Shown in pieces: positions 1 to 64,000 of a DNA stretch of 64,000 bases. The notes beneath the pieces were generated by a model. That model saw only the letters and a program-made list of their open reading frames with translations. It searched no databases and was not told the origin of the DNA. The position numbers and the translations under genes were made by a program. Source of the stretch: Oscillospiraceae bacterium (GTDB lineage Bacteria; Bacillota; Clostridia; UMGS1810); NCBI GenBank assembly GCA_015068705.1, contig SVJZ01000001.1, forward strand, positions 1 through 64,000, written 5' to 3'. Position 1 is the first letter of the stretch; every line of letters starts with the position of its first letter.

Positions 1-240
1 AAGAGCATACTCGCTCTGCTTGAGAACCGGAAAATAATAGTTGATCTTTCCTTTTTTATCGCAAGAGATAACGCCTTTTTTAAGCAAACGAGCCATAAAG
101 GTCGCAATGGTAGAAGCAGTCCAATCATTGTTATTAAGTTCTTTTATGATGTCTGCAACAGTTAATTTATCTTTACTTCTCCATAGAATACACATAATCT
201 CATATTCCGCATCTGTTATTGTATGTTTTATAGCCGACAT
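1..240 (-). CDS. BlaI/MecI family transcriptional repressor (partial, runs off left edge)
   Basis: The first 80 codons of a winged-helix repressor are present; the C-terminus lies beyond base 1. The N-terminus (MSAIKHTITDAEYEIMCILW) and the following helix-turn-helix (TVADIIKELN, then WTASTIATFMARLLKKGVI) are typical of the BlaI/MecI/CopY family, whose members repress beta-lactamase or other stress genes and are cleaved or released when a BlaR1-type sensor fires. The ATG at 240 sits behind a good GTAAAGGAG ribosome binding site. The upstream region holds a TACA-N2-TGTA operator inside a long palindrome that overlaps the gene's own promoter, so autoregulation is likely. A BlaR1 peptidase or target gene would be expected to the left, outside the window. 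The family call is firm; the target is unknown. Confidence 0.85.
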   Translation of the reverse strand, partial: MSAIKHTITDAEYEIMCILWRSKDKLTVADIIKELNNNDWTASTIATFMARLLKKGVISCDKKGKINYYFPVLKQSEYAL

Positions 241-254
241 AATATCTCTCCTTT

Positions 255-292
255 ACAATGAACATATCTACATTTGTAGCTATGTTCATTGT
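255..292. promoter_or_regulatory. Palindromic BlaI/MecI-type operator
   Basis: A 38 bp inverted repeat has 12 bp arms (ACAATGAACATA and its exact complement) around a core CTACATTTGTAG. TACA-N2-TGTA is the known half-site arrangement for BlaI/MecI repressors. It lies between the -10 box and the start codon of the adjacent repressor gene. A second, degenerate CACATTTGTC motif overlaps the -35 box near 305-314. Confidence 0.7.
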
Positions 293-316
293 AACAAGTA
301 TATCCACATTTGTCAA
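288..316 (-). promoter_or_regulatory. SigA-type promoter of the BlaI-like gene
   Basis: On the minus strand a -35 TTGACA (311-316) and a -10 TACAAT (288-293) are separated by 17 bp. The -10 overlaps the right arm of the operator palindrome, so repressor binding should block RNA polymerase. Confidence 0.7.
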
Positions 317-337
317 TATACTTTTATAAAATTACAC

Positions 338-370
338 AAAAAAACTCCGACTTTTCTGAAAAAGCCGGAG
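338..370 (-). terminator. Rho-independent terminator after the AraC gene
   Basis: On the minus strand an 11 bp stem beginning CTCCGGCTTTT (one G-U pair) is followed by seven T residues. It lies downstream of the AraC regulator and the short reading frame behind it. Confidence 0.7.
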
Positions 371-459
371 GCAATTACACCATGTTATTCTGTTTATTCC
401 ATATTCAACGCCAATTTAATTCTTTCACATACGCTAAATATAGCCATTAGAATCTAGTG

Positions 460-537
460 TCAATGAGATGGGACTTCAAGTTCCTTCAGCCACTCCAAAA
501 GCCCCCATCTGTTTTGTCGATGGAGGTACGCTTTCAT
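460..537 (-). CDS. Possible 25-residue peptide overlapping the AraC stop codon
   Basis: An ATG at 537 overlaps the AraC regulator's TGA in an ATGA arrangement and opens a 25-codon frame ending LEWLKELEVPSH before a TGA. GAAGAGGA lies just upstream and could act as a ribosome binding site. The frame is rich in Trp, Leu and charged residues and could form one amphipathic helix. It may be a genuine small protein, a decayed start of a lost gene, or chance. I do not recognise a family. Only its coupling position and the terminator downstream argue for it. Confidence 0.3.
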   Translation of the reverse strand: MKAYLHRQNRWGLLEWLKELEVPSH

Positions 538-1355
538 TCCTCTTCGCCCAACGCATAATATTTTTTCATATATTCTCTTGGCGTGCAGTAGTGATACTGC
601 TTGAAAGCCTGGTTAAATGAACGTACGTTTTTAAATCCTGAACGCTCGGAAATCTCTAAATAACGCTTTTGGGGATGTTTTTTCATCAGTTGTATGGATT
701 TTTCCAGGCGGAATATGGTGTAGTAACTCCAGAATGTCACTCCGGTTATCCGCTTAAAATGATGGCAAAAATAACTTTTCGTATAATTCAGATGATTTGC
801 CACATCTTCCAATCCAAAATCTTCTGCGTAATATTGTTCCAAAAATGCCATAACCGAATTTAGAAATTCGCTTTTGTTCGTCTGCTTGATTCGTGCATGA
901 TCACCCAATAAGCTATATTCCATATCTCTCAATATCGTGAGAAATATTTTCTGAACACCAATATTTACCGAAAGTTCGTATCCTGGCGCTTTGGTCTGGT
1001 GTTCTGCCATAATATCCAATATATATCTTTTCAGTTTTTTATAGCATTTCGCATTTGGAACAATTATCGCATCATGCAGTTGTATATTGACTAAATCTAC
1101 AACAGGAAACGCTTTCATCACAAATGTTTTACTTGGCTCATACGAATAGAGATTGTGTATCAATCCGGAAGTAACGATACAAATTTCTCCACTTTCCAAT
1201 ACAAAACTATTGTTTTCGATTGTAATGGATAGCCTGCCTTCCAAAACAAAAATAATTTCAATTTCGTCATGGAAGTGCGGGATATATTTTACATTGGTAT
1301 GCTCTATCAAAAACGGATAACTCTTTGTTGCGTGGTTTATCAACTCATAATACAT
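534..1355 (-). CDS. AraC family transcriptional regulator with cupin sensor domain
   Basis: A 273-residue protein with an N-terminal cupin-like sugar-sensing domain (about residues 15-100; IPHFHDEIEIIFVLEG is the usual cupin strand pair) and a C-terminal AraC double helix-turn-helix (about 165-268; the GFKNVRSFNQAFKQYHYCTPREY segment carries the second HTH signature). It is divergent from the isomerase gene at 1495 with a ~140 bp shared control region, the usual layout for a local activator of a sugar-use gene. It ends with a short coupled frame and a terminator. The effector is unknown; the neighbour suggests an aldose or a breakdown product. Fold and role as a regulator are well supported. 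Confidence 0.88.
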   Translation of the reverse strand: MYYELINHATKSYPFLIEHTNVKYIPHFHDEIEIIFVLEGRLSITIENNSFVLESGEICIVTSGLIHNLYSYEPSKTFVMKAFPVVDLVNIQLHDAIIVPNAKCYKKLKRYILDIMAEHQTKAPGYELSVNIGVQKIFLTILRDMEYSLLGDHARIKQTNKSEFLNSVMAFLEQYYAEDFGLEDVANHLNYTKSYFCHHFKRITGVTFWSYYTIFRLEKSIQLMKKHPQKRYLEISERSGFKNVRSFNQAFKQYHYCTPREYMKKYYALGEEE

Positions 1356-1375
1356 AAATATCGCCTCTCGATTTT

Positions 1376-1403
1376 ATTATACACTTTCCAATAAAAAAAG
1401 CAA
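1376..1403 (-). promoter_or_regulatory. Probable promoter of the AraC regulator
   Basis: A minus-strand TATAAT (1376-1381) lies 16 bp downstream of TTGCTT (1398-1403), about 20 bp before the AraC start codon. The -10 is a perfect match; the -35 is weak. Confidence 0.5.
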
Positions 1404-1494
1404 TATTTTTCTAAAAAAGAACAATATATCAATAGATTGTCATCACTACATATCATACAATAGGAGTATATATTTCAAAAGGAGCGATGCACAA

Positions 1495-2898
1495 ATGGAA
1501 AAAATTAAATTGGCATACTGCCCTACCCGCAGAGATGTATTCAGCCGCGAGGAAGCTATGAAATTCAACCATATCCTGCGACAACAACTAAATGAATTCG
1601 ACATCGACATCATAGATCTGGAAGGCATCAATCAAGAAAAACTGTTGTACCAAGATAGCGACATCCCGGCAATTATAGAAAGATTTTCTTTGGCAAAAGT
1701 AGATGCAGTATTTTTTCCACACTGTAATTTTGGTTCGGAAAACCGGGTGGCGCAAGTTGCCAAAGCACTCGGAGTCCCAGTACTGATATGGGGGCCCAGA
1801 GATGATAGTCCAAATCACAAGGGACTACGTAGCAGAGATTCCCAATGTGGAATGTTTGCAACCGGAAAAGTGCTTCGGCGGCACAATACTCCATTTACCT
1901 ATCTTACCAATTCATGGTTGGGCAGTGATGATTTTAAAAACGGATTCAAAAAATTTATACGGGTTGTAAGTGTTGTAAAATCCATGAAAAATTTAAATAT
2001 TTTGCAAATCTCCACTCGTCCCGAACCATTTTGCAGTGTCATCTGTAACGAAAACGAATTGATCGAAAAATTCAACATCCACTTGTACCCCATCACGTTA
2101 AATGATTTGATGTTAAAAAGAGAGCAAATTGTGCAATCAAGCCCCAAAGAATTAATCGATACCATTGATTTTATCAAGAAAATCGACTCAATCGGTGACG
2201 AGGAAAAAATTGTCCGTCTTGCCTCACTCAAAGTGGCAATGAAGGAGATGGCAAAACAATACGGTTGCAGAGCCATCGCCATCCAATGTTGGACATCCCT
2301 TCAGGATATACTCGGTATCATGCCATGCTCTGCAAACGCCTTGCTTACCGACGAAGGTATTCCCACGGTTTGCGAAACAGATATTCATGGTGCAATCACC
2401 GCCATTATGATGCAGGCTATCACTTTGGGAGAAGATGTACCGTTTTTCGCAGATATCACTGTGCGTCATCCTGAAAATGACAACGGAGAGTTATTATGGC
2501 ATTGTGGCAATTTCCCCTACTCTTTAGCTAAAAACAAGGACATCGCCAAGGTTGGCGAAAGCATATATCACGATAATAATTATGGAATAAATGAATGGCA
2601 ACTCAAAGACGGAGACCTAACCATCGCAAGATTTGACAGTGACCACGGCGAATATCAATTACTTATTGGGGAAGCGCAAACTATTGACGGTCCAAAAAAT
2701 GTAGGGAGTTATGTTTGGATTGAAGTGGATAATTGGCCGAAATGGGAGCACAAACTGGTAGAAGGCCCATATATTCATCATGTAGCGGCAATTTACGGGA
2801 AATACGGAGAAATTCTTCACGAAGCTTGCAAGTACATTTCGCCATTAACCCCCGATCCGTTATTATCTTTACAAGAAATCGAAAAACGTTGGCAATAA
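1495..2898 (+). CDS. L-fucose/L-arabinose isomerase family protein
   Basis: A 467-residue cytoplasmic protein of the FucI/AraA fold, which interconverts aldoses and ketoses using a divalent metal. The N-terminal Rossmann-like part runs to about residue 170. The central and C-terminal parts contain the acidic metal-site region around Glu294 (VCETDIHGAITAIMMQA) and a conserved-looking histidine segment (ELLWHCGNFP, about residue 343). A GGAG site precedes the ATG. It is divergent from an AraC regulator and followed by a strong terminator, so it is transcribed alone. The protein belongs to the broad FucI-like group rather than classical FucI (about 590 residues), so the substrate cannot be named. 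A second, different member of the same fold sits at the other end of the window. Confidence 0.82.
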   Translation: MEKIKLAYCPTRRDVFSREEAMKFNHILRQQLNEFDIDIIDLEGINQEKLLYQDSDIPAIIERFSLAKVDAVFFPHCNFGSENRVAQVAKALGVPVLIWGPRDDSPNHKGLRSRDSQCGMFATGKVLRRHNTPFTYLTNSWLGSDDFKNGFKKFIRVVSVVKSMKNLNILQISTRPEPFCSVICNENELIEKFNIHLYPITLNDLMLKREQIVQSSPKELIDTIDFIKKIDSIGDEEKIVRLASLKVAMKEMAKQYGCRAIAIQCWTSLQDILGIMPCSANALLTDEGIPTVCETDIHGAITAIMMQAITLGEDVPFFADITVRHPENDNGELLWHCGNFPYSLAKNKDIAKVGESIYHDNNYGINEWQLKDGDLTIARFDSDHGEYQLLIGEAQTIDGPKNVGSYVWIEVDNWPKWEHKLVEGPYIHHVAAIYGKYGEILHEACKYISPLTPDPLLSLQEIEKRWQ

Positions 2899-2919
2899 TC
2901 TTTGTTTATGCTATTTTCC

Positions 2920-2956
2920 AAAAAACGGACAGAATTCTTGTCCGTTTTTCTTTTTT
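2920..2956 (+). terminator. Rho-independent terminator after the isomerase gene
   Basis: A perfect stem AAAAACGGACA / TGTCCGTTTTT with a 7-base loop is followed by a T-rich tract, 20 bp after the stop codon. Confidence 0.85.
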
Positions 2957-3046
2957 CACTTTTTTTTCAAAAAAGAATGGTAATTTTTCGTGATCTATTA
3001 TATAATAAAGCTATTGGTCGAAATAAAAAAGCGAAAGGAGCGCGCC

Positions 3047-3889
3047 ATGAATTTCAAATGGCTTGAAAAAGTAAAGAATATTGCGCTTGTGCGCCGTGTT
3101 GCTCCTGTGGTTCAACGGTTTTTGAAAGATGATATTACGGGTCTTGCGGCAGAACTGACCTTTTATCTTATTACTGCATTTTTTCCGTTTCTGATTCTTA
3201 TTTTTACCATCATCTCCTATTCGCCGCTCACGGCAGAAACTACACTTCTCCCACTATTGTCGGCATTACCCGCACAAACCTATCATATTATTGTAACGGT
3301 TCTTACCGGTGTAACCCGAAGCATTCCCATCATCTGTTTTTCGACACTGGTCGCACTGTGGTCCATGTCGGGCGCCATCAACGCCATTGCCAAAGCACTC
3401 AACCGTTTTTATCGGGTAACCGAAAACCGCAGCATCTTTCGTCTGCGCATGGTTGGAATGTTGTTTGCGTTTGCCATCGCCGTGTCCATTGTGCTTTCGT
3501 TTGTTTTGCTGGTGCTTGGATCGTTAATCAGCGATCTGCTATCGCATTATTTCCATAATATCGAAGCCATCTGGCCTGGCATCCGTGTTATTTTTGTTGC
3601 GCTCATGCTCTCATTTACCTTTGCGTTGCTCTATCGCATGATGCCCAATCGCCGTCTGCAGTTAAGACAGGTGTTAGGCGGCGCATTCTTTGCCTCGCTT
3701 GCGTGGGGCGGTTCTTCCTTACTTTTTTCGTTTTATGTCAATAATTTTGCCCGTTACCACATTATATACGGAAGCCTTGGTGGTGTGGTAGCACTGATTA
3801 CCTGGTTGTATATGACCAGCTATATTATCCTGCTGGGTGGTGCAATCAATGCGCTTCTTGCCGAGCGAAAGGATGACAAGTCCGTATGA
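3047..3889 (+). CDS. YihY/BrkB family inner membrane protein
   Basis: A 280-residue integral membrane protein of the YihY/BrkB (formerly 'ribonuclease BN') family, with about six hydrophobic segments and the family features LTFYLITAFFPFLILIF near the N-terminus and GGAFFASLAWGGSSLLFSFY near residue 220. Family function is unsettled; the old RNase BN label came from a misassignment. I use the ATG at 3047 because AAAGGAG precedes it and the conserved region starts just after; an earlier in-frame start at 2990 lacks a ribosome binding site. The stop overlaps the comEC start by four bases (ATGA), so the two are translationally coupled. Confidence 0.85.
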   Translation: MNFKWLEKVKNIALVRRVAPVVQRFLKDDITGLAAELTFYLITAFFPFLILIFTIISYSPLTAETTLLPLLSALPAQTYHIIVTVLTGVTRSIPIICFSTLVALWSMSGAINAIAKALNRFYRVTENRSIFRLRMVGMLFAFAIAVSIVLSFVLLVLGSLISDLLSHYFHNIEAIWPGIRVIFVALMLSFTFALLYRMMPNRRLQLRQVLGGAFFASLAWGGSSLLFSFYVNNFARYHIIYGSLGGVVALITWLYMTSYIILLGGAINALLAERKDDKSV

Positions 3890-6255
3890 GAGCCACAACG
3901 TTTTGCGCCATCCTCTCCTACATAACGGGAGTGATACTGTTTGGTAATGCCGATATTACTTATCTAAACCTGTTATTGATCATACCGGCAATACTGGCTA
4001 TTATTTTTCTCATTTTTTGCCGCCGCTTTGCTGGTATTCCACTTATTATTGCGTTTTTTCTGGCTTTAGGCGGATACTACGGAGCTTGGTATCAGGATGC
4101 ACATACCAGACCCTTTCAAGGTCTGTGGGACAAGCCTGTTACCCTCACCTGCCGCATTGACGGGTTGCCAAACCGCGGTGACGGATATTTGCTCTGCAAC
4201 GCCAGAATAATTTCTGTTTCCACGCCCGAAGCAGTGTATCCGTTACAGGAAAACATACAAATTCGTTGTTTTACAGAGATTGGTTCGGAATTTCCGGAGT
4301 ATGGCGAAACTGTATCCTTTAAAACCAAGCTGACCCGTCCCCAAAAAGCAGGAAATGACGGCGCTTTCGACTACGCGCGTCACCTGCAATCCAAAGGGAT
4401 TTATGCCTGCTGTGACGCGTATGATTATGCAATATTCCGTCATGGAATGTCTACAAACCGCAATCCTCTGATGCAGAGCATTTTGCGGTTAAAATCAAGT
4501 CTTCTCCAACAAATTGAGCGATATTTTACAGGAGATGACCGCGCTTTTATCAAAGCAGCTTTCCTTGGCGCAACTGATGAAATCAGCGAGCCTTTTGAAA
4601 CCGGATTGCAAAGATCGGGGCTTTCGCATCTTGTGAGTATTTCGGGGTTACATTTTGGTATTCTTATGTTTCTCTTTGGTGGTGTTTTTGGTTTGGTGCC
4701 ATTTCATCGCCGCAGATTGCTCAAATTGGTTTGTTATCCGGTGATGATCGTATTTCTTATGGCAATTACCGGTTTCCAACCGTCTGTGGTTCGCGCAGGC
4801 ATCATGGCACTGTTTGCCGTTGCGGCAGAAGGATTGTTTCGTGAATATGATACCTTTCACTCACTCATGCTGGCGGCACTTCTGATGCTCCTGCACAATC
4901 CATTTGCCATCTATGACCTGAGCTTTTTGCTCTCATTTACCGCCGTACTGGGCATTGCGCTATTTTCCAACCCGATAGAACAGATTTTGACGCGAATTGG
5001 TTTGCGTAGCAGTTGGCTTGTTCAATCTCTGAGTATGTCATTGGCTTCACAGGTTTTTGCCACCCCGGTTTTGTTGTGGCAGTTCAATGGCGTGGCAACC
5101 ATATCTGTTCTTTCCAATCTAATTGCCATTCCCTTGATGCCCTTTTTTATATATGGCTGCATGGTATTCTTACCTTTATCCTATCTCTGGCAACCGCTTG
5201 CAAAACTTGCCGCAGGATTTGTATTTATGGTAACCCGTGCAATTTTGCTCGCCATACGGGCAATTTCGGCAATTCCGTTTTCTTATTTACAATTGAGCGG
5301 ACGTACATTTTTGCTTCATTTTTGTTTCCTCGCATTGATATTGTCTGCACTATACATACTGGTTGTATATCGAAAAAAGCAGTTTCGTGCACCCGTGTGT
5401 TTGTCGCTTGTCATTATATTTTCGCTCTATCTTTTTGTTAGCAACCACGCCACCCCCTTTGCCGTTACCTGCCTGGATGTCGGGCAGGGTGATTGCCAGA
5501 TTATTCATACTCCCGGACGCCAAACCATTGTCATTGACGGCGGTGGATTGGCGCTACCCAATTCAGATACGGCGAAAAAGCACATCATCCCCTATCTTTA
5601 TTATCACGGAATTTCCCGGGTTGATTGTGCCATCGTCACGCACTATCACACCGACCATGCAAATGGAATCATCTCGCTACTTTCGTCATTTCCCGTAAAA
5701 CGCCTGATTTTACCCGACCGCCAACCGGAAGAAGATTCAAAAGATTTAAAGCGGCAACTCCTGCATGCGGCTTCTTTGAATGGAACTCAGGTTTTATATG
5801 CCGAATCGGGAGATTCCCTTTTGCTCGACCATAATGTTATGCTTGATGTCATTTCGCCGCAAATAAATGCCGCATCAGACGAAAACAACGATTCCATGGT
5901 TCTTCGCCTTTCTTACGGAAAACGGCGTTTTCTCTTTACCAGTGACATTGAGGAACATACCGAAAAGCAGTTGCTTTCGCAGGATCTGGCTTGTGATGTA
6001 CTAAAAATTGCGCATCACGGCTCAGGCACCTCGTCCAGCGAAGAATTTTTAGATGCTGTTTCACCCAAATATGCAATGATTGGGGTTGGGGAAAACAACA
6101 ACCATGGTCATCCTTCCTATTCCACCATCTATCGGCTCCAAAATCGCAACATCGCTTGTTATCGCACCGACCGAGATGGTCAAATCACCTTTCGAATATA
6201 TCACAAGGACGGCGAAATTATTCCAACTGCAAACAAGGAGGTTTCTGCCAAATGA
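3886..6255 (+). CDS. comEC: ComEC/Rec2 DNA uptake channel protein
   Basis: A 789-residue polytopic membrane protein that forms the channel for single-stranded DNA entry in natural transformation. The order matches the family: N-terminal membrane and OB-like DUF4131 region (about 1-190), the Competence domain with many membrane helices (about 215-500; LSHLVSISGLHFGILMFLFG is its hallmark), and a C-terminal metallo-beta-lactamase domain (about 525-780). The metal-binding HYHTDH motif is at residues 586-591 and a further histidine is in LKIAHHGSG, so the nuclease domain looks intact. It lies between a BrkB-type gene and holA with ATGA overlaps on both sides. No comEA or pilus genes are in the window, so competence itself is not shown. 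Confidence 0.93.
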   Translation: MRATTFCAILSYITGVILFGNADITYLNLLLIIPAILAIIFLIFCRRFAGIPLIIAFFLALGGYYGAWYQDAHTRPFQGLWDKPVTLTCRIDGLPNRGDGYLLCNARIISVSTPEAVYPLQENIQIRCFTEIGSEFPEYGETVSFKTKLTRPQKAGNDGAFDYARHLQSKGIYACCDAYDYAIFRHGMSTNRNPLMQSILRLKSSLLQQIERYFTGDDRAFIKAAFLGATDEISEPFETGLQRSGLSHLVSISGLHFGILMFLFGGVFGLVPFHRRRLLKLVCYPVMIVFLMAITGFQPSVVRAGIMALFAVAAEGLFREYDTFHSLMLAALLMLLHNPFAIYDLSFLLSFTAVLGIALFSNPIEQILTRIGLRSSWLVQSLSMSLASQVFATPVLLWQFNGVATISVLSNLIAIPLMPFFIYGCMVFLPLSYLWQPLAKLAAGFVFMVTRAILLAIRAISAIPFSYLQLSGRTFLLHFCFLALILSALYILVVYRKKQFRAPVCLSLVIIFSLYLFVSNHATPFAVTCLDVGQGDCQIIHTPGRQTIVIDGGGLALPNSDTAKKHIIPYLYYHGISRVDCAIVTHYHTDHANGIISLLSSFPVKRLILPDRQPEEDSKDLKRQLLHAASLNGTQVLYAESGDSLLLDHNVMLDVISPQINAASDENNDSMVLRLSYGKRRFLFTSDIEEHTEKQLLSQDLACDVLKIAHHGSGTSSSEEFLDAVSPKYAMIGVGENNNHGHPSYSTIYRLQNRNIACYRTDRDGQITFRIYHKDGEIIPTANKEVSAK

Positions 6256-7235
6256 AACTACTCAAAGAAGAATTAAAAGAAAACAAGCTACGCCCGGCAT
6301 ATCTGTTTTATGGCGATGAGGATTATCTGCGAGATTATTACATCAATAGCATTGTTTCCCAAATGGTAACCGACCCGGAATTCAATTACCTCAAATACAA
6401 CAACCAGCCGTATGAGCCAAGTGATATCGCCGCATTTTTAGACACCCCACCTTTGATGAGTGAAAAAAAGGTGCTGGTACTAAAAAATACCGGCTTATTC
6501 AAACGTCCAAGCGCCTCAGAAAAAGCCTTTTGGGCAAAGGCAATTGCTGACCTGCCGGAATACGTAGTTGTACTTTTTTCCGAGCAGGAGGTGGACAAAC
6601 GCAGCACCCTCTTTAAGGCAGTAAAAGATACCTATCATGTGGTGGAATTTCCCTATCAGGAACGCCATCACCTCATCAGTTGGTCTGATCGGGTTATGCG
6701 TTCTGTCGGCGGCACGATTGAACGGAAAGAAATTGAATACCTGCTTGATTTAACCGGTCCATCCATGCTTTCGTTAAAAAACGAATTGGACAAACTGGCA
6801 AACTATTGCGGCTCCAGAAAGGTAACCACGGAAGATATTGATAATTTGGTCAGCAAAAGCCTGGACGCAAAGGTATTTGCCATGATGGATGAACTGGTTT
6901 CCGGAAACATTTCTCAAGCCATGGAAACGCTTTCCCGTCTTCGTTTGCAAAAAGAACAACCGGTGGCAATTATTTCGTTGGTTTTCCGCCAGTTTTCTTC
7001 TCTGCGCAAGCTCAAATTACTGGAAGGGCAATGCAGTCTTGGCGAAATGGCAAAACGTACGGGGTTAAGGGAATTTGTGGTGAAAAAATATCTTTCCCAA
7101 CTAAAAGGATATCCATTGGAACGTTTAAACAAAATCATTCTAGCCTGTCAACGCGCCGACCATCAGATTAAATCCGGAAAAATGGAGCAGTGGCTTGCAT
7201 TGGAAACATTGTTTGTAACATGCGTACACCCTTAA
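6252..7235 (+). CDS. holA: DNA polymerase III delta subunit
   Basis: A 327-residue protein matching the clamp-loader delta subunit, which opens the beta sliding clamp. The N-terminal AAA-like domain (RPAYLFYGDEDYLRDYYI at about 15-32, without a working Walker A as usual for delta), a middle lid domain, and the C-terminal collar region (QPVAIISLVFRQFSSLRKLK) are all present. AAGGAGG lies 13 bp ahead of the ATG, which overlaps the comEC stop as ATGA. The comEC-holA order is common in Firmicutes; rpsT, often next, is absent here and a terminator follows. Confidence 0.92.
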   Translation: MKLLKEELKENKLRPAYLFYGDEDYLRDYYINSIVSQMVTDPEFNYLKYNNQPYEPSDIAAFLDTPPLMSEKKVLVLKNTGLFKRPSASEKAFWAKAIADLPEYVVVLFSEQEVDKRSTLFKAVKDTYHVVEFPYQERHHLISWSDRVMRSVGGTIERKEIEYLLDLTGPSMLSLKNELDKLANYCGSRKVTTEDIDNLVSKSLDAKVFAMMDELVSGNISQAMETLSRLRLQKEQPVAIISLVFRQFSSLRKLKLLEGQCSLGEMAKRTGLREFVVKKYLSQLKGYPLERLNKIILACQRADHQIKSGKMEQWLALETLFVTCVHP

Positions 7236-7240
7236 AACGC

Positions 7241-7276
7241 AAAAAACTCTGTGGCATATTGCCACAGAGTTTTTTT
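7241..7276. terminator. Bidirectional terminator between holA and the PBP gene
   Basis: A perfect inverted repeat AAAACTCTGTGGCA / TGCCACAGAGTTTT with A- and T-runs on its two sides lies between the convergent stop codons. It can serve both strands. Confidence 0.88.
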
Positions 7277-9609
7277 CATTCTAACAGCATATCCAGATCG
7301 AGAACACCCAATTCTTCTTTTTGTGCAGGGGTAGTAGTTGTGTTCCCCTGCTGATTGCCCGAAGCTCCGGAAGGGGGCTGTGTTGCGCCGTTTCCATCCG
7401 AAGGTGCAACCGTTCCCGTTTCTCCCGTTCCGGGTGCTGCCGTTCCGTTTGGCGGAACAACCAATTCGCCGGTTTCAAGGTCTATCACACCGCCTTCGGG
7501 ATTTTCGGTAACGGGCGGCACTTCGTGCTCTATATTACAGATGCCGGAAGGCGCAGTTCCCTTGCGGAAATATTCGGTCACTGCAAGACTTTTTCCCTCT
7601 TTGTTTAAACAGTTCTCCCCTGCCAACATTCCACTGGAGGTGCACACGGTAGCACTTATCACTCCTTTTGGACGTTCAAAACTCTTGTTGGGCAACGGAG
7701 CATGTACCTGATCCATTACCTTTTTCCACGCACGCAGAGCCGGGTTGGAAGATAGTGCAGGCAGACCCTTGTTTGCATCATATCCAAACCAGACTGTTCC
7801 GGTGTAATACGGCGTAAAGCCGATAAACCAGCGATCCATATCATCATCCGTTGTACCGGTTTTACCGGCGGTATCCATGCCGGAAATCTTGGCGCCCACA
7901 CCGGTACCACGGTCTACAACACTCTTGAGTAACTGACACATGATATAGGCAGTGTCTTCACGGAATGCGGTTTTTTGTGCCGAATGACATTCCAACAACT
8001 TGCGTCCTTTGGAATCCTCCACATGGGTATACATGATGGGTTGCATATATACACCCTTGTTCACAAATGCACCAAAGGCTGCATTCATTTCCATCGGGAT
8101 TACACCGTGTGTCAAGCCACCCAATGCCAAGCTGGAGAGATTTTTATCGCTATAAACCTTTCCATCCTGAAGTTCCCGGTTGACCAATGTGGTAAACCCA
8201 AGCCGCTCGGTCATGTACTTGAACGATTCTTCCACACCAAGCTTTTGCAACGCCTTAACGGCAGGAATATTACTGGACTGTTCGATTGCACGGCGCACCG
8301 TCATGGGACCGTAAAAGCCGGAATAATAGTTTTTGGGCGACCAACCATTGATGTTAATGCGCTCATCCATCAACTGGGTTGCGCCGGTAATTACGCCCAA
8401 ATCCACTGCGGGTCCGTAAACAGAAATCGGTTTGATGGTAGACCCCGGTTGACGCTTGCTCTGGGTTGCGCGGTTGAGCAACCGGCTGCCACTCTTGACG
8501 CCGCGTCCACCTACAACGCCCTTAACTTCGCCGGTATACGGATCGGAAATCACCATTGCCGATTCAGGTTGCACCTCGCCGCTTAATTTGGGGAAATTAT
8601 CAGGATTTTCATATACGTCGTTCATAATTTCCTGAATACGCGGGTCTACTGTCGCATAGATTTTCAAGCCACTGTTATACAACATTTGTTCTGCGATGGT
8701 TTCGCTGACTTCTTCTTGTTCAACAAGTTGGTCGATAATATCCTCAATCAGTTGGTCTACAAAGTAGGATTGACCGCTCCGGCGCTCTTTCTGCTGACCA
8801 GGGACAATATTTAGTTTTTCAGCAACCGCCGTATCGTGTTCCGACTGATCAATATATCCGAGTTCAAGCATTTTTGCAAGAACAAGTTCCTGTTTTTCCT
8901 TGTTTTTTTCTGGGTTTACCAGTGGGTCATACAAGCTTGGGAACTGAGTAATACCTGCAATGGATGCACATTCTGCAAGGGTGAGTTCGGAAACGGTTTT
9001 TCCAAAATACATATTTGCAGCAGATTCCACGCCATTGCACCCCTGCCCAAGATAGATGGAATTTAAATACAATTCCAAAATCTGATCCTTGGACAATTTG
9101 GTTTCCAATATCAATGCACGGATGATTTCACGCGCCTTACGCACATAACTTTTATCCCGGTCGCCGGTAAGATTTTTCACAAGCTGCTGGGTGATAGTAC
9201 TTCCGCCGTAGGAAGAATCCCCCTTGAAGATGACATTTAGTGCTGCACCCATGGTACGTTTCAAATCCATTCCGTGATGAGTATAAAAACGTTGATCCTC
9301 AATCGCAACCGCCGCATCTTTCATGTTTTGCGGCATTTCATCATAATCCTTCCACACACGATTTTCCTTGGAAAGGATACGCTCAAACTCTACATATTCA
9401 CCGGTTTGCGCATCCTTATAATACACAACGCTGGTCAAATGCAAATTCAGTTGTTCAATGGAATCACCAAAACCAAATCCCACACCCCACATTGCCCAAA
9501 TACCAATTACCAGGCAGAACAACACAAAAGCCAAAGCGCCCCATTTGACAGTCGCACGCAGTTTTGAATGATTTCCTTTTTTATTTGCACTTCGTTTTGT
9601 CTTCTTCAT
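7276..9609 (-). CDS. Class A penicillin-binding protein (PBP1A type)
   Basis: A 777-residue bifunctional cell-wall synthase. A cationic N-terminus and one membrane anchor (about 24-46) are followed by a glycosyltransferase family 51 domain (catalytic Glu104 in EDQRFYTHHGMD; GGSTITQQLVKN) and a transpeptidase domain with the active-site Ser near residue 390 (PGSTIK), an SSN motif (EQSSNIPAVKAL) and KTGTT. The C-terminal ~100 residues are a low-complexity Pro/Gly/Thr/Gln tail, probably wall-spanning. I start at 9609 because GGAGGTG lies 5 bp upstream; a GTG-region start seven codons earlier has no such site. Monocistronic with its own probable promoter. Confidence 0.93.
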   Translation of the reverse strand: MKKTKRSANKKGNHSKLRATVKWGALAFVLFCLVIGIWAMWGVGFGFGDSIEQLNLHLTSVVYYKDAQTGEYVEFERILSKENRVWKDYDEMPQNMKDAAVAIEDQRFYTHHGMDLKRTMGAALNVIFKGDSSYGGSTITQQLVKNLTGDRDKSYVRKAREIIRALILETKLSKDQILELYLNSIYLGQGCNGVESAANMYFGKTVSELTLAECASIAGITQFPSLYDPLVNPEKNKEKQELVLAKMLELGYIDQSEHDTAVAEKLNIVPGQQKERRSGQSYFVDQLIEDIIDQLVEQEEVSETIAEQMLYNSGLKIYATVDPRIQEIMNDVYENPDNFPKLSGEVQPESAMVISDPYTGEVKGVVGGRGVKSGSRLLNRATQSKRQPGSTIKPISVYGPAVDLGVITGATQLMDERININGWSPKNYYSGFYGPMTVRRAIEQSSNIPAVKALQKLGVEESFKYMTERLGFTTLVNRELQDGKVYSDKNLSSLALGGLTHGVIPMEMNAAFGAFVNKGVYMQPIMYTHVEDSKGRKLLECHSAQKTAFREDTAYIMCQLLKSVVDRGTGVGAKISGMDTAGKTGTTDDDMDRWFIGFTPYYTGTVWFGYDANKGLPALSSNPALRAWKKVMDQVHAPLPNKSFERPKGVISATVCTSSGMLAGENCLNKEGKSLAVTEYFRKGTAPSGICNIEHEVPPVTENPEGGVIDLETGELVVPPNGTAAPGTGETGTVAPSDGNGATQPPSGASGNQQGNTTTTPAQKEELGVLDLDMLLE

Positions 9610-9650
9610 TGTGCACCTCCGTTTGGACATACATCCGTTCCGTAAGCAAA

Positions 9651-9679
9651 TATATATTTAGTATAACACACTTTTTCAA
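9651..9679 (-). promoter_or_regulatory. Possible promoter of the PBP gene
   Basis: Minus-strand TTGAAA (9674-9679) and TATATA (9651-9656) are 17 bp apart, about 40 bp before the PBP start. An alternative -10, TATAAC-like sequence near 9660, makes the exact choice uncertain. Confidence 0.4.
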
Positions 9680-9768
9680 AAAAGTATATCCTTTTTTTAT
9701 ATTTGTATAAATTTTGAAATCTTGGGAACCCTATTTTTGCCATCAACACCAAAAAGCAGGTGAACAAA

Positions 9769-10128
9769 TTGAACTACAGAAAGTTTTATCGGATATCCGG
9801 TGCAGTCATTGCAGTATTTACACTGTTGTGGTTGGTCGCCTTTGTTTTTCTTTTATCAAAACCAAACGAGCCGGATAATTCCATTCAATCTGAAACAACA
9901 ATCACGCAGCCTGTAACGACTGCACCGCTCGATTATTATCTCGTCCGTTCTCACCTAAACAATGTTGCAATCTACGAAGTATACACCAATGGTGCGCAAT
10001 CATTCATCCGCACATTGGAAATTGACCTTTCCCTGCTTCGGGCGCAGGATAAAGCGGCGTTTGATGAAGGTATTATTTTAAAAGACAAGCAATCGCTCGC
10101 ATCGCTCATCGAAGACTTTACCAGTTGA
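9769..10128 (+). CDS. BofC-like C-terminal domain protein with membrane anchor
   Basis: A 119-residue protein with a single N-terminal membrane segment (about 12-30), a Thr/Gln-rich linker, and an extracytoplasmic ~60-residue C-terminal domain (DYYLVRSHLNNVAIYEVY ... SLASLIEDFTS). That domain resembles the C-terminal domain of BofC, the forespore regulator of sigma-K processing, and of many small clostridial proteins that carry only this part (read the stored value, then 'ILKDKQSLASLIEDF'). I choose the TTG at 9769 because AGGTGA is correctly spaced before it; a GTG at 9760 is the alternative. The BofC link is by pattern only, so a direct sporulation role is not proven. Confidence 0.6.
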   Translation: MNYRKFYRISGAVIAVFTLLWLVAFVFLLSKPNEPDNSIQSETTITQPVTTAPLDYYLVRSHLNNVAIYEVYTNGAQSFIRTLEIDLSLLRAQDKAAFDEGIILKDKQSLASLIEDFTS

Positions 10129-10248
10129 TGCGCCGCGGTTTTTCCACGTATTTGCTATTATTTATTGTAATCCAATTTAACTTACCCGTCAAGTAAGATG
10201 ACACGATAAAAATGTTTGGCTTTTTTGATTTTTTTCAAGCGATTTCTC

Positions 10249-10277
10249 TTGACACCACTAATACAAAGTGATATAAT
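10249..10277 (+). promoter_or_regulatory. Strong promoter of the tRNA cluster
   Basis: TTGACA (10249-10254), 17 bp spacer and TATAAT (10272-10277) form a perfect sigma-A consensus, 12 bp before tRNA-Val(GAC). Confidence 0.85.
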
Positions 10278-10289
10278 AGCTTTTGTTGC

Positions 10290-10366
10290 GGGGGCATAGC
10301 TCAGTTGGTTAGAGTGTCTGCTTGACATGCAGGAGGTCACTGGTTCGAGACCAGTTGTCCCCACCA
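10290..10366 (+). tRNA. tRNA-Val (GAC)
   Basis: A 77-base cloverleaf with acceptor GGGGGCA / TGTCCCC, T-arm ACTGG-TTCGAGA-CCAGT, encoded CCA, and anticodon loop TTGACAT giving anticodon GAC. It has its own perfect promoter. Confidence 0.92.
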
Positions 10367-10430
10367 CTTTTACAAAAAAACACATCTGCTATGTTTTTTG
10401 AAATTTTTTTAAAAAAATTCAAAAAAAGGC

Positions 10431-10459
10431 TTGACAAACATAGGGGTGTGTGATATATT
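10431..10459 (+). promoter_or_regulatory. Promoter before the second tRNA
   Basis: TTGACA (10431-10436), a 17 bp spacer and TATATT (10454-10459; a TATAAT also overlaps just downstream) lie 17 bp before tRNA-Val(UAC), so the remaining tRNAs have a separate start. Confidence 0.75.
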
Positions 10460-10476
10460 ATAATAGTATTTTGCGT

Positions 10477-10552
10477 GGGAGCATAGCTCAGCTGGGAGAG
10501 CATCTGCCTTACAAGCAGAGGGTCACAGGTTCGAGCCCTGTTGTTCCCACCA
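10477..10552 (+). tRNA. tRNA-Val (UAC)
   Basis: A 76-base cloverleaf with acceptor GGGAGCA / TGTTCCC, T-arm ACAGG-TTCGAGC-CCTGT, encoded CCA and anticodon loop CTTACAA (anticodon TAC). Confidence 0.92.
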
Positions 10553-10586
10553 AATTTTTTTCTCCGCAAATTTTGTGGAGAAACCT

Positions 10587-10660
10587 GCGGGTGTAGTTCA
10601 ATGGTAGAATCTCAGCCTTCCAAGCTGATTGCGTGGGTTCGATTCCCATCACCCGCTCCA
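10587..10660 (+). tRNA. tRNA-Gly (UCC)
   Basis: A 74-base cloverleaf with acceptor GCGGGTG / CACCCGC, discriminator T, encoded CCA, and anticodon loop CTTCCAA (anticodon TCC). The typical Gly D-arm GTTCAATGGTAGAA is present. Confidence 0.92.
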
Positions 10661-10666
10661 AAATAT

Positions 10667-10755
10667 GGAGTGGTATCGAAGTGGTCATAACGGGCCACAT
10701 TGGAAATGTGGTAGCCTTCACGGGCTCGTGGGTTCGAATCCCACCCACTCCGCCA
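10667..10755 (+). tRNA. tRNA-Ser (GGA)
   Basis: An 89-base class II tRNA with acceptor GGAGTGG / CCACTCC, discriminator G, encoded CCA, anticodon loop TTGGAAA (anticodon GGA) and a long variable arm. The last ~15 bases recur twice downstream in a tandem duplication. Confidence 0.93.
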
Positions 10756-11177
10756 AAATAAAGAGGACGCCTAATAAGGTGTCCTTTTTTTGTTGTGTTC
10801 GGGATAAATCAGGGGATTCGAACCCTGAGAGGGCACGAGCCGGAAAGAAAAACAGTCCGGCGGACTGTTTGACCGGTGAGTGGTGCGCAGGTCGGTACCA
10901 AAAGCCGCAAGGATTTTGGTGACCAAGCAAAAAGGCGCGTAGCGACTTATCCCACCCACTCCGCCAAAATAACGAGGACACCAAATAAGGTGTCCTTTTT
11001 TTGTTGTGTTCGGGATAAATCAGGGGATTCGAACCCTGAGAGGGCACGAGCCGGAAAGAAAAACAGTCCGGCGGACTGTTTGACCGGTGAGTGGTGCACA
11101 GGTCGGTACCGAAAGCCGCAAGGCTTTGGGTGACCAAGCAAAAAGGCGCGTAGCGACTTATCCCACCCACTCCGCCA
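10756..11177. repeat. Tandem ~210 bp duplication carrying the tRNA-Ser 3' end and its terminator
   Basis: Two direct copies, 10756-10965 (210 bp) and 10966-11177 (212 bp), differ at only a few positions. Each starts with the terminator hairpin, continues through an inverted repeat (AACAGTCC / GGACTGTT) and a T-arm-like GGGATTCGAACCC, and ends with CCCACCCACTCCGCCA, the 3' acceptor and CCA of the adjacent tRNA-Ser. The tRNA 3' end therefore occurs three times (ending 10755, 10965, 11177). No integrase or mobile gene is present. Nothing in this ~570-base stretch (10756-11324) looks protein-coding; long open frames across it are read-through of tRNA-like sequence. Confidence 0.85.
10764..10791 (+). 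terminator. Terminator of the tRNA cluster
   Basis: AGGACGCCT-AATA-AGGTGTCCT followed by seven T residues, 8 bp after the tRNA-Ser CCA. A near-copy (AGGACACC / GGTGTCC, T-run) recurs at 10975-11002 inside the next repeat unit. Confidence 0.88.
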
Positions 11178-11179
11178 AA

Positions 11180-11208
11180 ACAAAAAGGATGCCTTGTGCG
11201 TCCTTTTT
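11180..11208 (+). terminator. Terminator hairpin after the last tRNA-Ser tail copy
   Basis: AAAGGATGC / GCGTCCTTT around a short loop, followed by a T-run. It replaces the AGGACxCC hairpin of the two upstream units, so the third unit is diverged or truncated; a short relic with GGGATTCGAACCCTGAGAGG follows at 11222-11246. Confidence 0.6.
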
Positions 11209-11286
11209 TGTTTTGCATGAATTGGGATTCGAACCCTGAGAGGGTTTTCGGCGTATAAGGATACCTGCACATCCTTTTTGTTAGAT

Positions 11287-11320
11287 AAAAAAGGTGCCTG
11301 CGTTTTGCAGACACCTTTTT
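11287..11320 (-). terminator. Terminator of the substrate-binding protein gene
   Basis: AAAAAGGTGCCTGC / GCAGACACCTTTTT (one mismatch) with a 4-base loop. On the minus strand it follows the lipoprotein stop at 11325 closely; A/T runs on both sides could also stop plus-strand transcription. Confidence 0.8.
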
Positions 11321-11324
11321 CTTT

Positions 11325-12884
11325 TTACTCTACATATGCACCTACAAGACCATTATAAGGAGCAGTGCGGGGATGCGAAATTTCTCCTTTGATACTGGGA
11401 GCACACAGTAATGCGTGTGACTCATAATAAAGACAAACAAACGGCATATCGGTCATAAATTTTGCCTCAAAATTTTCGTACACGGAAGACATATCCTCCA
11501 CTGCAAGACGGTTTAACAATGCATCCATCTGCCCGTCGTAATACCCGAAATAGTTTTTCTCCCCTGCCGAGTGCAGCAAATGCCTCGGATTGCAATCAGA
11601 TGTCAGCTCCATTTCACCCAAAAATAAATCATAGTCCCTTGCCTCTATCCGTGCAAGATAAGTGCTATAATCTACCATTTCAACGGCAATCTTCATCCCG
11701 ATTCGTCCGGCAACGGCGGAAATTTCCTCAGCAACCGCTCTTCGTACCGGTTGCCCAGTACTGACAAGTAGCGAAAAGGAAAGGCTATATTCATTTTCCT
11801 CAATCTGTCTGTCCAAAATCCCATCGCCATTTAAATCCATCCAACCAGACTCTACAAGCAGCTTGTGAATCAATTCCAAATCGGGTGTTATCTCCTGATA
11901 TTCTACCGAAGAGAAATATGCCTTGGGATTTACAGGCACATCAGCTGCGGTAGCGTGGGAATACAGATAATCGGTTACCAATTCTTTTTTATCAATCATT
12001 TGGTTAATGGTATTTCGAATCATGGGATCCGAAAGCAAAAGATTTCCGTGATTTATTCCTAAAAACGTCAGATGATTATCGGTTGTTTCAACCAACCGGA
12101 TATCGCGTGCAAACGGTTGCCCGCCCCAATCATAAATGTCGGTTGTAATCATATCCATCTCGCCTGCATCAAACGCATATACTCCCAAATCCCGTTCTTT
12201 TATATAGGATACACGAATCCGCTCGATATTGGGGCGGTTGTCCCCATGCCATTGCGGATTACGCATCAGGGTAATATTTCTATATGCCATGGAGGATTCA
12301 TAACAATATGGTCCGGTACCAACCGGCACAAATGCCGCGTTATTAGAAGAAAAATCCGGTTCAGTCAGTGTGCTCGGTACAACCGGAAAGGTCAGCAGAT
12401 TAGCAACATTCGGTTGTGGATATGCCAGGGTAAATGCCACCTCATATTCTCCTGCTGCACGGCAATCCACAATATTGGAAAGAGTGGCAGAAAAGAACGG
12501 TTGATACTTTTTTGCCTGTTGAAATGAATACACCACATCTTCGGCTGTACACGCACTCCCGTCGTGGAATTTGATTCCTTGTTTCAAAAATACTGTTGCC
12601 CAAACGCCCCCCTCATAATGAAGACCTTTTGCTATCACGGGTGTAGCCGAAAAATCTTCTTCCACACAGAAGAGTCCTTCATAAACCAAATACAATAGAT
12701 CCATATTGGTGCGCAGAGCAGTAGCTAACGGATTTAGCGTATCGGGCGTAAATGCGCATAAGTTCAAAATTCGCCCTTGGGATTTGACCGTTCCCTCGCT
12801 CGCACTATTTTCTTCGGTCGTACCGTTGCCACATCCGGCAAGAAATATTACCGAAAGCAATATTGCAATCAATTTTCGAAACAA
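11325..12884 (-). CDS. Family 5 ABC transporter substrate-binding lipoprotein (oligopeptide/nickel type)
   Basis: A 519-residue extracellular solute-binding protein, OppA/DppA-like. The N-terminus has a positively charged start, a hydrophobic stretch and a lipobox (FLAGC), so it is lipid-anchored. SBP_bac_5 landmarks follow: FTPDTLNPLATALRTNMDLL, YEGLFCVEEDFSATPVIAKG, KFHDGSACTAEDVVYSFQQA and VPVGTGPYCYES. A TTG start at 12884 is chosen because AGGAGG lies 6-7 bp before it and the signal peptide begins there; the longer frame would put 21 charged residues first. It follows ymdB by 16 bp and is probably in the rny-ymdB operon. No permease or ATPase genes are adjacent, so it must use components encoded elsewhere. 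Confidence 0.88.
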   Translation of the reverse strand: MFRKLIAILLSVIFLAGCGNGTTEENSASEGTVKSQGRILNLCAFTPDTLNPLATALRTNMDLLYLVYEGLFCVEEDFSATPVIAKGLHYEGGVWATVFLKQGIKFHDGSACTAEDVVYSFQQAKKYQPFFSATLSNIVDCRAAGEYEVAFTLAYPQPNVANLLTFPVVPSTLTEPDFSSNNAAFVPVGTGPYCYESSMAYRNITLMRNPQWHGDNRPNIERIRVSYIKERDLGVYAFDAGEMDMITTDIYDWGGQPFARDIRLVETTDNHLTFLGINHGNLLLSDPMIRNTINQMIDKKELVTDYLYSHATAADVPVNPKAYFSSVEYQEITPDLELIHKLLVESGWMDLNGDGILDRQIEENEYSLSFSLLVSTGQPVRRAVAEEISAVAGRIGMKIAVEMVDYSTYLARIEARDYDLFLGEMELTSDCNPRHLLHSAGEKNYFGYYDGQMDALLNRLAVEDMSSVYENFEAKFMTDMPFVCLYYESHALLCAPSIKGEISHPRTAPYNGLVGAYVE

Positions 12885-12900
12885 GTTCCGTTCCTCCTGC

Positions 12901-13671
12901 CTATACAACCGCAATACGCTCCACTGCGGTACAACGGTTATTTTCATCTATGGTAAATACTGCGCCGCAAAGCCGCGCTTTTCCGTATGCATTTTCAAAT
13001 TTCTGGGGCATCTGGGTAAGGAATCTGCGGATGATAATTTCCTTTTTGATGCCAAGCACCGATTCAATCGCACCGGTCATGCCCAAATCACTAATATATC
13101 CCGTACCTTTCGGGAGTATGCATTCATCCGCCGTTTGCACATGGGTATGTGTGCCAAACACTGCCGTTGCTCTCCCATCCAGATAATACCCAAACGCAAT
13201 TTTTTCGCTAGATGCCTCAGCGTGAAAATCTGCCACTACAAAATCGCATTTGTCTTTAAGTTCTTCCAGCAATGCATCTGCCGTGCGAAACGGACAATCC
13301 AGATTGAGCAGATTAAACCGCCCCATAAGGTTAATTACCCCTATGGTTTTTCCGCAAGCGTGTAGAAGCATATACCCTTTCCCGGGTACCCCGTCAGGAT
13401 AATTTGCAGGGCGGATAATATCACTGTTTTTCTCGAGCAAAGCTACAGCGTCTTTTTTCTGGAATGTATGATTTCCCATGGTAAACCCATCCACGCCGGC
13501 ATCCGACAGGCGATAATAAATATTTTGGGTAATTCCGCTTCCTTCAGCGGCATTTTCTGCATTTGCGATGCACAGGTCTATCTGGTAGGTTCTGCGAATC
13601 TCCGGCAATACCATCACGGCAAAGTCTGTACCGCAATCCCCTACAATATCCCCGATTGCCAAAATTTTCAC
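12901..13671 (-). CDS. ymdB: YmdB family metallophosphoesterase
   Basis: A 256-residue metallophosphoesterase of the YmdB/TIGR00282 family, a 2',3'-cyclic-nucleotide phosphodiesterase that affects biofilm and motility choice in Bacillus. Metal-binding motifs GDIVGDCG near the N-terminus, IANAENAAEGSGIT, TMGNHTFQKKD and VFGTHTHVQTAD are all intact. The GTG at 13671 (preceded by AAAGGCGG) begins the conserved KILAIGDIVG strand; a longer frame upstream lacks family similarity. It sits directly behind rny, as in Bacillus and most Clostridia. Confidence 0.93.
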   Translation of the reverse strand: MKILAIGDIVGDCGTDFAVMVLPEIRRTYQIDLCIANAENAAEGSGITQNIYYRLSDAGVDGFTMGNHTFQKKDAVALLEKNSDIIRPANYPDGVPGKGYMLLHACGKTIGVINLMGRFNLLNLDCPFRTADALLEELKDKCDFVVADFHAEASSEKIAFGYYLDGRATAVFGTHTHVQTADECILPKGTGYISDLGMTGAIESVLGIKKEIIIRRFLTQMPQKFENAYGKARLCGAVFTIDENNRCTAVERIAVV

Positions 13672-13746
13672 GTTGTTCCGCCTTTCTTTTTCAAAATTGG
13701 CAATGTGGCGCAAGCCAAAGACCTGCGCCACATAATAGGTTTTACA

Positions 13747-15273
13747 TTATTTTGCATATTCGACCGATCTGGTTTCACGAATAACGTTTACCTTAATCTG
13801 TCCCGGATATTCCATCTCGTCCTCAATGCGTTTTACAATCTCGCGTGCAATGAGCGTGGTTTCGTTATCTTTTACCTTTTCGGGCTTGACCATGATACGA
13901 ATCTCACGGCCTGCCTGAATTGCAAAGGATTTTTCTACACCATCAAACGAGTTTGCAATCTCCTCCAGTTTTTCCAGACGTTTGATGTAGTTTTCCAGGT
14001 TTTCACGACGTGCGCCCGGACGTGCTGCAGAAATGGCGTCACATGCCTGAACAATGCACGCAATGACAGTTGAAGGTTCTACATCGCCGTGATGAGCGGC
14101 AATGGGGTGAATGACCTCCTGTGCCTCATGGTATTTCTTTGCAATATCAACACCAATATCCACGTGAGAGCCTTCGATTTCATGGTCAACTGCTTTACCG
14201 ATATCGTGCAACAAACCTGCACGTTTGGCAGTTTTAACATCTACGCCCAACTCGCCGGCCATAATACCCGACAGATGTGCAACCTCGATGGAGTGTTTCA
14301 ATACATTTTGTCCATAACTTGTGCGGTATTTTAATTTGCCCAATAACTTGATCAATTCAGGATGCAAGCCATGTACGCCCGTTTCAAAGGTGGCATGCTC
14401 ACCCTCCTGCTTAATGATATTTTCTACTTCCTTGCGGGAACGTTCCACCGTTTCCTCAATGCGAGCAGGGTGAATACGTCCATCAACAATCAATTTTTCC
14501 AGTGCCAGACGAGCAATCTCTCTGCGAATAGGGTCAAATCCGGACAACACCACCGCCTCCGGCGTATCGTCAATAATTAGATCGATACCGGTAAGGGTTT
14601 CAAGCGTGCGGATATTTCTTCCCTCACGACCGATAATGCGCCCTTTCATCTCGTCACTGGGCAGTGCCACAACAGAAACAGTTGCCTCGGCAACATGGTC
14701 TGCTGCACATTTTGAAATGGCAGTGCTGATGATGTTTTTGGCTTTGGTATCAGCCTCGTCCTTCGCCTGTGCTTCGATTTCCGCAATCATCTTTGCGGCT
14801 TCATGGCGCACCTCGGACTCAATATTTTTGAGCAGAAATTCTTTTGCATCTTCTACAGACAAGCCCGAAATTTTTTCCAGTTCTTCGGTTTGCTGTTGTT
14901 TGAGTTTTTGTGTTTCTTCTTTCAGACGATCTGCCTCTTTCATTTTCTGATTGAGTTGTTCGTCCTTCTTTTCCAATGCCTCGGTCTTGCGATCGAGTGC
15001 TTCTTCCTTCTGGGTAATGCGTCGCTCCTGACGGCTGATCTCCGACCGACGGTCTTTGATCTCACGTTCAAAATCGGTTCGGCTTTTGTGGATTTCATCC
15101 TTTGCTTCCAGCAAGGACTCCTTCTTCTTGCTTTCGGCAGCTTTTACAGCATCGGCAACAATACGTTTTGCCTGCTCTTCCGCTCCGCCGATTTGCTTTT
15201 CCGCTATCTTTTTTCTATATAGAACGCCGACGAAAAACATAAGCACACCCAACACCAAGGCGACAGCACCCAT
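13747..15273 (-). CDS. rny: Ribonuclease Y
   Basis: A 508-residue membrane-anchored endoribonuclease that initiates mRNA decay. One N-terminal membrane helix, a long coiled coil (about 25-190), a KH RNA-binding domain ([17 protein letters not shown], about 205-270) and an HD domain ([19 protein letters not shown]) give the full family order at near-usual length. The first ATG at 15273 has no ribosome binding site. A strong AAAGGGGG lies 9 bp before an in-frame ATT at 15297, which would add MNSTWIVI and lengthen the membrane helix, so a rare ATT start is possible. The gene is followed by ymdB and has its own promoter between it and folD. Confidence 0.94.
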
Positions 15274-15373
15274 TATTACAATCCATGTACTGTTAATCTC
15301 TTTCTACCCCCTTTCTGAATTTTTCGTATGTTTTGATCATGTTCATTCGCAAGAAAATTAAAATACACTCTTT

Positions 15374-15402
15374 ATTGTATACTTATTTTCAGGTTATGTC
15401 AA
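15374..15402 (-). promoter_or_regulatory. Promoter of the rny-ymdB operon
   Basis: Minus-strand TTGACA (15397-15402), 17 bp spacer, TACAAT (15374-15379), about 65-75 bp before the putative rny start codons and downstream of the folD stop. Confidence 0.75.
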
Positions 15403-15423
15403 TAATTTATTGCGGATTTTTGC

Positions 15424-16272
15424 TTATTTTTTGGAAAGTTTTTTTGCTGCAGTAACGGTATTGCGCATCAGGGTAACGATGGTCATGGGACCAACACCGC
15501 CCGGAACGGGAGTAATGTAAGCCGCTTTCTGGCTTGCAGAAGCAAATTCCACATCGCCCACCAATTTTTTATCGGGCAGACGGTTCATACCCACGTCGAT
15601 TACCACTGCGCCCTCTTTTACCATGTCACCGGTAACCATTTCGGCACGTCCCACTGCAACCACCAGTACATCTGCGTTTTTACAGATTTCAGCAAGGTTT
15701 TGTGTTTTGGAATGGCAAATGGTAACAGTAGCATTTTTGTGTAAAAGCAGCATACTCATGGGTTTGCCCACAATGTTGCTCCGACCTACCACCACACAAT
15801 TTTTACCCGTAAGATCAATCCCCGACTCAGCAATCAAATCCATGATGCCTGCAGGAGTGCAGGGCAAAAAGTCAAAATCGCCAATCATAATTTTACCCAC
15901 ATTCACCGGATGGAATGCGTCCACGTCCTTTTCGGGTGCAATCGCATTGATAACCGCTTTTTCATCCAGGTGTTTCGGAAGAGGCAACTGCACCAGAATA
16001 CCACTGACTTCGTCTTTGGCATTGAGAGATTCTACCAACGCAAGCAGTTCCTCCTGCGTGGTTTCTGCCGGAAGTGCGTGCTCCTCTGAATAAATCCCCA
16101 AATCAGCGCATGCCTTCTTTTTGGAATTGACATACACACGGGAAGCAGGGTCATCCCCTACGATAATTACCGCAAGACCCGGGACAATACCGGTTTCTTT
16201 GAGCGCAGCAACCTCTGCCTTTAGTTCTTCCTTAATCCTTGCGGACACCATTTTTCCGTCTAAAATTTGCAT
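15424..16272 (-). CDS. folD: Bifunctional methylenetetrahydrofolate dehydrogenase/cyclohydrolase
   Basis: A 282-residue FolD, which interconverts 5,10-methylene-, methenyl- and 10-formyl-tetrahydrofolate with NADP. Seen: the substrate-site YVNSKKKACADLGI (catalytic Lys about residue 54), GILVQLPLPKHL, the NADP-binding VVVGRSNIVGKPMSMLL, and TPVPGGVGPMTI. The ATG at 16272 follows AGGAGG; earlier in-frame codons belong to the upstream overlap region. It is 4 bp from the ygiQ stop and the last gene of an ftsK-ygiQ-folD run. Confidence 0.95.
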   Translation of the reverse strand: MQILDGKMVSARIKEELKAEVAALKETGIVPGLAVIIVGDDPASRVYVNSKKKACADLGIYSEEHALPAETTQEELLALVESLNAKDEVSGILVQLPLPKHLDEKAVINAIAPEKDVDAFHPVNVGKIMIGDFDFLPCTPAGIMDLIAESGIDLTGKNCVVVGRSNIVGKPMSMLLLHKNATVTICHSKTQNLAEICKNADVLVVAVGRAEMVTGDMVKEGAVVIDVGMNRLPDKKLVGDVEFASASQKAAYITPVPGGVGPMTIVTLMRNTVTAAKKLSKK

Positions 16273-16276
16273 TGTA

Positions 16277-18088
16277 CTATTTCCTCCTTTTATGATTAGG
16301 TCGGATGAGGCAGGATGGAGCATAACCAATCAGGTCTTGCCTGCCCGCCTGCATCAGCGCCTTGTAAACAAGCTTATAATTTTCGGGTTTGTCAAACTGC
16401 AATAACGCCCTCTGCATCTGCTTTTCTTCGGGCGTTTTTGGTACATATACCTGCTCCATGGTGATGGGGTCAAGTCCGGTATAAAACATGCAAGTGGACA
16501 AGGTAAACGGCGTAGGATAAAAATCCTGCACCTGTTCGGGATGCAGATGATGGTTTTTGATGTAAACCGCCAGTTCAATCGCATCATGTATGGTAGAGCC
16601 GGGGTGGCTGGACATCAGGTATGGCACAGTATATTGCTTTTTCCCGCATTGTTTACTAATCGCAGAAAACCGCTGGCAAAACCGTTCATAAACCTTTCCG
16701 GCAGGCTTTTTCATGGTATCAAGCACCCGTGTACTGACGTGTTCGGGCGCAACGCGCAATTGTCCACTCACATGATGCTTTGTAAGCTCTTTCAAAAATG
16801 TATCATCCGAATCTGCCATTACATAATCATAGCGAATACCCGAACGCACAAACACCTTTTTCACATCCGGCAACCCACGCACCCTGCGCAGTATCTCCAG
16901 ATATTTCCGGTGGGAAACCTTGAGATTGGGACAAGGTGACGGATAAAGGCACTGTCTGTCTTTGCAAGTGCCTGCCCGCTTTTGTTTGTCACAGGATAAT
17001 CCGGAAAAATTTGCAGTCGGTCCGCCGATATCGTGGATGTACCCCTTAAAATCATCTTCCTTGGTCAAGGAAACCGCTTCCCGTACCACAGACTCGGCAG
17101 TGCGCGCGGTAACCATTCTCCCCTGGTGTGCCGTAAGCGCACAAAAAGCACACGCGCCATAGCAGCCACGATTATAGGTAATGGAAAATTTCACCTCATT
17201 GAGTGCAGGAACGCCACCCTCGGCGTCATACATCGGATGCCACGCACGTTGATATGGCAGCTCATGCACCCCATCCAACTCATCGCAATCCAAAGGCATG
17301 GCAGGCTTATTCTGCACCAGATAACGGTCGCCATGCCGCTGCACCACGCATTTGCCCCGAACAGGGTCTTGTTCTTCATACTGAATCCGGGTTGCATGGG
17401 CATATGCTTTCTTATCCTCCTGCACCTCTTCACACGAAGGGCACTCTACATAATCTGTATTATGGTTAACTTCTTTCCGGATATAACAGCACCCGTCAAA
17501 ATCAGTATCGGCAAGCGTTTTTCCATCTCGCAACGCATTGGCAAGCTGTACAATCTGCCGCTCTCCCATTCCATAAATCAACACGTCTGCTCGACTATCA
17601 AACAACACCGAACGGCGCACTTTATTGCTCCAATAATCATAATGTGCAAACCGCCGCAGACTGGATTCAATTCCGCCGATAATCATGGGGATGCCCGGAT
17701 ACGCCTCACGAATGCGGTTGCAATATACAATGACCGCACGATCGGGTCTGCACCCTGCTCTTCCACCGGGAGAATACGCATCCTCGCTGCGGATTTTTTT
17801 ATTCACGGTATAATGATTCACCATGGAATCGATATTGCCGGGCGAAACAAGAAATGCATATTTCGGTTTTCCCAATCGTTTAAAATCAGTGGCATCCTGC
17901 CATCTGGGTTGCGCGATAATTCCCACCGTATAGCCGGCGTGCTCCAATACCCTGGCAATCACCGCGTGCCCGAACCCTGGGTGATCCACATAGGCATCTC
18001 CGCTCACCAATACAAAATCCAATTGCGAAATGCCGCGCTTTTCCAAATCTTCCCGCGATACCGGCAAAAACGCATCTCTATTCTTCAT
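16277..18088 (-). CDS. YgiQ family radical SAM protein
   Basis: A 603-residue radical SAM enzyme of the YgiQ (UPF0313) family, reaction unknown. The iron-sulfur motif CxxxCxxC appears as CYGACAFC near residue 307; the N-terminal DUF5 region ([20 protein letters not shown]) and [17 protein letters not shown] are family hallmarks. A second Cys cluster ([15 protein letters not shown]) follows. The ATG at 18088 overlaps the ftsK 3' end by 11 bp with GGAG upstream; an ORF extension to 18106 is less likely. Operonic with ftsK and folD. Confidence 0.92.
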
Positions 18089-20417
18089 GCCCGTTCGCTC
18101 CGCCAAACCCGTTTGACATCAACATTTCATTATATTCTTCTCTGGAAATGAGTACCTGTCTGGGCTTATTGCCATCCAACCCACTGATGATACCGCGTTG
18201 CTCCATCTGGTCGATGATACGTCCTGCGCGGTTATACCCTATCTTAAACCGCCGCTGGAGAAGGGATGTGGAAATCTGACCACTGACAATCGCCATTTCC
18301 ACTGCTTCGGGCAAAAATTCATCACAATCGCCCGGGTCATCCCCATCCGGGTCATAAACCTCTTCCCGTTCAATCTGTTCCAATACATCTTCATTATAAG
18401 TGGCAGAGCCGTTGGAAGCCACCGCCTCCACTACCCTTTTTACCTCTGCATCCGATACAAATGCACATTGCATACGGCTGGGCTTGGTTTCGCCAACCGG
18501 CATATAGAGCATATCGCCCTTACCAACCAGTTTTTCTGCACCACCCATATCCAATATGGTCTGAGAATCTCGCACACTTGCCACCATAAACGAAATACGC
18601 GACGGCACATTTGCCTTGATATTACCGGTGATAAACTTTACTACCGGACGCTGGGTTGCAATCACCAGATGCATCCCTGCTGCACGGGCAAGCTGAGCAA
18701 TACGGCAGACATAGTTTTCCACATCACCCGGCGCAACCATCATCAAATCTGCAAACTCGTCGATGAGAATCACAATCTGCGGTAATTTTTCCTCCGGCGT
18801 TCCGTTCATTTCCATCAGTTCGTTATAGCCCTGGATATTACGCACGTTATTGCGTTCAAATTTACTGTAACGCTCGGTCATTTCGGTTACCGCCCAGTTG
18901 AGCGCACCGGCAGCTTTTTTGGCATCCTTCACCACTGGAATGAGCAAGTGCGGAATGCCGTTATACACGCCCAGTTCCACCTGTTTGGGGTCAATCATGA
19001 CCAATTTGACTTCGTTCGGATCTGCCTTATACAAAATACTGATTACCAATGTGTTGATACACACACTCTTACCTGCACCGGTAGCACCTGCCACCAACAA
19101 ATGCGGCATCTTTGCAAGGTCCATGATAATGGGCTTACCGCTGATATCTTTTCCCAATGCCACCGCAAGTTTGGAGGGGTGATTTAAAAATTCTTCGGTT
19201 TCCAACACCTCTCGCAGGGTAACCACACTGGGGTTTTTATTGCCCAATTCAATACCGATGGTGGATTTTCCCGAAATGGGTGCCACCATCACACCTTTGG
19301 CTGCAAGGTTGAGTGCAATGTCATTTGCAAGGTTGGTAATCTGATTTACCTTTACACCTGCGGCAGGTTTTAACTCATACCGGGTTACAGTAGGGCCACG
19401 GCTGATTTCAACCACCTTGCCGTCCACCTTAAAGCTTTTGAGGGTTTCAACCAGTTTTTTGGCATTCTGTTTCAGTTCCGCCTCCACATCTTCGCCATCT
19501 GCAACCGGCTTGGGACGGGTAAGCAAGTCAATATCCGGATAGGTATATGCAACCAGTTCCTCCGCCTCAGCAGCGTTGGACAGTTCATCCTCTATCTGCA
19601 TTTCACCCTCTTCGGCTTTTTCTTCTTCCTCACCGTTTCCCAATACCTCAACCAATCCGGTCTGACCATTTTCATATGTCATAATGGGCGGCTCAACATA
19701 AGGCTCTTCCTCTGCTTCCGGCTCTGAAGCAGGAGGTTCCTGCAAGCCAATATTCACCACAATTTCTTTCTCGCGCTGTTTTTCTTTCTGTTGTGCCTCA
19801 ATTTGTTTTTTCTCTTCTTCCTTGATTTTCTTCAGCTCATCAAGGTCGCGGCTGATTCCGGCAAAAAGACGCACAAACGCCCGGAAAATCGCCTTAATCA
19901 CGCGAAAAACCGAAATCTCAAATATGCAAATAACCATCACAATCAGCAGAGCAAAAAACAATATATTTGCCCCCCAATTGCCAAACAAAGAGCTGACAGG
20001 AAGTGCAATCAACGCCCCGATTGCTCCGCCGCACGCCTGCTCATGTCCCATACGATAATAATAGCTCAAAAAAGAACTTTCGGCAGTGGGAATTGCAAAG
20101 AGCATGTGAAATATCGCACACAAGTCCAGCATCAGTACCAGAACGGATATGTATTTGAGCGAATTCCCCTCTCTCCCCTTCTTGATAATGGAATAAACAA
20201 GCAGGGCAATAATTGCAAGCGGTATGAGGTACGCCACCGTTCCAAACAAACCGGTTAACGCCCCCTTAATCGCATTGCCGACAATTCCGCCCGCCTCAAA
20301 ATAAAGACTGATCGCAAAAAACACCGTAACCGCAATGAGCACGATGGCGACAATCTCATAATTAACCAAAAGCGTATTCTGCTTTTTCTGTGTTTTCTTT
20401 TGTGCTTTTCTTGGCAT
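18078..20417 (-). CDS. ftsK: FtsK/SpoIIIE family DNA translocase
   Basis: A 779-residue hexameric DNA pump for chromosome segregation at division or into the forespore. It has four N-terminal membrane helices (about 20-185), an acidic/coiled linker rich in Glu and Lys (190-320), alpha/beta motor domains with Walker A GATGAGKS (about 442-449) and Walker [13 protein letters not shown], and a C-terminal gamma winged helix ([20 protein letters not shown]) that reads KOPS/SRS sequences. Size fits SpoIIIE/SftA-type Firmicutes proteins. The ATG at 20417 has AAGGAAGGG upstream. The FtsK versus SpoIIIE distinction cannot be made from sequence alone. Confidence 0.94.
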
Positions 20418-20462
20418 GCTATCCCTTCCTTAATCTGTGTAATGGCATATCCGTTTTCAAAA

Positions 20463-21116
20463 TCAGTCTTTCTTTTTCCTGGTGTGTCCGAGCATCCAGT
20501 TCATTAATTCGTCGCCCTCATAGGCAACATCCCACGCATTATGCGCCACGCCGTAGCATATATGCAGTTCGGCGTTTCCGCCATGCTGATGAATGGATTT
20601 TATCATGGAAACACTTTCGTGGAGCGGGACCAACTCATCACAATCACCGTGATAAATGCACACAGGCGTGTCTTTGAGCTTCTCTCCATACCAGCAAACA
20701 CCCGTGCCGCACACCGGTGCAATTGCTGCAAAGCGCTCGGGTTCAGCCAGAGCGAGCATCCATGTGCCGGTACCACCCATACTTAATCCGGTCAGATACA
20801 CTCTGTCCATATCAATGGGCAGGGTCTGGCAGATATCGTCCAAAAATGCAAATAATGATTCTGTGTAGCACGCCCAGTATTTTTCATCCGGACATTGGGG
20901 CGCTACAAAGATAAACGGATACTCCCTACCCGATTCTCTCACATGCTTCATATATCCGTGACGCATTGCCACATCCAGATCATCACCCCGCTCTCCTGCA
21001 CCGTGCAGGAAGAAAACTAGGGGGTATTTTTTGCTCTCATCATAATCCTTGGGCAAATACTGCACATATTGAAAATTAAAGTATGTATCCGAATTCCATT
21101 TGTGTTTTGTATACAT
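20463..21116 (-). CDS. Alpha/beta-hydrolase (prolyl oligopeptidase / PHB-depolymerase-like esterase)
   Basis: A 217-residue cytoplasmic alpha/beta-hydrolase. Oxyanion region PLVFFLHGAGERGDD, nucleophile elbow TGLSMGGTGTW (Ser in GLSMGG), acid in HGDCDELVPL and final His in GVAHNAWDVAYE give a complete Ser-Asp-His triad. No signal peptide is present, unlike many secreted feruloyl esterases with this fold. The ATG at 21116 is preferred since GGAGG is 9 bp upstream; the earlier ATG abuts it. It sits alone upstream of ftsK. The likely substrate is a carbohydrate ester or short-chain ester, but this is only a family-level inference. Confidence 0.8.
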   Translation of the reverse strand: MYTKHKWNSDTYFNFQYVQYLPKDYDESKKYPLVFFLHGAGERGDDLDVAMRHGYMKHVRESGREYPFIFVAPQCPDEKYWACYTESLFAFLDDICQTLPIDMDRVYLTGLSMGGTGTWMLALAEPERFAAIAPVCGTGVCWYGEKLKDTPVCIYHGDCDELVPLHESVSMIKSIHQHGGNAELHICYGVAHNAWDVAYEGDELMNWMLGHTRKKKD

Positions 21117-21212
21117 AACAATCATCCTCCGTATTTTAAAAAAGCCTTAATTATTATTGTAACACAGTTTTTCGCACTTTTCAATCAAATTTATGCTTTT
21201 TCGTATTTTTGT

Positions 21213-22043
21213 TTATCCCACCGGCGTGAGGGTAACAAATACCAACTCGGGTCTGTTGAAAATTCTTGGTAATTGTGAATTTTCATCCGACAGTCCCCGA
21301 CTCACAATCAATGTTCTCCCGTCAAAGTCGTACATTCCACCTGCCAATTCGGGGAAAAACCCCTGATTGGGCGCATAAAATCCATTTAACAGCAATGGAA
21401 TCCGGAATTGACCGCCATGTGCATGACCGGATAATGCCGCATCCACTCCATGGGCAAAATATTCCTCTGCAAGCTCGGGACGATGCGCAAGCAACAGTGT
21501 AAAATCACCATGTTTTTCTGTATCTTCCACTTGCTCTAATTGTTTTTGCCAGCTTAAATATGTAGGGTCATATCTGTTTACCTCCGGATCGTCAACTCCA
21601 CAAATGCATATGCAATTCCCTCTTGTTTCCAGCCTGTCACACCCACCGCGCAACACAGATACACCGCACGCTTTAAGATAGGCAAAAACCTCTCCCATCT
21701 CGCCGCTCCACCATTCGTGATTTCCGCTCACATAATAGGTTTTATACTGCTCTGCAGATTGCTTTGCAAAGATGCGGGCGTTTTGATTATCCATCATATC
21801 ATCAAATATATCTCCACCCATCAGCACCGCATCTGGATGAAATTTTGCAATTTTTTCAAATAATTCCTCCTGATTTTCCCCATAATAGCAAGAATGCAAA
21901 TCCGTTACCAGTGCCAACCGAACTTCACTTGTAACTTTGGATGTTTCTATTTCATATTCCACCACGCGCAAACGTTTATCCAAGGCAGAAAAAATTATCA
22001 AAATCATTCCCAGCAGAATAATCAACCAAATCTTTTTCCGCAT
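21213..22043 (-). CDS. YkuE-like metallophosphoesterase, membrane-anchored
   Basis: A 276-residue calcineurin-like phosphoesterase with an N-terminal membrane anchor (about 4-22). All metal motifs are visible: VTDLHSCYYG (D-x-H), GGDIFDD, GNHEWW, LLLAHRPE and SGHAHGGQFRIP. YkuE of Bacillus is a wall-associated enzyme of this type, sometimes considered a UDP-diacylglucosamine-like hydrolase or phosphodiesterase; the exact substrate here is unknown. Start ATG at 22043 directly precedes the charged RKK of the anchor. Monocistronic between an esterase and a DUF378 gene. Confidence 0.87.
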   Translation of the reverse strand: MRKKIWLIILLGMILIIFSALDKRLRVVEYEIETSKVTSEVRLALVTDLHSCYYGENQEELFEKIAKFHPDAVLMGGDIFDDMMDNQNARIFAKQSAEQYKTYYVSGNHEWWSGEMGEVFAYLKACGVSVLRGGCDRLETRGNCICICGVDDPEVNRYDPTYLSWQKQLEQVEDTEKHGDFTLLLAHRPELAEEYFAHGVDAALSGHAHGGQFRIPLLLNGFYAPNQGFFPELAGGMYDFDGRTLIVSRGLSDENSQLPRIFNRPELVFVTLTPVG

Positions 22044-22113
22044 ATTCGCCCAACTCCTTAATATTGCAGATAACTTATTCTACCATACTCCTCTCCACTT
22101 TACAATAGCGCAA

Positions 22114-22156
22114 AAAGAAACGGAATACGCAAAATACGTATTCCGTTTCTTTTTTC
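22114..22156. terminator. Bidirectional terminator between DUF378 and the phosphoesterase
   Basis: A perfect 12 bp stem AAACGGAATACG / CGTATTCCGTTT with a 7-base loop, followed by a T-run on the plus strand and overlapping the DUF378 stop region. On the minus strand it ends the DUF378 transcript. Confidence 0.8.
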
Positions 22157-22367
22157 AAGAGTGTACGGGGTGCTTTTCCTTAAACAGGAGGGTAATGCTC
22201 CAAAGCCCCGCCAGACCAACCAGCGTATAGACGATTCTCGACAAAAGTGCGCCCTGACCGCCAAACAACATCGCAACCAGGTCGATGCCGAACAAGCCGA
22301 TGGAACCCCAGTTGAGCGCGCCGACTATGACGAGCACAAGAGCGGTATTATCCAACAAATCTCTCAT
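22155..22367 (-). CDS. DUF378 small membrane protein (YuzA-like)
   Basis: A 70-residue protein with two hydrophobic segments (about 8-30 and 42-62) and the DUF378 signature ALNWGSIGLFGIDLVAMLFG. Members are small inner-membrane proteins of unknown role, common in Firmicutes. The ATG at 22367 is preceded by AAAGGAG (on the minus strand). A strong hairpin terminator overlaps its 3' end. Confidence 0.9.
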   Translation of the reverse strand: MRDLLDNTALVLVIVGALNWGSIGLFGIDLVAMLFGGQGALLSRIVYTLVGLAGLWSITLLFKEKHPVHS

Positions 22368-22395
22368 GTTTTCTCAACTCCTTTTTGCAATAAAT

Positions 22396-22453
22396 AAAAT
22401 TACCCGATTTCAGTTTACGCAAGCAAAGCGCACTTCATACCGGGTAATTTTTT
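22396..22453 (-). terminator. Possible long-loop terminator downstream of the oxidoreductase
   Basis: Inverted repeats AAAATTACCCG and CGGGTAATTTT flank a 34-base loop that contains a second small stem. On the minus strand the structure ends in a T/A-rich tract after the oxidoreductase stop at 22476. Confidence 0.45.
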
Positions 22454-22475
22454 CATTTTTATCACATATTATTTT

Positions 22476-23492
22476 TTATTGGATTTCAACACGTCCGCCG
22501 CCTCTGCCCGACTGATAGAGTGCGCAAACCAACTGCTGCGTTTTTGCCGCTTCTTTTCCGTCGATATCCGGCGTCATACCTTGTTTCAAACACTCATAGA
22601 ACCGCGCGATGGCAACATTGTGGCTATTTCCCCAATAACTTTTCCCCTCTATGCTACAGTCCTGCCCATCCGCGCATTCGATGGTGCCATCGTTATATTT
22701 AACCTGTGCACTCGATCCCATGATGGATGCCACGCCATTGGTACAACGAATCTCCAGTTCAACCGGTGCATCGCAATCATCATAAATCATAAAATAAAAG
22801 CTTGCCTTTACGCCATTTTTAAAGCCAATCAATCCAACCGCCTCATCTTCTACCTCGATGGTCGGATGTGCTCTGTTACTCACCGTTGCATCAACAAACG
22901 CCACATCATCCCCCACCAGATAACGAATCAAATCCAACGTGTGGATTGCCTGATTGATTACCACGCCGCCGCCTTCCTGCTCCAGAGTGCCACGCCACGC
23001 CGCAGATGAGAAATACGAATCCGGGCGATACCAATTGAGCCGCGCACGCACCGAAGTAACCGCACCAAGCCTGCCGGATTTTAAAGCAGAGCGAATCAAA
23101 CGGCTACCCGGATTATAACGGTTTTGAAAACATACACCCAATGCCACTCCATTGTTTTTGGCGGCATCAATCATTCTTTGGGCATCATCATATTGGATGG
23201 ATACCGGTTTTTCGCAAAATACGTTTACACCGGCATTTGCCGCATCGATTGCCATGATAGGATGCAGGTAGTGCGGTGTGCAGATGTGAACCGCATCCAG
23301 ATTTGCCTCTTCCAGCATCTTTCGATAATCACTATACCACGCACAACCGAATTGCTCTGCTTTTTGCTGAGCAAGTGTTTCATCAATATCACAAATTGCC
23401 GCAATACACACTCCATCCAATGCCGCAAGGGTTTCGGCATGAACAGGAAAAATTGCACCGCAACCAATAATACCTACCCGATAATCACCCAT
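22476..23492 (-). CDS. Gfo/Idh/MocA family oxidoreductase
   Basis: A 338-residue NAD(P)-dependent sugar or inositol dehydrogenase-like enzyme. The N-terminal Rossmann fold (YRVGIIGCGAIFPVHAETL), the AVHICTPHYLHPIMAIDAA segment and the family lysine in NVFCEKPVS are present, followed by the C-terminal beta-sheet dimer domain (GGGVVINQAIHTLDLIRYL with the catalytic-type His). I start at the ATG at 23492 because the Rossmann strand begins there and GGAAGTG is well placed; an ATG 12 codons earlier is possible. It is co-oriented with the sugar-phosphate isomerase upstream, but a terminator hairpin lies between, so they are probably separate units. Confidence 0.88.
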   Translation of the reverse strand: MGDYRVGIIGCGAIFPVHAETLAALDGVCIAAICDIDETLAQQKAEQFGCAWYSDYRKMLEEANLDAVHICTPHYLHPIMAIDAANAGVNVFCEKPVSIQYDDAQRMIDAAKNNGVALGVCFQNRYNPGSRLIRSALKSGRLGAVTSVRARLNWYRPDSYFSSAAWRGTLEQEGGGVVINQAIHTLDLIRYLVGDDVAFVDATVSNRAHPTIEVEDEAVGLIGFKNGVKASFYFMIYDDCDAPVELEIRCTNGVASIMGSSAQVKYNDGTIECADGQDCSIEGKSYWGNSHNVAIARFYECLKQGMTPDIDGKEAAKTQQLVCALYQSGRGGGRVEIQ

Positions 23493-23623
23493 TTGATTCA
23501 CTTCCCGATATGTAAATTTTTGCGTCATAATTCCCGCAGTATCTAATTAGAGCATACAGAAATCCCGGGCGATTGTCAAGCGGATTTCTGTACTGTTTTA
23601 TTGCAAAAAATGACATTTTCACA

Positions 23624-23658
23624 CAAAAAATACGGTGCAGGAATTCCCCGCACCGTAT
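23624..23658 (-). terminator. Terminator of the sugar isomerase/epimerase gene
   Basis: Minus-strand stem ATACGGTGC / GCACCGTAT with an 11-base loop and a following T-run, 18 bp after the stop at 23676. Confidence 0.8.
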
Positions 23659-23675
23659 CCTTCATTCATGATATG

Positions 23676-24641
23676 TTATGCCCACCACATTTCGCCGGTT
23701 TGCTCAAACATCATCACATCTTTGAGGAAGGTAATTGCCTTGGTCAATCCTTCCATCTGTGTCATCAGGCTGTCCTCGTGCTCAATGCTGATTACGCCAT
23801 CGTAACCAACCATGCGCAGTGTGCTCATCATATCCTTCCACAACTGATGATCGTGGCCATATCCTACCGAACGGAAAATCCATGAACGGTGCAACTCGTC
23901 ACCATAGTGCTTGGTGTCCAGTACGCCGTTGGTTTTGGTGTTGATCTCATCTATTTTGGTGTCCTTGGCGTGGAAATGATAAATTGCGCCCTCTAATTTG
24001 CGGATTGCATAAACCGGGTCAATCCCCTGCCAGAACAGATGACTGGGGTCAAAGTTTGCACCAATGATATCCCCTACCGCCTCACGCAAGCGCAATAATG
24101 TTTCGGGGTTATATACGCAAAATCCAGGATGCATCTCAAATGCAATCTTTTTCACACCACATTCCTTTGCAAATGCTGCCGCCTTTTTCCAATACGGGAT
24201 GAGCACCTCGTTCCATTGGTAATCCAGCACTGCCAGAAAATCATCCGGCCAGGGACAAGTTGCCCAGTTGGGGGTTTTGTCCTCGGCGCATCCGCCGGGG
24301 CATCCCGAAAAGGTGATGATAGTCTCCACGCCCATTTGTCCTGCCAACTTGCAGGTACGCTCAAAATCCGCATGAAACTTTTCTGCAATCTCTTTATCCG
24401 GATGCACCGCATTTCCGTGGCAGGACAATGCCGCAATCTCGATCTCATATTTTTCGCACAGCGCCTTAAACTCTGCAATTTTTGCAGGGTTATCCAAAAG
24501 TTCTGCAGGCTTCAAATGCTCTTCTCCCGGAAATCCACCCGCTCCGATTTCAACAGCCTGAACGCCCTGTTCATGCATAAATTTAAGTGCATCCTCCCAA
24601 TCCATGCCGTTAAATGCCGGCGAAAAAACTGCCAACTTCAT
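23676..24641 (-). CDS. Sugar phosphate isomerase/epimerase (xylose isomerase-like TIM barrel)
   Basis: A 321-residue AP-endonuclease-2-like TIM barrel. Motifs: EIGAGGFPGEEHLKP, IAALSCHGNAVHPD, IAFEMHPGFCVYNPE (metal Glu/His), GANFDPSHLFWQGIDP and GVISIEHEDSLM (metal Glu near the end). This family includes tagatose/psicose epimerases and 2-keto-inositol or hexose epimerases. The ATG at 24641 is chosen for the GGAGG 10 bp upstream and the KLAVFSP strand; a TTG two codons earlier is the alternative. It stands with a Gfo/Idh dehydrogenase, a frequent pairing in inositol and rare sugar use. Substrate unknown. Confidence 0.87.
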   Translation of the reverse strand: MKLAVFSPAFNGMDWEDALKFMHEQGVQAVEIGAGGFPGEEHLKPAELLDNPAKIAEFKALCEKYEIEIAALSCHGNAVHPDKEIAEKFHADFERTCKLAGQMGVETIITFSGCPGGCAEDKTPNWATCPWPDDFLAVLDYQWNEVLIPYWKKAAAFAKECGVKKIAFEMHPGFCVYNPETLLRLREAVGDIIGANFDPSHLFWQGIDPVYAIRKLEGAIYHFHAKDTKIDEINTKTNGVLDTKHYGDELHRSWIFRSVGYGHDHQLWKDMMSTLRMVGYDGVISIEHEDSLMTQMEGLTKAITFLKDVMMFEQTGEMWWA

Positions 24642-24708
24642 AATCAACCGCCTCCTACGTTTTTATGATTGAACAAACAAGCTCTGCATCTTTTTATGCT
24701 AATATAAT

Positions 24709-24735
24709 ATTATAACAACGCATCTTGTTTGTCAA
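24709..24735 (-). promoter_or_regulatory. Promoter of the sugar isomerase/epimerase gene
   Basis: Minus-strand TTGACA (24730-24735) and TATAAT (24709-24714) with a 15 bp spacer; a TAATAT two bases on gives 17 bp. Confidence 0.6.
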
Positions 24736-24825
24736 TCTAAATTTATTTTTGCTTTTTTCGTAAAAATCTGTAATCTTGTTATAAAAATCTACAATAATAT
24801 GTGCAAAAAAATAGATACATTCCGC

Positions 24826-24854
24826 TTGTCAAAACCGGTTTTGTGTGATATAAT
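24826..24854 (+). promoter_or_regulatory. Promoter of the DUF2232-gdpP-rplI-dnaB block
   Basis: TTGTCA (24826-24831), a 17 bp spacer and a perfect TATAAT (24849-24854), 75 bp before the first start codon of the plus-strand operon. Confidence 0.8.
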
Positions 24855-24928
24855 AAACGATATATGCCGTTTTTTGTTTAAAATTGCATACAAATCGCAT
24901 TTTTACTTACCATCAAGAAGGTGCTTTT

Positions 24929-25936
24929 ATGCTTACCATGCTGACTTCTACAATAGAATTTATCCTTGCTTTTTTCCTTGGTGCACTTACCGCTTTTGCG
25001 CCTTCGTTTCATGGCGTATGTTCTTTCTTCACTGCGGTAATACTGCTTTTTGTTACTTGTCACCGCGGTTTGAACCGTTCGTGTCTTGTTGCAGTAACAT
25101 CTGCCATTGCCTTGTTTGCAGCCACCTGCGTACGCTCGTCGGTCGATGTTTCTATGTTGCTTCCTTTTTTCCTTGTTTTGCTTGACCTCATATTGCCGGG
25201 GCTTGTGATGGGATTTTGTCTGCGTAACGGAAAAAACCTGTACCGCACTGTTGCGGCGGGCAGTATGGCAAAACTCACGGTAGCAGTGCTCGAACTTACC
25301 AAACTTCGTTTTTACGATAAACTGGATATTATGGAAACATTGGTCAACACGCCTATCCGTAATTTTTTTGAAATCTATCGTAATGCGCTGGCGACGGTTA
25401 TCCCCCTGACAGAGGAAATTACCGATATGCTCAATGATATGTCGTGGTACATGCAGCAAACCTTTGCCGCATCCATGCCAGCCATATTGATTTTGGGGTC
25501 GCTGCTCACCGCATATCTTGTGTTTTTGGTTGCGCGTAAATGCCTGTATCATTTTTCTCACATAGCTTATCCGGCGGTCAATCACTTCTGGGAATTGCAA
25601 TTCAATAAAGCAACCGCCTATGTAATGATTGTGATTCAACTGCTTGCCACCATCGTTGCAACCGGTAATATTTCTGCCGCCTTGGGTAATATTACACTGG
25701 TGCTCAGTGTTTGCTACATGGTTTGCGGTGTTTCGGTATTCGACTGGTTCTTCCGTCGTACCGGCATATGGAGTGTTTTTCGTGCATGTATTTATGTGGT
25801 GGGATTTATTGGATTGAGCATTTTTGGGGCAATTCTTCCCCTGCTTAACCCCACCTCGCTTTTGATGTTGGTCGGTCTTGCCGATTGCTTGTTTGATTTC
25901 CGCCATTTACGGCAGAAAGGAGCTACTGCGTTATGA
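24929..25936 (+). CDS. DUF2232 (YybS-like) membrane protein
   Basis: A 335-residue integral membrane protein with about eight hydrophobic segments, most likely a DUF2232/YybS member; these resemble S-components of ECF transporters but have no proven substrate. Context is the best evidence: it lies immediately before gdpP-rplI-dnaB exactly as yybS does in Bacillus. I use the ATG at 24929, preceded by AAGAAGGTG, because the first membrane segment starts there; an earlier start at 24884 would add a non-conserved polar stretch. Its stop overlaps the gdpP ATG (ATGA). Confidence 0.8.
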   Translation: MLTMLTSTIEFILAFFLGALTAFAPSFHGVCSFFTAVILLFVTCHRGLNRSCLVAVTSAIALFAATCVRSSVDVSMLLPFFLVLLDLILPGLVMGFCLRNGKNLYRTVAAGSMAKLTVAVLELTKLRFYDKLDIMETLVNTPIRNFFEIYRNALATVIPLTEEITDMLNDMSWYMQQTFAASMPAILILGSLLTAYLVFLVARKCLYHFSHIAYPAVNHFWELQFNKATAYVMIVIQLLATIVATGNISAALGNITLVLSVCYMVCGVSVFDWFFRRTGIWSVFRACIYVVGFIGLSIFGAILPLLNPTSLLMLVGLADCLFDFRHLRQKGATAL

Positions 25937-27918
25937 ACCACAACAAATTTTTTCGTTCTTTGACTCTGAACATCCGTTTTTATCTGTGGATCATCCTGTT
26001 ATTTTCACTGGCAACCTTCTTTTTTGATTACCGCGTTGCCTTGTTTGAATTACTGGTATGTGTAGGAATTGGTGTATACTATCTGTATACCAACCGCAAC
26101 CGGAAAGCGCAGATTACCGAGTACGTGCAGGGACTGTCCCTTCATGCAGACTCCGCCGCAAGCGACACCATGGAAAACTTTCCTCTCCCGGTGGTGGCAG
26201 TGTTGTTGGACGGTACCATCACCTGGTATAATCAGTTGTTTTCCAACATGCTGGGGCAAAAGGAATTGTTTGAAGTTCCCATTACCGATTTTGTACCCGA
26301 ATTGGACATGGGGGCATTTCACAAAGATGACACCAAAATCTCCTGCGATCTGGAGCACAATGGGCGATACTATCATGTGTTTGGAAACATTGCCCGGGTA
26401 AGCGATGCAGATGATGGCTTTTTGCTGATGCTCTACTGGGATGACCGCACCGGATATGAAACCATCAAGCAGCGGTATTACAAAGAAAAGTTTGTTTCCT
26501 GCGTCATTGTAATCGACAACTATGACGATTTGATGCAAGACACCCCCAATGCAGACCGTCCGCGTCTTACTGCGTTGTTGGAGGAAAAACTGGCAGAGTT
26601 TGTTGCCGGTTCCAATGGTATTTTACGGCGCTATGAAAAAGACCGTTTCTTCTGCTATTTTGAAAAACAATATCTTGACCAATATGTCAAGCACAACTTT
26701 GAAATTTTAGAATCCATCAAAGAAATTTCGGTGGGCAACAAAATCCCGCCAACATTGAGTATTGGTATCGGTGTCGGTGGTGACACCATGAACCAAAATG
26801 ATGCTTTCTCCTTTTCTGCGCTGGATATGGCTCTCGGTCGTGGCGGTGATCAGGCGATTATCAAAGACAATGAGCAATATCATTTCTATGGTGGAAAATC
26901 CAAGGAAATGGAAAAACGCACCCGTGTAAAAGCTCGTGTCATTGCCTACGCCATCCGCGAACTGATTACAGATGCAGAAAATATCATCATTATGGGACAC
27001 AAGCATGCCGATATTGATGTGCTGGGTGCCGCTTTGGGACTTTACCGTGCGATTTGTAACACCGGAAAAAGTGCACGAATACTCCTTGAAACCTATAATC
27101 AGACAGTTGCACGTATGCTTAATCGCCTGGACGAGTCATACGACGAGGTGTTCATCACCGCCTCCTATGCAAGGGAGCTGACACACAAAAACACCCTGGT
27201 TTTTGTGGTGGACACCCACCGGGCATCCATGGTAGAAGAACCGGCATTACTGGATATCGCAGAGCATATTGTGCTTATCGACCATCATCGCCGCAGTGCG
27301 GAGTTTATTGAAAATGCAGTAATCACCTACCACGAGCCATATGCATCATCAGCGAGCGAATTGATTACCGAGGTCATCCAATACATGGATGAACGCACAG
27401 ACCTTAAGCCGATTGAAGCAGAAGCACTTTATGCCGGTATTTACATGGACACCAAAAACTTCACCTTCAAAACCGGTGTGCGCACCTTTGAAGCGGCCTC
27501 CTATCTGCGTCGTGAAGGGGTGGATACCGTTTCGGTCAAGCGATTGTTCCAGACAGATATGCACATGCTTTCCCGCAAACTTTCCATTGTAAAAAATGCG
27601 CAGATATACAAAGACGAATTTGCCATTTCGGTATGCATCAAGGACGATCCCGATATGCAAACCATCGTAGCACAAGCGGCAGATGAGCTATTGGGAGTAA
27701 CAGGCATCACCGCATCGTTTGTTATCTGCGGCATGGAGGGCGGCGAGGTAATCATCAGCGGTCGTTCACTCGGCAGTGTAAATGTGCAGGTTATTCTGGA
27801 AAAGCTGGGCGGCGGCGGTCATATGACCATTGCCGGCGCGCAACTGCCAGATACCACACCCGAGGCAGTCCGCAAAGAATTGAAAGCAACCATTGACGAT
27901 TATCTGGAAACCAGATAA
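25933..27918 (+). CDS. gdpP: Cyclic-di-AMP phosphodiesterase GdpP
   Basis: A 661-residue membrane protein that hydrolyses c-di-AMP to pApA and so controls potassium/osmolyte and cell-wall homeostasis. Two N-terminal membrane helices (about 15-60), a PAS sensor (about 75-160), a degenerate GGDEF domain (about 170-305), and a DHH/DHHA1 phosphodiesterase (about 340-655). Catalytic motifs are intact: [11 protein letters not shown] (354-364), DTHRAS, DHHRRS (450-455), and [12 protein letters not shown] near the end. Order and length match YybT. It is coupled to the upstream DUF2232 gene by ATGA. Confidence 0.95.
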
Positions 27919-27961
27919 TCCATTTTACCATAACAACTCATTGAGAAAGGATGTAATATTG

Positions 27962-28408
27962 ATGAAAGTAATTTTTCTTGCAGATGTAAAAGGACAGGGC
28001 AAAAAAGGTGACCAGAAAAACATCAGTGATGGTTATGCCCGTAACTTCCTCATCCCCCGTGGTTTGGCAGTAGAGGCTACCAACGAAAACCTCAACAACC
28101 TCAAGGGTCAGAAAGAATCCTTAGCATATCGTCGCGAGATGGAAGAAGAAACTGCACGTCTGGCGCAAAAACGTCTTGCCGAAATCACCCTTACCATCAC
28201 CGCAAAAGCCGGTGAAAACGGAAAGTTGTTTGGCTCTATTACCAGCAAAGAAATTGCAGAAATACTCAAAAAAGAGCACAGCATTGATCTGGATAAACGC
28301 AAATTTGTCCTCCCCGACGGCATCAAAGCAATCGGTGAAACCACGGTGGATATCAAGCTCCACCCCGGCATTGTGGGCAAGTTAAAGGTAAATGTAGTAA
28401 ATCAGTAA
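27962..28408 (+). CDS. rplI: 50S ribosomal protein L9
   Basis: A 148-residue L9. The N-terminal rRNA-binding domain ([21 protein letters not shown] ends in the family [11 protein letters not shown]), the long connecting helix (about 40-75) and the C-terminal domain ([16 protein letters not shown]) are complete. The ATG at 27962 is preceded by GAAAGGATG; the frame stays open upstream but is not conserved. Between gdpP and dnaB as in many Firmicutes. Confidence 0.96.
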
Positions 28409-28438
28409 GATAATTTCCCAAAGCAAGGAGTTGTTATC

Positions 28439-29776
28439 GTGGCAAACGAAACGGTACGATCCCTTCCGTCTAATGTAGAGGCGGAACAATATATTCTGGG
28501 TGCAGTGTTGTTTAACAACGAATGCATTTCGGATGTAATGGAACAGCTGAAAATTCAGGATTTCTATCTGGAACAACACAAGCGCATTTACGAGGCAATG
28601 GTAAATCTTTCAAACCGCGGAGAGCCGATTGAGCTCCCCTCTTTAAAAGATGCGCTCGAAACGTCATTTGACTCGATTGGGGGGGCGGAATACCTTACTC
28701 AGCTGCGCTTGATGGTTACCACAACCGCAACCCTTCGTTCCAATGTGGAAATTGTAAAGAACAAGTCGGTTTTGCGAAAGCTCATCCGTGCTTCCACCGA
28801 AATCATCGACATGGGCTATCATGCCGAAAGCGATATTTCCGTCATCTTAAACAGTGCGGAGAGCAAAATCTTTGACATTCTCCAAAACCGCACTTCTTCT
28901 GACCTTACCCCGATCGGCGAGATTCTGGCCGACAATGTTGCCCGTCTGGAAAAGATGTTGAAAGACCCAAACAAAAATAAAATCACCGGTGTTCCCACCG
29001 GCTTCAAAGAGTTAGACAACCGCACAGCAGGTCTGCAACCGTCCGACTTGATTCTGATTGCTGCACGCCCTGCCATGGGTAAGACCAGTTTTGCAATCAA
29101 CATCGCAACCAATGCGGCGATGCGTTACAATGTGCCGGTTGCCATTTTTAGTCTTGAAATGAGCAAAGAGCAGCTCACCAATCGTATTTTAAGTTCCGAG
29201 GCATATATCGAAAGCGAAAAAATGCGTGTGGCTGATCTTTCTCCTGATGAGTGGCCCAGATTGGCAACCGCAGGTAATTCATTGAGCAAAGCCCCCATAT
29301 ACATAGATGACACCCCCGGCATTACCGTTTCGGAAATCAGAGCGAAATGCCGCAGATTAAAACTAAAAAACCAATTGGGGTTAATTGTCATCGACTATCT
29401 GCAACTCATGCAGGGCAGCGGAAGAGATAGTCGTCAACAAGAAGTGGCAGAAAATAGCCGTTACTTAAAAATTCTTGCCAAAGAATTGAATGTGCCTGTT
29501 ATCACCCTTTCCCAGCTTTCCCGTGCACCCGAGCAACGTACCGATCACCGTCCTATCTTAAGTGACTTGCGTGAATCCGGCTCTATCGAACAGGATGCGG
29601 ACATTGTTATGTTCCTCTATCGTGACGAATATTATAATGAAGAATCTGAAAAACGTAACATTGCAGAATGCATCATTTCCAAGTTCCGTAGTGGTTCGAC
29701 CGGCACCTTTGAACTGGGTTGGCGTGGCGAATATACCCGTTTTATGGATTTGGATATGACCCGCCGTGAAAACTGA
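28439..29776 (+). CDS. dnaB: Replicative DNA helicase
   Basis: A 445-residue DnaB-family hexameric helicase (dnaC in Bacillus naming). The N-terminal helical domain begins LPSNVEAEQYILGAVLF; the RecA-like motor has Walker A ARPAMGKTS (about residues 207-215), VAIFSLEMSKEQL, Walker B LIVIDYLQLM and LSQLSRAPEQR. GTG start at 28439 behind CAAGGAG. No intein is present. It continues the gdpP-rplI block. Confidence 0.96.
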   Translation: MANETVRSLPSNVEAEQYILGAVLFNNECISDVMEQLKIQDFYLEQHKRIYEAMVNLSNRGEPIELPSLKDALETSFDSIGGAEYLTQLRLMVTTTATLRSNVEIVKNKSVLRKLIRASTEIIDMGYHAESDISVILNSAESKIFDILQNRTSSDLTPIGEILADNVARLEKMLKDPNKNKITGVPTGFKELDNRTAGLQPSDLILIAARPAMGKTSFAINIATNAAMRYNVPVAIFSLEMSKEQLTNRILSSEAYIESEKMRVADLSPDEWPRLATAGNSLSKAPIYIDDTPGITVSEIRAKCRRLKLKNQLGLIVIDYLQLMQGSGRDSRQQEVAENSRYLKILAKELNVPVITLSQLSRAPEQRTDHRPILSDLRESGSIEQDADIVMFLYRDEYYNEESEKRNIAECIISKFRSGSTGTFELGWRGEYTRFMDLDMTRREN

Positions 29777-29787
29777 GGTGAGAGCAT

Positions 29788-31134
29788 ATGCATCCGTTTG
29801 AAATGCGTACTGCACAATATATAACAGATCACCAAATGGCACAGACCGGTTCCACCATTCTGGCTGGTGTTTCGGGTGGTGCAGACTCTGTTGCCATGCT
29901 CTGTGCACTCCGCGCGTTGGGGTTTTCGTTGATGGTTGTGCATATCCATCACGGATTGCGCGGTGCAGAGGCAGATACTGATGAACAATTTGTGCGTAAC
30001 CTGTGTTCCACCTTGCAGCTCCCCTACTTCTGTGAACATTTTGATGTAGCAAAAGAAGCGAAAAAACGTGGGATTTCTATTGAAACAGCAGGACGCGAGA
30101 TTCGATATACCTGCTTTGAAAAACTGCGTCAGAAGCACCATGCCGATTGCATAGCCGTAGCACATACCGTCGACGACAATGCCGAAACGGTTTTATTTCA
30201 TCTAACCCGCGGTTGTGCGTTGGATGGTCTGTGCGGTATTCCACCTGTAAATGGTAGGGTAATCCGCCCCCTTCTTTCCTGCACACGCTCCGAGGTGGAG
30301 GATTATCTCAAAGATATCGGGATGTCTTTTGTCACCGACTCCAGCAACCATGAGTTGGAGTATACCAGAAATCGTATTCGTCACCTTGTGTTGCCCAATT
30401 TAAAGGAGATTAACCCGGCGGTTTCCGAACGGATTGCACAAAATACCGTTTCTCTGTCAGATGACCGCGCTTTTCTTACCGAGCAGACGCAAGCCTTATT
30501 TGAACAATGTGTCACCCGTGACGAAGGACGGATCGTGGTAGATTTGCATCATTTTTCTTCGGCGCATGTGGCGTTGCAACGCAGGCTGATTTTACTGGTT
30601 GCCTCGCTATTTGATGGGTGCAACCTCTCCTTTTCGCAAATCGAGGCAGTGCGCACGCTTTCGGGCACCGGAAAAGGCTTGGATTTACCGGCAGATGTCC
30701 GGGTTACCCTATCCTATCATTCTCTTATCTGGGAAAATTCCCGGCTTGAAATTTCGGTTTTTTGCCACGAGATAACATCCGATAAAGTATTTATTCCGGA
30801 AATAAAACAAACTGTAGTTTTTGATCGAAATCATCTTTCCCCTGCACAGGATGCAGTTTTCCTCGATGCACAAAAACTGGAGGGAAAGTCCCTCTTTGTG
30901 CGCAATCGCCGCAAAGGTGACCGCTTTTCCCCATCCGGTATGAAGGGTACGAAAAAATTACAGGACTTCTTTGTAGATAAAAAAATTCCGGCAGACAAGC
31001 GAAACGCCATCCCTCTGCTCATTGCAGACGGCGAAATCGCCGCAGTGCTTGGGCACAGAGCATCCTCTCGCTTTTGTGCCGACAACAACACCATACAAAA
31101 GATAAAAATAATAATTTCAGGAGGCAACCAATGA
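29788..31134 (+). CDS. tilS: tRNA(Ile)-lysidine synthase
   Basis: A 448-residue TilS, which converts C34 to lysidine in the CAU anticodon of tRNA-Ile2 using ATP and lysine. PP-loop ATPase motif SGGADS (residues 29-34) with VHIHHGLRGAEADTDEQFV and CIAVAHTVDDNAETVLFHLT, then the TilS substrate-binding and C-terminal domains (KGDRFSPSGMKGTKKLQDFF). The stop overlaps the hpt ATG (ATGA), the common tilS-hpt-ftsH order of Firmicutes. Confidence 0.95.
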   Translation: MHPFEMRTAQYITDHQMAQTGSTILAGVSGGADSVAMLCALRALGFSLMVVHIHHGLRGAEADTDEQFVRNLCSTLQLPYFCEHFDVAKEAKKRGISIETAGREIRYTCFEKLRQKHHADCIAVAHTVDDNAETVLFHLTRGCALDGLCGIPPVNGRVIRPLLSCTRSEVEDYLKDIGMSFVTDSSNHELEYTRNRIRHLVLPNLKEINPAVSERIAQNTVSLSDDRAFLTEQTQALFEQCVTRDEGRIVVDLHHFSSAHVALQRRLILLVASLFDGCNLSFSQIEAVRTLSGTGKGLDLPADVRVTLSYHSLIWENSRLEISVFCHEITSDKVFIPEIKQTVVFDRNHLSPAQDAVFLDAQKLEGKSLFVRNRRKGDRFSPSGMKGTKKLQDFFVDKKIPADKRNAIPLLIADGEIAAVLGHRASSRFCADNNTIQKIKIIISGGNQ

Positions 31135-31685
31135 ATAATCTGGAAATGCATCAGGATTGCGAACGTATCCTCATCACCGCCGACCAAATCCGCGAACGTG
31201 TTCTTGCGCTCGGCGAACAAATCACCAAAGACTATCACGGCGAGGAGGTAATTTTTGTTTCCATACTCAACGGCTCGTATATTTTCACTGCCGATTTGAT
31301 GCGTGCGGTGGAATTGCCCTGTCAGGTGGATTTTATGCAGGTTTCTTCTTATGGCGACAGCACCTGTTCCTCGGGCACATTGAAAATCAAGCGCGACTTA
31401 AACTCTGATATAACGGGCAAGCACATCATCATTGTAGAAGATATTCTGGATACCGGCTACACCATGCGAAACCTCATCAATTATCTGGGCAGCAAAAACC
31501 CACGTTCCATGAAAATCTGCACCATGATTGATAAGCCTGCGCGCCGTACCGAAGAGGTAAGTGCAGACTACCTCGGTTTTGTGATTAACGAAGACCTTTT
31601 CCTGGTCGGATATGGTTTGGACTATGCACAGCGCTACCGCAATCTGCCGTATGTTGCCATTCTCAAACCCGAAATTTATTCATAA
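31131..31685 (+). CDS. hpt: Hypoxanthine phosphoribosyltransferase
   Basis: A 184-residue type I phosphoribosyltransferase that salvages hypoxanthine and guanine with PRPP. The PRPP-binding loop EDILDTGYTMRNL is at about residues 103-115, with the catalytic acidic pair, and VGYGLDYAQRYRNLPYV closes the base pocket. AGGAGG precedes the ATG. Coupled to tilS and followed by ftsH. Confidence 0.95.
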   Translation: MNNLEMHQDCERILITADQIRERVLALGEQITKDYHGEEVIFVSILNGSYIFTADLMRAVELPCQVDFMQVSSYGDSTCSSGTLKIKRDLNSDITGKHIIIVEDILDTGYTMRNLINYLGSKNPRSMKICTMIDKPARRTEEVSADYLGFVINEDLFLVGYGLDYAQRYRNLPYVAILKPEIYS

Positions 31686-31803
31686 AACTTATATTTTGTT
31701 TACAAATTGTTTATAATATAGCTATTGTAATTTTCAAACCATTATGATACTATAATGTGTAATGCAATCATATACGACACATGTTAAGAGGAGGCGAAAG
31801 CAT

Positions 31804-33675
31804 TTGAAGAAATACATAAAAGGCGCCAGCTTTTATATATTACTTCTTGCAGTAATCTTTTTCATTTATTTTCTGCTCAACTACCAGAGCGGTCCTGTTT
31901 CCAAAGATTTTTCCGAGCTGGTGGAATATATCAGTGCCGGCGAAGTAAGTGAATTGATTGTCACAGATACACAGGCAGTTGCCACCCTGAAGGGCAACAA
32001 CACCAAAATCCGCGTGGATATGCCGGGAATTGGAGTTCTCTATGAGCACGTTGGCGACCAGATTAAAAAGCAGGTGGCAGATGGTACCCTAACCTACTCT
32101 GCTCCCCAACCTAAAAATCCGCCATGGTGGTTATCCATGCTCCCGTCGCTGATTTTGATGTTGGTCATCCTTGGATTTTGGGTTTTCTTCTTCCGTCAAT
32201 CGCAAGGCGGCGGTGGAGGCGGACGCGGCACCATGAATTTTGGCAAAAGCCGTGCGCGCATCAGCATCAACGAAAAAGATCCCGTCACCTTTAAAGATGT
32301 AGCAGGTGCCGATGTGGAAAAAGCCGAACTTGCCGAAGTGGTAGACTTTTTGAAAGACCCGGCGCGGTTTGAACAATTGGGCGCAAAAATACCGCGTGGC
32401 GTCTTGCTGGTAGGACCTCCGGGTACCGGTAAAACGCTGCTTGCCAAAGCGGTCGCAGGAGAAGCAGGCGTCCCCTTCTTCTCCATCAGCGGTTCGGATT
32501 TTGTAGAAATGTTTGTAGGTGTTGGCGCATCCCGTGTGCGTGATTTATTTGAACAAGCCAAAAAGCTTGCCCCTGCCATTGTCTTTATCGACGAGATTGA
32601 TGCAGTAGGACGTCAAAGAGGTGCTGGCCTTGGCGGCGGACATGACGAACGTGAGCAAACCCTCAACCAGTTGCTGGTTGAAATGGATGGTTTTACAGCA
32701 AATCAGAGTGTCATTGTAATTGCCGCAACCAACCGTCCCGACATTCTGGACCATGCGCTTCTTCGCCCGGGTCGTTTTGACCGTCAGGTTGTGGTGGATT
32801 ACCCCGACATCAAGGGAAGAGAGGCAATTCTTAAGGTACATGCCGTTAAAAAGCCGCTCGGTACCGATGTGGATTTGTCGGTGGTTGCAAAGACCACTGC
32901 GGGATTTACCGGCGCAGATCTTGCCAATCTTTTGAACGAGGCAGCGCTGCTTGCAGCACGGCAAGGTAAAAAAGAAATCAATATGCCTGAAATCGAAGAT
33001 GCTATGATTAAGGTGGTTGTGGGAACCGAGAAAAAAACCCGTACCATGAGTGAAAAGGAAAAACGTCTTACCGCATATCACGAAGCTGGTCATGCGATTG
33101 CATCAAGGGTACTCCCCTCACAGGATCCCGTGCATCAGATTTCCATCATCCCCCGTGGCAGAGCCGGTGGCTATACCATGAGCCTGCCTGCAGAGGATCG
33201 TTTCTATCAGACCAAGGGTGATATGCTGGATGAAATCATTGTACTTTTAGGTGGTCGTGCCGCAGAAAAACTGGTGCTGGATGATATCAGCACCGGTGCT
33301 TCCAATGATATTGAGCGTGCCTCCAAGATCGCGCGCCAAATGGTTACCAAATTTGGTATGAGTGAGAAAATCGGTCCCATCAGTTTTGGCAGTGAGCATG
33401 ACGAAGTATTTATTGGAAGAGATTTTGTTCAATCGAGAAATATGAGCGAACATGTGTCAGCCGAGATTGATGATGAGGTTATGAAAATCATCGACAACAG
33501 TTACAATACCTGTATTGAGTTGCTTTCGGAAAATCGCGAAAAGCTGGAACGAGTAGCACAGGCATTGATGGAAAAGGAAAAACTTTCGGGAGAAGAATTC
33601 GAAGCTCTTTTCACACAATCTTCGGTTTCAGAAGAAAGCGTTCCGGAACCCAATCTAGACGATATTACCGAATAA
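31804..33675 (+). CDS. ftsH: ATP-dependent zinc metalloprotease FtsH
   Basis: A 623-residue membrane AAA protease for quality control of membrane and regulatory proteins. Two membrane helices (about 8-28 and 112-134) flank an external domain; the AAA module has Walker A GPPGTGKT (204-211), Walker [13 protein letters not shown] and the second region of homology; the M41 peptidase has HEAGH at 426-430. A TTG start at 31804 is chosen because GGAGG is 9 bp upstream and the longer frame adds a charged tail before the membrane helix. The 118 bp leader is AT-rich and contains two TATAAT-like hexamers, so it may have its own promoter. Confidence 0.95.
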
Positions 33676-33680
33676 ACAAC

Positions 33681-33708
33681 AAAAAAGCGTGCATATGCAC
33701 GCTTTTTT
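33681..33708. terminator. Bidirectional terminator after ftsH
   Basis: A perfect 28 bp palindrome AAAAAAGCGTGCAT / ATGCACGCTTTTTT between the convergent ftsH and the small membrane-protein gene. It marks the border of the accessory block. Confidence 0.88.
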
Positions 33709-33719
33709 GTTTTACCGTC

Positions 33720-34232
33720 TTATATATTAATTAGCACAAATATGGCAACAATGCAAACTGTGGTGACAATACCGCTGAAAAGCAAGCGTTTTGCCGCGCA
33801 AGATAAATGTTTTCTTACTGCATCAAACTCTTTAAACATATAGTAGATATCTTCCTCGCGCAACTTTAAATCGTTGTTTTTCTGGCGATATTCATCTACT
33901 TTGATATGATCAAGCGCCACCTTCCAGGATTGTATGCAAAAATCTCCGGATGCCACCAGCATAACAGCATAAACACACAGAAACCCGATCAAGTGCGGCA
34001 TACCTGCCAACCGGGTGCCAACCAGATTGAGCAATAATGTCATGGGAATACTGGAAATGATACCCGAAATAAACACACTCAAATTCTGATTTCTGGAAAC
34101 CAGATAGTAAAGCCACAATTCGCTCACCGACAGCTGCGCATAAATCTCTCTCTGTTTTTCATTTACCGGCTCCAAGTCCTCTTTCGTCATCTTGGCACGA
34201 ACCTTTGCCTCAAGAGTTTTTTCGCTCATCAC
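33720..34232 (-). CDS. Small membrane protein of the solenoid-ATPase locus, unknown function
   Basis: A 170-residue protein I do not recognise. A charged N-terminal helix (1-45; EAKVRAKMTKEDLEPVNEKQ) is followed by three hydrophobic segments (about 50-75, 80-100 and 148-168), with a Lys/Asp/Glu-rich cytoplasmic loop or coiled part (about 105-147) between the second and third. The GTG at 34232 (or the ATG one codon later) overlaps the stop of the AAA ATPase upstream, with GAGGAG spaced for the GTG. Being the last gene of a tightly overlapping trio, it may anchor the ATPases to the membrane or be a membrane effector; this is inference. Confidence 0.65.
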   Translation of the reverse strand: MMSEKTLEAKVRAKMTKEDLEPVNEKQREIYAQLSVSELWLYYLVSRNQNLSVFISGIISSIPMTLLLNLVGTRLAGMPHLIGFLCVYAVMLVASGDFCIQSWKVALDHIKVDEYRQKNNDLKLREEDIYYMFKEFDAVRKHLSCAAKRLLFSGIVTTVCIVAIFVLINI

Positions 34233-35623
34233 GATTCCATCTCCTCATATTCATTATAGTATGCCTCATACAATTTTTGCATCACTTCTACCATCTGCGG
34301 TTGCGACTGATATTGCATAAGTTGATCCATGTTTTTCTTCATGCCGTCATGTAATGTTTCGCATCTCTTTCTTGTCATTTCAACCGCTTCGGGTTTCCTT
34401 GCATTCTTGCACTCCTCAATGCGCGTTTCAATCTGTTTGAGAAGAACTTCCATCTTGTTCTGTATCTCTTTCATTTCGGGGCAAATAGTAGAGACCGCCT
34501 GTTCGGGTGGAGCAATCACCTCTACTACAATATCTTTTTTCGTTGATGCAAAGTTCTCTCCAGCATATTCCCGGAATAAGCTACAACAAAAACGCATATT
34601 TCCGTTACCCGACTTATTCTGCCCGGTAGGGTCTTCATCCTGCACAATAAATCCCCGTGATTTGATAATCTCGTATGGGATATACTCATCACCTTTGCAG
34701 TATGTACTTATTGTGTTCTCGGTCGCCTCTCTTCCAAGCAATGCTCTTTGCAAATCGCTCAAATCAGAACACCATTTTTTAAAATAATTATATTTAAAAT
34801 TTTCCCGTATCTGTTGTCTGAACACAGTTTCATCCTGCATACCGCGTATCTTCATTTCACACAACTGCCATGCAGCAGTATGCGCCAATCCCAGTATACC
34901 ACCACTTACCGAAAAGATTAGTTCCCTCTCTGATACAGTAAACGGACATTGCTCCCCTTCCGGGAAAAACCCATCTAAAAATTGGTCAAATTCCTCTTTC
35001 TTCATACCAGAAAGTTGCAAGCGCTTTTTCGCAAAGATTTCGGTAAAAAAGGAGGTGTTAAACTGCTCACTGTTTTTGGAATTGGTTTTTTCAAAATCAT
35101 AGTCGGTTGCCACGATGTATCCCAGTTGTTTGGTAGAGTGCAGACTACGGAATTTACTGTAATCGGTATCCTTAATCCGTTCAGATTGCGCCAGTCGCTG
35201 AAATTCATCAATCACCAGAGAAACGCGGTATTCCGCTTTGGTCAATGCCGTCAGCATGACTTCCAGATAATCGGACATCCGCCCCTGTCCTTCTTGGGGT
35301 ACGCAAAGTCCCACCTCAGGTGCATAGCTTGCTGCATATTCCGCCACTTTTTTGCAGATGCTGTAAAAAAATGTACCGGGTTCGATCTGTTCCTCTGCCT
35401 TCAGCATGGGAAAAAGCATCTTTTTTCTTGCAAGTTCCCGGCAACGGTCGGGCGAAAAAAACGTATCCAGAAATTCACTCTTGCCCGAGCCGGACAACCC
35501 ATAAACGGCACAGTTGATTGCCTCGCTTTCCGGTGTATGTTCAATGCGGTTCTCCAACTGCCTGCACATTTGGCTTGCCACCGGATTTACATAGCTATGT
35601 TCATCAAAAGGATTGTAAATCAT
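34229..35623 (-). CDS. AAA/STAND-like ATPase with C-terminal coiled coil
   Basis: A 464-residue P-loop ATPase. It begins NPFDEHSYVNPVA, then has Walker A GLSGSGKS (residues 42-49), Walker B LVIDEF (136-141) and a sensor-like region IVATDYDF; the type resembles archaeal/bacterial AAA_16 or STAND-like ATPases rather than a transporter. After a helical middle domain the last ~90 residues (about 375-460) form a heptad-like coiled coil (EIQNKMEVLLKQIETRIEE). The ATG at 35623 overlaps the stop of the giant gene (ATGA), and its own stop overlaps the membrane-protein start. A longer frame starting at 35641 has no better ribosome binding site. It probably works in one complex with the giant protein, whose own C-terminus carries a related ATPase. 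Confidence 0.75.
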   Translation of the reverse strand: MIYNPFDEHSYVNPVASQMCRQLENRIEHTPESEAINCAVYGLSGSGKSEFLDTFFSPDRCRELARKKMLFPMLKAEEQIEPGTFFYSICKKVAEYAASYAPEVGLCVPQEGQGRMSDYLEVMLTALTKAEYRVSLVIDEFQRLAQSERIKDTDYSKFRSLHSTKQLGYIVATDYDFEKTNSKNSEQFNTSFFTEIFAKKRLQLSGMKKEEFDQFLDGFFPEGEQCPFTVSERELIFSVSGGILGLAHTAAWQLCEMKIRGMQDETVFRQQIRENFKYNYFKKWCSDLSDLQRALLGREATENTISTYCKGDEYIPYEIIKSRGFIVQDEDPTGQNKSGNGNMRFCCSLFREYAGENFASTKKDIVVEVIAPPEQAVSTICPEMKEIQNKMEVLLKQIETRIEECKNARKPEAVEMTRKRCETLHDGMKKNMDQLMQYQSQPQMVEVMQKLYEAYYNEYEEMES

Positions 35624-38600
35624 TTCTCTGCTTCCTCCCATTTTGAAAAATACAATTCGGCAGGGGAACTGTTTGTAAATTCCATCCGGTACATCTCGGA
35701 TGTAAATTGATATCCCTCTGTAATACTTCCCTCAACAAAGGTCCGTTCGTCCAAACGCCGTAGACCCTCTGTTACATCAACAGGAATACCTTTCGCATTT
35801 TCGAAAACATTTGCCGCAATATCCAGATAAGAAACCGGTTGGTCAGGAACTTTCGCCAGTGTTGACAGCGCCTCCATCACCATACTTTCATCTCTGTTGT
35901 ACCGGCTGATCCGATCCTCGCCGAGAATTTCATCTCTTTTGCCGAAAATACCACGCAACCCCTGTGTTACTTTGTCAGTTCCCCGTACAATCTCGGAATA
36001 AGCGCTATACACATCATACAAGTGCATCTCATCACGTTCGTCAGTGAAATCCTCCCCTTCTCCTCGAAACAACGAAACAACCGCATTGTAAAAATGTTTG
36101 GTGTAATAAACCTGACCCCGTGTAAGCCGCCATAATTCTTCCCGCGCCAGTTCATCAGGCACCACACCCCTGCTCTGTTTTTCTCCCTTTGCATTTGTTC
36201 CTGTTTTTTCGGTACAAAAATCCAGCAACTCCGCATATTCATCCTTTGTCATCCTGCCAATGGGGAAAGATTTTAGAATCTGAAAAAACTGAGTGGCGTT
36301 TTCCATATCAAACATCACACCAATCAAATCGTCTGATCCACAAACAATAAGACTGATAATATTAGGCAGAGTTTTGCTCATATATTGGAACATATTGCAT
36401 ATTTTCTTGGTGGATTTTCCATCCGGCGAATTGGAATCCGGCACCCGGAACGCAGACTCAATTTCATCCACAAAGCAAAGAATTTTCCGGCCATTGGCAA
36501 ACTTTTGGTGAAATGCCCGTAAAAAGTTCTCCCATGTGTAGGTACTGAAATTTCCTTTCGGAAGATTTTGGATGATTTCCTTGTATTCATCGGTATTTCG
36601 TACCTTTCCGTACCGTTCTTCCCAGCTATCGGTAAATTTACGGATAAACAGAATCTCAAACGGATTTTCATCTGTTGAATCAATACTTTGGGCATCCAGA
36701 TAAATATGGCACCACAAATCCGGAATGGTTGACACAATACTTCCAATCATATGGAGCATGGAGGATTTTCCTACACGCTTGGGACCATTTACCAAAAGTG
36801 ACTGCACATTACGAGGGGAACGAGCCCGCCCTATGCCATTATCCTCCCCTTCAAAAAACATTGCTTTGGCACGACTGATTTCGCCGTGACGGCCGACAAA
36901 AGCATCTATATTATCCTCGCGCACCGTATTCATATCCAGATTAAACAGCGGATATTTTTGGGGCTGGGTAACAGAAACATCAAAGCTTTCGGTTTTTTCT
37001 TTTCGTTCATCGGAAACAGTATACGCCAACCTTATCACGCAATGATTCTGTGTTTCGCACGTTGCACCAAGCAGATAGAACCCAAACGGCGCATACCTTC
37101 CCGGATGAATTTTCTCCATGGTCGTTTTCTGTTTTCTGCCGTTAGGGTGAATTACCGTCAATTCAACACGACTTGCCGCCTGTAATCCATAATTATGTAC
37201 ATAACCGGTAACCCGATTTCCCTCATGTATCTCGATAGAATCCAGACAAATGTGAAACAGTGCTGTTTGACGAAGCTCATTTTCTTTCTTTTCGATTATG
37301 CCACTCAAATGCGAACAGGTTGTCCGAAGCAGATTTTCTGAAACTGTCTGCTCCATTTTTACCATTTCGTCCTTTATCGCTCTGGTCTGAGAAAGCCTAT
37401 CCTCTACCGTACAATTGATGGGATCGACATCATACAACCGACCAAGCAGTTCCAACACCTTGCACAGACACTCCTGTTTTTCGGTGAGTTCGGCATCGCC
37501 ACTGCTTTTCAGCAAGCTCAACAGCTTGTCAGTTTTTCTGCCAAACAATTTGTCGATACCGCACAGTTCGTCCTCACTACGCAAAATATCAAGCAAAATA
37601 TCGCATAAGATCACTTTGGTATTCACATCAATTCCCGACATGGTTTCAAGGCAACGCAAAAAGTCCTTGGCATACTCTCTGCATTCAAACGGCGATTTTC
37701 CATTTTTGCGTTCCTCCCGATACACCACCATTCCGAATTTAAAGAAAAACTGATTTAACACTCCTATATCCATGGTGGCAAAATCGCCTGCTCCCAAAAC
37801 CCTTTTTCCTTTTTCTACCAGGTTTTTGGTGTCAATATTTCTATCAAAATGCCTGTCAAAGTTTTTGAGTGCGACTTCGCAACTGATTACACCTTTGCTT
37901 AATTCATCCTGTTTTTTCATATAAGGCTTTGCAAAAGACATTTCACGCAGTATTTCCATTTCCAACGCCGGTGCCTGGTACAATACTTCCTCTCCCCATG
38001 CTGCATCCATTCCCTTTGACAATCCGATAATCTCGGCAATATTGAGTCGATAGATGGCGGGATTAGGCGCAGGGCTGATAAAAAATGGTTGTCTTGCATC
38101 CTTTGAAGTAATATAAGACATACAAGTCTCTTTTTGGGAAGCATCCGAAAACCGTAATCTGCCGTACCAGAAAACAGTTTCGCCCAAGCCGCGGTGTGCC
38201 TTCCATATTTCACGGGCTATTGCTTCAAAATCGGAGAAACGATTTACCAATGCATAAAAGACCGCGACACACACGCGTTTTTGGAGTTTGTTCAGTGCGG
38301 GTGCAATTTTAGAAAGGTCTTCTGCACGGGGCGATGCAAACACGCCGGCAAACAAATCAATGAATTTTCTCCACTGTTGTTCGGTTTCCAGTTTTTCAAT
38401 TTCCCTCTCTTTTCCAAGCACCAACCCGCAAAACCACTTACGCCGTTTGGTAAACTTGCGGGTAAAAGAAACTTCCTTTTTCTCCTGCCCCTTCTTCCTT
38501 GCTTTTTCCGCTTCGTCTGCCTGACAAAGGATTTCCAGGATGGGATATACCTGCTCATAATCCCCTCGGTCAAAAAGCAGATTGCACAGAGAACGCAGGA

Positions 38601-41600
38601 AATCACGATAATCTTTATATTCTGTCTGAGCAGATTCCATACGGCACTGCTGCACAATCTCTCCGGCAGCCGCTCTTAAATACCCCTTTGGCGCCAGTGC
38701 AAGACTATTCAGTAAAATAGTGTTTGGCACGAGCAACCGCATTGCAGGAATCATCTGCGCATAGATATCCGGCGTTGCAAACTGCAATGCATTTTGCGCC
38801 ATGGTTACTGCTCCACCTTTATCCACAAGAGTAGAACGCAACCAGCGTTCCATCAATTTTTTGGCATGGTCACTCTGCAAAGCATCCGTTGCAATCCGTA
38901 CCCTTACAAGCTCATCATTACGCAAAAAAGGTTCGGCATATATGGTTTTTCCGGAAATTTTAGCCCCTGCTACACTACGCAACAATTTTTCCCGTCCCAT
39001 CAATTTATTGATGAAATCGGATAATTCCCCAATCTGACGAGATGAGATTTCCTCGCACAACGGCGAACACACAAACTCTCTCCAGTTTCCGGTAAGGCCC
39101 GCCAGAAGCGCCATCTGGAATAATTCGTTTTCTTTTTCCATCATATCAACAATGTGCGCAAACTGATGCACCTCTTCTTTGAGGGTGTCCGATGAAACTG
39201 CCGCGTCAAAATAGTGCATTACTTCTTCGCGCGTAGCCGGAATGCCATCCTGCGCAACCGAAAAGCCCATTACAGATGCATATTCTACAGCGCAAAGGAG
39301 CATTTTGGTGTAATTGGCAATCAAATCTTCGCTTTTGATGCTCTTGTCCAGATAGCAGAACAAATCGTGGTAAATGGAGGAAATTTCTGCATTGTCGGGT
39401 GCTTGCTGTACCGTGTGTGCGCACTTGAGGTAATATAAGATTTCATACAGCAAACCGTCGCCCGGAAAATAGGAAAGCAATAGTTCTGCTCCGCCAATTC
39501 CTTCTGTCCCATCCAATTTTGAATCAAACATGAATGCGCGGTAAAGGTATTGGTACATTTTTTCTACATTGATCATACCACCATTTGGAATGAACATCTG
39601 CGCAGCACATCGCCGCACTGGACTAACCAAAAACTTTTCAGGAGGCTCGGTAATGTTTACTGCAAAATTCTTTGCCGAAAAACTCTCCGGCACTTCCTGT
39701 ATCAGTATCTGACGAAGTCTGTCTGCCAATTCGCGTGTTTTCTTCCCCTTAAAATAGAGGGTAAACATAAGCCCGATCAAAGCCCATGGATCTGCTTTGA
39801 GCTGGTCTGCAAACCGGTCAACAAATAAATCCATACAATTGGCGCAAAATCCCAACTCTCTTGCCGCATATAGCAGCTCCAGAATGGTTGCACGGTTCTT
39901 TCCTTCCATCGCCTGCTTCATTTGCTCATAAATCGTTTCCAACACCTCGGCAGGCAAATCGATTTCGGATGCATCCGCACATATTCCGGTCAATTCTCTG
40001 CAAACATTGACAATTTCGGCTTCTTCAACTGCGTGCTCCAGCATCAGACACAAGCCATACACATGGTGCATCGTCAAGTGATTGTTTTGTGTAAAAGCAA
40101 GGAAATTACGCAACTCTGCCGGCGAGGTTTTGGCAATGGCATAGCGAATATTCGCCTGCGCCAATACACTTTTCGTTTCATAAATCGGAAGAATCGTCTG
40201 CCACACCTCTGTATAGCGAAAACCGGCAATCACCGCGCAAACAACCGTACCCATGTCACCCGTACGACATATTCCATTACGGATAACCCGTGTCAACTCT
40301 GTCATGACATCTTCTTCGCTACGTTCAATAAACCCTTCCCACTTTTTCGCAAACGTCGCAATTTCTTGTGGGTTTTTATCCGAAATGGCTCGTTCAAATG
40401 CCGATACCACTCTGTCCCCCGACAAATCATCCCCACGACTCTCGCACAACTGTGCAAACGCCTTTCTTTCCTCGGAAGAATTCCACAGGCCCAGATTCAT
40501 CATTAAAAGATAAGATAATATAGTGGCATCTACATCATCTGCGATATAGAGAAAATCATACAATGCCTCCATCACTTCACGGGTTGCCGTCTTTGCTGCA
40601 TAAGCCATGTATCCGTTTTTAAAATCCTGTACCCATTCAGGGCGCAACGATTCAAAAACAACCTCGGTATCAAGATGTTTATGCAAAAAACGATAAGCAG
40701 CATTCTCTTTTTTGCGCAAAGCGGTTTCGGCAAGACCATTCACCACTTCTGTGCGACATCTTCCCTGTTTACAGAGCGTATCCAATATGTCCAATACATC
40801 CGGACAAACCAAAAATGAATTTCCGCTCATTTCGTTTAAAAACAAACGCAAACTATCGTCATCACCGCGCTCGTTCGCCTGAGAAAGCGCCTGAATTATC
40901 ATCTGTGAAATGGTGTCATTTTCATTTGCATATGCGATGTTTTTCACCAATATCTCAATATGTTTTTCCGGAAACATATCCAGCACAACCGAATAAAACT
41001 TACTGTTAAACGAATCGGTCTGTTCAATACCAACTGCATTTTCCCGATACCATCGTTGGACAATTTCTTCATCCACCTGTGCCATGGACTTGCATGACCA
41101 ATACACTGGCAGTGTCATGTCCAATCCCAACCGGATTGCCTCATCCACCACCATATTGCGCTCTTGTATGGTCATATTTCCCACTTCAGACATACTCTTA
41201 CAAGCAACCAGATTACCATACAAAACCAAAATGGAAAATGCCCCACCGCAAATCCGTGCAATCGCAGCGTATTCCTGCCCATTCTTCAGTTCTGTCACCA
41301 AATCCGAAAGCATGGCAATATCTGCCGGGTTGAATATTGCAGTTTTGGCAATTTCTTCTGCTACCTGTTCAAACCGCTCATCCGCACCATCTTTTCCCAT
41401 TGCACGTTCCTGAATCAACAAAGAAGCGCAGAAAAACTTATGCCGTTTTCCATAAGGACATTCTCCCGAGAAATACTCCTGCAAAAACCGTTCTGTCTGT
41501 TTAGCATAATACAACGCGTCCATATAATGCGCGGTGGTTTCCACCCGTTTGGTAAGGAAATCGGGCACCTCATCACAAAGCGCAAGAGCCTCAGCATAAC

Positions 41601-42888
41601 GTCCCTCATCACAATACAGATGCAGCATAATCTGCGCCGCACCCCGGTGATTTTTACATTCTTTACGCAAATAACGCTCGGCAAGTCCGTTTTTGTTCTC
41701 CTGCAACCGATGCAAACGGGTACCGATTTCTGCGTCGCTTCCTCCTTTTGGCATGGTTGCAACACTGGACGAAATACGCTCTATCTCTGCATCGGTATAT
41801 CCAAGCGCAGAAAGTCTGCCCTTGTCCTGTAAATATGTATTCAATTCGTCCGACAGGTCAATGACCGCCTGCTCAAATGCATTGGGGCGGTACTCTTCTT
41901 TCTTGTTGAGCAAATTTTCAAGGGATTCATAACCGGTCAAATCATAATCAGAAAGAATGTGTTCTTTCAGGGCAACATCGGTGAGTTGTTCTGCCAGATT
42001 CTCAATCACATCCAATGCATCTGCAGGCATACGGCTATGCAGCAATGCCCATGCATATGCATCCGGAATCCCTTCTTTCTCGCAACAGTTGGCAAGATTT
42101 GATTCAAAGCACAGCGTTATCCAGTCATTGAGTCCATTGTTTTTCATGATATTCAATGCATATGCCACATTATGCGTCACCAGATAGTAGCAGCAATAAC
42201 GCAATGCCAGCAACGACCGGTCTCCCAAAAACAGACGCATACGTTCCGCTGAATAATAATCTCCTTTTCTGGAAATAATCTCACCCGGTTCAGCAAGCAA
42301 AATCCGCTCGATTTCTTCCGGTTCATATCCCAAAGCGGTCAGTTCGTTTTGCTCACTGCAATAATAATTTATTTTCTCCGCATCGCCTTCTACCAGGGCT
42401 TGCTCAAAGTCGTTTACCACATGAGAGCGCCCCGCCACCTGCTTCCATGCACGGCAAGCAGCAACCACTGTTTCTCCGAATTGCTCAGGCGGACTCTGCA
42501 ATATCACATCGCAGATTGCCTCATCACAAATCAGATGCGGTCTGGCACAAATCATGTGCGCAGCTTCTTCCATTCGTCCCGCAAGACAATAGGCGGAAAA
42601 TACCGAACAAAGTTGCTCAAAGCGCCAGTGCGCCACCCGTTGCGGATGCGCATCATACATAGAAAGTATCTTTTTGCTCTGCTTTTCCTTAGCATACACC
42701 AACAATAGCAACGAATATGCGTGCTCATACTGCATCATGTTCAAAAGCGCGCACTCCACCTGACGGTTGACATTTCCCTGCAAATGGTACAGTAATTCCA
42801 CAAGGCGGAATTCTCCTTCCACCTTATCAAAACTCCCGTTTTCAAATTCCATTTGGATCTGTTCCAACAGGGCAGGGGTATACCCCAT
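35620..42888 (-). CDS. Giant alpha-solenoid protein with C-terminal AAA/STAND-like ATPase (downstream part of a split gene)
   Basis: A 2,422-residue frame I do not recognise as a named family. About residues 1-1850 are almost all helical and Leu/Ala/Glu-rich with short hairpins, like TPR/HEAT-type solenoids. Units with the pattern N-x-F-E-x-A ... (25-26 residues) ... GY-x3-(E/L)(I/L)E-x-I recur with GY at residues 187 and 363. A beta-sandwich-like domain follows (about 1885-1970; GNRVTGYVHNYGLQAASRVE). The ATPase has FVGRHGEISRAKAMFF at about 1995, Walker A GPKRVGKSS (about 2034), Walker B LCFVDEIESAF (about 2135) and a sensor-like VCGSDDL; a winged-helix-like tail ends the protein. The ATG at 42888 has no ribosome binding site and lies inside a repeat that starts in the upstream, different frame: evidence that the two are one gene broken by a one-base frameshift (GGGG at 42883-42886). 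Function unknown; conflict-system sensor is my inference. Confidence 0.78.
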   Translation of the reverse strand: MGYTPALLEQIQMEFENGSFDKVEGEFRLVELLYHLQGNVNRQVECALLNMMQYEHAYSLLLLVYAKEKQSKKILSMYDAHPQRVAHWRFEQLCSVFSAYCLAGRMEEAAHMICARPHLICDEAICDVILQSPPEQFGETVVAACRAWKQVAGRSHVVNDFEQALVEGDAEKINYYCSEQNELTALGYEPEEIERILLAEPGEIISRKGDYYSAERMRLFLGDRSLLALRYCCYYLVTHNVAYALNIMKNNGLNDWITLCFESNLANCCEKEGIPDAYAWALLHSRMPADALDVIENLAEQLTDVALKEHILSDYDLTGYESLENLLNKKEEYRPNAFEQAVIDLSDELNTYLQDKGRLSALGYTDAEIERISSSVATMPKGGSDAEIGTRLHRLQENKNGLAERYLRKECKNHRGAAQIMLHLYCDEGRYAEALALCDEVPDFLTKRVETTAHYMDALYYAKQTERFLQEYFSGECPYGKRHKFFCASLLIQERAMGKDGADERFEQVAEEIAKTAIFNPADIAMLSDLVTELKNGQEYAAIARICGGAFSILVLYGNLVACKSMSEVGNMTIQERNMVVDEAIRLGLDMTLPVYWSCKSMAQVDEEIVQRWYRENAVGIEQTDSFNSKFYSVVLDMFPEKHIEILVKNIAYANENDTISQMIIQALSQANERGDDDSLRLFLNEMSGNSFLVCPDVLDILDTLCKQGRCRTEVVNGLAETALRKKENAAYRFLHKHLDTEVVFESLRPEWVQDFKNGYMAYAAKTATREVMEALYDFLYIADDVDATILSYLLMMNLGLWNSSEERKAFAQLCESRGDDLSGDRVVSAFERAISDKNPQEIATFAKKWEGFIERSEEDVMTELTRVIRNGICRTGDMGTVVCAVIAGFRYTEVWQTILPIYETKSVLAQANIRYAIAKTSPAELRNFLAFTQNNHLTMHHVYGLCLMLEHAVEEAEIVNVCRELTGICADASEIDLPAEVLETIYEQMKQAMEGKNRATILELLYAARELGFCANCMDLFVDRFADQLKADPWALIGLMFTLYFKGKKTRELADRLRQILIQEVPESFSAKNFAVNITEPPEKFLVSPVRRCAAQMFIPNGGMINVEKMYQYLYRAFMFDSKLDGTEGIGGAELLLSYFPGDGLLYEILYYLKCAHTVQQAPDNAEISSIYHDLFCYLDKSIKSEDLIANYTKMLLCAVEYASVMGFSVAQDGIPATREEVMHYFDAAVSSDTLKEEVHQFAHIVDMMEKENELFQMALLAGLTGNWREFVCSPLCEEISSRQIGELSDFINKLMGREKLLRSVAGAKISGKTIYAEPFLRNDELVRVRIATDALQSDHAKKLMERWLRSTLVDKGGAVTMAQNALQFATPDIYAQMIPAMRLLVPNTILLNSLALAPKGYLRAAAGEIVQQCRMESAQTEYKDYRDFLRSLCNLLFDRGDYEQVYPILEILCQADEAEKARKKGQEKKEVSFTRKFTKRRKWFCGLVLGKEREIEKLETEQQWRKFIDLFAGVFASPRAEDLSKIAPALNKLQKRVCVAVFYALVNRFSDFEAIAREIWKAHRGLGETVFWYGRLRFSDASQKETCMSYITSKDARQPFFISPAPNPAIYRLNIAEIIGLSKGMDAAWGEEVLYQAPALEMEILREMSFAKPYMKKQDELSKGVISCEVALKNFDRHFDRNIDTKNLVEKGKRVLGAGDFATMDIGVLNQFFFKFGMVVYREERKNGKSPFECREYAKDFLRCLETMSGIDVNTKVILCDILLDILRSEDELCGIDKLFGRKTDKLLSLLKSSGDAELTEKQECLCKVLELLGRLYDVDPINCTVEDRLSQTRAIKDEMVKMEQTVSENLLRTTCSHLSGIIEKKENELRQTALFHICLDSIEIHEGNRVTGYVHNYGLQAASRVELTVIHPNGRKQKTTMEKIHPGRYAPFGFYLLGATCETQNHCVIRLAYTVSDERKEKTESFDVSVTQPQKYPLFNLDMNTVREDNIDAFVGRHGEISRAKAMFFEGEDNGIGRARSPRNVQSLLVNGPKRVGKSSMLHMIGSIVSTIPDLWCHIYLDAQSIDSTDENPFEILFIRKFTDSWEERYGKVRNTDEYKEIIQNLPKGNFSTYTWENFLRAFHQKFANGRKILCFVDEIESAFRVPDSNSPDGKSTKKICNMFQYMSKTLPNIISLIVCGSDDLIGVMFDMENATQFFQILKSFPIGRMTKDEYAELLDFCTEKTGTNAKGEKQSRGVVPDELAREELWRLTRGQVYYTKHFYNAVVSLFRGEGEDFTDERDEMHLYDVYSAYSEIVRGTDKVTQGLRGIFGKRDEILGEDRISRYNRDESMVMEALSTLAKVPDQPVSYLDIAANVFENAKGIPVDVTEGLRRLDERTFVEGSITEGYQFTSEMYRMEFTNSSPAELYFSKWEEAEK

Positions 42889-43895
42889 CTCAGCATCTGT
42901 TGATTATCTTGTGCGAGCAGTTTTGCCTGCTCAATTTCCCCTCCCAAAATTGCCACCTCAAACGGGTTGGCTTTAGGAAACTCCCCATCCGAAAGCAGGG
43001 ATTTTAATTCTTCATCCGAATACCGAACACGGGGTATGGAAGATTCATTGGTTGCGGCACACTTATGATATAATTTTGCAAAAAACGGTTTATTGGTGGA
43101 GAAATTTTCCAACTCCGGGTTTTCCTGCAGATATGCCCGAAGCGCCTCTGCTCCATCGGTATAAGCAATCGCAGTTGCATAGCATTTCATCAGTCCCATG
43201 TTGGGGGTCATTCCATTTTCCAAGGCATGATTATAGAGCGAAATCAAACGGGTATACTCCTCTAGCTGAATGAGAATCTTACACAGTTCAAAAAGGGCAG
43301 CCACCCGCCTTGTTAAATTATCCGCCCCCACATATGCCCGCGCATGCACAAAACGCTGAATTTTCACATCCAGCCTGCTCCCAAAAAGCTGCTGACAACG
43401 AACAGAGCTCCAATAATGAGAACCATCCCATTTGAGCACAGGCGCCTTTTTCAACAAATTATCGACATCTTCTTCATTCAGGTTCATTTCCTCGCGAGCC
43501 TGCGCATTCTGCAAAACCTGCAACATTGCATCCAATGTTCCATAAACAATCTCGTGTACCAATGCAGGCATTTCGGGTGGATTGGAAAGAATATCCTTCA
43601 ATTCATCAGGCAGTTCCATTTCACCTTCTGCCCCTGTATCTGCAGTTATATTTTTCGGTGTATCAACATGCGCACGCTCCCCGTCGGATGCAGGCATATT
43701 CGCAGCAGGATAAAAGCACACCAATTGTGCAAACCCTACCTGCACATCTCCCTGCTGTGTTAGCAGCACGGCACTGTCCATGCGCACGCCATCTAATTTT
43801 CCGGTTAGGGTTGATCCATCCTTCAACACAAAGGTGATGTCCTTCCCCATCAACGCAAATAACCCTTCTATGATCGGCATAAAATTCTCAGCCAT
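42741..43895 (-). CDS. N-terminal part of the split giant protein (small beta domain plus first solenoid repeat)
   Basis: A 384-codon frame; only the first ~337 codons look real, the last ~47 read the giant gene out of frame. Residues 1-65 form a small beta-barrel-like domain (DITFVLKDGSTLTGKLDGVR ... VQVGFAQLVCF), similar in pattern to Sm/LSm or SH3-like modules. A disordered linker (66-95) leads into helices. Residues 291-337 match the internal repeat of the giant protein (YSDEELKSLL ... NPFEVAILGG ... ), but the GY-x-P-A-L-L-E-Q-I end of this repeat is encoded in the other frame, from 42888 on. Adding one G to the GGGG at 42883-42886 restores WGYTPALLEQI with the exact 26-residue spacing seen in the other repeats. 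GGAGGGAG precedes the ATG. The joined protein would be about 2,760 residues. Confidence 0.7.
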   Translation of the reverse strand: MAENFMPIIEGLFALMGKDITFVLKDGSTLTGKLDGVRMDSAVLLTQQGDVQVGFAQLVCFYPAANMPASDGERAHVDTPKNITADTGAEGEMELPDELKDILSNPPEMPALVHEIVYGTLDAMLQVLQNAQAREEMNLNEEDVDNLLKKAPVLKWDGSHYWSSVRCQQLFGSRLDVKIQRFVHARAYVGADNLTRRVAALFELCKILIQLEEYTRLISLYNHALENGMTPNMGLMKCYATAIAYTDGAEALRAYLQENPELENFSTNKPFFAKLYHKCAATNESSIPRVRYSDEELKSLLSDGEFPKANPFEVAILGGEIEQAKLLAQDNQQMLRWGIPLPCWNRSKWNLKTGVLIRWKENSALWNYCTICREMSTVRWSARF

Positions 43896-43926
43896 GCCGC
43901 TCCCTCCTCATCGGTTAAATAAGTGA

Positions 43927-43955
43927 TTGAAAAACCGCGTTTCATCTGTTATAAT
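43927..43955 (+). promoter_or_regulatory. Promoter of the CARF nuclease gene, -10 shared with the divergent giant gene
   Basis: TTGAAA (43927-43932), 17 bp spacer, TATAAT (43950-43955) on the plus strand. The hexamer sits in TTATAATAA, which also reads TTATTATAA on the minus strand, so the divergent giant gene (start 43895) may use overlapping promoter DNA. The plus-strand leader to the ATG at 44074 is about 110 bases. Confidence 0.7.
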
Positions 43956-44073
43956 AAAATTGCATTCAAAAAACACATATATATGTCAGTATACCATATT
44001 TTTCGCACAAGTTCAACAAAAACTTCCGATAGATTGTGCCACACAAACCAACCGAAAGGGACTGAATTTTCTT

Positions 44074-45261
44074 ATGACCATCATCGAATATTATTCAGAA
44101 ATTGCGTTGGAAAACGCAGCCAGTACGCTGGCATATCGGGCAAAAGAAACCATTTTGATTTATGACAAAAAAATATTATCACCGCAAATCAGCGCGCATG
44201 CCGCTTGTCTGGAAAAACTGTTTTGCAAAAAAATTCCGGGTTACCGAAAGCTCCATCTCCTTCCGGTGGATGCGTGTGATATTTTTGGTAATGCCGATCT
44301 TATCGTATCTATTGCACAAAACAAAGAAGAATGTATTTTCGATCTTACCGGCGGTGCGGAACCCATCATGGTTTCCATGGGAATGGCGGCAGAGAAGTTG
44401 GGCAATCATCGTATTCATATGCACCAATTTCTGTTGCGTGAAGGGAAATCGGTATGTTGTCACCGTTCTCTCCCCTCTCATGAGGCAATGCCGGTTCAAA
44501 TCCCGGTGGACGAACTGATTGCGTTGCACGGCGGAACGTGTCATTGCGGCATTGCAGATGATACTCCCTCGTTTTCCAAACTGGTTGAAGCCCTTTGGGA
44601 CATCAGTCGTTCCGATCCCACCAATTGGAACAAATGCCTTTTTCTGCTCAATTCCTCCCGTGGCAATAACGGAAAAAATAAGCCGGCGTTGTTTGCCGGA
44701 AATATAAGTGATGTTACAGAGAAAAACCATGTATGTAAAGAAATTATTATCCGTCTGATTTCTGCAGATGTTTTAAGTTCACGGGGAAATCAGTTGTTTT
44801 TTTCTGACCATGAAACCATGAACTGTTTTTTAAAAAACGGCACAGTATTTGAACTGACCGCGCGCAAGGCGGTGGTTGATTTGCTTCGTCGAAACGGGCA
44901 GTATTTCCCGGGTGCAGTGGAGTTTGAGGCACTGATCGAATGGCAGAATAGTGCCGTAAAAAACGAGGTGGATGTTATCTTTATGAATGGCTTGATACCG
45001 GTATTTATCTCGTGTAAGAACGGTGCGGTAGATGATGAGGAATTATATAAATTTAAAACTGTTTCGGAGCAATTTGGTGGGGAAAAAGGGATAAAAATCC
45101 TGTTGGTATCACCCGATGCACTTGGCGACAACACCCAAGCATTTATCGCCCGTGCCCGTCACATGGGCATTCGCGTGATACACAATGTGGGTTCTATGAG
45201 CATCGGCAAGCTCTCGTATGAGATTGCACATCAGGTGGAACTGGCGATGAACAGGATATAA
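44074..45261 (+). CDS. Orphan CARF-domain nuclease, Card1/Can2-like (DUF1887)
   Basis: A 395-residue protein with the two-domain plan of Card1/Can2 and Vibrio VC1899: an N-terminal CARF Rossmann domain (about 1-150) with the ligand-site motif FDLTGGAEPIMVSMGMAAE (89-107), a linker winged-helix region (about 210-255), and a C-terminal PD-(D/E)XK nuclease (about 256-395). Candidate catalytic residues are Glu260 (GTVFELTA), Asp300 (NEVDVIF) and Lys315 (PVFISCKNG), so the nuclease looks intact. Family members bind cyclic oligoadenylate, usually cA4, and then cut nucleic acid. The ATG at 44074 is the only good start; AAAGGG is 13-15 bp upstream. It is divergent from the giant ATPase gene, and no cas genes or CRISPR array are in the window, so the ligand source here is unknown. 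Confidence 0.85.
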   Translation: MTIIEYYSEIALENAASTLAYRAKETILIYDKKILSPQISAHAACLEKLFCKKIPGYRKLHLLPVDACDIFGNADLIVSIAQNKEECIFDLTGGAEPIMVSMGMAAEKLGNHRIHMHQFLLREGKSVCCHRSLPSHEAMPVQIPVDELIALHGGTCHCGIADDTPSFSKLVEALWDISRSDPTNWNKCLFLLNSSRGNNGKNKPALFAGNISDVTEKNHVCKEIIIRLISADVLSSRGNQLFFSDHETMNCFLKNGTVFELTARKAVVDLLRRNGQYFPGAVEFEALIEWQNSAVKNEVDVIFMNGLIPVFISCKNGAVDDEELYKFKTVSEQFGGEKGIKILLVSPDALGDNTQAFIARARHMGIRVIHNVGSMSIGKLSYEIAHQVELAMNRI

Positions 45262-45268
45262 TACATAT

Positions 45269-45297
45269 AAAAAAGCATACCCCAAGGGTATGCTTTT
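45269..45297 (+). terminator. Terminator of the CARF nuclease gene
   Basis: AAAAGCATACCC / GGGTATGCTTTT with a 3-base loop, 8 bp after the stop. Its 3' T-run merges into the tandem repeat that follows. Confidence 0.82.
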
Positions 45298-45440
45298 GGT
45301 GTGTTTTGAGGATAATTTTGATGTAAATTTGGCGCATTTCTCGCGCGGTTTTGGTTCGATTTTGGTGTATTTTGAGGATAATTTTGATGTAAATTTGGTG
45401 TGTTTCTTGCGTGGTCTTGGTTCGATTTTGGTATGCTTTT
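45294..45440. repeat. 66 bp imperfect tandem repeat, T/G-rich
   Basis: Units start at 45294, 45360 and 45426 (third partial) with a period of exactly 66 bp; each begins TTTTGGTGT/TTTTGGTAT and contains GAGGATAATTTTGATGTAAA. The plus strand is strongly T/G-rich. The period is a multiple of three and one frame stays open to about 45493, but no ribosome binding site exists and the frame starts inside the terminator hairpin, so I treat it as non-coding. Confidence 0.75.
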
Positions 45441-45499
45441 GGTGCGATGTTGGTGTGATTGGGGCGAACCTGAGTGAACTTGGTGCGCTTTGAGGCAGA

Positions 45500-46345
45500 T
45501 TATTTCGACATGGTAGCGCGCAAAAAATCTGCGGCTGTCAGAATATCTTTTGCAGGATCTTTTCCAACCTCGCGCTCGATGGTCAAAAATCCGCGATAAC
45601 CGATGGATTCCAAAGCTGCCAGATATCTGTCAAAGGGTACGTCGCCCTGCCCGAGCGGAAGCTCGATAAATGCCTCTGCATTCTGGATTTCCTCTTCAAT
45701 CAGACCATAGATAATCTCGGGGTCTTTATCCATGAGCTTTCTACCATCTTTTGCATGGGTATGTACGATATAATCTCCCAGTGTTTTTACTGCTTCAACC
45801 GGGTCATCCCCCGTTACCATAACCAGATTTGCAGGGTCCATATTGACCGCAACGCCTCTGGAATGAAGTCCATCTAAAAATCCCTTGAGCACTGCAGAAG
45901 TTTCGGGACCGGTTTCAATGGCAAAGTGTGCCCCCAACGAATCGGCATACTCTGCCAAAACGCCGCAGGCATCCTGCATGATGGCATAGCGCGGATGAGA
46001 AGAATCTGCCGGAACCACACCGATATGTGTGGTAACAATATTGGTTTCCAGTTTGCACGCCAGATCCATGACCCGTTTGGAACGTTCAATCAGTTCCGGA
46101 TTTTTGGAAGGGTCGCCAAATCCATGACCAAAATCGCCGCATACCGCAGAAAAACACATACCATGAGATTTTACCAAATCCAGCAATTCGCGGCATTTTT
46201 GTTCGCTCATATTTTCTGGAGTAAATTCCCCCTTGGACGCATAAAGCTGCAATCCCTTTGCGCCAATCTGCGCCGCCGATTTTACTGCGGTTTGGGTATC
46301 TGTGCGAAAGGACTCCAACATAACACCGATGGGAAATTGATACAT
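45500..46345 (-). CDS. Sugar phosphate isomerase/epimerase (TIM barrel)
   Basis: A 281-residue xylose-isomerase-like TIM barrel with metal-site motifs HFAIETGPETSAVLKGFLD (Glu), VNMDPANLVMVTGDD, DYIVHTHAKDGRKL (His) and GFLTIEREVGKDP (Glu). The ATG at 46345 has GGAG 9 bp upstream; two ATGs before it are too close to that site. Monocistronic. It belongs to the same superfamily as the gene at 23676 but is not a close copy. The substrate is probably a keto-sugar or inositol derivative. Confidence 0.87.
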   Translation of the reverse strand: MYQFPIGVMLESFRTDTQTAVKSAAQIGAKGLQLYASKGEFTPENMSEQKCRELLDLVKSHGMCFSAVCGDFGHGFGDPSKNPELIERSKRVMDLACKLETNIVTTHIGVVPADSSHPRYAIMQDACGVLAEYADSLGAHFAIETGPETSAVLKGFLDGLHSRGVAVNMDPANLVMVTGDDPVEAVKTLGDYIVHTHAKDGRKLMDKDPEIIYGLIEEEIQNAEAFIELPLGQGDVPFDRYLAALESIGYRGFLTIEREVGKDPAKDILTAADFLRATMSK

Positions 46346-46479
46346 CTTCATCATCTCCGTTTCAAAATATTAAAAATGACTTGTTTTTTATTATTGTATA
46401 ATGAATGTGGCACAAATGCAAGGCAAAAAATTGTCCTGCCATAGCCAAAAATTTGTTGTTTGGCTTTTCGCCTGCCGTC

Positions 46480-46515
46480 GGTAAAAACAAAGACCCGTGT
46501 AGATGCACGGGTCTT
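46480..46515 (-). terminator. Terminator of the HPr gene
   Basis: Minus-strand stem AAGACCCGTG / CACGGGTCTT with a 6-base loop and a T-rich tail (TTTGTTTTTA), about 35 bp after the stop at 46550. Confidence 0.75.
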
Positions 46516-46549
46516 AAATTTGATTTGTTATAGCGATACGAAGCAACAA

Positions 46550-46819
46550 TTACTGTCCCTCTGCAAAGTTGGAAGAAACCAACTCTACCAATTTTTCAAC
46601 CGCTTCCTCCTGATCAGCACCATCTGCCATGATGGTAATGGAGGTACCGCGGGTAATACCCAACGACAAAACGCCCAGAAGGCTCTTTGCGTTTACCTTG
46701 CGCTCGTCCTTGGAAACCCAGATACTGGATTTGAATTCATTGGCTTTCTGTATAAAAAATGTAGCCGGGCGCGCATGCAAACCCACCTGATTCTGAACTG
46801 TCACTTCTTTGCTAAACAT
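46550..46819 (-). CDS. ptsH: HPr phosphocarrier protein
   Basis: An 89-residue HPr of the sugar phosphotransferase system. His15 in GLHARPA receives phosphate from Enzyme I, and Ser46 in AKSLLGVLSLGI is the site for HPr kinase, which links it to CcpA catabolite control in Firmicutes. Both residues are at canonical positions, so it is a true HPr rather than Crh (which lacks His15). Enzyme I (ptsI) is not adjacent, as is usual in many Clostridia. A GGAGCG ribosome binding site lies 6-7 bp before the ATG. Confidence 0.95.
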   Translation of the reverse strand: MFSKEVTVQNQVGLHARPATFFIQKANEFKSSIWVSKDERKVNAKSLLGVLSLGITRGTSITIMADGADQEEAVEKLVELVSSNFAEGQ

Positions 46820-46993
46820 ATAATCGCTCCTTTTTCAAATATATATCCGTATCTCATATATATTCATCTACAATAGCTTACAACAAAGGCGAAACAATGT
46901 CAACCTTTTTCCGCATAAGAGTATTATACAACACATTCACCAAAAAATCAATCATTTTTTTGACAAAGCTGCGAGAAAATTTTTTATGCGGCA

Positions 46994-47998
46994 TTACGCC
47001 ATGGTTTCCAGCATTTTTTCGGTTACCGAATACAGGAGCGGCTCACCTTTGACAAAACGCTCAAACTCTTCTACCTGATATTCCATCATACGACCGATTT
47101 CATCCTGATGGCTACCGGCAATATGTGGTGTGAGAACCACATTGTCCATGGTGTAGAAGGGGCTGTCTGCCTCGGGCGGCTCGGGCCAGGTAACATCCAG
47201 CACCGCAGTACGGTTGGGATGCTCCTTGAGTGCGGCAATGAGGTCTTCCTCCACCACCTGCTGACCGCGCCCGGTATTGATAAAGATTCCGTTATCTGCC
47301 ATCTTGTCAAATGCAGCCTTGGTGATGATTTTCTGTGTGGTGGGCAGATTTGCAATGTGATTGGACACAATCAGACATTTTTCAAATACTTCCTCAATGG
47401 AGGATACTTTGGTAACGCCCATCTCCGCTGCCGACTCATCCGTAAGGAAGGGGTCGTATACCAACACGTTGCACTTGAAGGGTTTTAAAAGCTCGATTAC
47501 CTTTCTGCCAATCATGCCGGCGCCCAGAATGCCGATATTTAAGCCGTAAAAACCGGGGAAGGTATCCACATAATCTCTGGATTTTTTTCTATCCTCTTTG
47601 CAGATACGCTGCACCTGGAAAAAGCCTTTTGCAGCAAGCAGGAGCAACGCTAGTGTATGCTCTGCAACCGGAACGGCATTTGCCTTCCAGGAACTGCTGA
47701 TAACCACATCATTTTTTAAGTAAGGACGCGCAAAACTCTGCACACTGCCTGCGGCATAAAAGATTGCCTTTAATTTGGGGAAATATTCCTTGATTTCCTC
47801 CTCGGTAAGTTTTGACATGCCCCAAGTGGTGAACACCACATCGGCATCTTTGAGTTGGTCGGCGTGCTCTTTCCACTCATCCTGCTGAATGACATTCATG
47901 TCCAGTTCTGCATGTGCGCTCATGCGCTCAATCAATTCTTTTTTGAAATAGAAACGCTGAATCAGTTCGGGATCCCATGCAATAAAAACCGCTTTCAT
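46994..47998 (-). CDS. D-2-hydroxyacid dehydrogenase family protein
   Basis: A 334-residue NAD-dependent oxidoreductase with the catalytic domain split around a Rossmann fold (NIGILGAGMIGRKVIELLKP), the substrate Arg in FINTGRGQQVVEEDL, the Glu in DVTWPEPPEADSP and the His of LTPHIAGSHQDEIGR. The active-site triad Arg-Glu-His is intact. The ATG at 47998 has GGAGGT 7 bp upstream; a frame start 12 codons earlier is unlikely. Similar proteins act on glycerate, hydroxypyruvate or phosphoglycerate-type acids. The specific acid is unknown. Confidence 0.88.
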   Translation of the reverse strand: MKAVFIAWDPELIQRFYFKKELIERMSAHAELDMNVIQQDEWKEHADQLKDADVVFTTWGMSKLTEEEIKEYFPKLKAIFYAAGSVQSFARPYLKNDVVISSSWKANAVPVAEHTLALLLLAAKGFFQVQRICKEDRKKSRDYVDTFPGFYGLNIGILGAGMIGRKVIELLKPFKCNVLVYDPFLTDESAAEMGVTKVSSIEEVFEKCLIVSNHIANLPTTQKIITKAAFDKMADNGIFINTGRGQQVVEEDLIAALKEHPNRTAVLDVTWPEPPEADSPFYTMDNVVLTPHIAGSHQDEIGRMMEYQVEEFERFVKGEPLLYSVTEKMLETMA

Positions 47999-48172
47999 GT
48001 CCATACCTCCAATTGTTATAATATGTAATAACACGAATAAAAAATCATATTGTGTTTATTATAACATCATTCAGTCTTTCGGTAAAGGTGCAAAATCCAC
48101 AGAAATCAGGAAAAAAACGGCTTTAAACGGAGAATTTGACCAATTTCCCCGTTTTTTCCATCCAAATCATTC

Positions 48173-48201
48173 TTGCACGTCATTCTTTTTTGGGCTAAAA
48201 T
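48173..48201 (+). promoter_or_regulatory. Promoter of the riboswitch-controlled OadB-like operon
   Basis: TTGCAC (48173-48178), 17 bp spacer, TAAAAT (48196-48201). Transcription would begin around 48208, exactly at the riboswitch 5' end. Confidence 0.7.
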
Positions 48202-48206
48202 AATAT

Positions 48207-48333
48207 GGTAAAAGGGAGTAGCCGGCGTGTTTTTGCACGCAGTATGGGACGTCAATCCGATGAAAATCCGTCCATGCTTGAAATGTGCAAGACTTTTATC
48301 ATGGCAATATGCTTGTGGTAAGGGTCTTTTTTC
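48207..48333 (+). promoter_or_regulatory. yybP-ykoY family (Mn2+-type) riboswitch with built-in terminator
   Basis: Family landmarks appear in order: AAAGGGAGTAGCC at the 5' side (48211 on), a small hairpin (GCGTG / CACGC), CGTCAATCCG (about 48250), a second stem, and GCAAGACTTTTATC (about 48286-48299), as in the crystallised Lactococcus yybP-ykoY RNA. The 3' part GGTAAGGGTCTTTTTT can pair with GACTTTTATC to form a terminator. The family senses Mn2+ and usually turns expression on. From its 3' end to the start codon is about 50 bases. This stretch, 48000-48380, has no protein gene; upstream of the promoter lies only an A/T-rich inverted repeat near 48100-48160. Confidence 0.82.
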
Positions 48334-48380
48334 ATTTTCTATCCCTTTAAAAAAACAATTTTGAAAAAGGAGTGTTCTTG

Positions 48381-49505
48381 GTGCACATTCTCTATGAAAA
48401 TCTGCTCAACATTACCTGGCAACAACTCGTGATGTGGGTAATCGGCGCAATTCTTATTTTCCTTGCAATCAAAAAGGAAATGGAGCCTACGCTGTTGCTC
48501 CCCATCGGCTTTGGTGCCATTCTGGTCAACCTGCCTCTGTCGGGTGCAGTGACCCAGGTCATTGACAACGTAACCGAGGTCGGCATCATCGACGTATTGT
48601 TTAATGCCGGTATTGCGAACGAATTATTCCCCTTACTGCTCTTTATCGGTATTGGTGCCATGATTGACTTTGGTCCCCTACTCTCCAACCCGAAAATGCT
48701 TTTGTTTGGTGCGGCGGCACAGTTTGGTATCTTCTTTACCCTGTCCATGGCATCCCTGTTTGGCTTTTCTATTCAGGATGCGGCATCCATCGGTATCATC
48801 GGTGCAGCAGACGGCCCCACCTCCATCTTTGTGGCAAACTATTTCCAGTCCAATTATATTGGTGCCATTGTGGTGGCAGCATATTCTTACATGGCTCTGG
48901 TGCCCATCGTGCAACCGCCTGTAATCCGCGCTATCACTACCAGAAAAGAGCGATTGATTCGCATGGAATACAGCCAGAAGGATGTTTCCAAAACCACCCG
49001 TATTCTCTTCCCCATTCTCATTACCGTCGTGGCAGGTCTGGTTGCGCCCCGTTCGGTTGCACTGGTTGGTTTCCTGATGTTTGGTAACCTCATCCGGGAA
49101 TGTGGTGTATTAAACGGTCTGTCCCAGACAGCACAAAAAGAACTGGCAAACCTGATTACCCTGTTTTTGGGCATCACCATTGCCACCAAAATGCAGGCAG
49201 AACAGTTCCTCACCTTACAAACCCTGCTTATCCTTGCGCTTGGTCTGGTTGCGTTTGTGTTTGACACGGTTGGCGGTGTGCTCTTTGCAAAACTTCTCAA
49301 CTTGTTTTCCAAGAAAAAAATCAACCCCATGGTTGGTGCGGCTGGTATCTCCGCATTCCCCATGTCGGCTCGCGTGATTCATAAAATGGGCTTGAAAGAG
49401 GATCCGCAGAACTTCCTGCTCATGCATGCAGTGGGCGCAAATGTGTCCGGTCAGATTGCATCGGTTATCGCAGGCGGTCTGATTATCGGTCTGATTGCGA
49501 AATAA
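48381..49505 (+). CDS. OadB/GcdB-like sodium ion-translocating decarboxylase beta subunit
   Basis: A 374-residue integral membrane protein of the Na+-transporting carboxylic acid decarboxylase beta family, which couples decarboxylation to Na+ export through about nine helices. The family motif GAADGPTSIF is at about residue 141, with GAAGISAFPMSARVIH near the C-terminus. I prefer GTG at 48381 behind AAGGAG (8 bp); TTG at 48378 is as plausible. No carboxyltransferase (alpha) or biotin carrier gene is adjacent; only a tiny gamma-like peptide follows. A yybP-ykoY riboswitch lies upstream, an unusual control element for this family. Confidence 0.85.
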   Translation: MHILYENLLNITWQQLVMWVIGAILIFLAIKKEMEPTLLLPIGFGAILVNLPLSGAVTQVIDNVTEVGIIDVLFNAGIANELFPLLLFIGIGAMIDFGPLLSNPKMLLFGAAAQFGIFFTLSMASLFGFSIQDAASIGIIGAADGPTSIFVANYFQSNYIGAIVVAAYSYMALVPIVQPPVIRAITTRKERLIRMEYSQKDVSKTTRILFPILITVVAGLVAPRSVALVGFLMFGNLIRECGVLNGLSQTAQKELANLITLFLGITIATKMQAEQFLTLQTLLILALGLVAFVFDTVGGVLFAKLLNLFSKKKINPMVGAAGISAFPMSARVIHKMGLKEDPQNFLLMHAVGANVSGQIASVIAGGLIIGLIAK

Positions 49506-49518
49506 GGAGGTAAATCAC

Positions 49519-49656
49519 ATGAATATCAATGCATTTCTGGCATCCCTTCCCATTATGCTTTACGGCATGATTGGTGTGTTTGTTGTTATTGCGGTGATCG
49601 CACTTGTTATCACCCTGCTCTTAAAGATTTTCCCCGAGAAAAAGGAAAATCAGTAA
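49519..49656 (+). CDS. 45-residue single-pass membrane peptide (OadG-like small subunit)
   Basis: ATG at 49519 behind AAGGAGG (7 bp), 13 bp after the beta-subunit stop. The peptide begins MNINAFLASLPIMLYGMIGV, has one membrane helix (about 12-37) and ends in a charged KIFPEKKENQ tail. That plan fits the gamma subunit of sodium-pump decarboxylases (OadG/GcdD), though much shorter (OadG is about 80). The tight spacing and strong ribosome binding site make it a convincing gene. Confidence 0.75.
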   Translation: MNINAFLASLPIMLYGMIGVFVVIAVIALVITLLLKIFPEKKENQ

Positions 49657-49690
49657 AGAAAACTGCATATCTTTCAAAAAACTGCAAAAC

Positions 49691-49735
49691 TCCCCCGCGA
49701 TTTGTTGTAATTTTCACAAAACATGCCGCGGGGGC
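49691..49735 (+). terminator. Possible terminator or GC-stem after the small membrane peptide
   Basis: Inverted repeats CCCCCGCG (49692-49699) and CGCGGGGG (49727-49734) flank a 27-base A/T loop. The following bases are only weakly T-rich and double as the argC promoter -35. Confidence 0.45.
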
Positions 49736-49763
49736 TTGATTTTATGCAAAAAGAGTGTATAAT
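49736..49763 (+). promoter_or_regulatory. Promoter of argC-argB
   Basis: TTGATT (49736-49741), 16 bp spacer, TATAAT (49758-49763), 49 bp before the argC ATG. No clear ARG box is recognised. Confidence 0.65.
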
Positions 49764-49812
49764 TATAAATTGTGATATTGCAATACTATTTTGAGAAAAG
49801 AGGCTATTGATT

Positions 49813-50850
49813 ATGATAAGAGTCGGTGTACTGGGTGCAACCGGTTATGCAGGAATTGAAACGGTGCGTCTGCTTTGCGGACATCCCGAAGTGGAAATTA
49901 CCCGTGTGGTATCCAAAAGCTTTGTGGGCAAAAAGATTTCCGAGGTCTACCCCAGCCTTACCAATGTGCTGGATCTGGTTTGCTGTGACCTCGACCCTGA
50001 GGACATTGCAGCAGCTTGTGATGTGGTATTTACTGCGTTGCCCCACGGCGCATCCAAAACTGTGATTCCCGATTTATACGAAAGAGGACTTACGGTAATC
50101 GATCTGAGTGGCGATTTTCGTTATAATTCGGTGGAGGTTTATGAAAAGTGGTACGGCGAGCCGCACAGCGCGCCTGAATTACTGAAACAATCGGTATACG
50201 GTCTGTGTGAATTGCACCGTGACCAAATCAAGGGCACCCGTCTGATTGGCAACCCGGGTTGCTACACCACCTGCTCCATCCTTCCCCTCTATCCGCTACT
50301 CAAAAAGGGCATTGTGGATACCAAAAATATTATCATCGATGCAAAATCGGGTGTATCCGGCGCAGGGCGCAGCACCAATCTGGACATCAGTTTTTGCGAA
50401 TGTACCGAAAACATGAAGGCATACAAAATTGCCACACACCGCCACACCTCCGAGATTGAGCAGGAACTTTCCGAGGCGGCAGGAACCGATGTGATGGTAT
50501 CCTTTACCCCACATCTGATTCCGCTCAAGCGCGGCATCCTGTCCACCTGCTATGCAAATCTTCTCGGCGAGCATACATATGAAGAAATCCTTGCACTTTA
50601 CCGCGAGTTTTACAAGGGCGAGCATTTTATCCGCATTATGGACGGCATCCTGCCCGAAACCAATCATGTGGCAGGCTCCAACTTTGTGGATATCGGATTC
50701 CGCATTGATGAGCGTCTCAACCGTATTGTGGTGGTTTCTGCCATTGACAACCTCATCAAAGGCGCAGCCGGTCAGGCGGTACAAAACCTCAACATCCGCT
50801 TTGGTCTGCCCGAAACCACGGGACTAAGCAACGCCGGATATTATCTGTAA
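49813..50850 (+). CDS. argC: N-acetyl-gamma-glutamyl-phosphate reductase
   Basis: A 345-residue NADPH-dependent enzyme for the third step of arginine/ornithine synthesis. N-terminal [12 protein letters not shown] nucleotide fold, [19 protein letters not shown], and the catalytic Cys in [17 protein letters not shown] at about residue 147. The ATG at 49813 has AAGAGG upstream; an in-frame TTG two codons earlier is the alternative. argB follows after 25 bp. Confidence 0.95.
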
Positions 50851-50875
50851 TATTTACAAAAAGGATGTGTTACTT

Positions 50876-51766
50876 ATGAAAGGTCGCATTGAAAACATGG
50901 AGGGGCTGATTAAAAAAGCGAATATCCTCATAGAGGCGCTCCCCTACATCCGTGAATTATACAAAAAAACCATCGTCATCAAGTACGGCGGCAACGCCAT
51001 GATTAACGAGCAGCTCAAAAAGAGCGTGATGGAAGATGTTACCCTACTCAAATTTATCGGCTTAAATCCCATCGTGGTGCATGGCGGCGGACCGGACATT
51101 TCTGCCGCACTCAAAACCTACCACATCGAAAGCAATTTCATCAATGGTCTTCGGGTTACCGACAAACAGACCATGGACATTGCCCAGATGGTACTGGTGG
51201 GCAAGACCAACAAGGAAATCGTTTCCCTGCTCAACCACGAAGGTGGCAAAGCGATCGGTCTTTGCGGGTTGGATGGTTGCCTGCTCAAATGCAACAAGCT
51301 CTACACCGAGGTGGACGGTGAGCAGACGGATATCGGCTTTGTGGGAAAGGTTGCCGAGGTAAACACCAAAGTGCTTGACCTGCTGACCAACGACGAATAC
51401 ATCCCGGTTATCGCGCCCGTGGGTGTGGATGACGAAGGGAACAGCTACAACATCAATGCCGACACGGTTGCAGCAGCAGTTGCCGAGGCACTCAAAGCTG
51501 AAAAACTGATGTACCTGACCGACGTGGAAGGTGTAAAGGACAACGATGGAGATGTAATTTTTGAAATGTCCACTGCACAGGCAGATGAATACATCAACAC
51601 CGGCGTAATTACCGGCGGTATGATTCCAAAAGTACTTGCCTGCAAAGAGGCGGTGCTCAATGGCGTAAACAAGGTTCACATCATCGACGGACGTATCCAG
51701 CACTCCATTTTGCTCGAGATTTTCACCAAAAATGGTATCGGCACCATGATTACCGACCGGGCATAA
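50876..51766 (+). CDS. argB: N-acetylglutamate kinase
   Basis: A 296-residue amino-acid kinase that phosphorylates N-acetylglutamate. Motifs: [38 protein letters not shown] and the C-terminal [18 protein letters not shown]. The N-terminal helix ([15 protein letters not shown]) is of the kind seen in arginine-inhibitable kinases that form hexamers. ATG at 50876 behind AAAGGA. argJ and argD are not here; an argininosuccinate branch must lie elsewhere. Confidence 0.95.
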
Positions 51767-51798
51767 CGGGTTGCCCCATAAAATTCAATCAAACATTT

Positions 51799-51832
51799 TG
51801 TCGTCATGCCAATGGGTATGGCGACATTTTTT
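51799..51832 (+). terminator. Terminator of argC-argB
   Basis: TGTCGTCATGCC / GGTATGGCGACA (two G-U pairs) followed by six T residues, about 30 bp after the argB stop. Confidence 0.8.
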
Positions 51833-51864
51833 GCCGAAAAACCCCCGAACAGTGTGATATTATC

Positions 51865-51893
51865 TTGCAATCATTGGTAATTTGGGGTATAAT
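51865..51893 (+). promoter_or_regulatory. Promoter of the yfcE-birA-fem-alr-decarboxylase run
   Basis: TTGCAA (51865-51870), 17 bp spacer, perfect TATAAT (51888-51893), 48 bp before the GTG of the phosphodiesterase. Confidence 0.75.
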
Positions 51894-51940
51894 ATTATTA
51901 TATGTGCAAAATTTCTATGTTCTGCGAAAGGAGTGGCGGC

Positions 51941-52411
51941 GTGAACATACTGGTTATCAGCGATACTCACCGCAACATTGCCCCTGCAATGCAACTGATT
52001 GAAACCAAATCACCCGATTATGTGATTCATCTGGGTGATGTTGCCGCCGATTGCGATTTGCTCCAGAGAATGTATCCCAAGCAAAAACTGATTGCAGTTT
52101 TGGGCAACAATGATTTCCGGTGTTCGCCCGACACCTATCCGCTGGAGCGGGTAGCAGAACTTGGAGGAAAACGATTTTTTCTATGCCACGGTCATACCGT
52201 GCAGGTAAAATATACCCTTTCCACGCTCCTTACCAAAGGACGGGGGGCAAATGCCGACATGGTATTATACGGGCACACCCATCAGCCCTACCTTGCAAAT
52301 GAGAGCGGTATGATGGTGATGAATCCCGGTTCCACCTCCACCTATGGGTGGATTACCATCGAAAATGACAACATCAATGCACGGGTACTCCCGGTTGTTT
52401 GGGAGGGATGA
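51941..52411 (+). CDS. YfcE/MJ0936 family metallophosphodiesterase
   Basis: A 156-residue calcineurin-like phosphodiesterase of the YfcE type, with all metal motifs: VISDTHRN, HLGDVAADC, LGNNDFRC, LCHGHTVQVKY and YGHTHQPY. The GTG at 51941 follows AAAGGAGTGGCGGC and directly starts the NILVISDTHR strand. birA starts two bases after its stop, so the two are one transcript. Confidence 0.92.
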   Translation: MNILVISDTHRNIAPAMQLIETKSPDYVIHLGDVAADCDLLQRMYPKQKLIAVLGNNDFRCSPDTYPLERVAELGGKRFFLCHGHTVQVKYTLSTLLTKGRGANADMVLYGHTHQPYLANESGMMVMNPGSTSTYGWITIENDNINARVLPVVWEG

Positions 52412-52413
52412 AT

Positions 52414-53175
52414 ATGGACAGAGAAAAAATTCTTGCAACACTTCGAACCGCACAACTGGGACGGCAATTTTATCTGTTGGAGGAAACCACCAGTACCTTT
52501 GATGCATTAAAGCAACACCCTCCCGTTCATGGGCTTACGGTTGCTGCACGCAGGCAAACATCCGGTGTGGGACGAAGGGGCAAAAACTGGGAATCTCCCT
52601 CCGGAGGGATTTATTTTTCCACACTGTTATTACCCGATTTATCCCCTGCAGATGCGCCGTTTATCACCCTATTATGCGCACTTTCGGTGCACCGGGCATT
52701 GGACAAGCGATTACCCTGCGGCATCAAGTGGCCAAATGATGTGGTGTGTGGGGGAAAAAAAGTCTGTGGCATTCTGACCCTGGCAAATTGCGCGGACAAT
52801 GTGCTCAAATCCGTTTCGGTGGGCATGGGCATCAATGCAAACACCCTCTCCTTTCCGGACGAGTTGGAGGGACGTGCCACATCTGTGCGGTTGGAAACGG
52901 GAAAAACAGTTGACCCGAATAAGCTGCTCTGCGATATCTTATATGAACTGGAATTATGCTTACAGGGCGACCGCGCGGCTCTTCTGGAGGAATACAAGTG
53001 CCATTGTGTGACCCTTGGGGCGCAGGTTACCGCACACTTTCCGGATAAAGAAGTAAAAGGGACTTGCACCGACATCACGCCGGATGGTTGTCTGGTATTA
53101 CAGACCAAAGACGGGCAGACGCTCACGGTAGGCTCGGGTGAAGTATCGGTGCGGGGCATTTATGGTTATGTGTAA
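52414..53175 (+). CDS. birA: Biotin--[acetyl-CoA-carboxylase] ligase, no DNA-binding domain
   Basis: A 253-residue monofunctional (class I) biotin protein ligase. Biotin/ATP motifs TSGVGRRGKNWESPSGGIYF and CGIKWPNDVVCGGKKVCGIL are intact, with the C-terminal SH3-like domain (LGAQVTAHFPDKEVKGTC). There is no N-terminal helix-turn-helix, so it cannot act as BirA-type repressor of biotin genes. The ATG at 52414 has GGGAGGG 5 bp upstream. Its presence implies a biotin-dependent carboxylase in the cell, which fits the OadB-like subunit nearby but is not proof of a link. Confidence 0.93.
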   Translation: MDREKILATLRTAQLGRQFYLLEETTSTFDALKQHPPVHGLTVAARRQTSGVGRRGKNWESPSGGIYFSTLLLPDLSPADAPFITLLCALSVHRALDKRLPCGIKWPNDVVCGGKKVCGILTLANCADNVLKSVSVGMGINANTLSFPDELEGRATSVRLETGKTVDPNKLLCDILYELELCLQGDRAALLEEYKCHCVTLGAQVTAHFPDKEVKGTCTDITPDGCLVLQTKDGQTLTVGSGEVSVRGIYGYV

Positions 53176-53234
53176 TTTCGTCATACCGGCAAAAAGATAA
53201 ATGAAAGCAAGAAGGAATTTCGAGGAGGATTTTT

Positions 53235-54293
53235 ATGATTACCACCGTAAAGGATACGCAAAAATACGCACAATTTTTGCAAACACATCCCGAAACCAGC
53301 TTTATGCAAGGCCCCGAATGGGCAAAGGTAAAGGATGATAACTGGCAAAACGAGGTGATTATCAGCGAGGATGAAGCGGGGAATATCCGCGGAAGTTTGA
53401 GTGTGCTCATCCGCAAGGTACCCATGTTTCCCTGCACCATGATGTATGCGCCGCGCGGACCGGTTTGCGACGTGGACGATAAAGAAACCTTTGCAGAGCT
53501 GATTGAAGGGGCAAAGCAGATTGCAAAAAAGCACAACTGCTATGTATTAAAGCTTGACCCGGACGTGGAGAGTGAGAATGAGGCGTTTACCCAAATGGTG
53601 CGTTCCATGGGATTTCGATTAAAAAATGCGTCTAAAAATTTTGAGGGAATCCAACCGCGGTTTGTGTTTCGCCTGGACATTAAGGACAAGACCGAGGATG
53701 AAGTGATGGAGGTTTTCCACAGCAAAACTCGTTACAACATCCGTCTTGCGGTAAGAAAAGGTGTTACGGTACGCTTGGGAACCCGCGAGGATTTGAAAAC
53801 CTTTCATGATATCATGGTGGTAACGGGTACCAGGGATGAATTTGTGGTGCGTACTTTGGGTTATTTTGAAAAAATGTACGACTGCCTTGGCTCGGAATTT
53901 GTGCGTCTGTACCTTGCCGAACATGAGGGGAAGGTCATTGCAGGTACGCTTGCCATCTACTACGGCAACAAGGTGTGGTATCTGTATGGTGCAAGTGCCA
54001 ACGAGGCACGCAACGTGATGCCCAACTATCTGCTCCAATGGGAAATGATTCGCTGGGCAATCGAAAAGAAGTGTGATATTTACGATTTCCGCGGTGTGTC
54101 GGGGGATCTGGATGAAAGCAATCCTCTGTACGGATTATACCGGTTTAAAAAAGGATTTAACGGGAAATTTACCGAATTTATCGGCGAGATGGACTATGTA
54201 TTCTCCCCCTTCTGGTATGTGGTGGTAGAAAAAGGAGAAAAAATTTACCGCGAATTACGCAGACGGTTGTATCTGCTCCGTGGTCAGAAATAG
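53235..54293 (+). CDS. FemX/FemAB family peptidoglycan aminoacyltransferase
   Basis: A 352-residue GNAT-fold Fem transferase, which adds amino acids from tRNA to the lipid II peptide. Seen: FMQGPEWAKVKDDNWQNEV near the N-terminus, LKLDPDVE, FHSKTRYNIRLAVRKGVTVR, TLAIYYGNKVWYLYGASANEA and YDFRGVSG. No long coiled-coil insertion is obvious, as in FemX (Weissella) and many clostridial members. GGAGG precedes the ATG. It lies before a racemase, consistent with a cell-wall role. Confidence 0.88.
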   Translation: MITTVKDTQKYAQFLQTHPETSFMQGPEWAKVKDDNWQNEVIISEDEAGNIRGSLSVLIRKVPMFPCTMMYAPRGPVCDVDDKETFAELIEGAKQIAKKHNCYVLKLDPDVESENEAFTQMVRSMGFRLKNASKNFEGIQPRFVFRLDIKDKTEDEVMEVFHSKTRYNIRLAVRKGVTVRLGTREDLKTFHDIMVVTGTRDEFVVRTLGYFEKMYDCLGSEFVRLYLAEHEGKVIAGTLAIYYGNKVWYLYGASANEARNVMPNYLLQWEMIRWAIEKKCDIYDFRGVSGDLDESNPLYGLYRFKKGFNGKFTEFIGEMDYVFSPFWYVVVEKGEKIYRELRRRLYLLRGQK

Positions 54294-54305
54294 AGGCTGA
54301 TATCC

Positions 54306-55400
54306 ATGAAACAATACGTGATTAGCAAACCAGACCTGATTCACAATATCCGTACCATCCGCTCCATGGCAGGTGATTCACAGCTTATTGCGGTGTTGAA
54401 GGGTCAAGGGTATGGATTGGGGCTTATCGAATTTGCCACCGTTTTGCGTGAGGAGGGTGTGGACTTTTTTGCCGTATCCGAGGTGGAGGAGGCAGTATCT
54501 TTACGCAATGCCGGATTTGACAATGATATTTTGCTCCTTACCGCTACAACCCTTGAGGAAGAACTCCGCGCAGTTCTTACCCACAACATCATTGCTGCCG
54601 CAGGCTCGGAACATGGGATTTACACCATCAATCGACTTGCGCAGGAACTGGATATGACCGCAAGGGTGCACATCAAACTGGACACAGGATTCGGGCGGTT
54701 TGGCTTTACGCCCGAGCAGTTATCCCAAGTGATTGAGACGGTGAGTGCCTGCGAAAATATTCAAACCGAGGGCGTTTTCTCCCATCTGGCATTTTCCTTT
54801 TCGGACAAACGAAAGGATGTGGAAGCGCCGTTTACACGTTTTGTTTCCTGCGTCGAAACCTTGCGTAGCGCAGGGATTTCTCTCCCACTTGCTCACATCT
54901 GCAATTCATGTGCGTTTTTGCAATATCCCGATATGCATTTAGATGCAGTTCGGGTGGGCAGTGCGCTTTTGGGCAGATTGCCGCTTACCAGAAATTATGG
55001 TTTGAAACGTATTGGCTCTCTGCGTTCCTCGGTGATTGAGGTAAAAACCTTACCAAAAGGGCACTTCGTTGGCTATGCAAACACCTACAAAACCAAACGG
55101 GAAACCACCATTGCTATTGTTCCCGTTGGATACAAAGACGGATATGGCGTAGAAAAATCACGGGACACCTTCCGCCTGATGGATGTGCTGCGTTACTGCT
55201 ATCACGATGTGCGCGCGTTTGGAAGCCGTCTTTCGGTAACCGTTTGCGGCAAACGTGTACCGGTAATCGGCAGAGTGAGTATGTATAATGTGGTATTGGA
55301 CGTGACGGGTCTTGATGTAAAACCCGGTGATGAGGTAATTTTGCCTGCCAATCCCATACTGGTCAGCCGTGAAATTGAACGAATTTATCTTGAACAATAA
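54306..55400 (+). CDS. Divergent alanine racemase family protein
   Basis: A 364-residue PLP enzyme with the Alr plan: N-terminal TIM barrel with PLP Lys32 (AVLKGQGYGLG), KLDTGFGRFGF (phosphate and carboxylate region), AVRVGSALLGRL, and a C-terminal beta domain with the catalytic Tyr257 (GYANTY). Two differences from classical Alr: the usual KxNAYGHG reads KGQGYGLG, and CMDQ reads SMYN (Met326, Tyr327), so the Asp next to the substrate carboxylate is missing. It is still an active-looking racemase, but perhaps for another amino acid (Ser, Lys, Orn). The ATG has GAGGCTG upstream. The order fem-alr-decarboxylase suggests cell-wall or amino acid metabolism. Confidence 0.82.
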   Translation: MKQYVISKPDLIHNIRTIRSMAGDSQLIAVLKGQGYGLGLIEFATVLREEGVDFFAVSEVEEAVSLRNAGFDNDILLLTATTLEEELRAVLTHNIIAAAGSEHGIYTINRLAQELDMTARVHIKLDTGFGRFGFTPEQLSQVIETVSACENIQTEGVFSHLAFSFSDKRKDVEAPFTRFVSCVETLRSAGISLPLAHICNSCAFLQYPDMHLDAVRVGSALLGRLPLTRNYGLKRIGSLRSSVIEVKTLPKGHFVGYANTYKTKRETTIAIVPVGYKDGYGVEKSRDTFRLMDVLRYCYHDVRAFGSRLSVTVCGKRVPVIGRVSMYNVVLDVTGLDVKPGDEVILPANPILVSREIERIYLEQ

Positions 55401-55409
55401 GGTGATGGA

Positions 55410-56819
55410 ATGCATTTTCCGATTTATGAAGGATTAAAACAATATCGTGCCAAAAACCGCATCTCCTTCCATATGCCCGGGCACAAGGGCAAGGGGGATG
55501 CGGCGCTTTCTGATTTATTTGAGTTGGATATCACCGAGCTGCCCGATACTGACGATTTACATTCGCCCGAAGGATACATTGCACAAAGCGAGCAACTGCT
55601 TTCCTCACTTTATGGCACCGCGCACAGCTTTTATCTGATGGGCGGTTCGACTTGCGGTATCTTTGCCATGCTTTCGTCCACACTAAAATATGGCGATACA
55701 GCCATTATCGACCGCGGTTGCCACAAATCAGTCATTCATGCGCTTGGGTTGCTCGGCATCAACCCTGTGTATGTGATGCCCGATTGCAGTCATCAATTTG
55801 ATTTTCCGGGCGGTATCTCCCCCGAAAAATTATCCGAGGCAATTGAGAAACATCCGCATGCCAAAGCAGTTTTGATTACCTCTCCCAATTACTATGGTGT
55901 GTTGTCCGACATCCAAGCCATCGCAGACATCACCCATCGTGCCGACATGGTACTATTGGTGGACGAAGCGCATGGCGCACACCTCCCCTTCTCCGGCGAC
56001 CTGCCGCAAAGCGCAATTGGTTGTGGCGCAGATCTGGTGGTACAAAGTGCACACAAAACCTTGGGTGCGCTATCCGGATGCGCGTTACTTCATGTGGTTT
56101 CGAATCGGGTTAACGCAAAAATTGTCCGGAAAAACCTTGCCATATTCCAGACATCCAGCCCCTGCTATGGTGTTTTGGCAGCCCTGGAACGCGCGGTATT
56201 TTCGGCACAGAAATTTACCAAGGATTACAAAGGGATTATCAAGCAGATTACAAAATCGCGCGCCGAGGTAAATGCCACCGCAAAGGCTTACTGGGTGGGT
56301 GCCGAGCTTACCGGCGGTCGCTCCATCTTTGCATTTGACCCCACCCGCATTGTTATCAACTTTTCCAAAATTCCTCTATCCGGCTATGATGTGGCGCGTA
56401 TTTTGCGCGAAAAGTACAAAATTGAGGTGGAAATGGCAGACAGGCAAAACATTGTTTGCATTGCCACCCCCTACAATGATAAAGCAGATATCAAGCATCT
56501 GGAAAAGGCGGTTTGTGCCATTGTAAAGCAAATTGCCCCTGCGCCGGATTTTCGCGAGCGGCGGTATGAACCATTGCCCATCAAAGAAATGGTGCCACTC
56601 CACACGGCCTATCACGCGGAGGCAGAAAAAATACATATGGAAGATGCGCAAGGGCGTGCTGCAAAACACCTCATATGCAAATATCCGCCCGGTGTACCCC
56701 TGCTCTGCCCCGGAGAGGAAATTACCCCTGCGCACATACGCGAGATCATTTCCATCCTTGATGATGGAGGTACGGTTTCGGGCATTGAACCCGAATATCA
56801 GATAGAAGTAATTGTATAA
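55410..56819 (+). CDS. Orn/Lys/Arg decarboxylase-like PLP enzyme
   Basis: A 469-residue fold-type I PLP enzyme of the lysine/arginine/ornithine decarboxylase (SpeA/YaaO-like) family. SFHMPGHKGKG near residue 20, LHSPEGYIAQSEQLLSSLYG, the PLP-site Lys216 in SAHKTLGA, and Asp185/His188 in VDEAHGAH are present, with the C-terminal domain ending PPGVPLLCPGEEIT. It lacks the N-terminal wing domain of the E. coli inducible enzymes, as in YaaO and SpeA of Firmicutes. Ten bases separate it from the racemase gene. Which basic amino acid it uses is not clear. Confidence 0.88.
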   Translation: MHFPIYEGLKQYRAKNRISFHMPGHKGKGDAALSDLFELDITELPDTDDLHSPEGYIAQSEQLLSSLYGTAHSFYLMGGSTCGIFAMLSSTLKYGDTAIIDRGCHKSVIHALGLLGINPVYVMPDCSHQFDFPGGISPEKLSEAIEKHPHAKAVLITSPNYYGVLSDIQAIADITHRADMVLLVDEAHGAHLPFSGDLPQSAIGCGADLVVQSAHKTLGALSGCALLHVVSNRVNAKIVRKNLAIFQTSSPCYGVLAALERAVFSAQKFTKDYKGIIKQITKSRAEVNATAKAYWVGAELTGGRSIFAFDPTRIVINFSKIPLSGYDVARILREKYKIEVEMADRQNIVCIATPYNDKADIKHLEKAVCAIVKQIAPAPDFRERRYEPLPIKEMVPLHTAYHAEAEKIHMEDAQGRAAKHLICKYPPGVPLLCPGEEITPAHIREIISILDDGGTVSGIEPEYQIEVIV

Positions 56820-56825
56820 TCGCAT

Positions 56826-56860
56826 AAAAAAACTCCCACCCGATATGGATGGGAGTTTTT
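56826..56860. terminator. Bidirectional terminator between the decarboxylase and serA
   Basis: AAAAACTCCCACCC / GGATGGGAGTTTTT (one mismatch), with A- and T-runs, between the convergent stops. Confidence 0.85.
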
Positions 56861-56872
56861 CGTATTTTAAAT

Positions 56873-58039
56873 TCAGATTACACGCACACGCAGTACGCCT
56901 TCGATTGCGGCAAGCTTTTCGGTAATATCATCGGGGATGATATCCATATCTGCGTCGATGATGGTGTAGGCATAATCCTTTTTGCTCTTATTGAGCATAT
57001 TGGAAATGTTGATATCGTCACCGGCAAACACATTGGAGAAGCTGCTGAGCATATTGGGTACATTGCGGTGTGCAATGGTAACACGCGCCTTGCCCTCTTC
57101 CAAAGGCAGGTCACAGTTGGGGTAATTGACCGAATTCACGATAACGCCCTCTGCCAGATAACGGTCAATTTCATTTGCCGCCATCTTTGCACAGTTATCT
57201 TCCGATTCGGGAGTGGATGCGCCCAGGTGTGGCAGGCAAATGACACCATCCATGGAAAGGGTTTCTGCATCCGGGAAATCGGTTACATAGCAAGCAATGG
57301 TGCCATCGGCAATTGCGTCTTTGAGTGCCGCATTATCAACCAGAGCCGCGCGGGAGAAGTTGAGCAAACGAGTGCCCTTGGGCATCATATCGAATACTTC
57401 TTTATTGATCATACCTTTGGTGCTATCGTTGAGCGGCAGATGCAGGGTAATATAGTCGCAGGTTTCTACCAATTGTTTTAAATCGGTTGCTTTCTTGACG
57501 TGACGGGACATTCCCCACGCTGCGTCCACCGAGATATACGGATCGTAACCTACAACCTCCATACCCAGCGAATATGCTACGTTTGCAACCATAACACCAA
57601 TTGCACCCAGACCGATTACGCCAAGGCGTTTTCCCTCGATCTCGGGACCGACAAAATTGCTCTTGCCTTTCTCTACCAGTTTTGCGGCATCCGCCTCATC
57701 TTTGAGGGTTTTTGCCCAGTTGATACCATCTACAATTTTACGGGATGCCAAGAGCAAACCCGTGATGGTGAGCTCTTTTACTGCATTGGCATTTGCACCG
57801 GGGGTATTAAATACCACAATACCTGCCTCGCTGCATTTGTCAATGGGGATATTGTTTACACCGGCACCTGCACGGGCAATGGCTTTGAGCGATGCCGGAA
57901 GCTCCATATCGTGCATATTGTAAGAACGCAAAATCACACCATCAGGGTTTTTCGCATCATCCGAAATGTTGTATTTTGCAGGGTCGAGCAAATCCAAACC
58001 GCATTTTGCGATTTTATTTAAGGTTAAAATTTCATACAT
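56873..58039 (-). CDS. serA: D-3-phosphoglycerate dehydrogenase
   Basis: A 388-residue enzyme for the first step of serine synthesis. NAD-binding GVIGLGAIGVMVANVAYSLG, the substrate-binding region around AGAGVNNIPID, the Arg in LLNFSRAALVDNAAL, the Glu/His pair (DFPDAETLSMDGVICLPHLGASTPE), and a short C-terminal ACT domain (about 320-388) for serine control. The ATG at 58039 has GGAGGGAA upstream; an extension of 11 codons is out of register with the ribosome binding site. serC is directly upstream (16 bp), so they form a serC-serA operon. Confidence 0.93.
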   Translation of the reverse strand: MYEILTLNKIAKCGLDLLDPAKYNISDDAKNPDGVILRSYNMHDMELPASLKAIARAGAGVNNIPIDKCSEAGIVVFNTPGANANAVKELTITGLLLASRKIVDGINWAKTLKDEADAAKLVEKGKSNFVGPEIEGKRLGVIGLGAIGVMVANVAYSLGMEVVGYDPYISVDAAWGMSRHVKKATDLKQLVETCDYITLHLPLNDSTKGMINKEVFDMMPKGTRLLNFSRAALVDNAALKDAIADGTIACYVTDFPDAETLSMDGVICLPHLGASTPESEDNCAKMAANEIDRYLAEGVIVNSVNYPNCDLPLEEGKARVTIAHRNVPNMLSSFSNVFAGDDINISNMLNKSKKDYAYTIIDADMDIIPDDITEKLAAIEGVLRVRVI

Positions 58040-58055
58040 GGTTATTTCCCTCCGA

Positions 58056-59138
58056 TTAGTTTTCGGTTTCAAATTTCTTCATCAATTCAACCAGTTTTTC
58101 TACACCTTCCACCGGCATAGCATTGTAGATGCTTGCACGCATACCGCCTACCGAACGGTGACCTTTCAGGTTTACAAAACCTGCAGCAGTTGCCTCTTTG
58201 ATGAATTTTGCATTGAGTTCATCGCTATCGGTTACAAACGGTACGTTCATCATGGAACGGTCATCCGGATTGGTAACGGTTGCTCGGAACATCTTGGAAT
58301 TATCCAAGAAATCGTAAAGGATTGCAGCTTTGCGGATATTGATTTCTTCAATCGCAGAGATGCCGCCCAAATCACGCAACCACTCGCAAACCAGTTTGCA
58401 GATATAGATGGAATAGCAAGGGGGTGTGTTGAACATGGAGCCGTTTTCTGCGTGGGTAGCATAGTTGAACATGGTGGGGGTAACATCGAGCGCCTTGCCC
58501 AGCAAATCCTCACGGACAATTGCCAGAGTAACACCTGCAGGACCCATGTTTTTCTGTGCACCGGCATAGATGATGCCAAACTTATTGACATCTACCTTCT
58601 GGCTCAGAATACTGGAAGACATATCGGTAACCAGCGGAACATTGCCCACTTCGGGGATTTCCTTAAAGCGGGTACCGTAAATGGTATTATTGTGAGTAAA
58701 GTGGAAATAATCTGCATCTTTGCTAAAGGTGGCAGGATCAAGCTTAGGAATATAGGAGAAGGTACCATCCTCGGAAGAGCCGACGATATTTACCTCACCA
58801 TAACGGCTTGCCTCTTTTGCTGCCTTCTTTGCCCAAACACCGGTGAGCACATAATCTGCTTTCTTGGAATTGGAGAACAGATTGAGCGGAACCATGGCAA
58901 ACTGGCTGGAAGCACCACCCTGCAAGAACATGACTTTATAGTTATCGCCAACGCCCAAAAGCGAGCGAATGAGTGCCTCACATTCATCGATGATAGCCTG
59001 ATATGCGCCACTGCGATGGCTCATCTCCATCACAGACATACCTGCATCACCATAACAAACCATCTCTTTCTGTGCCTTTTCAAGCACGGGAACCGGCAGA
59101 GTCGAAGGACCTGCGGAAAAATTGTAAACGCGTTCCAT
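58056..59138 (-). CDS. serC: Phosphoserine aminotransferase
   Basis: A 360-residue PLP aminotransferase for the second step of serine synthesis (3-phosphohydroxypyruvate to phosphoserine). N-terminal VYNFSAGPSTLP, LQGGASSQFAMVPLNL, TDMSSSILSQKVDV and the PLP Lys196 in YAGAQKNMGPAG. ATG at 59138 with GGAGGG 6 bp upstream. The serine phosphatase (serB) is not in the operon. A strong sigma-A promoter lies just upstream. Confidence 0.95.
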   Translation of the reverse strand: MERVYNFSAGPSTLPVPVLEKAQKEMVCYGDAGMSVMEMSHRSGAYQAIIDECEALIRSLLGVGDNYKVMFLQGGASSQFAMVPLNLFSNSKKADYVLTGVWAKKAAKEASRYGEVNIVGSSEDGTFSYIPKLDPATFSKDADYFHFTHNNTIYGTRFKEIPEVGNVPLVTDMSSSILSQKVDVNKFGIIYAGAQKNMGPAGVTLAIVREDLLGKALDVTPTMFNYATHAENGSMFNTPPCYSIYICKLVCEWLRDLGGISAIEEINIRKAAILYDFLDNSKMFRATVTNPDDRSMMNVPFVTDSDELNAKFIKEATAAGFVNLKGHRSVGGMRASIYNAMPVEGVEKLVELMKKFETEN

Positions 59139-59171
59139 AAAAAATCCCTCCATAATAATTAGAATACTACT

Positions 59172-59200
59172 ATTATATCTCAATCCAATCCATTCGTCAA
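59172..59200 (-). promoter_or_regulatory. Promoter of serC-serA
   Basis: Minus-strand TTGACG (59195-59200), 17 bp spacer, perfect TATAAT (59172-59177), 34 bp before the serC start codon. Confidence 0.8.
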
Positions 59201-59240
59201 CGGCTGAATTGTAAAAATTCAACCATTAGTTCGCCAAAAT

Positions 59241-59281
59241 TTAGCAAAAAACAACAACACTCAACCATTGGTTGAGTGTTG
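59241..59281 (-). terminator. Terminator of the large unknown-protein gene
   Basis: A perfect 13 bp stem CAACACTCAACCA / TGGTTGAGTGTTG with a 1-base centre; on the minus strand it is followed by a T-rich tract (TTGTTTTTTGC). It begins 9 bp after the stop at 59290 and lies before the serC promoter. Confidence 0.78.
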
Positions 59282-59289
59282 TCAAAGAA

Positions 59290-61695
59290 TTATTTCCTTT
59301 TTTTGAGTGCCTGTCGTTCTGTTGCATCGGGAAAGGGCATGGAGAAAATCAATGTGCCGGTGACATTTCGTACCTCATAGTAAGTCAATCCGTTTTTCGT
59401 TTTGATTTCTCCCTCAAACGGCTGGGTGCGGATGTAGGCAACCGCATCGGTATTGAGCACCACCTCAAAATCATCCTTGCAATAATTCTCTGCAAACAGG
59501 CGAAGGGTGGCGTTTTTCAATCCGGTCACTTTAATTCTGCGCCGATACACCATGCTTTGAGGCGGCTCTTCCGCACACCCCACTACCCCACCTTCCTGCT
59601 CCACAAACACCCTGCATTCCCGATGCTCTGCCCTTGGAAAATGATAGGTTGCATAGCCGTCTTCCAGTATCGTTTCATAACCATCCAGCACAGGCGCGCC
59701 TAAGGGAGTGCGCAATTTGGTTTTTACCGAGGTGGACGGATGATAGGCAGAGAGCAGATAGGCATTATCGTAGCGGTGAAGCATGATAACCGGATTGGGT
59801 TGGTCAACGGGTTTTTCATAGATGATTTCTGTACCAAACTCCTTTAATGCAGTGACAAACAAGCTTTCTGCAATGAAATATTTTGTTCTGTCATGCGGAA
59901 CGGGCAACATTCTCCCCTCCACCAAATCGCACGAACAAACACCGCGCAACCACACAAAACCATCTCCATATGTGGCAATGGGGCGTCCTCCTGCCGTTGC
60001 CATCACCTTTGCATCGGGCCGGGCAACCTCTAAAAGTTCGCCGCCGCAAAGCAAGGGGGTGTGTTTTACCATCCCGCAATAATTACCCCGGACAGATACC
60101 GGAAGTTCTCCTGAAATACCCTCACCATGCGTAACACCAATCATATCACAAAAGCGCTTACTTGCGCCAATCGTGTTGCCATAGAAAATCACTCTGCCGC
60201 CCGATTTGATATAGGAAAGGATGCACTCCTCAAATGTACTGCCTGCAACCGGAATGGCAGAAACCAGCACCGATGCGGCGTAGATGGATTTATCATGACG
60301 GAGAAAATTATCGGTGGAAACCACCATGGAAAGCGGCAGACCATTGTTGATGGCACCCCGGATGAGCCAATCACCAGAATACATCCGTGCCACTTCCTGC
60401 TCAGTTTTGGCACAAGAGTATTCCTCAAAGGGATATACCCAAATGACCGGTGCAGGTGCATCCGGCATCTGCTTTAACCCTTTTAAAAGGTGAGGTGTTG
60501 CCTCATTGACACACGCATCCGACAAATTACCAAACGAATTATCTACCGACAACAGGCTCATGTGTGTGGGGCAATGCACTCTCCCCTCCTCATCCAGCCG
60601 TGCCACACTAAGCGGCAGATAAATATCATGCGGCTGGCTATTGTAGCGGTCATACCAGGGAGAATTTGCAAACCAGGGGTCGTGCAGGTAGTAGCGGAAG
60701 AGGTAATCTTTGCCCGGAAGTTTGGCGCAACGCGACATGTATCCTATCAGTTCCAGACCAAAATCTCCGTCAATCGCCGCCCAAGGAGAGTTGGGAGGTG
60801 GCAGGATACCAAAACCGCCCTCGTAAATTTCTTTGAGCGGCACCCCGTCGCTGGCAAAATCGATGCCCATGGACATATTAGTACCACGTGTTTCCACCGG
60901 GTAATCGGGACATTCCTTGCGAAAATCCTGCCAGAATGCGGTTTGCTTTGCCTTGGTTTCGTCCAGCCTGCTACAATCAAATTTTTCGCCGTCAAACACC
61001 ACACCGGTAGAAGTCCACGGCTCCATGCCAAAGCCCATACCATTAGAAAGCCACAGATAGTCAAATCCCATATCCTGCATATACACCTGCGCCTGTCTGC
61101 CAAAAAAGGTACCAAAAGAAATACCGTCTGGGATACCATCCGGAAAAGCGGCATAGGAAATATCATCGCCTTTGAGATTGGAAAACACACAGATAAATCC
61201 ACGCGCTGCCTCTGCACCTTCATCACCACAAAGTTCGGTGTGGCGTACATATTTAAATTCGGAATATGCAAATTCGGGTCCGGGGTCAACGGTGGTTCCC
61301 ACCCGTATTATTTTGTCGCCCAGTACCTCTCGCCCAACCCGTTTGATGGTCTGGATAATTTGCTTTAATATGGCATAGGTCATTTTGGGAGGGTTTTTCA
61401 TATAACTATATGAGCCGCTGATTAAGGAAATGCCCTCGGGGTCCTTTTCATTTGGCTCCCATTCCATCGGGGAGCCGTCGCCAATATGATAGCACCACTC
61501 AAACGGTGCCTCTATATCGCCACGGTAATCCAGCAATTCACTGCCATCTGCCGCCCACAGCATCACCGACACACACTCTGCGGCTTTGGAAAGGGGTTCC
61601 CAATGGGTAAAAAGGCGTTCGCACACCTTTTCGATATATGCCTCATCAGTCTGTTTAAATGGTTTTAAGCTCATTTCCAGCGTAATATTTTTCAT
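59290..61695 (-). CDS. Large cytoplasmic protein of a carbohydrate locus, possible glycoside-hydrolase-like enzyme
   Basis: An 801-residue protein I do not recognise by name. No signal peptide or membrane helix. The N-terminal ~300 residues look like a TIM barrel (NITLEMSLKPFKQTDEAYIEKVC; GEFAYSEF-type acidic segments; WLSNGMGFGMEPWTSTGVVF), the middle (about 430-560) resembles a glutamine-amidotransferase/Rossmann-like domain used by beta-galactosidase trimerisation regions (VSTDNFLRHDKSIYAASVLV ... GGRVIFYGN), and the C-terminus (about 650-800) is beta-rich. That order is reminiscent of GH42-like enzymes. The ATG at 61695 follows GGGGG; a GTG precedes it. It is 10 bp behind a FucI-fold isomerase and in its operon, so a role in glycoside breakdown is likely but not shown. 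Confidence 0.6.
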   Translation of the reverse strand: MKNITLEMSLKPFKQTDEAYIEKVCERLFTHWEPLSKAAECVSVMLWAADGSELLDYRGDIEAPFEWCYHIGDGSPMEWEPNEKDPEGISLISGSYSYMKNPPKMTYAILKQIIQTIKRVGREVLGDKIIRVGTTVDPGPEFAYSEFKYVRHTELCGDEGAEAARGFICVFSNLKGDDISYAAFPDGIPDGISFGTFFGRQAQVYMQDMGFDYLWLSNGMGFGMEPWTSTGVVFDGEKFDCSRLDETKAKQTAFWQDFRKECPDYPVETRGTNMSMGIDFASDGVPLKEIYEGGFGILPPPNSPWAAIDGDFGLELIGYMSRCAKLPGKDYLFRYYLHDPWFANSPWYDRYNSQPHDIYLPLSVARLDEEGRVHCPTHMSLLSVDNSFGNLSDACVNEATPHLLKGLKQMPDAPAPVIWVYPFEEYSCAKTEQEVARMYSGDWLIRGAINNGLPLSMVVSTDNFLRHDKSIYAASVLVSAIPVAGSTFEECILSYIKSGGRVIFYGNTIGASKRFCDMIGVTHGEGISGELPVSVRGNYCGMVKHTPLLCGGELLEVARPDAKVMATAGGRPIATYGDGFVWLRGVCSCDLVEGRMLPVPHDRTKYFIAESLFVTALKEFGTEIIYEKPVDQPNPVIMLHRYDNAYLLSAYHPSTSVKTKLRTPLGAPVLDGYETILEDGYATYHFPRAEHRECRVFVEQEGGVVGCAEEPPQSMVYRRRIKVTGLKNATLRLFAENYCKDDFEVVLNTDAVAYIRTQPFEGEIKTKNGLTYYEVRNVTGTLIFSMPFPDATERQALKKRK

Positions 61696-61705
61696 CACAA
61701 TCCCC

Positions 61706-63151
61706 CTATTTGACGATTACATATTCAATGCCAAGCACTTGTGCGATTTTTGCAATGGTTTCGGCATGGTGCCCCACACCCAATGCATAGTGATGGGTGG
61801 GACCTTCCATGACCCATTTTTTGATGAACTCTTTTGTGGTCGGTTCAAAGAAGCCACGGGTATTGGTATTTCCGGTGGGCGGGATGGGTCCGCTTTTGGA
61901 AACGCCCTCGCCGATTACAAATTTAAAACCGTCATTTGCCGTTTGGGTAATACCAAGCATGGTGATGGGTCCCTCTTTGATTTTAAATTCCACCGATGCA
62001 CCACTACCGGGTTTGCCGTGATATTTGCTCAAGCTGCGCAATTTTGGTTTGCCGTCTGCAATGGCGATATGATGGGGACCGTCATGCCCCACCAAAATGA
62101 AATCTTCCTGAAAATCAAACGGATGAAATTCTGCAAAGCTGCCGCCGATGTTCAACCGATCCATAATCAGCATGGCGATACAGGTTTTGAGGTCAAACTC
62201 TCCACACATGGGAACGCCCTGCGCATTGAGAATGGAATTTCCCACAATAAAAGTGGATGCCAGTGTACGATGCAGGCTTCCCTCTAACCCCTCGTAATAA
62301 TAAGCAAGTCCGGTCAGACGATGGGTTTCTACAAAATGGTCGAGTGCGACTGCGGTCTTTGCCGCCTGATACTTATCTGCGTCGGTCAGTTTGGTGGTAA
62401 TGGGATCAGATTTTGGTTCGGGCATATCAAATTCGCGGTCAATCAGGCGGATTTTTTCTTCTACCTCTTCTTTGGTTATCGTCTGATATGCGGCAATCAT
62501 GTCATCCATTTCCAAAAGCGGCACATGCAATCCAAAAGCACGGGAAACTGCGGTGGGATCTGCGTGCATATCATACATTGCCTCCAGGGCGTGCCCCATC
62601 AGACCAATGCGTGCGCCCTTTAATCCGTTGAGTACTTTGGCAATATCGCACCAACGGGTAATCTCGGCATCTGCCTCGGCATCATCATGCAGAGTGCCAA
62701 TGATCACATCATCCACCTTTTTGCCCATCCGGATGGCAACGCCGGTAAACTCGGGCACCGAGCATATATTATCATTTTCCAACTGCATTCTGGTGTTTGC
62801 CTGCGTATAATCCATCGCCCTTCTCGGCTGCAACGCCACCATCACCATGGGAATCTCCATCTCACGGATGATGGGAGCAAAAACAGAAGAGGTGGCATAG
62901 GTAATCATGTTGCAGAACAGCAAATCCAGCCCTGCCGATTTCATTTTTCCAACAGCATCATACGCTTTTTCACTGGTATCGATGATACCAAAATCCACCA
63001 TTTCCACATCATTTTGCTTTACCTTATCACAAAATTCACCGTGGAATCCGGTAAGGGTTTCTTGAAGTCCGGGAAACTGTGCCCAGTAAGTTCCGTGTGC
63101 CACAGCAAATATACCGATTTTTGCATTTCTTTTCTTTAATCTCTCAATCAT
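61706..63151 (-). CDS. L-fucose/L-arabinose isomerase family protein
   Basis: A 481-residue FucI/AraA-fold sugar isomerase. N-terminal AKIGIFAVAHGTYWAQFPGL, central TGLAYYYEGLEGSLHRTLAS, the metal-site Glu in VPMCGEFDLKTCIAMLIM, the acidic HPFDFQEDFILVGHDGPHH, and a C-terminal His in GVGHHAETIAKIAQVLG. These suggest an intact active site. The ATG at 63151 has AGGGGTG 6 bp upstream; a longer frame exists but lacks that spacing. It is divergent from an AraC regulator with overlapping promoters, and is first in a two-gene operon with a large protein. It is only distantly like the isomerase at 1495. Confidence 0.85.
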   Translation of the reverse strand: MIERLKKRNAKIGIFAVAHGTYWAQFPGLQETLTGFHGEFCDKVKQNDVEMVDFGIIDTSEKAYDAVGKMKSAGLDLLFCNMITYATSSVFAPIIREMEIPMVMVALQPRRAMDYTQANTRMQLENDNICSVPEFTGVAIRMGKKVDDVIIGTLHDDAEADAEITRWCDIAKVLNGLKGARIGLMGHALEAMYDMHADPTAVSRAFGLHVPLLEMDDMIAAYQTITKEEVEEKIRLIDREFDMPEPKSDPITTKLTDADKYQAAKTAVALDHFVETHRLTGLAYYYEGLEGSLHRTLASTFIVGNSILNAQGVPMCGEFDLKTCIAMLIMDRLNIGGSFAEFHPFDFQEDFILVGHDGPHHIAIADGKPKLRSLSKYHGKPGSGASVEFKIKEGPITMLGITQTANDGFKFVIGEGVSKSGPIPPTGNTNTRGFFEPTTKEFIKKWVMEGPTHHYALGVGHHAETIAKIAQVLGIEYVIVK

Positions 63152-63181
63152 GTAATGCACCCCTATCATTTAAAATTTGTC

Positions 63182-63210
63182 TTGATTTTACACGATGGAT
63201 GGCATATAAT
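63182..63210 (+). promoter_or_regulatory. Promoter of the right-edge AraC regulator
   Basis: TTGATT (63182-63187), 17 bp spacer, perfect TATAAT (63205-63210), 53 bp before the ATG at 63263. Confidence 0.75.
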
Positions 63211-63213
63211 CAA

Positions 63214-63242
63214 TGTATAAATCAAATCTGTTTTTGTGTAAA
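63214..63242 (-). promoter_or_regulatory. Promoter of the isomerase operon, abutting the AraC promoter
   Basis: Minus-strand TTTACA (63237-63242), 17 bp spacer, TATACA (63214-63219). Its -10 is only three bases from the -10 of the divergent AraC promoter, so the two polymerases cannot bind together. Confidence 0.65.
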
Positions 63243-63262
63243 ATAAAGATGGGGGTGTGGCT

Positions 63263-64000
63263 ATGCTTTTGGGTGATATCCATCCGTTTCTGCGATATGT
63301 ACGTTACCTTGTGCTGGATGCCGATTCCGCCTATGCACCGGCGGTCGGATACGATGCACGATTATTTTATACCCATAACGGCACCGGCGTGATATCGGTT
63401 GCAGGAACAGACTATCCCATGCAACGAGGCAGTGCGTTATTTATCAATGCCGGTATCCCCTATCATCTCAAAACGCCCGACCACGGGGTTACCTATCTTG
63501 CATTCAACTTTGACTACACCCAATATGCGTGTGAAAGAAAAATGCCCATCGCACCGGATGAGCCGGCACGCTTTTCGCCCGACCGCATCACCGAACGGGT
63601 GAGTTTTACCGATTGTCCCGATTGGAACGTGGCGGTATTTTTGGAGCATGTCTTGGACGAGGAAACTGCCCTCGAACAAATGGAACGGGAATTTTCCCAG
63701 CGTCTGCTCTACTATGAGTGTTCCATCAGCAGTCGGTTTTCTCTCTTTTTACTCAAATGCGCCCGCGCCTATCATGCACCGCACGGACAAAGCGTTACCC
63801 ATCGGGTGATCGACTATGTGCATACCCACTTTGATGAGCCACTTACCAATCAAACCTTGGGCGCACACTTTGGGCTGCACCCCAATCATATCAGCAGCCT
63901 CATCAAGCAGATGACCGGAATGCCGCTGCACCAGTATGTGCTACACGTTCGCCTGACCAATGCCATCTCCATGTTGGAGGAAGGGAAGCACAGCATCGGC
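63263..64000 (+). CDS. AraC family transcriptional regulator (partial, runs off right edge)
   Basis: The first 246 codons of an AraC regulator. A cupin-like sensor domain (about 25-100; LFYTHNGTGVISVAGTDYPM, FINAGIPYHL) is followed by a C-terminal AraC helix-turn-helix (from about 175; VIDYVHTHFDEPLTNQTLGA, HPNHISSLIKQMTGMPLHQY, LRLTNAISMLEEG). The second HTH helix is cut by the window end. The ATG at 63263 follows GGGGGTG; a frame start at 63250 is less likely. Divergent from the isomerase operon, so most likely its local regulator. Confidence 0.87.
   Translation, partial: MLLGDIHPFLRYVRYLVLDADSAYAPAVGYDARLFYTHNGTGVISVAGTDYPMQRGSALFINAGIPYHLKTPDHGVTYLAFNFDYTQYACERKMPIAPDEPARFSPDRITERVSFTDCPDWNVAVFLEHVLDEETALEQMEREFSQRLLYYECSISSRFSLFLLKCARAYHAPHGQSVTHRVIDYVHTHFDEPLTNQTLGAHFGLHPNHISSLIKQMTGMPLHQYVLHVRLTNAISMLEEGKHSIG

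What the first reader, a model, noticed from the sequence alone, without database searches (positions are those of the whole stretch)
44074..45261. Card1/DUF1887-type CARF nuclease without any CRISPR locus
The protein keeps the CARF ligand-site DLTGGAEP and the nuclease residues Glu260, Asp300 and Lys315, so it should respond to a cyclic oligoadenylate. The known source of that signal is a type III CRISPR polymerase, which is not in this window. Either a distant type III locus feeds it, or the neighbouring ATPases belong to a different sensing route. Orphan DUF1887 proteins such as VC1899 are known, but pairing with a giant ATPase would be new to me.
Basis: partly seen in the sequence, partly recalled or inferred. 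Interest (0 to 1): 0.75.

Follow-up and report, generated by a model that had tools for sequence, protein, structure and literature searches.

The report
CRISPR-free CARF nuclease, altered catalytic site
A gut Clostridia genome with no detected CRISPR genes carries a relative of a CRISPR-activated nuclease that belongs to a widespread family of its own, with a rearranged cutting site and a signal-binding pocket that looks unfit for the usual CRISPR messenger; the large ATPases beside it are probably there by chance.

Summary
The gene at 44074-45261 is real: a 395-aa CARF + PD-(D/E)xK protein of the Can2/Card1/VC1899 (DUF1887, CARF4) kind (AF2 pLDDT 91.6; best PDB match VC1899). Csm1, Cmr2, Cas1 and SMODS were not found in its 93%-complete genome, and no Csm1 scored above cut-off in 58 genome entries carrying the family. 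Relatives occur in 49 of 391 same-class genomes (33 genera), mostly as a solitary gene between housekeeping-like genes. (1) The CARF Lys needed for cA4 (Can2 K99, Can1 K90) is Glu96 here and acidic in most of the clade, so "should respond to cOA" is not supported. (2) The catalytic ExK Glu is Ser (SCK) in nearly the whole clade, and nearly every member instead has an acid 8 or 11 residues after the Lys, suggesting a relocated catalytic acid rather than a dead enzyme. The giant ATPase and its AAA partner have no detected relatives in the genomes searched and lie beside no other family member; the pairing is unsupported. A different recurrent partner set (AAA+/M41 protein, RCK-type membrane protein, RyR, YbjN) occurs in 32 of 73 related loci, and kinase-RCK/RyR-CARF-nuclease fusions exist.

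The parts
44074..45261 (+). CARF (about 1-130) + PD-(D/E)xK (about 150-395) nuclease, 395 aa, Can2/VC1899-like, SCK clade
44341..44364 (+). CARF motif DLTGGAEP; E96 (44359-44361) sits where Can2 has cA4-binding Lys99
   Evidence: PMC7969007
44095..44097 (+). Ser8, position of Can2 Ser19; acidic in most relatives (36 of 42 class-sampled)
44851..44853 (+). Glu260, predicted metal-site residue (Cdn1 E274 equivalent)
   Evidence: PMC12825302
44962..44973 (+). N297-E298-V299-D300 (Can2 E276/D278 equivalents)
45010..45018 (+). S313-C314-K315: Ser replaces the catalytic Glu of the ExK motif
45040..45042 (+). Glu323 on the next helix, candidate relocated catalytic acid
33720..34232 (-). neighbour, not shown to be part: 170-aa membrane-like protein, no family match
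34229..35641 (-). neighbour, not shown to be part: 470-aa AAA ATPase (AAA_22/TniB-like), Walker A 35477-35500
35620..42888 (-). neighbour, not shown to be part: 2422-aa protein with a C-terminal P-loop-like GPKRVGKSS (36760-36786)
42741..43895 (-). neighbour: probable N-terminal part of the giant protein (Sm-like start), in another frame

Best explanation
The protein is a member of a large, apparently CRISPR-independent clade of Can2/Card1/VC1899-like proteins in Clostridia. It is most likely a dimeric, metal-dependent nuclease whose active site uses Glu260, Glu298/Asp300 and Lys315, with the usual ExK glutamate replaced by Ser313 and its job taken over by an acidic side chain on the following helix (Glu323 here, position 326 in other members). 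Its CARF pocket has been remodelled at the residue that grips cyclic oligoadenylate, so it is probably switched on by some other ligand or signal, acting as a stand-alone stress or defence nuclease. Shown here: homology, predicted fold, conservation, absence of detected CRISPR/CBASS genes, no conserved link to the neighbouring ATPases. Inferred: catalysis, the relocated acid, dimerisation, the change of ligand and the biological role.
For: Homology and fold. Catalytic residues nearly invariant in a set found without using the motif: in 48 class-sampled rows E260 46, N297 47, E298 46, D300 47, K315 46, with S313 in 46. Acid at 323 or 326 in 45 of 45 class-sampled SCK proteins (13 acid323/K326, 28 E326, 4 both) and 80 of 81 in the motif-found set, while Can2, VC1899 and Cdn1 (ECK), read from printed alignments, have T or N at 323 and K at 326. 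Precedent: CCGG-family restriction enzymes with PDX21-53KX12-13E (PMC4652773); Cdn1 E323 is a Mg-site residue (PMC12825302). Pocket: position 96 acidic in 26 of 42 class-sampled and 76 of 80 motif-found members; K90E abolishes cA4 binding in Can1 (PMC6981274). No Csm1, Cmr2, Cas1 or SMODS in own genome; no Csm1 above cut-off in 58 genome entries carrying the family. Spread over 33 of 222 genera.
Against: No activity or ligand has been measured. The orphan that has been studied, VC1899, showed only weak residual RNase activity. 8 of 42 class-sampled relatives keep a basic residue at the Lys99 position, so part of the clade could still bind a polyanion. In one ECK protein (8bao) position 323 is also acidic, so the acid swap is not a perfect rule. 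The window protein is only 18-30% identical to the others.
Confidence: 0.6

Rival explanations
1. It is a normal cOA-activated Can2/Card1 effector fed by a type III or CBASS cyclase elsewhere in the cell.
For: Same fold as cA4-bound Can2; TGG motif kept; the assembly is only 93% complete.
Against: No Csm1, Cmr2, Cas1 or SMODS; no Csm1 above cut-off in other genomes with relatives (19, 42); Glu at the Lys99 position; Ser in place of the ExK Glu.
Confidence: 0.07
2. It is a degenerate leftover nuclease that has lost activity after being cut off from CRISPR, as was proposed for VC1899.
For: Loss of the ExK Glu; closest structure is VC1899, described as possibly degenerate (PMC7969007).
Against: E260, E298, D300, S313, K315 almost invariant over 33 genera and an acid at 323 or 326 in nearly all; intact frame.
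Confidence: 0.13
3. The nuclease and the divergent operon (giant ATPase, 470-aa AAA protein, 170-aa membrane-like protein) form one ATPase-gated defence system.
For: Divergent genes sharing a 178-bp gap; other family members recur with other AAA+ genes; one other locus has a divergent Sm-like gene (L184; weak, E 0.002-0.009).
Against: No relatives of these ORFs in any of 80 motif-found loci or 12 further stretches, none of the giant in 60 genomes or of the AAA protein in 391; no compositional island; most relatives are solitary.
Confidence: 0.12
4. It is a housekeeping nuclease (RNA or DNA turnover or repair) rather than a defence or stress effector.
For: In class-sampled genomes it mostly sits alone beside genes that look like secA, smc, thrS and similar.
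Against: Patchy distribution, 49 of 391 genomes; recurrent neighbours and fusions typical of conflict systems (RyR, TIR-like, defence-kinase-like) in part of the family.
Confidence: 0.2

Closest known systems
VC1899 (PDB 1XMX), orphan DUF1887 protein of Vibrio cholerae
   Same: CARF + PD-(D/E)xK, no CRISPR association, best structural match (TM 0.77/0.79), pocket not suited to cA4 (PMC7969007)
   Different: VC1899 keeps ECK and a basic residue (Arg96) at the Lys99 position; the window protein has SCK, Glu96 and Glu323
Can2 / Card1 (7bdv, 6wxw, 8q3y), type III CRISPR cA4-activated nuclease
   Same: Domain order, fold, E260/E298/D300/K315 equivalents
   Different: No type III system found; Lys99 replaced by Glu; ExK Glu replaced by Ser
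Cdn1 (8z4i, 9u49), Can2-family RNase of a type III-B locus
   Same: Metal site E274, D310, K325 correspond to E260, D300, K315
   Different: Cdn1 E323 of the metal site is Ser313 here
CCGG-family restriction enzymes (NgoMIV, Cfr10I, BsaWI)
   Same: Precedent for the second acidic residue moving to the helix after the catalytic Lys (PMC4652773)
   Different: No homology claimed beyond the PD-(D/E)xK fold; spacing differs (K+12-13 against K+8 or K+11)

Membership tests
Can2/Card1/VC1899 (DUF1887, CARF4 PD-(D/E)xK) | N-terminal CARF + C-terminal Card1-like nuclease domain | tested here: met
   (Pfam just below its cut-off; PADLOC, profile and structure clear)
Can2/Card1/VC1899 (DUF1887, CARF4 PD-(D/E)xK) | Complete catalytic set including the ExK glutamate | tested here: not met
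   E260, E298, D300, K315 kept; ExK Glu is Ser313. It is therefore filed as a homologous variant clade, not as a Can2/Card1
cOA-activated type III effector (Can2/Card1) | Encoded in a genome with a type III Cas10 | tested here: not met
   (assembly 93% complete)
cOA-activated type III effector (Can2/Card1) | cA4-contacting Lys99-equivalent in the CARF pocket | tested here: not met
   Glu96
cOA-activated type III effector (Can2/Card1) | cOA-dependent nuclease activity | not testable with these tools
   needs purified protein
CBASS effector | CD-NTase (SMODS) gene in the genome | tested here: not met
   (one family model only)
ATPase-linked system with the giant neighbour | Conserved co-occurrence of nuclease and ATPase genes | tested here: not met

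The most novel reading that the evidence does not exclude
A whole clade of CARF nucleases, present in about an eighth of sampled genomes of this class, works without CRISPR: gated by an unknown non-cOA ligand, cutting with a relocated catalytic acid, and in some lineages wired to kinase, RCK-channel-like, RyR and AAA+ protease modules as a separate immune or stress signalling route.
Probability: 0.3. Interest if true: 0.75.

Novelty: new variant of a known kind. Interest (0 to 1): 0.5.

Why it matters
CARF domains are usually read as sensors of CRISPR-made cyclic oligoadenylates. A widespread clade whose pocket has lost the key Lys in most members and whose nuclease site has a consistent second solution would show that CARF nucleases serve another signal, and it can be tested directly: bind cOA, cleave nucleic acid, mutate S313, E323 and E96. 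It also warns against annotating such genes as CRISPR accessories.

Tried and rejected
Conserved pairing with the giant ATPase: no hits in 60 relatives (giant), 391 class genomes or plasmids (470-aa ATPase), 80 motif-found loci or 12 further stretches. Distant type III or CBASS; the weak TIGR02578 hits match only short stretches of the model, mostly its N-terminal end, and are far below cut-off. RyR in own genome: no hit, but no control genome rang either, so absence is not shown. Alignment A1 had no stretch conserved enough for the collection scan; A2 worked but its pattern PVF[IV]SCKN biases positions 309-316, so conservation there was re-measured on class-sampled genomes. Compositional island: GC flat. 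Reciprocal test of the RCK/RyR partner: found in 22 of 391 genomes, next to TIR-like genes in some, next to or fused with the CARF nuclease in few, so it is not an obligate partner; in the class-sampled set only 5 of 47 loci carry any of the recurrent partner families, two of them apparently ordinary ClpC/FtsH genes. Papers: the CARF superfamily classification (PMC7498327), the Card1 paper and a second Can2 paper are not held, so an earlier description of this clade could not be ruled out.

Full report
The gene. Window 44074-45261 (+) encodes 395 aa. Pfam Card1_endonuc matches just under its cut-off and PADLOC's CARF4 PD-DEXK profiles match clearly. A nine-sequence profile aligns with Can2 and VC1899 over nearly the full length. 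The AF2 model is confident (pLDDT 91.6) and its best PDB match is VC1899, then Can2, Cdn1 and Card1. The observation therefore stands.

No CRISPR source found. The whole assembly (1.77 Mb, 36 contigs, 93.4% complete) has no Csm1, Cmr2, Cas1 or SMODS hit; control genomes rang in each of these four searches. Ten genomes (own plus nine with relatives) and 48 further genome entries with relatives gave no Csm1 above cut-off (at least one genome, that of L003/L088, is counted twice). Outside the own genome only Csm1 was searched.

A clade of its own. A search of 391 same-class genomes found relatives in 49 (33 of 222 genera); a motif scan of another collection found 163 encoding places, of which 80 were kept. 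In the class-sampled genomes the gene mostly stands alone between what look like housekeeping genes (names there are read from sequence, most were not run against a library).

Active site. Cdn1 holds Mg through E274, D310, E323 and K325 (PMC12825302); Can2 E276A/D278A is inactive (PMC7969007). Here the equivalents are E260, E298/D300, S313 and K315. The Ser is not a lone change: 46 of 48 class-sampled rows have S313 (one split gene makes two of the rows). One kinase fusion (L173) has ECK and one (L174) has lost the motif. All 45 class-sampled SCK proteins carry an acid at 323 or 326, most of them one or the other, and 80 of 81 in the motif-found set do. Can2, VC1899 and Cdn1, read from the printed alignments, have T or N at 323 and K at 326, while 8bao has D at 323. 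An acid moved to the helix after the Lys is known in CCGG-family restriction enzymes (PMC4652773). I infer an active enzyme with a relocated acid; this is not shown.

Pocket. Alignment places E96 on Can2 Lys99. Can1 K90E abolishes cA4 binding (PMC6981274). Position 96 is acidic in 26 and basic in 8 of 42 class-sampled members; position 8 is acidic in 36 of 42. In the motif-found set the figures for acidic residues are 76 of 80 and 74 of 80. The window protein itself has Ser8, Ala95, Glu96. Loss of canonical cOA binding is likely for it, less certain for the whole clade.

Neighbours in the window. The divergent operon holds an N-terminal ORF with an Sm-like start, a 2422-aa protein with a C-terminal P-loop-like motif, a 470-aa AAA protein and a 170-aa membrane-like protein. 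None has relatives near other family members, and searches of 60 genomes for the giant and 391 for the AAA protein found none elsewhere.

Neighbours elsewhere. In the motif-found loci, 32 of 73 carry at least one of a recurrent set: double-AAA + M41 protein (22), TM + RCK/TrkA-like protein with a RyR-like end (19), YbjN (13), RyR (12); sigma-like and anti-sigma-like genes occur in 7 each. The model of the RCK/RyR-like protein is of low confidence (pLDDT 66.6) with weak Slo-channel matches, so 'RCK-like' is tentative. Three proteins of 1334-1412 aa (L131, L173, L174) join a kinase-like region, an RCK/RyR-like region and CARF/nuclease parts (Pfam kinase and Card1_endonuc tested for L131 and L173 only). 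These link the family to signalling modules in some lineages, not in the window.

Verdict. A new variant of a known kind: a CARF nuclease clade without detected CRISPR, with altered catalytic and pocket residues. The giant-ATPase pairing is unsupported.

Noticed in passing
window 42741-43895 and 35620-42888 (-): The two ORFs overlap by 148 bp in different frames and read like one protein of about 2,750 aa split by a one-base shift (QQML/MGYTP resembles the internal LxALGY segments); real frameshift or assembly error not decided.
   Followed up: partly
L131 5015-9253 (-), L173 780-4859 (+), L174 1656-5660 (+): Large proteins joining a kinase-like region, an RCK/RyR-like region and CARF-nuclease parts; L173's gene sits beside a PP2C gene and a RyR gene.
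   Followed up: partly
L034 3303-12989 and similar loci: Recurrent cluster: RCK-like membrane protein, RyR, double-AAA + M41 protein, CARF nuclease, sigma-like and anti-sigma-like genes, YbjN. A protease with a sigma/anti-sigma pair recalls the CRISPR Calp system (own knowledge).
   Followed up: partly
L177 7575-8093 with 7999-9318; L182 9223-9765 with 8049-9311: A macro-domain gene (Pfam-tested in L177; L182 by sequence similarity) overlaps the CARF nuclease gene.
   Followed up: no
L138 6576-9059: CARF nuclease read in one frame with a C-terminal part that looks like a CCA-adding enzyme (by eye); fusion or lost stop in a draft genome not tested.
   Followed up: no
L184 7254-7991 (-): Divergent neighbour of a relative has an Sm-like start weakly similar to the window's divergent ORF (phmmer E 0.0017 and 0.0085).
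   Followed up: partly
window 45294-45432: Tandem repeat, period 33/66, just downstream of the gene.
   Followed up: no
L139 2380-4863, L140 6617-8527, L141 9624-10613: Elsewhere in the class the RCK/RyR-like protein lies next to genes that look like TIR proteins (read from sequence).
   Followed up: partly
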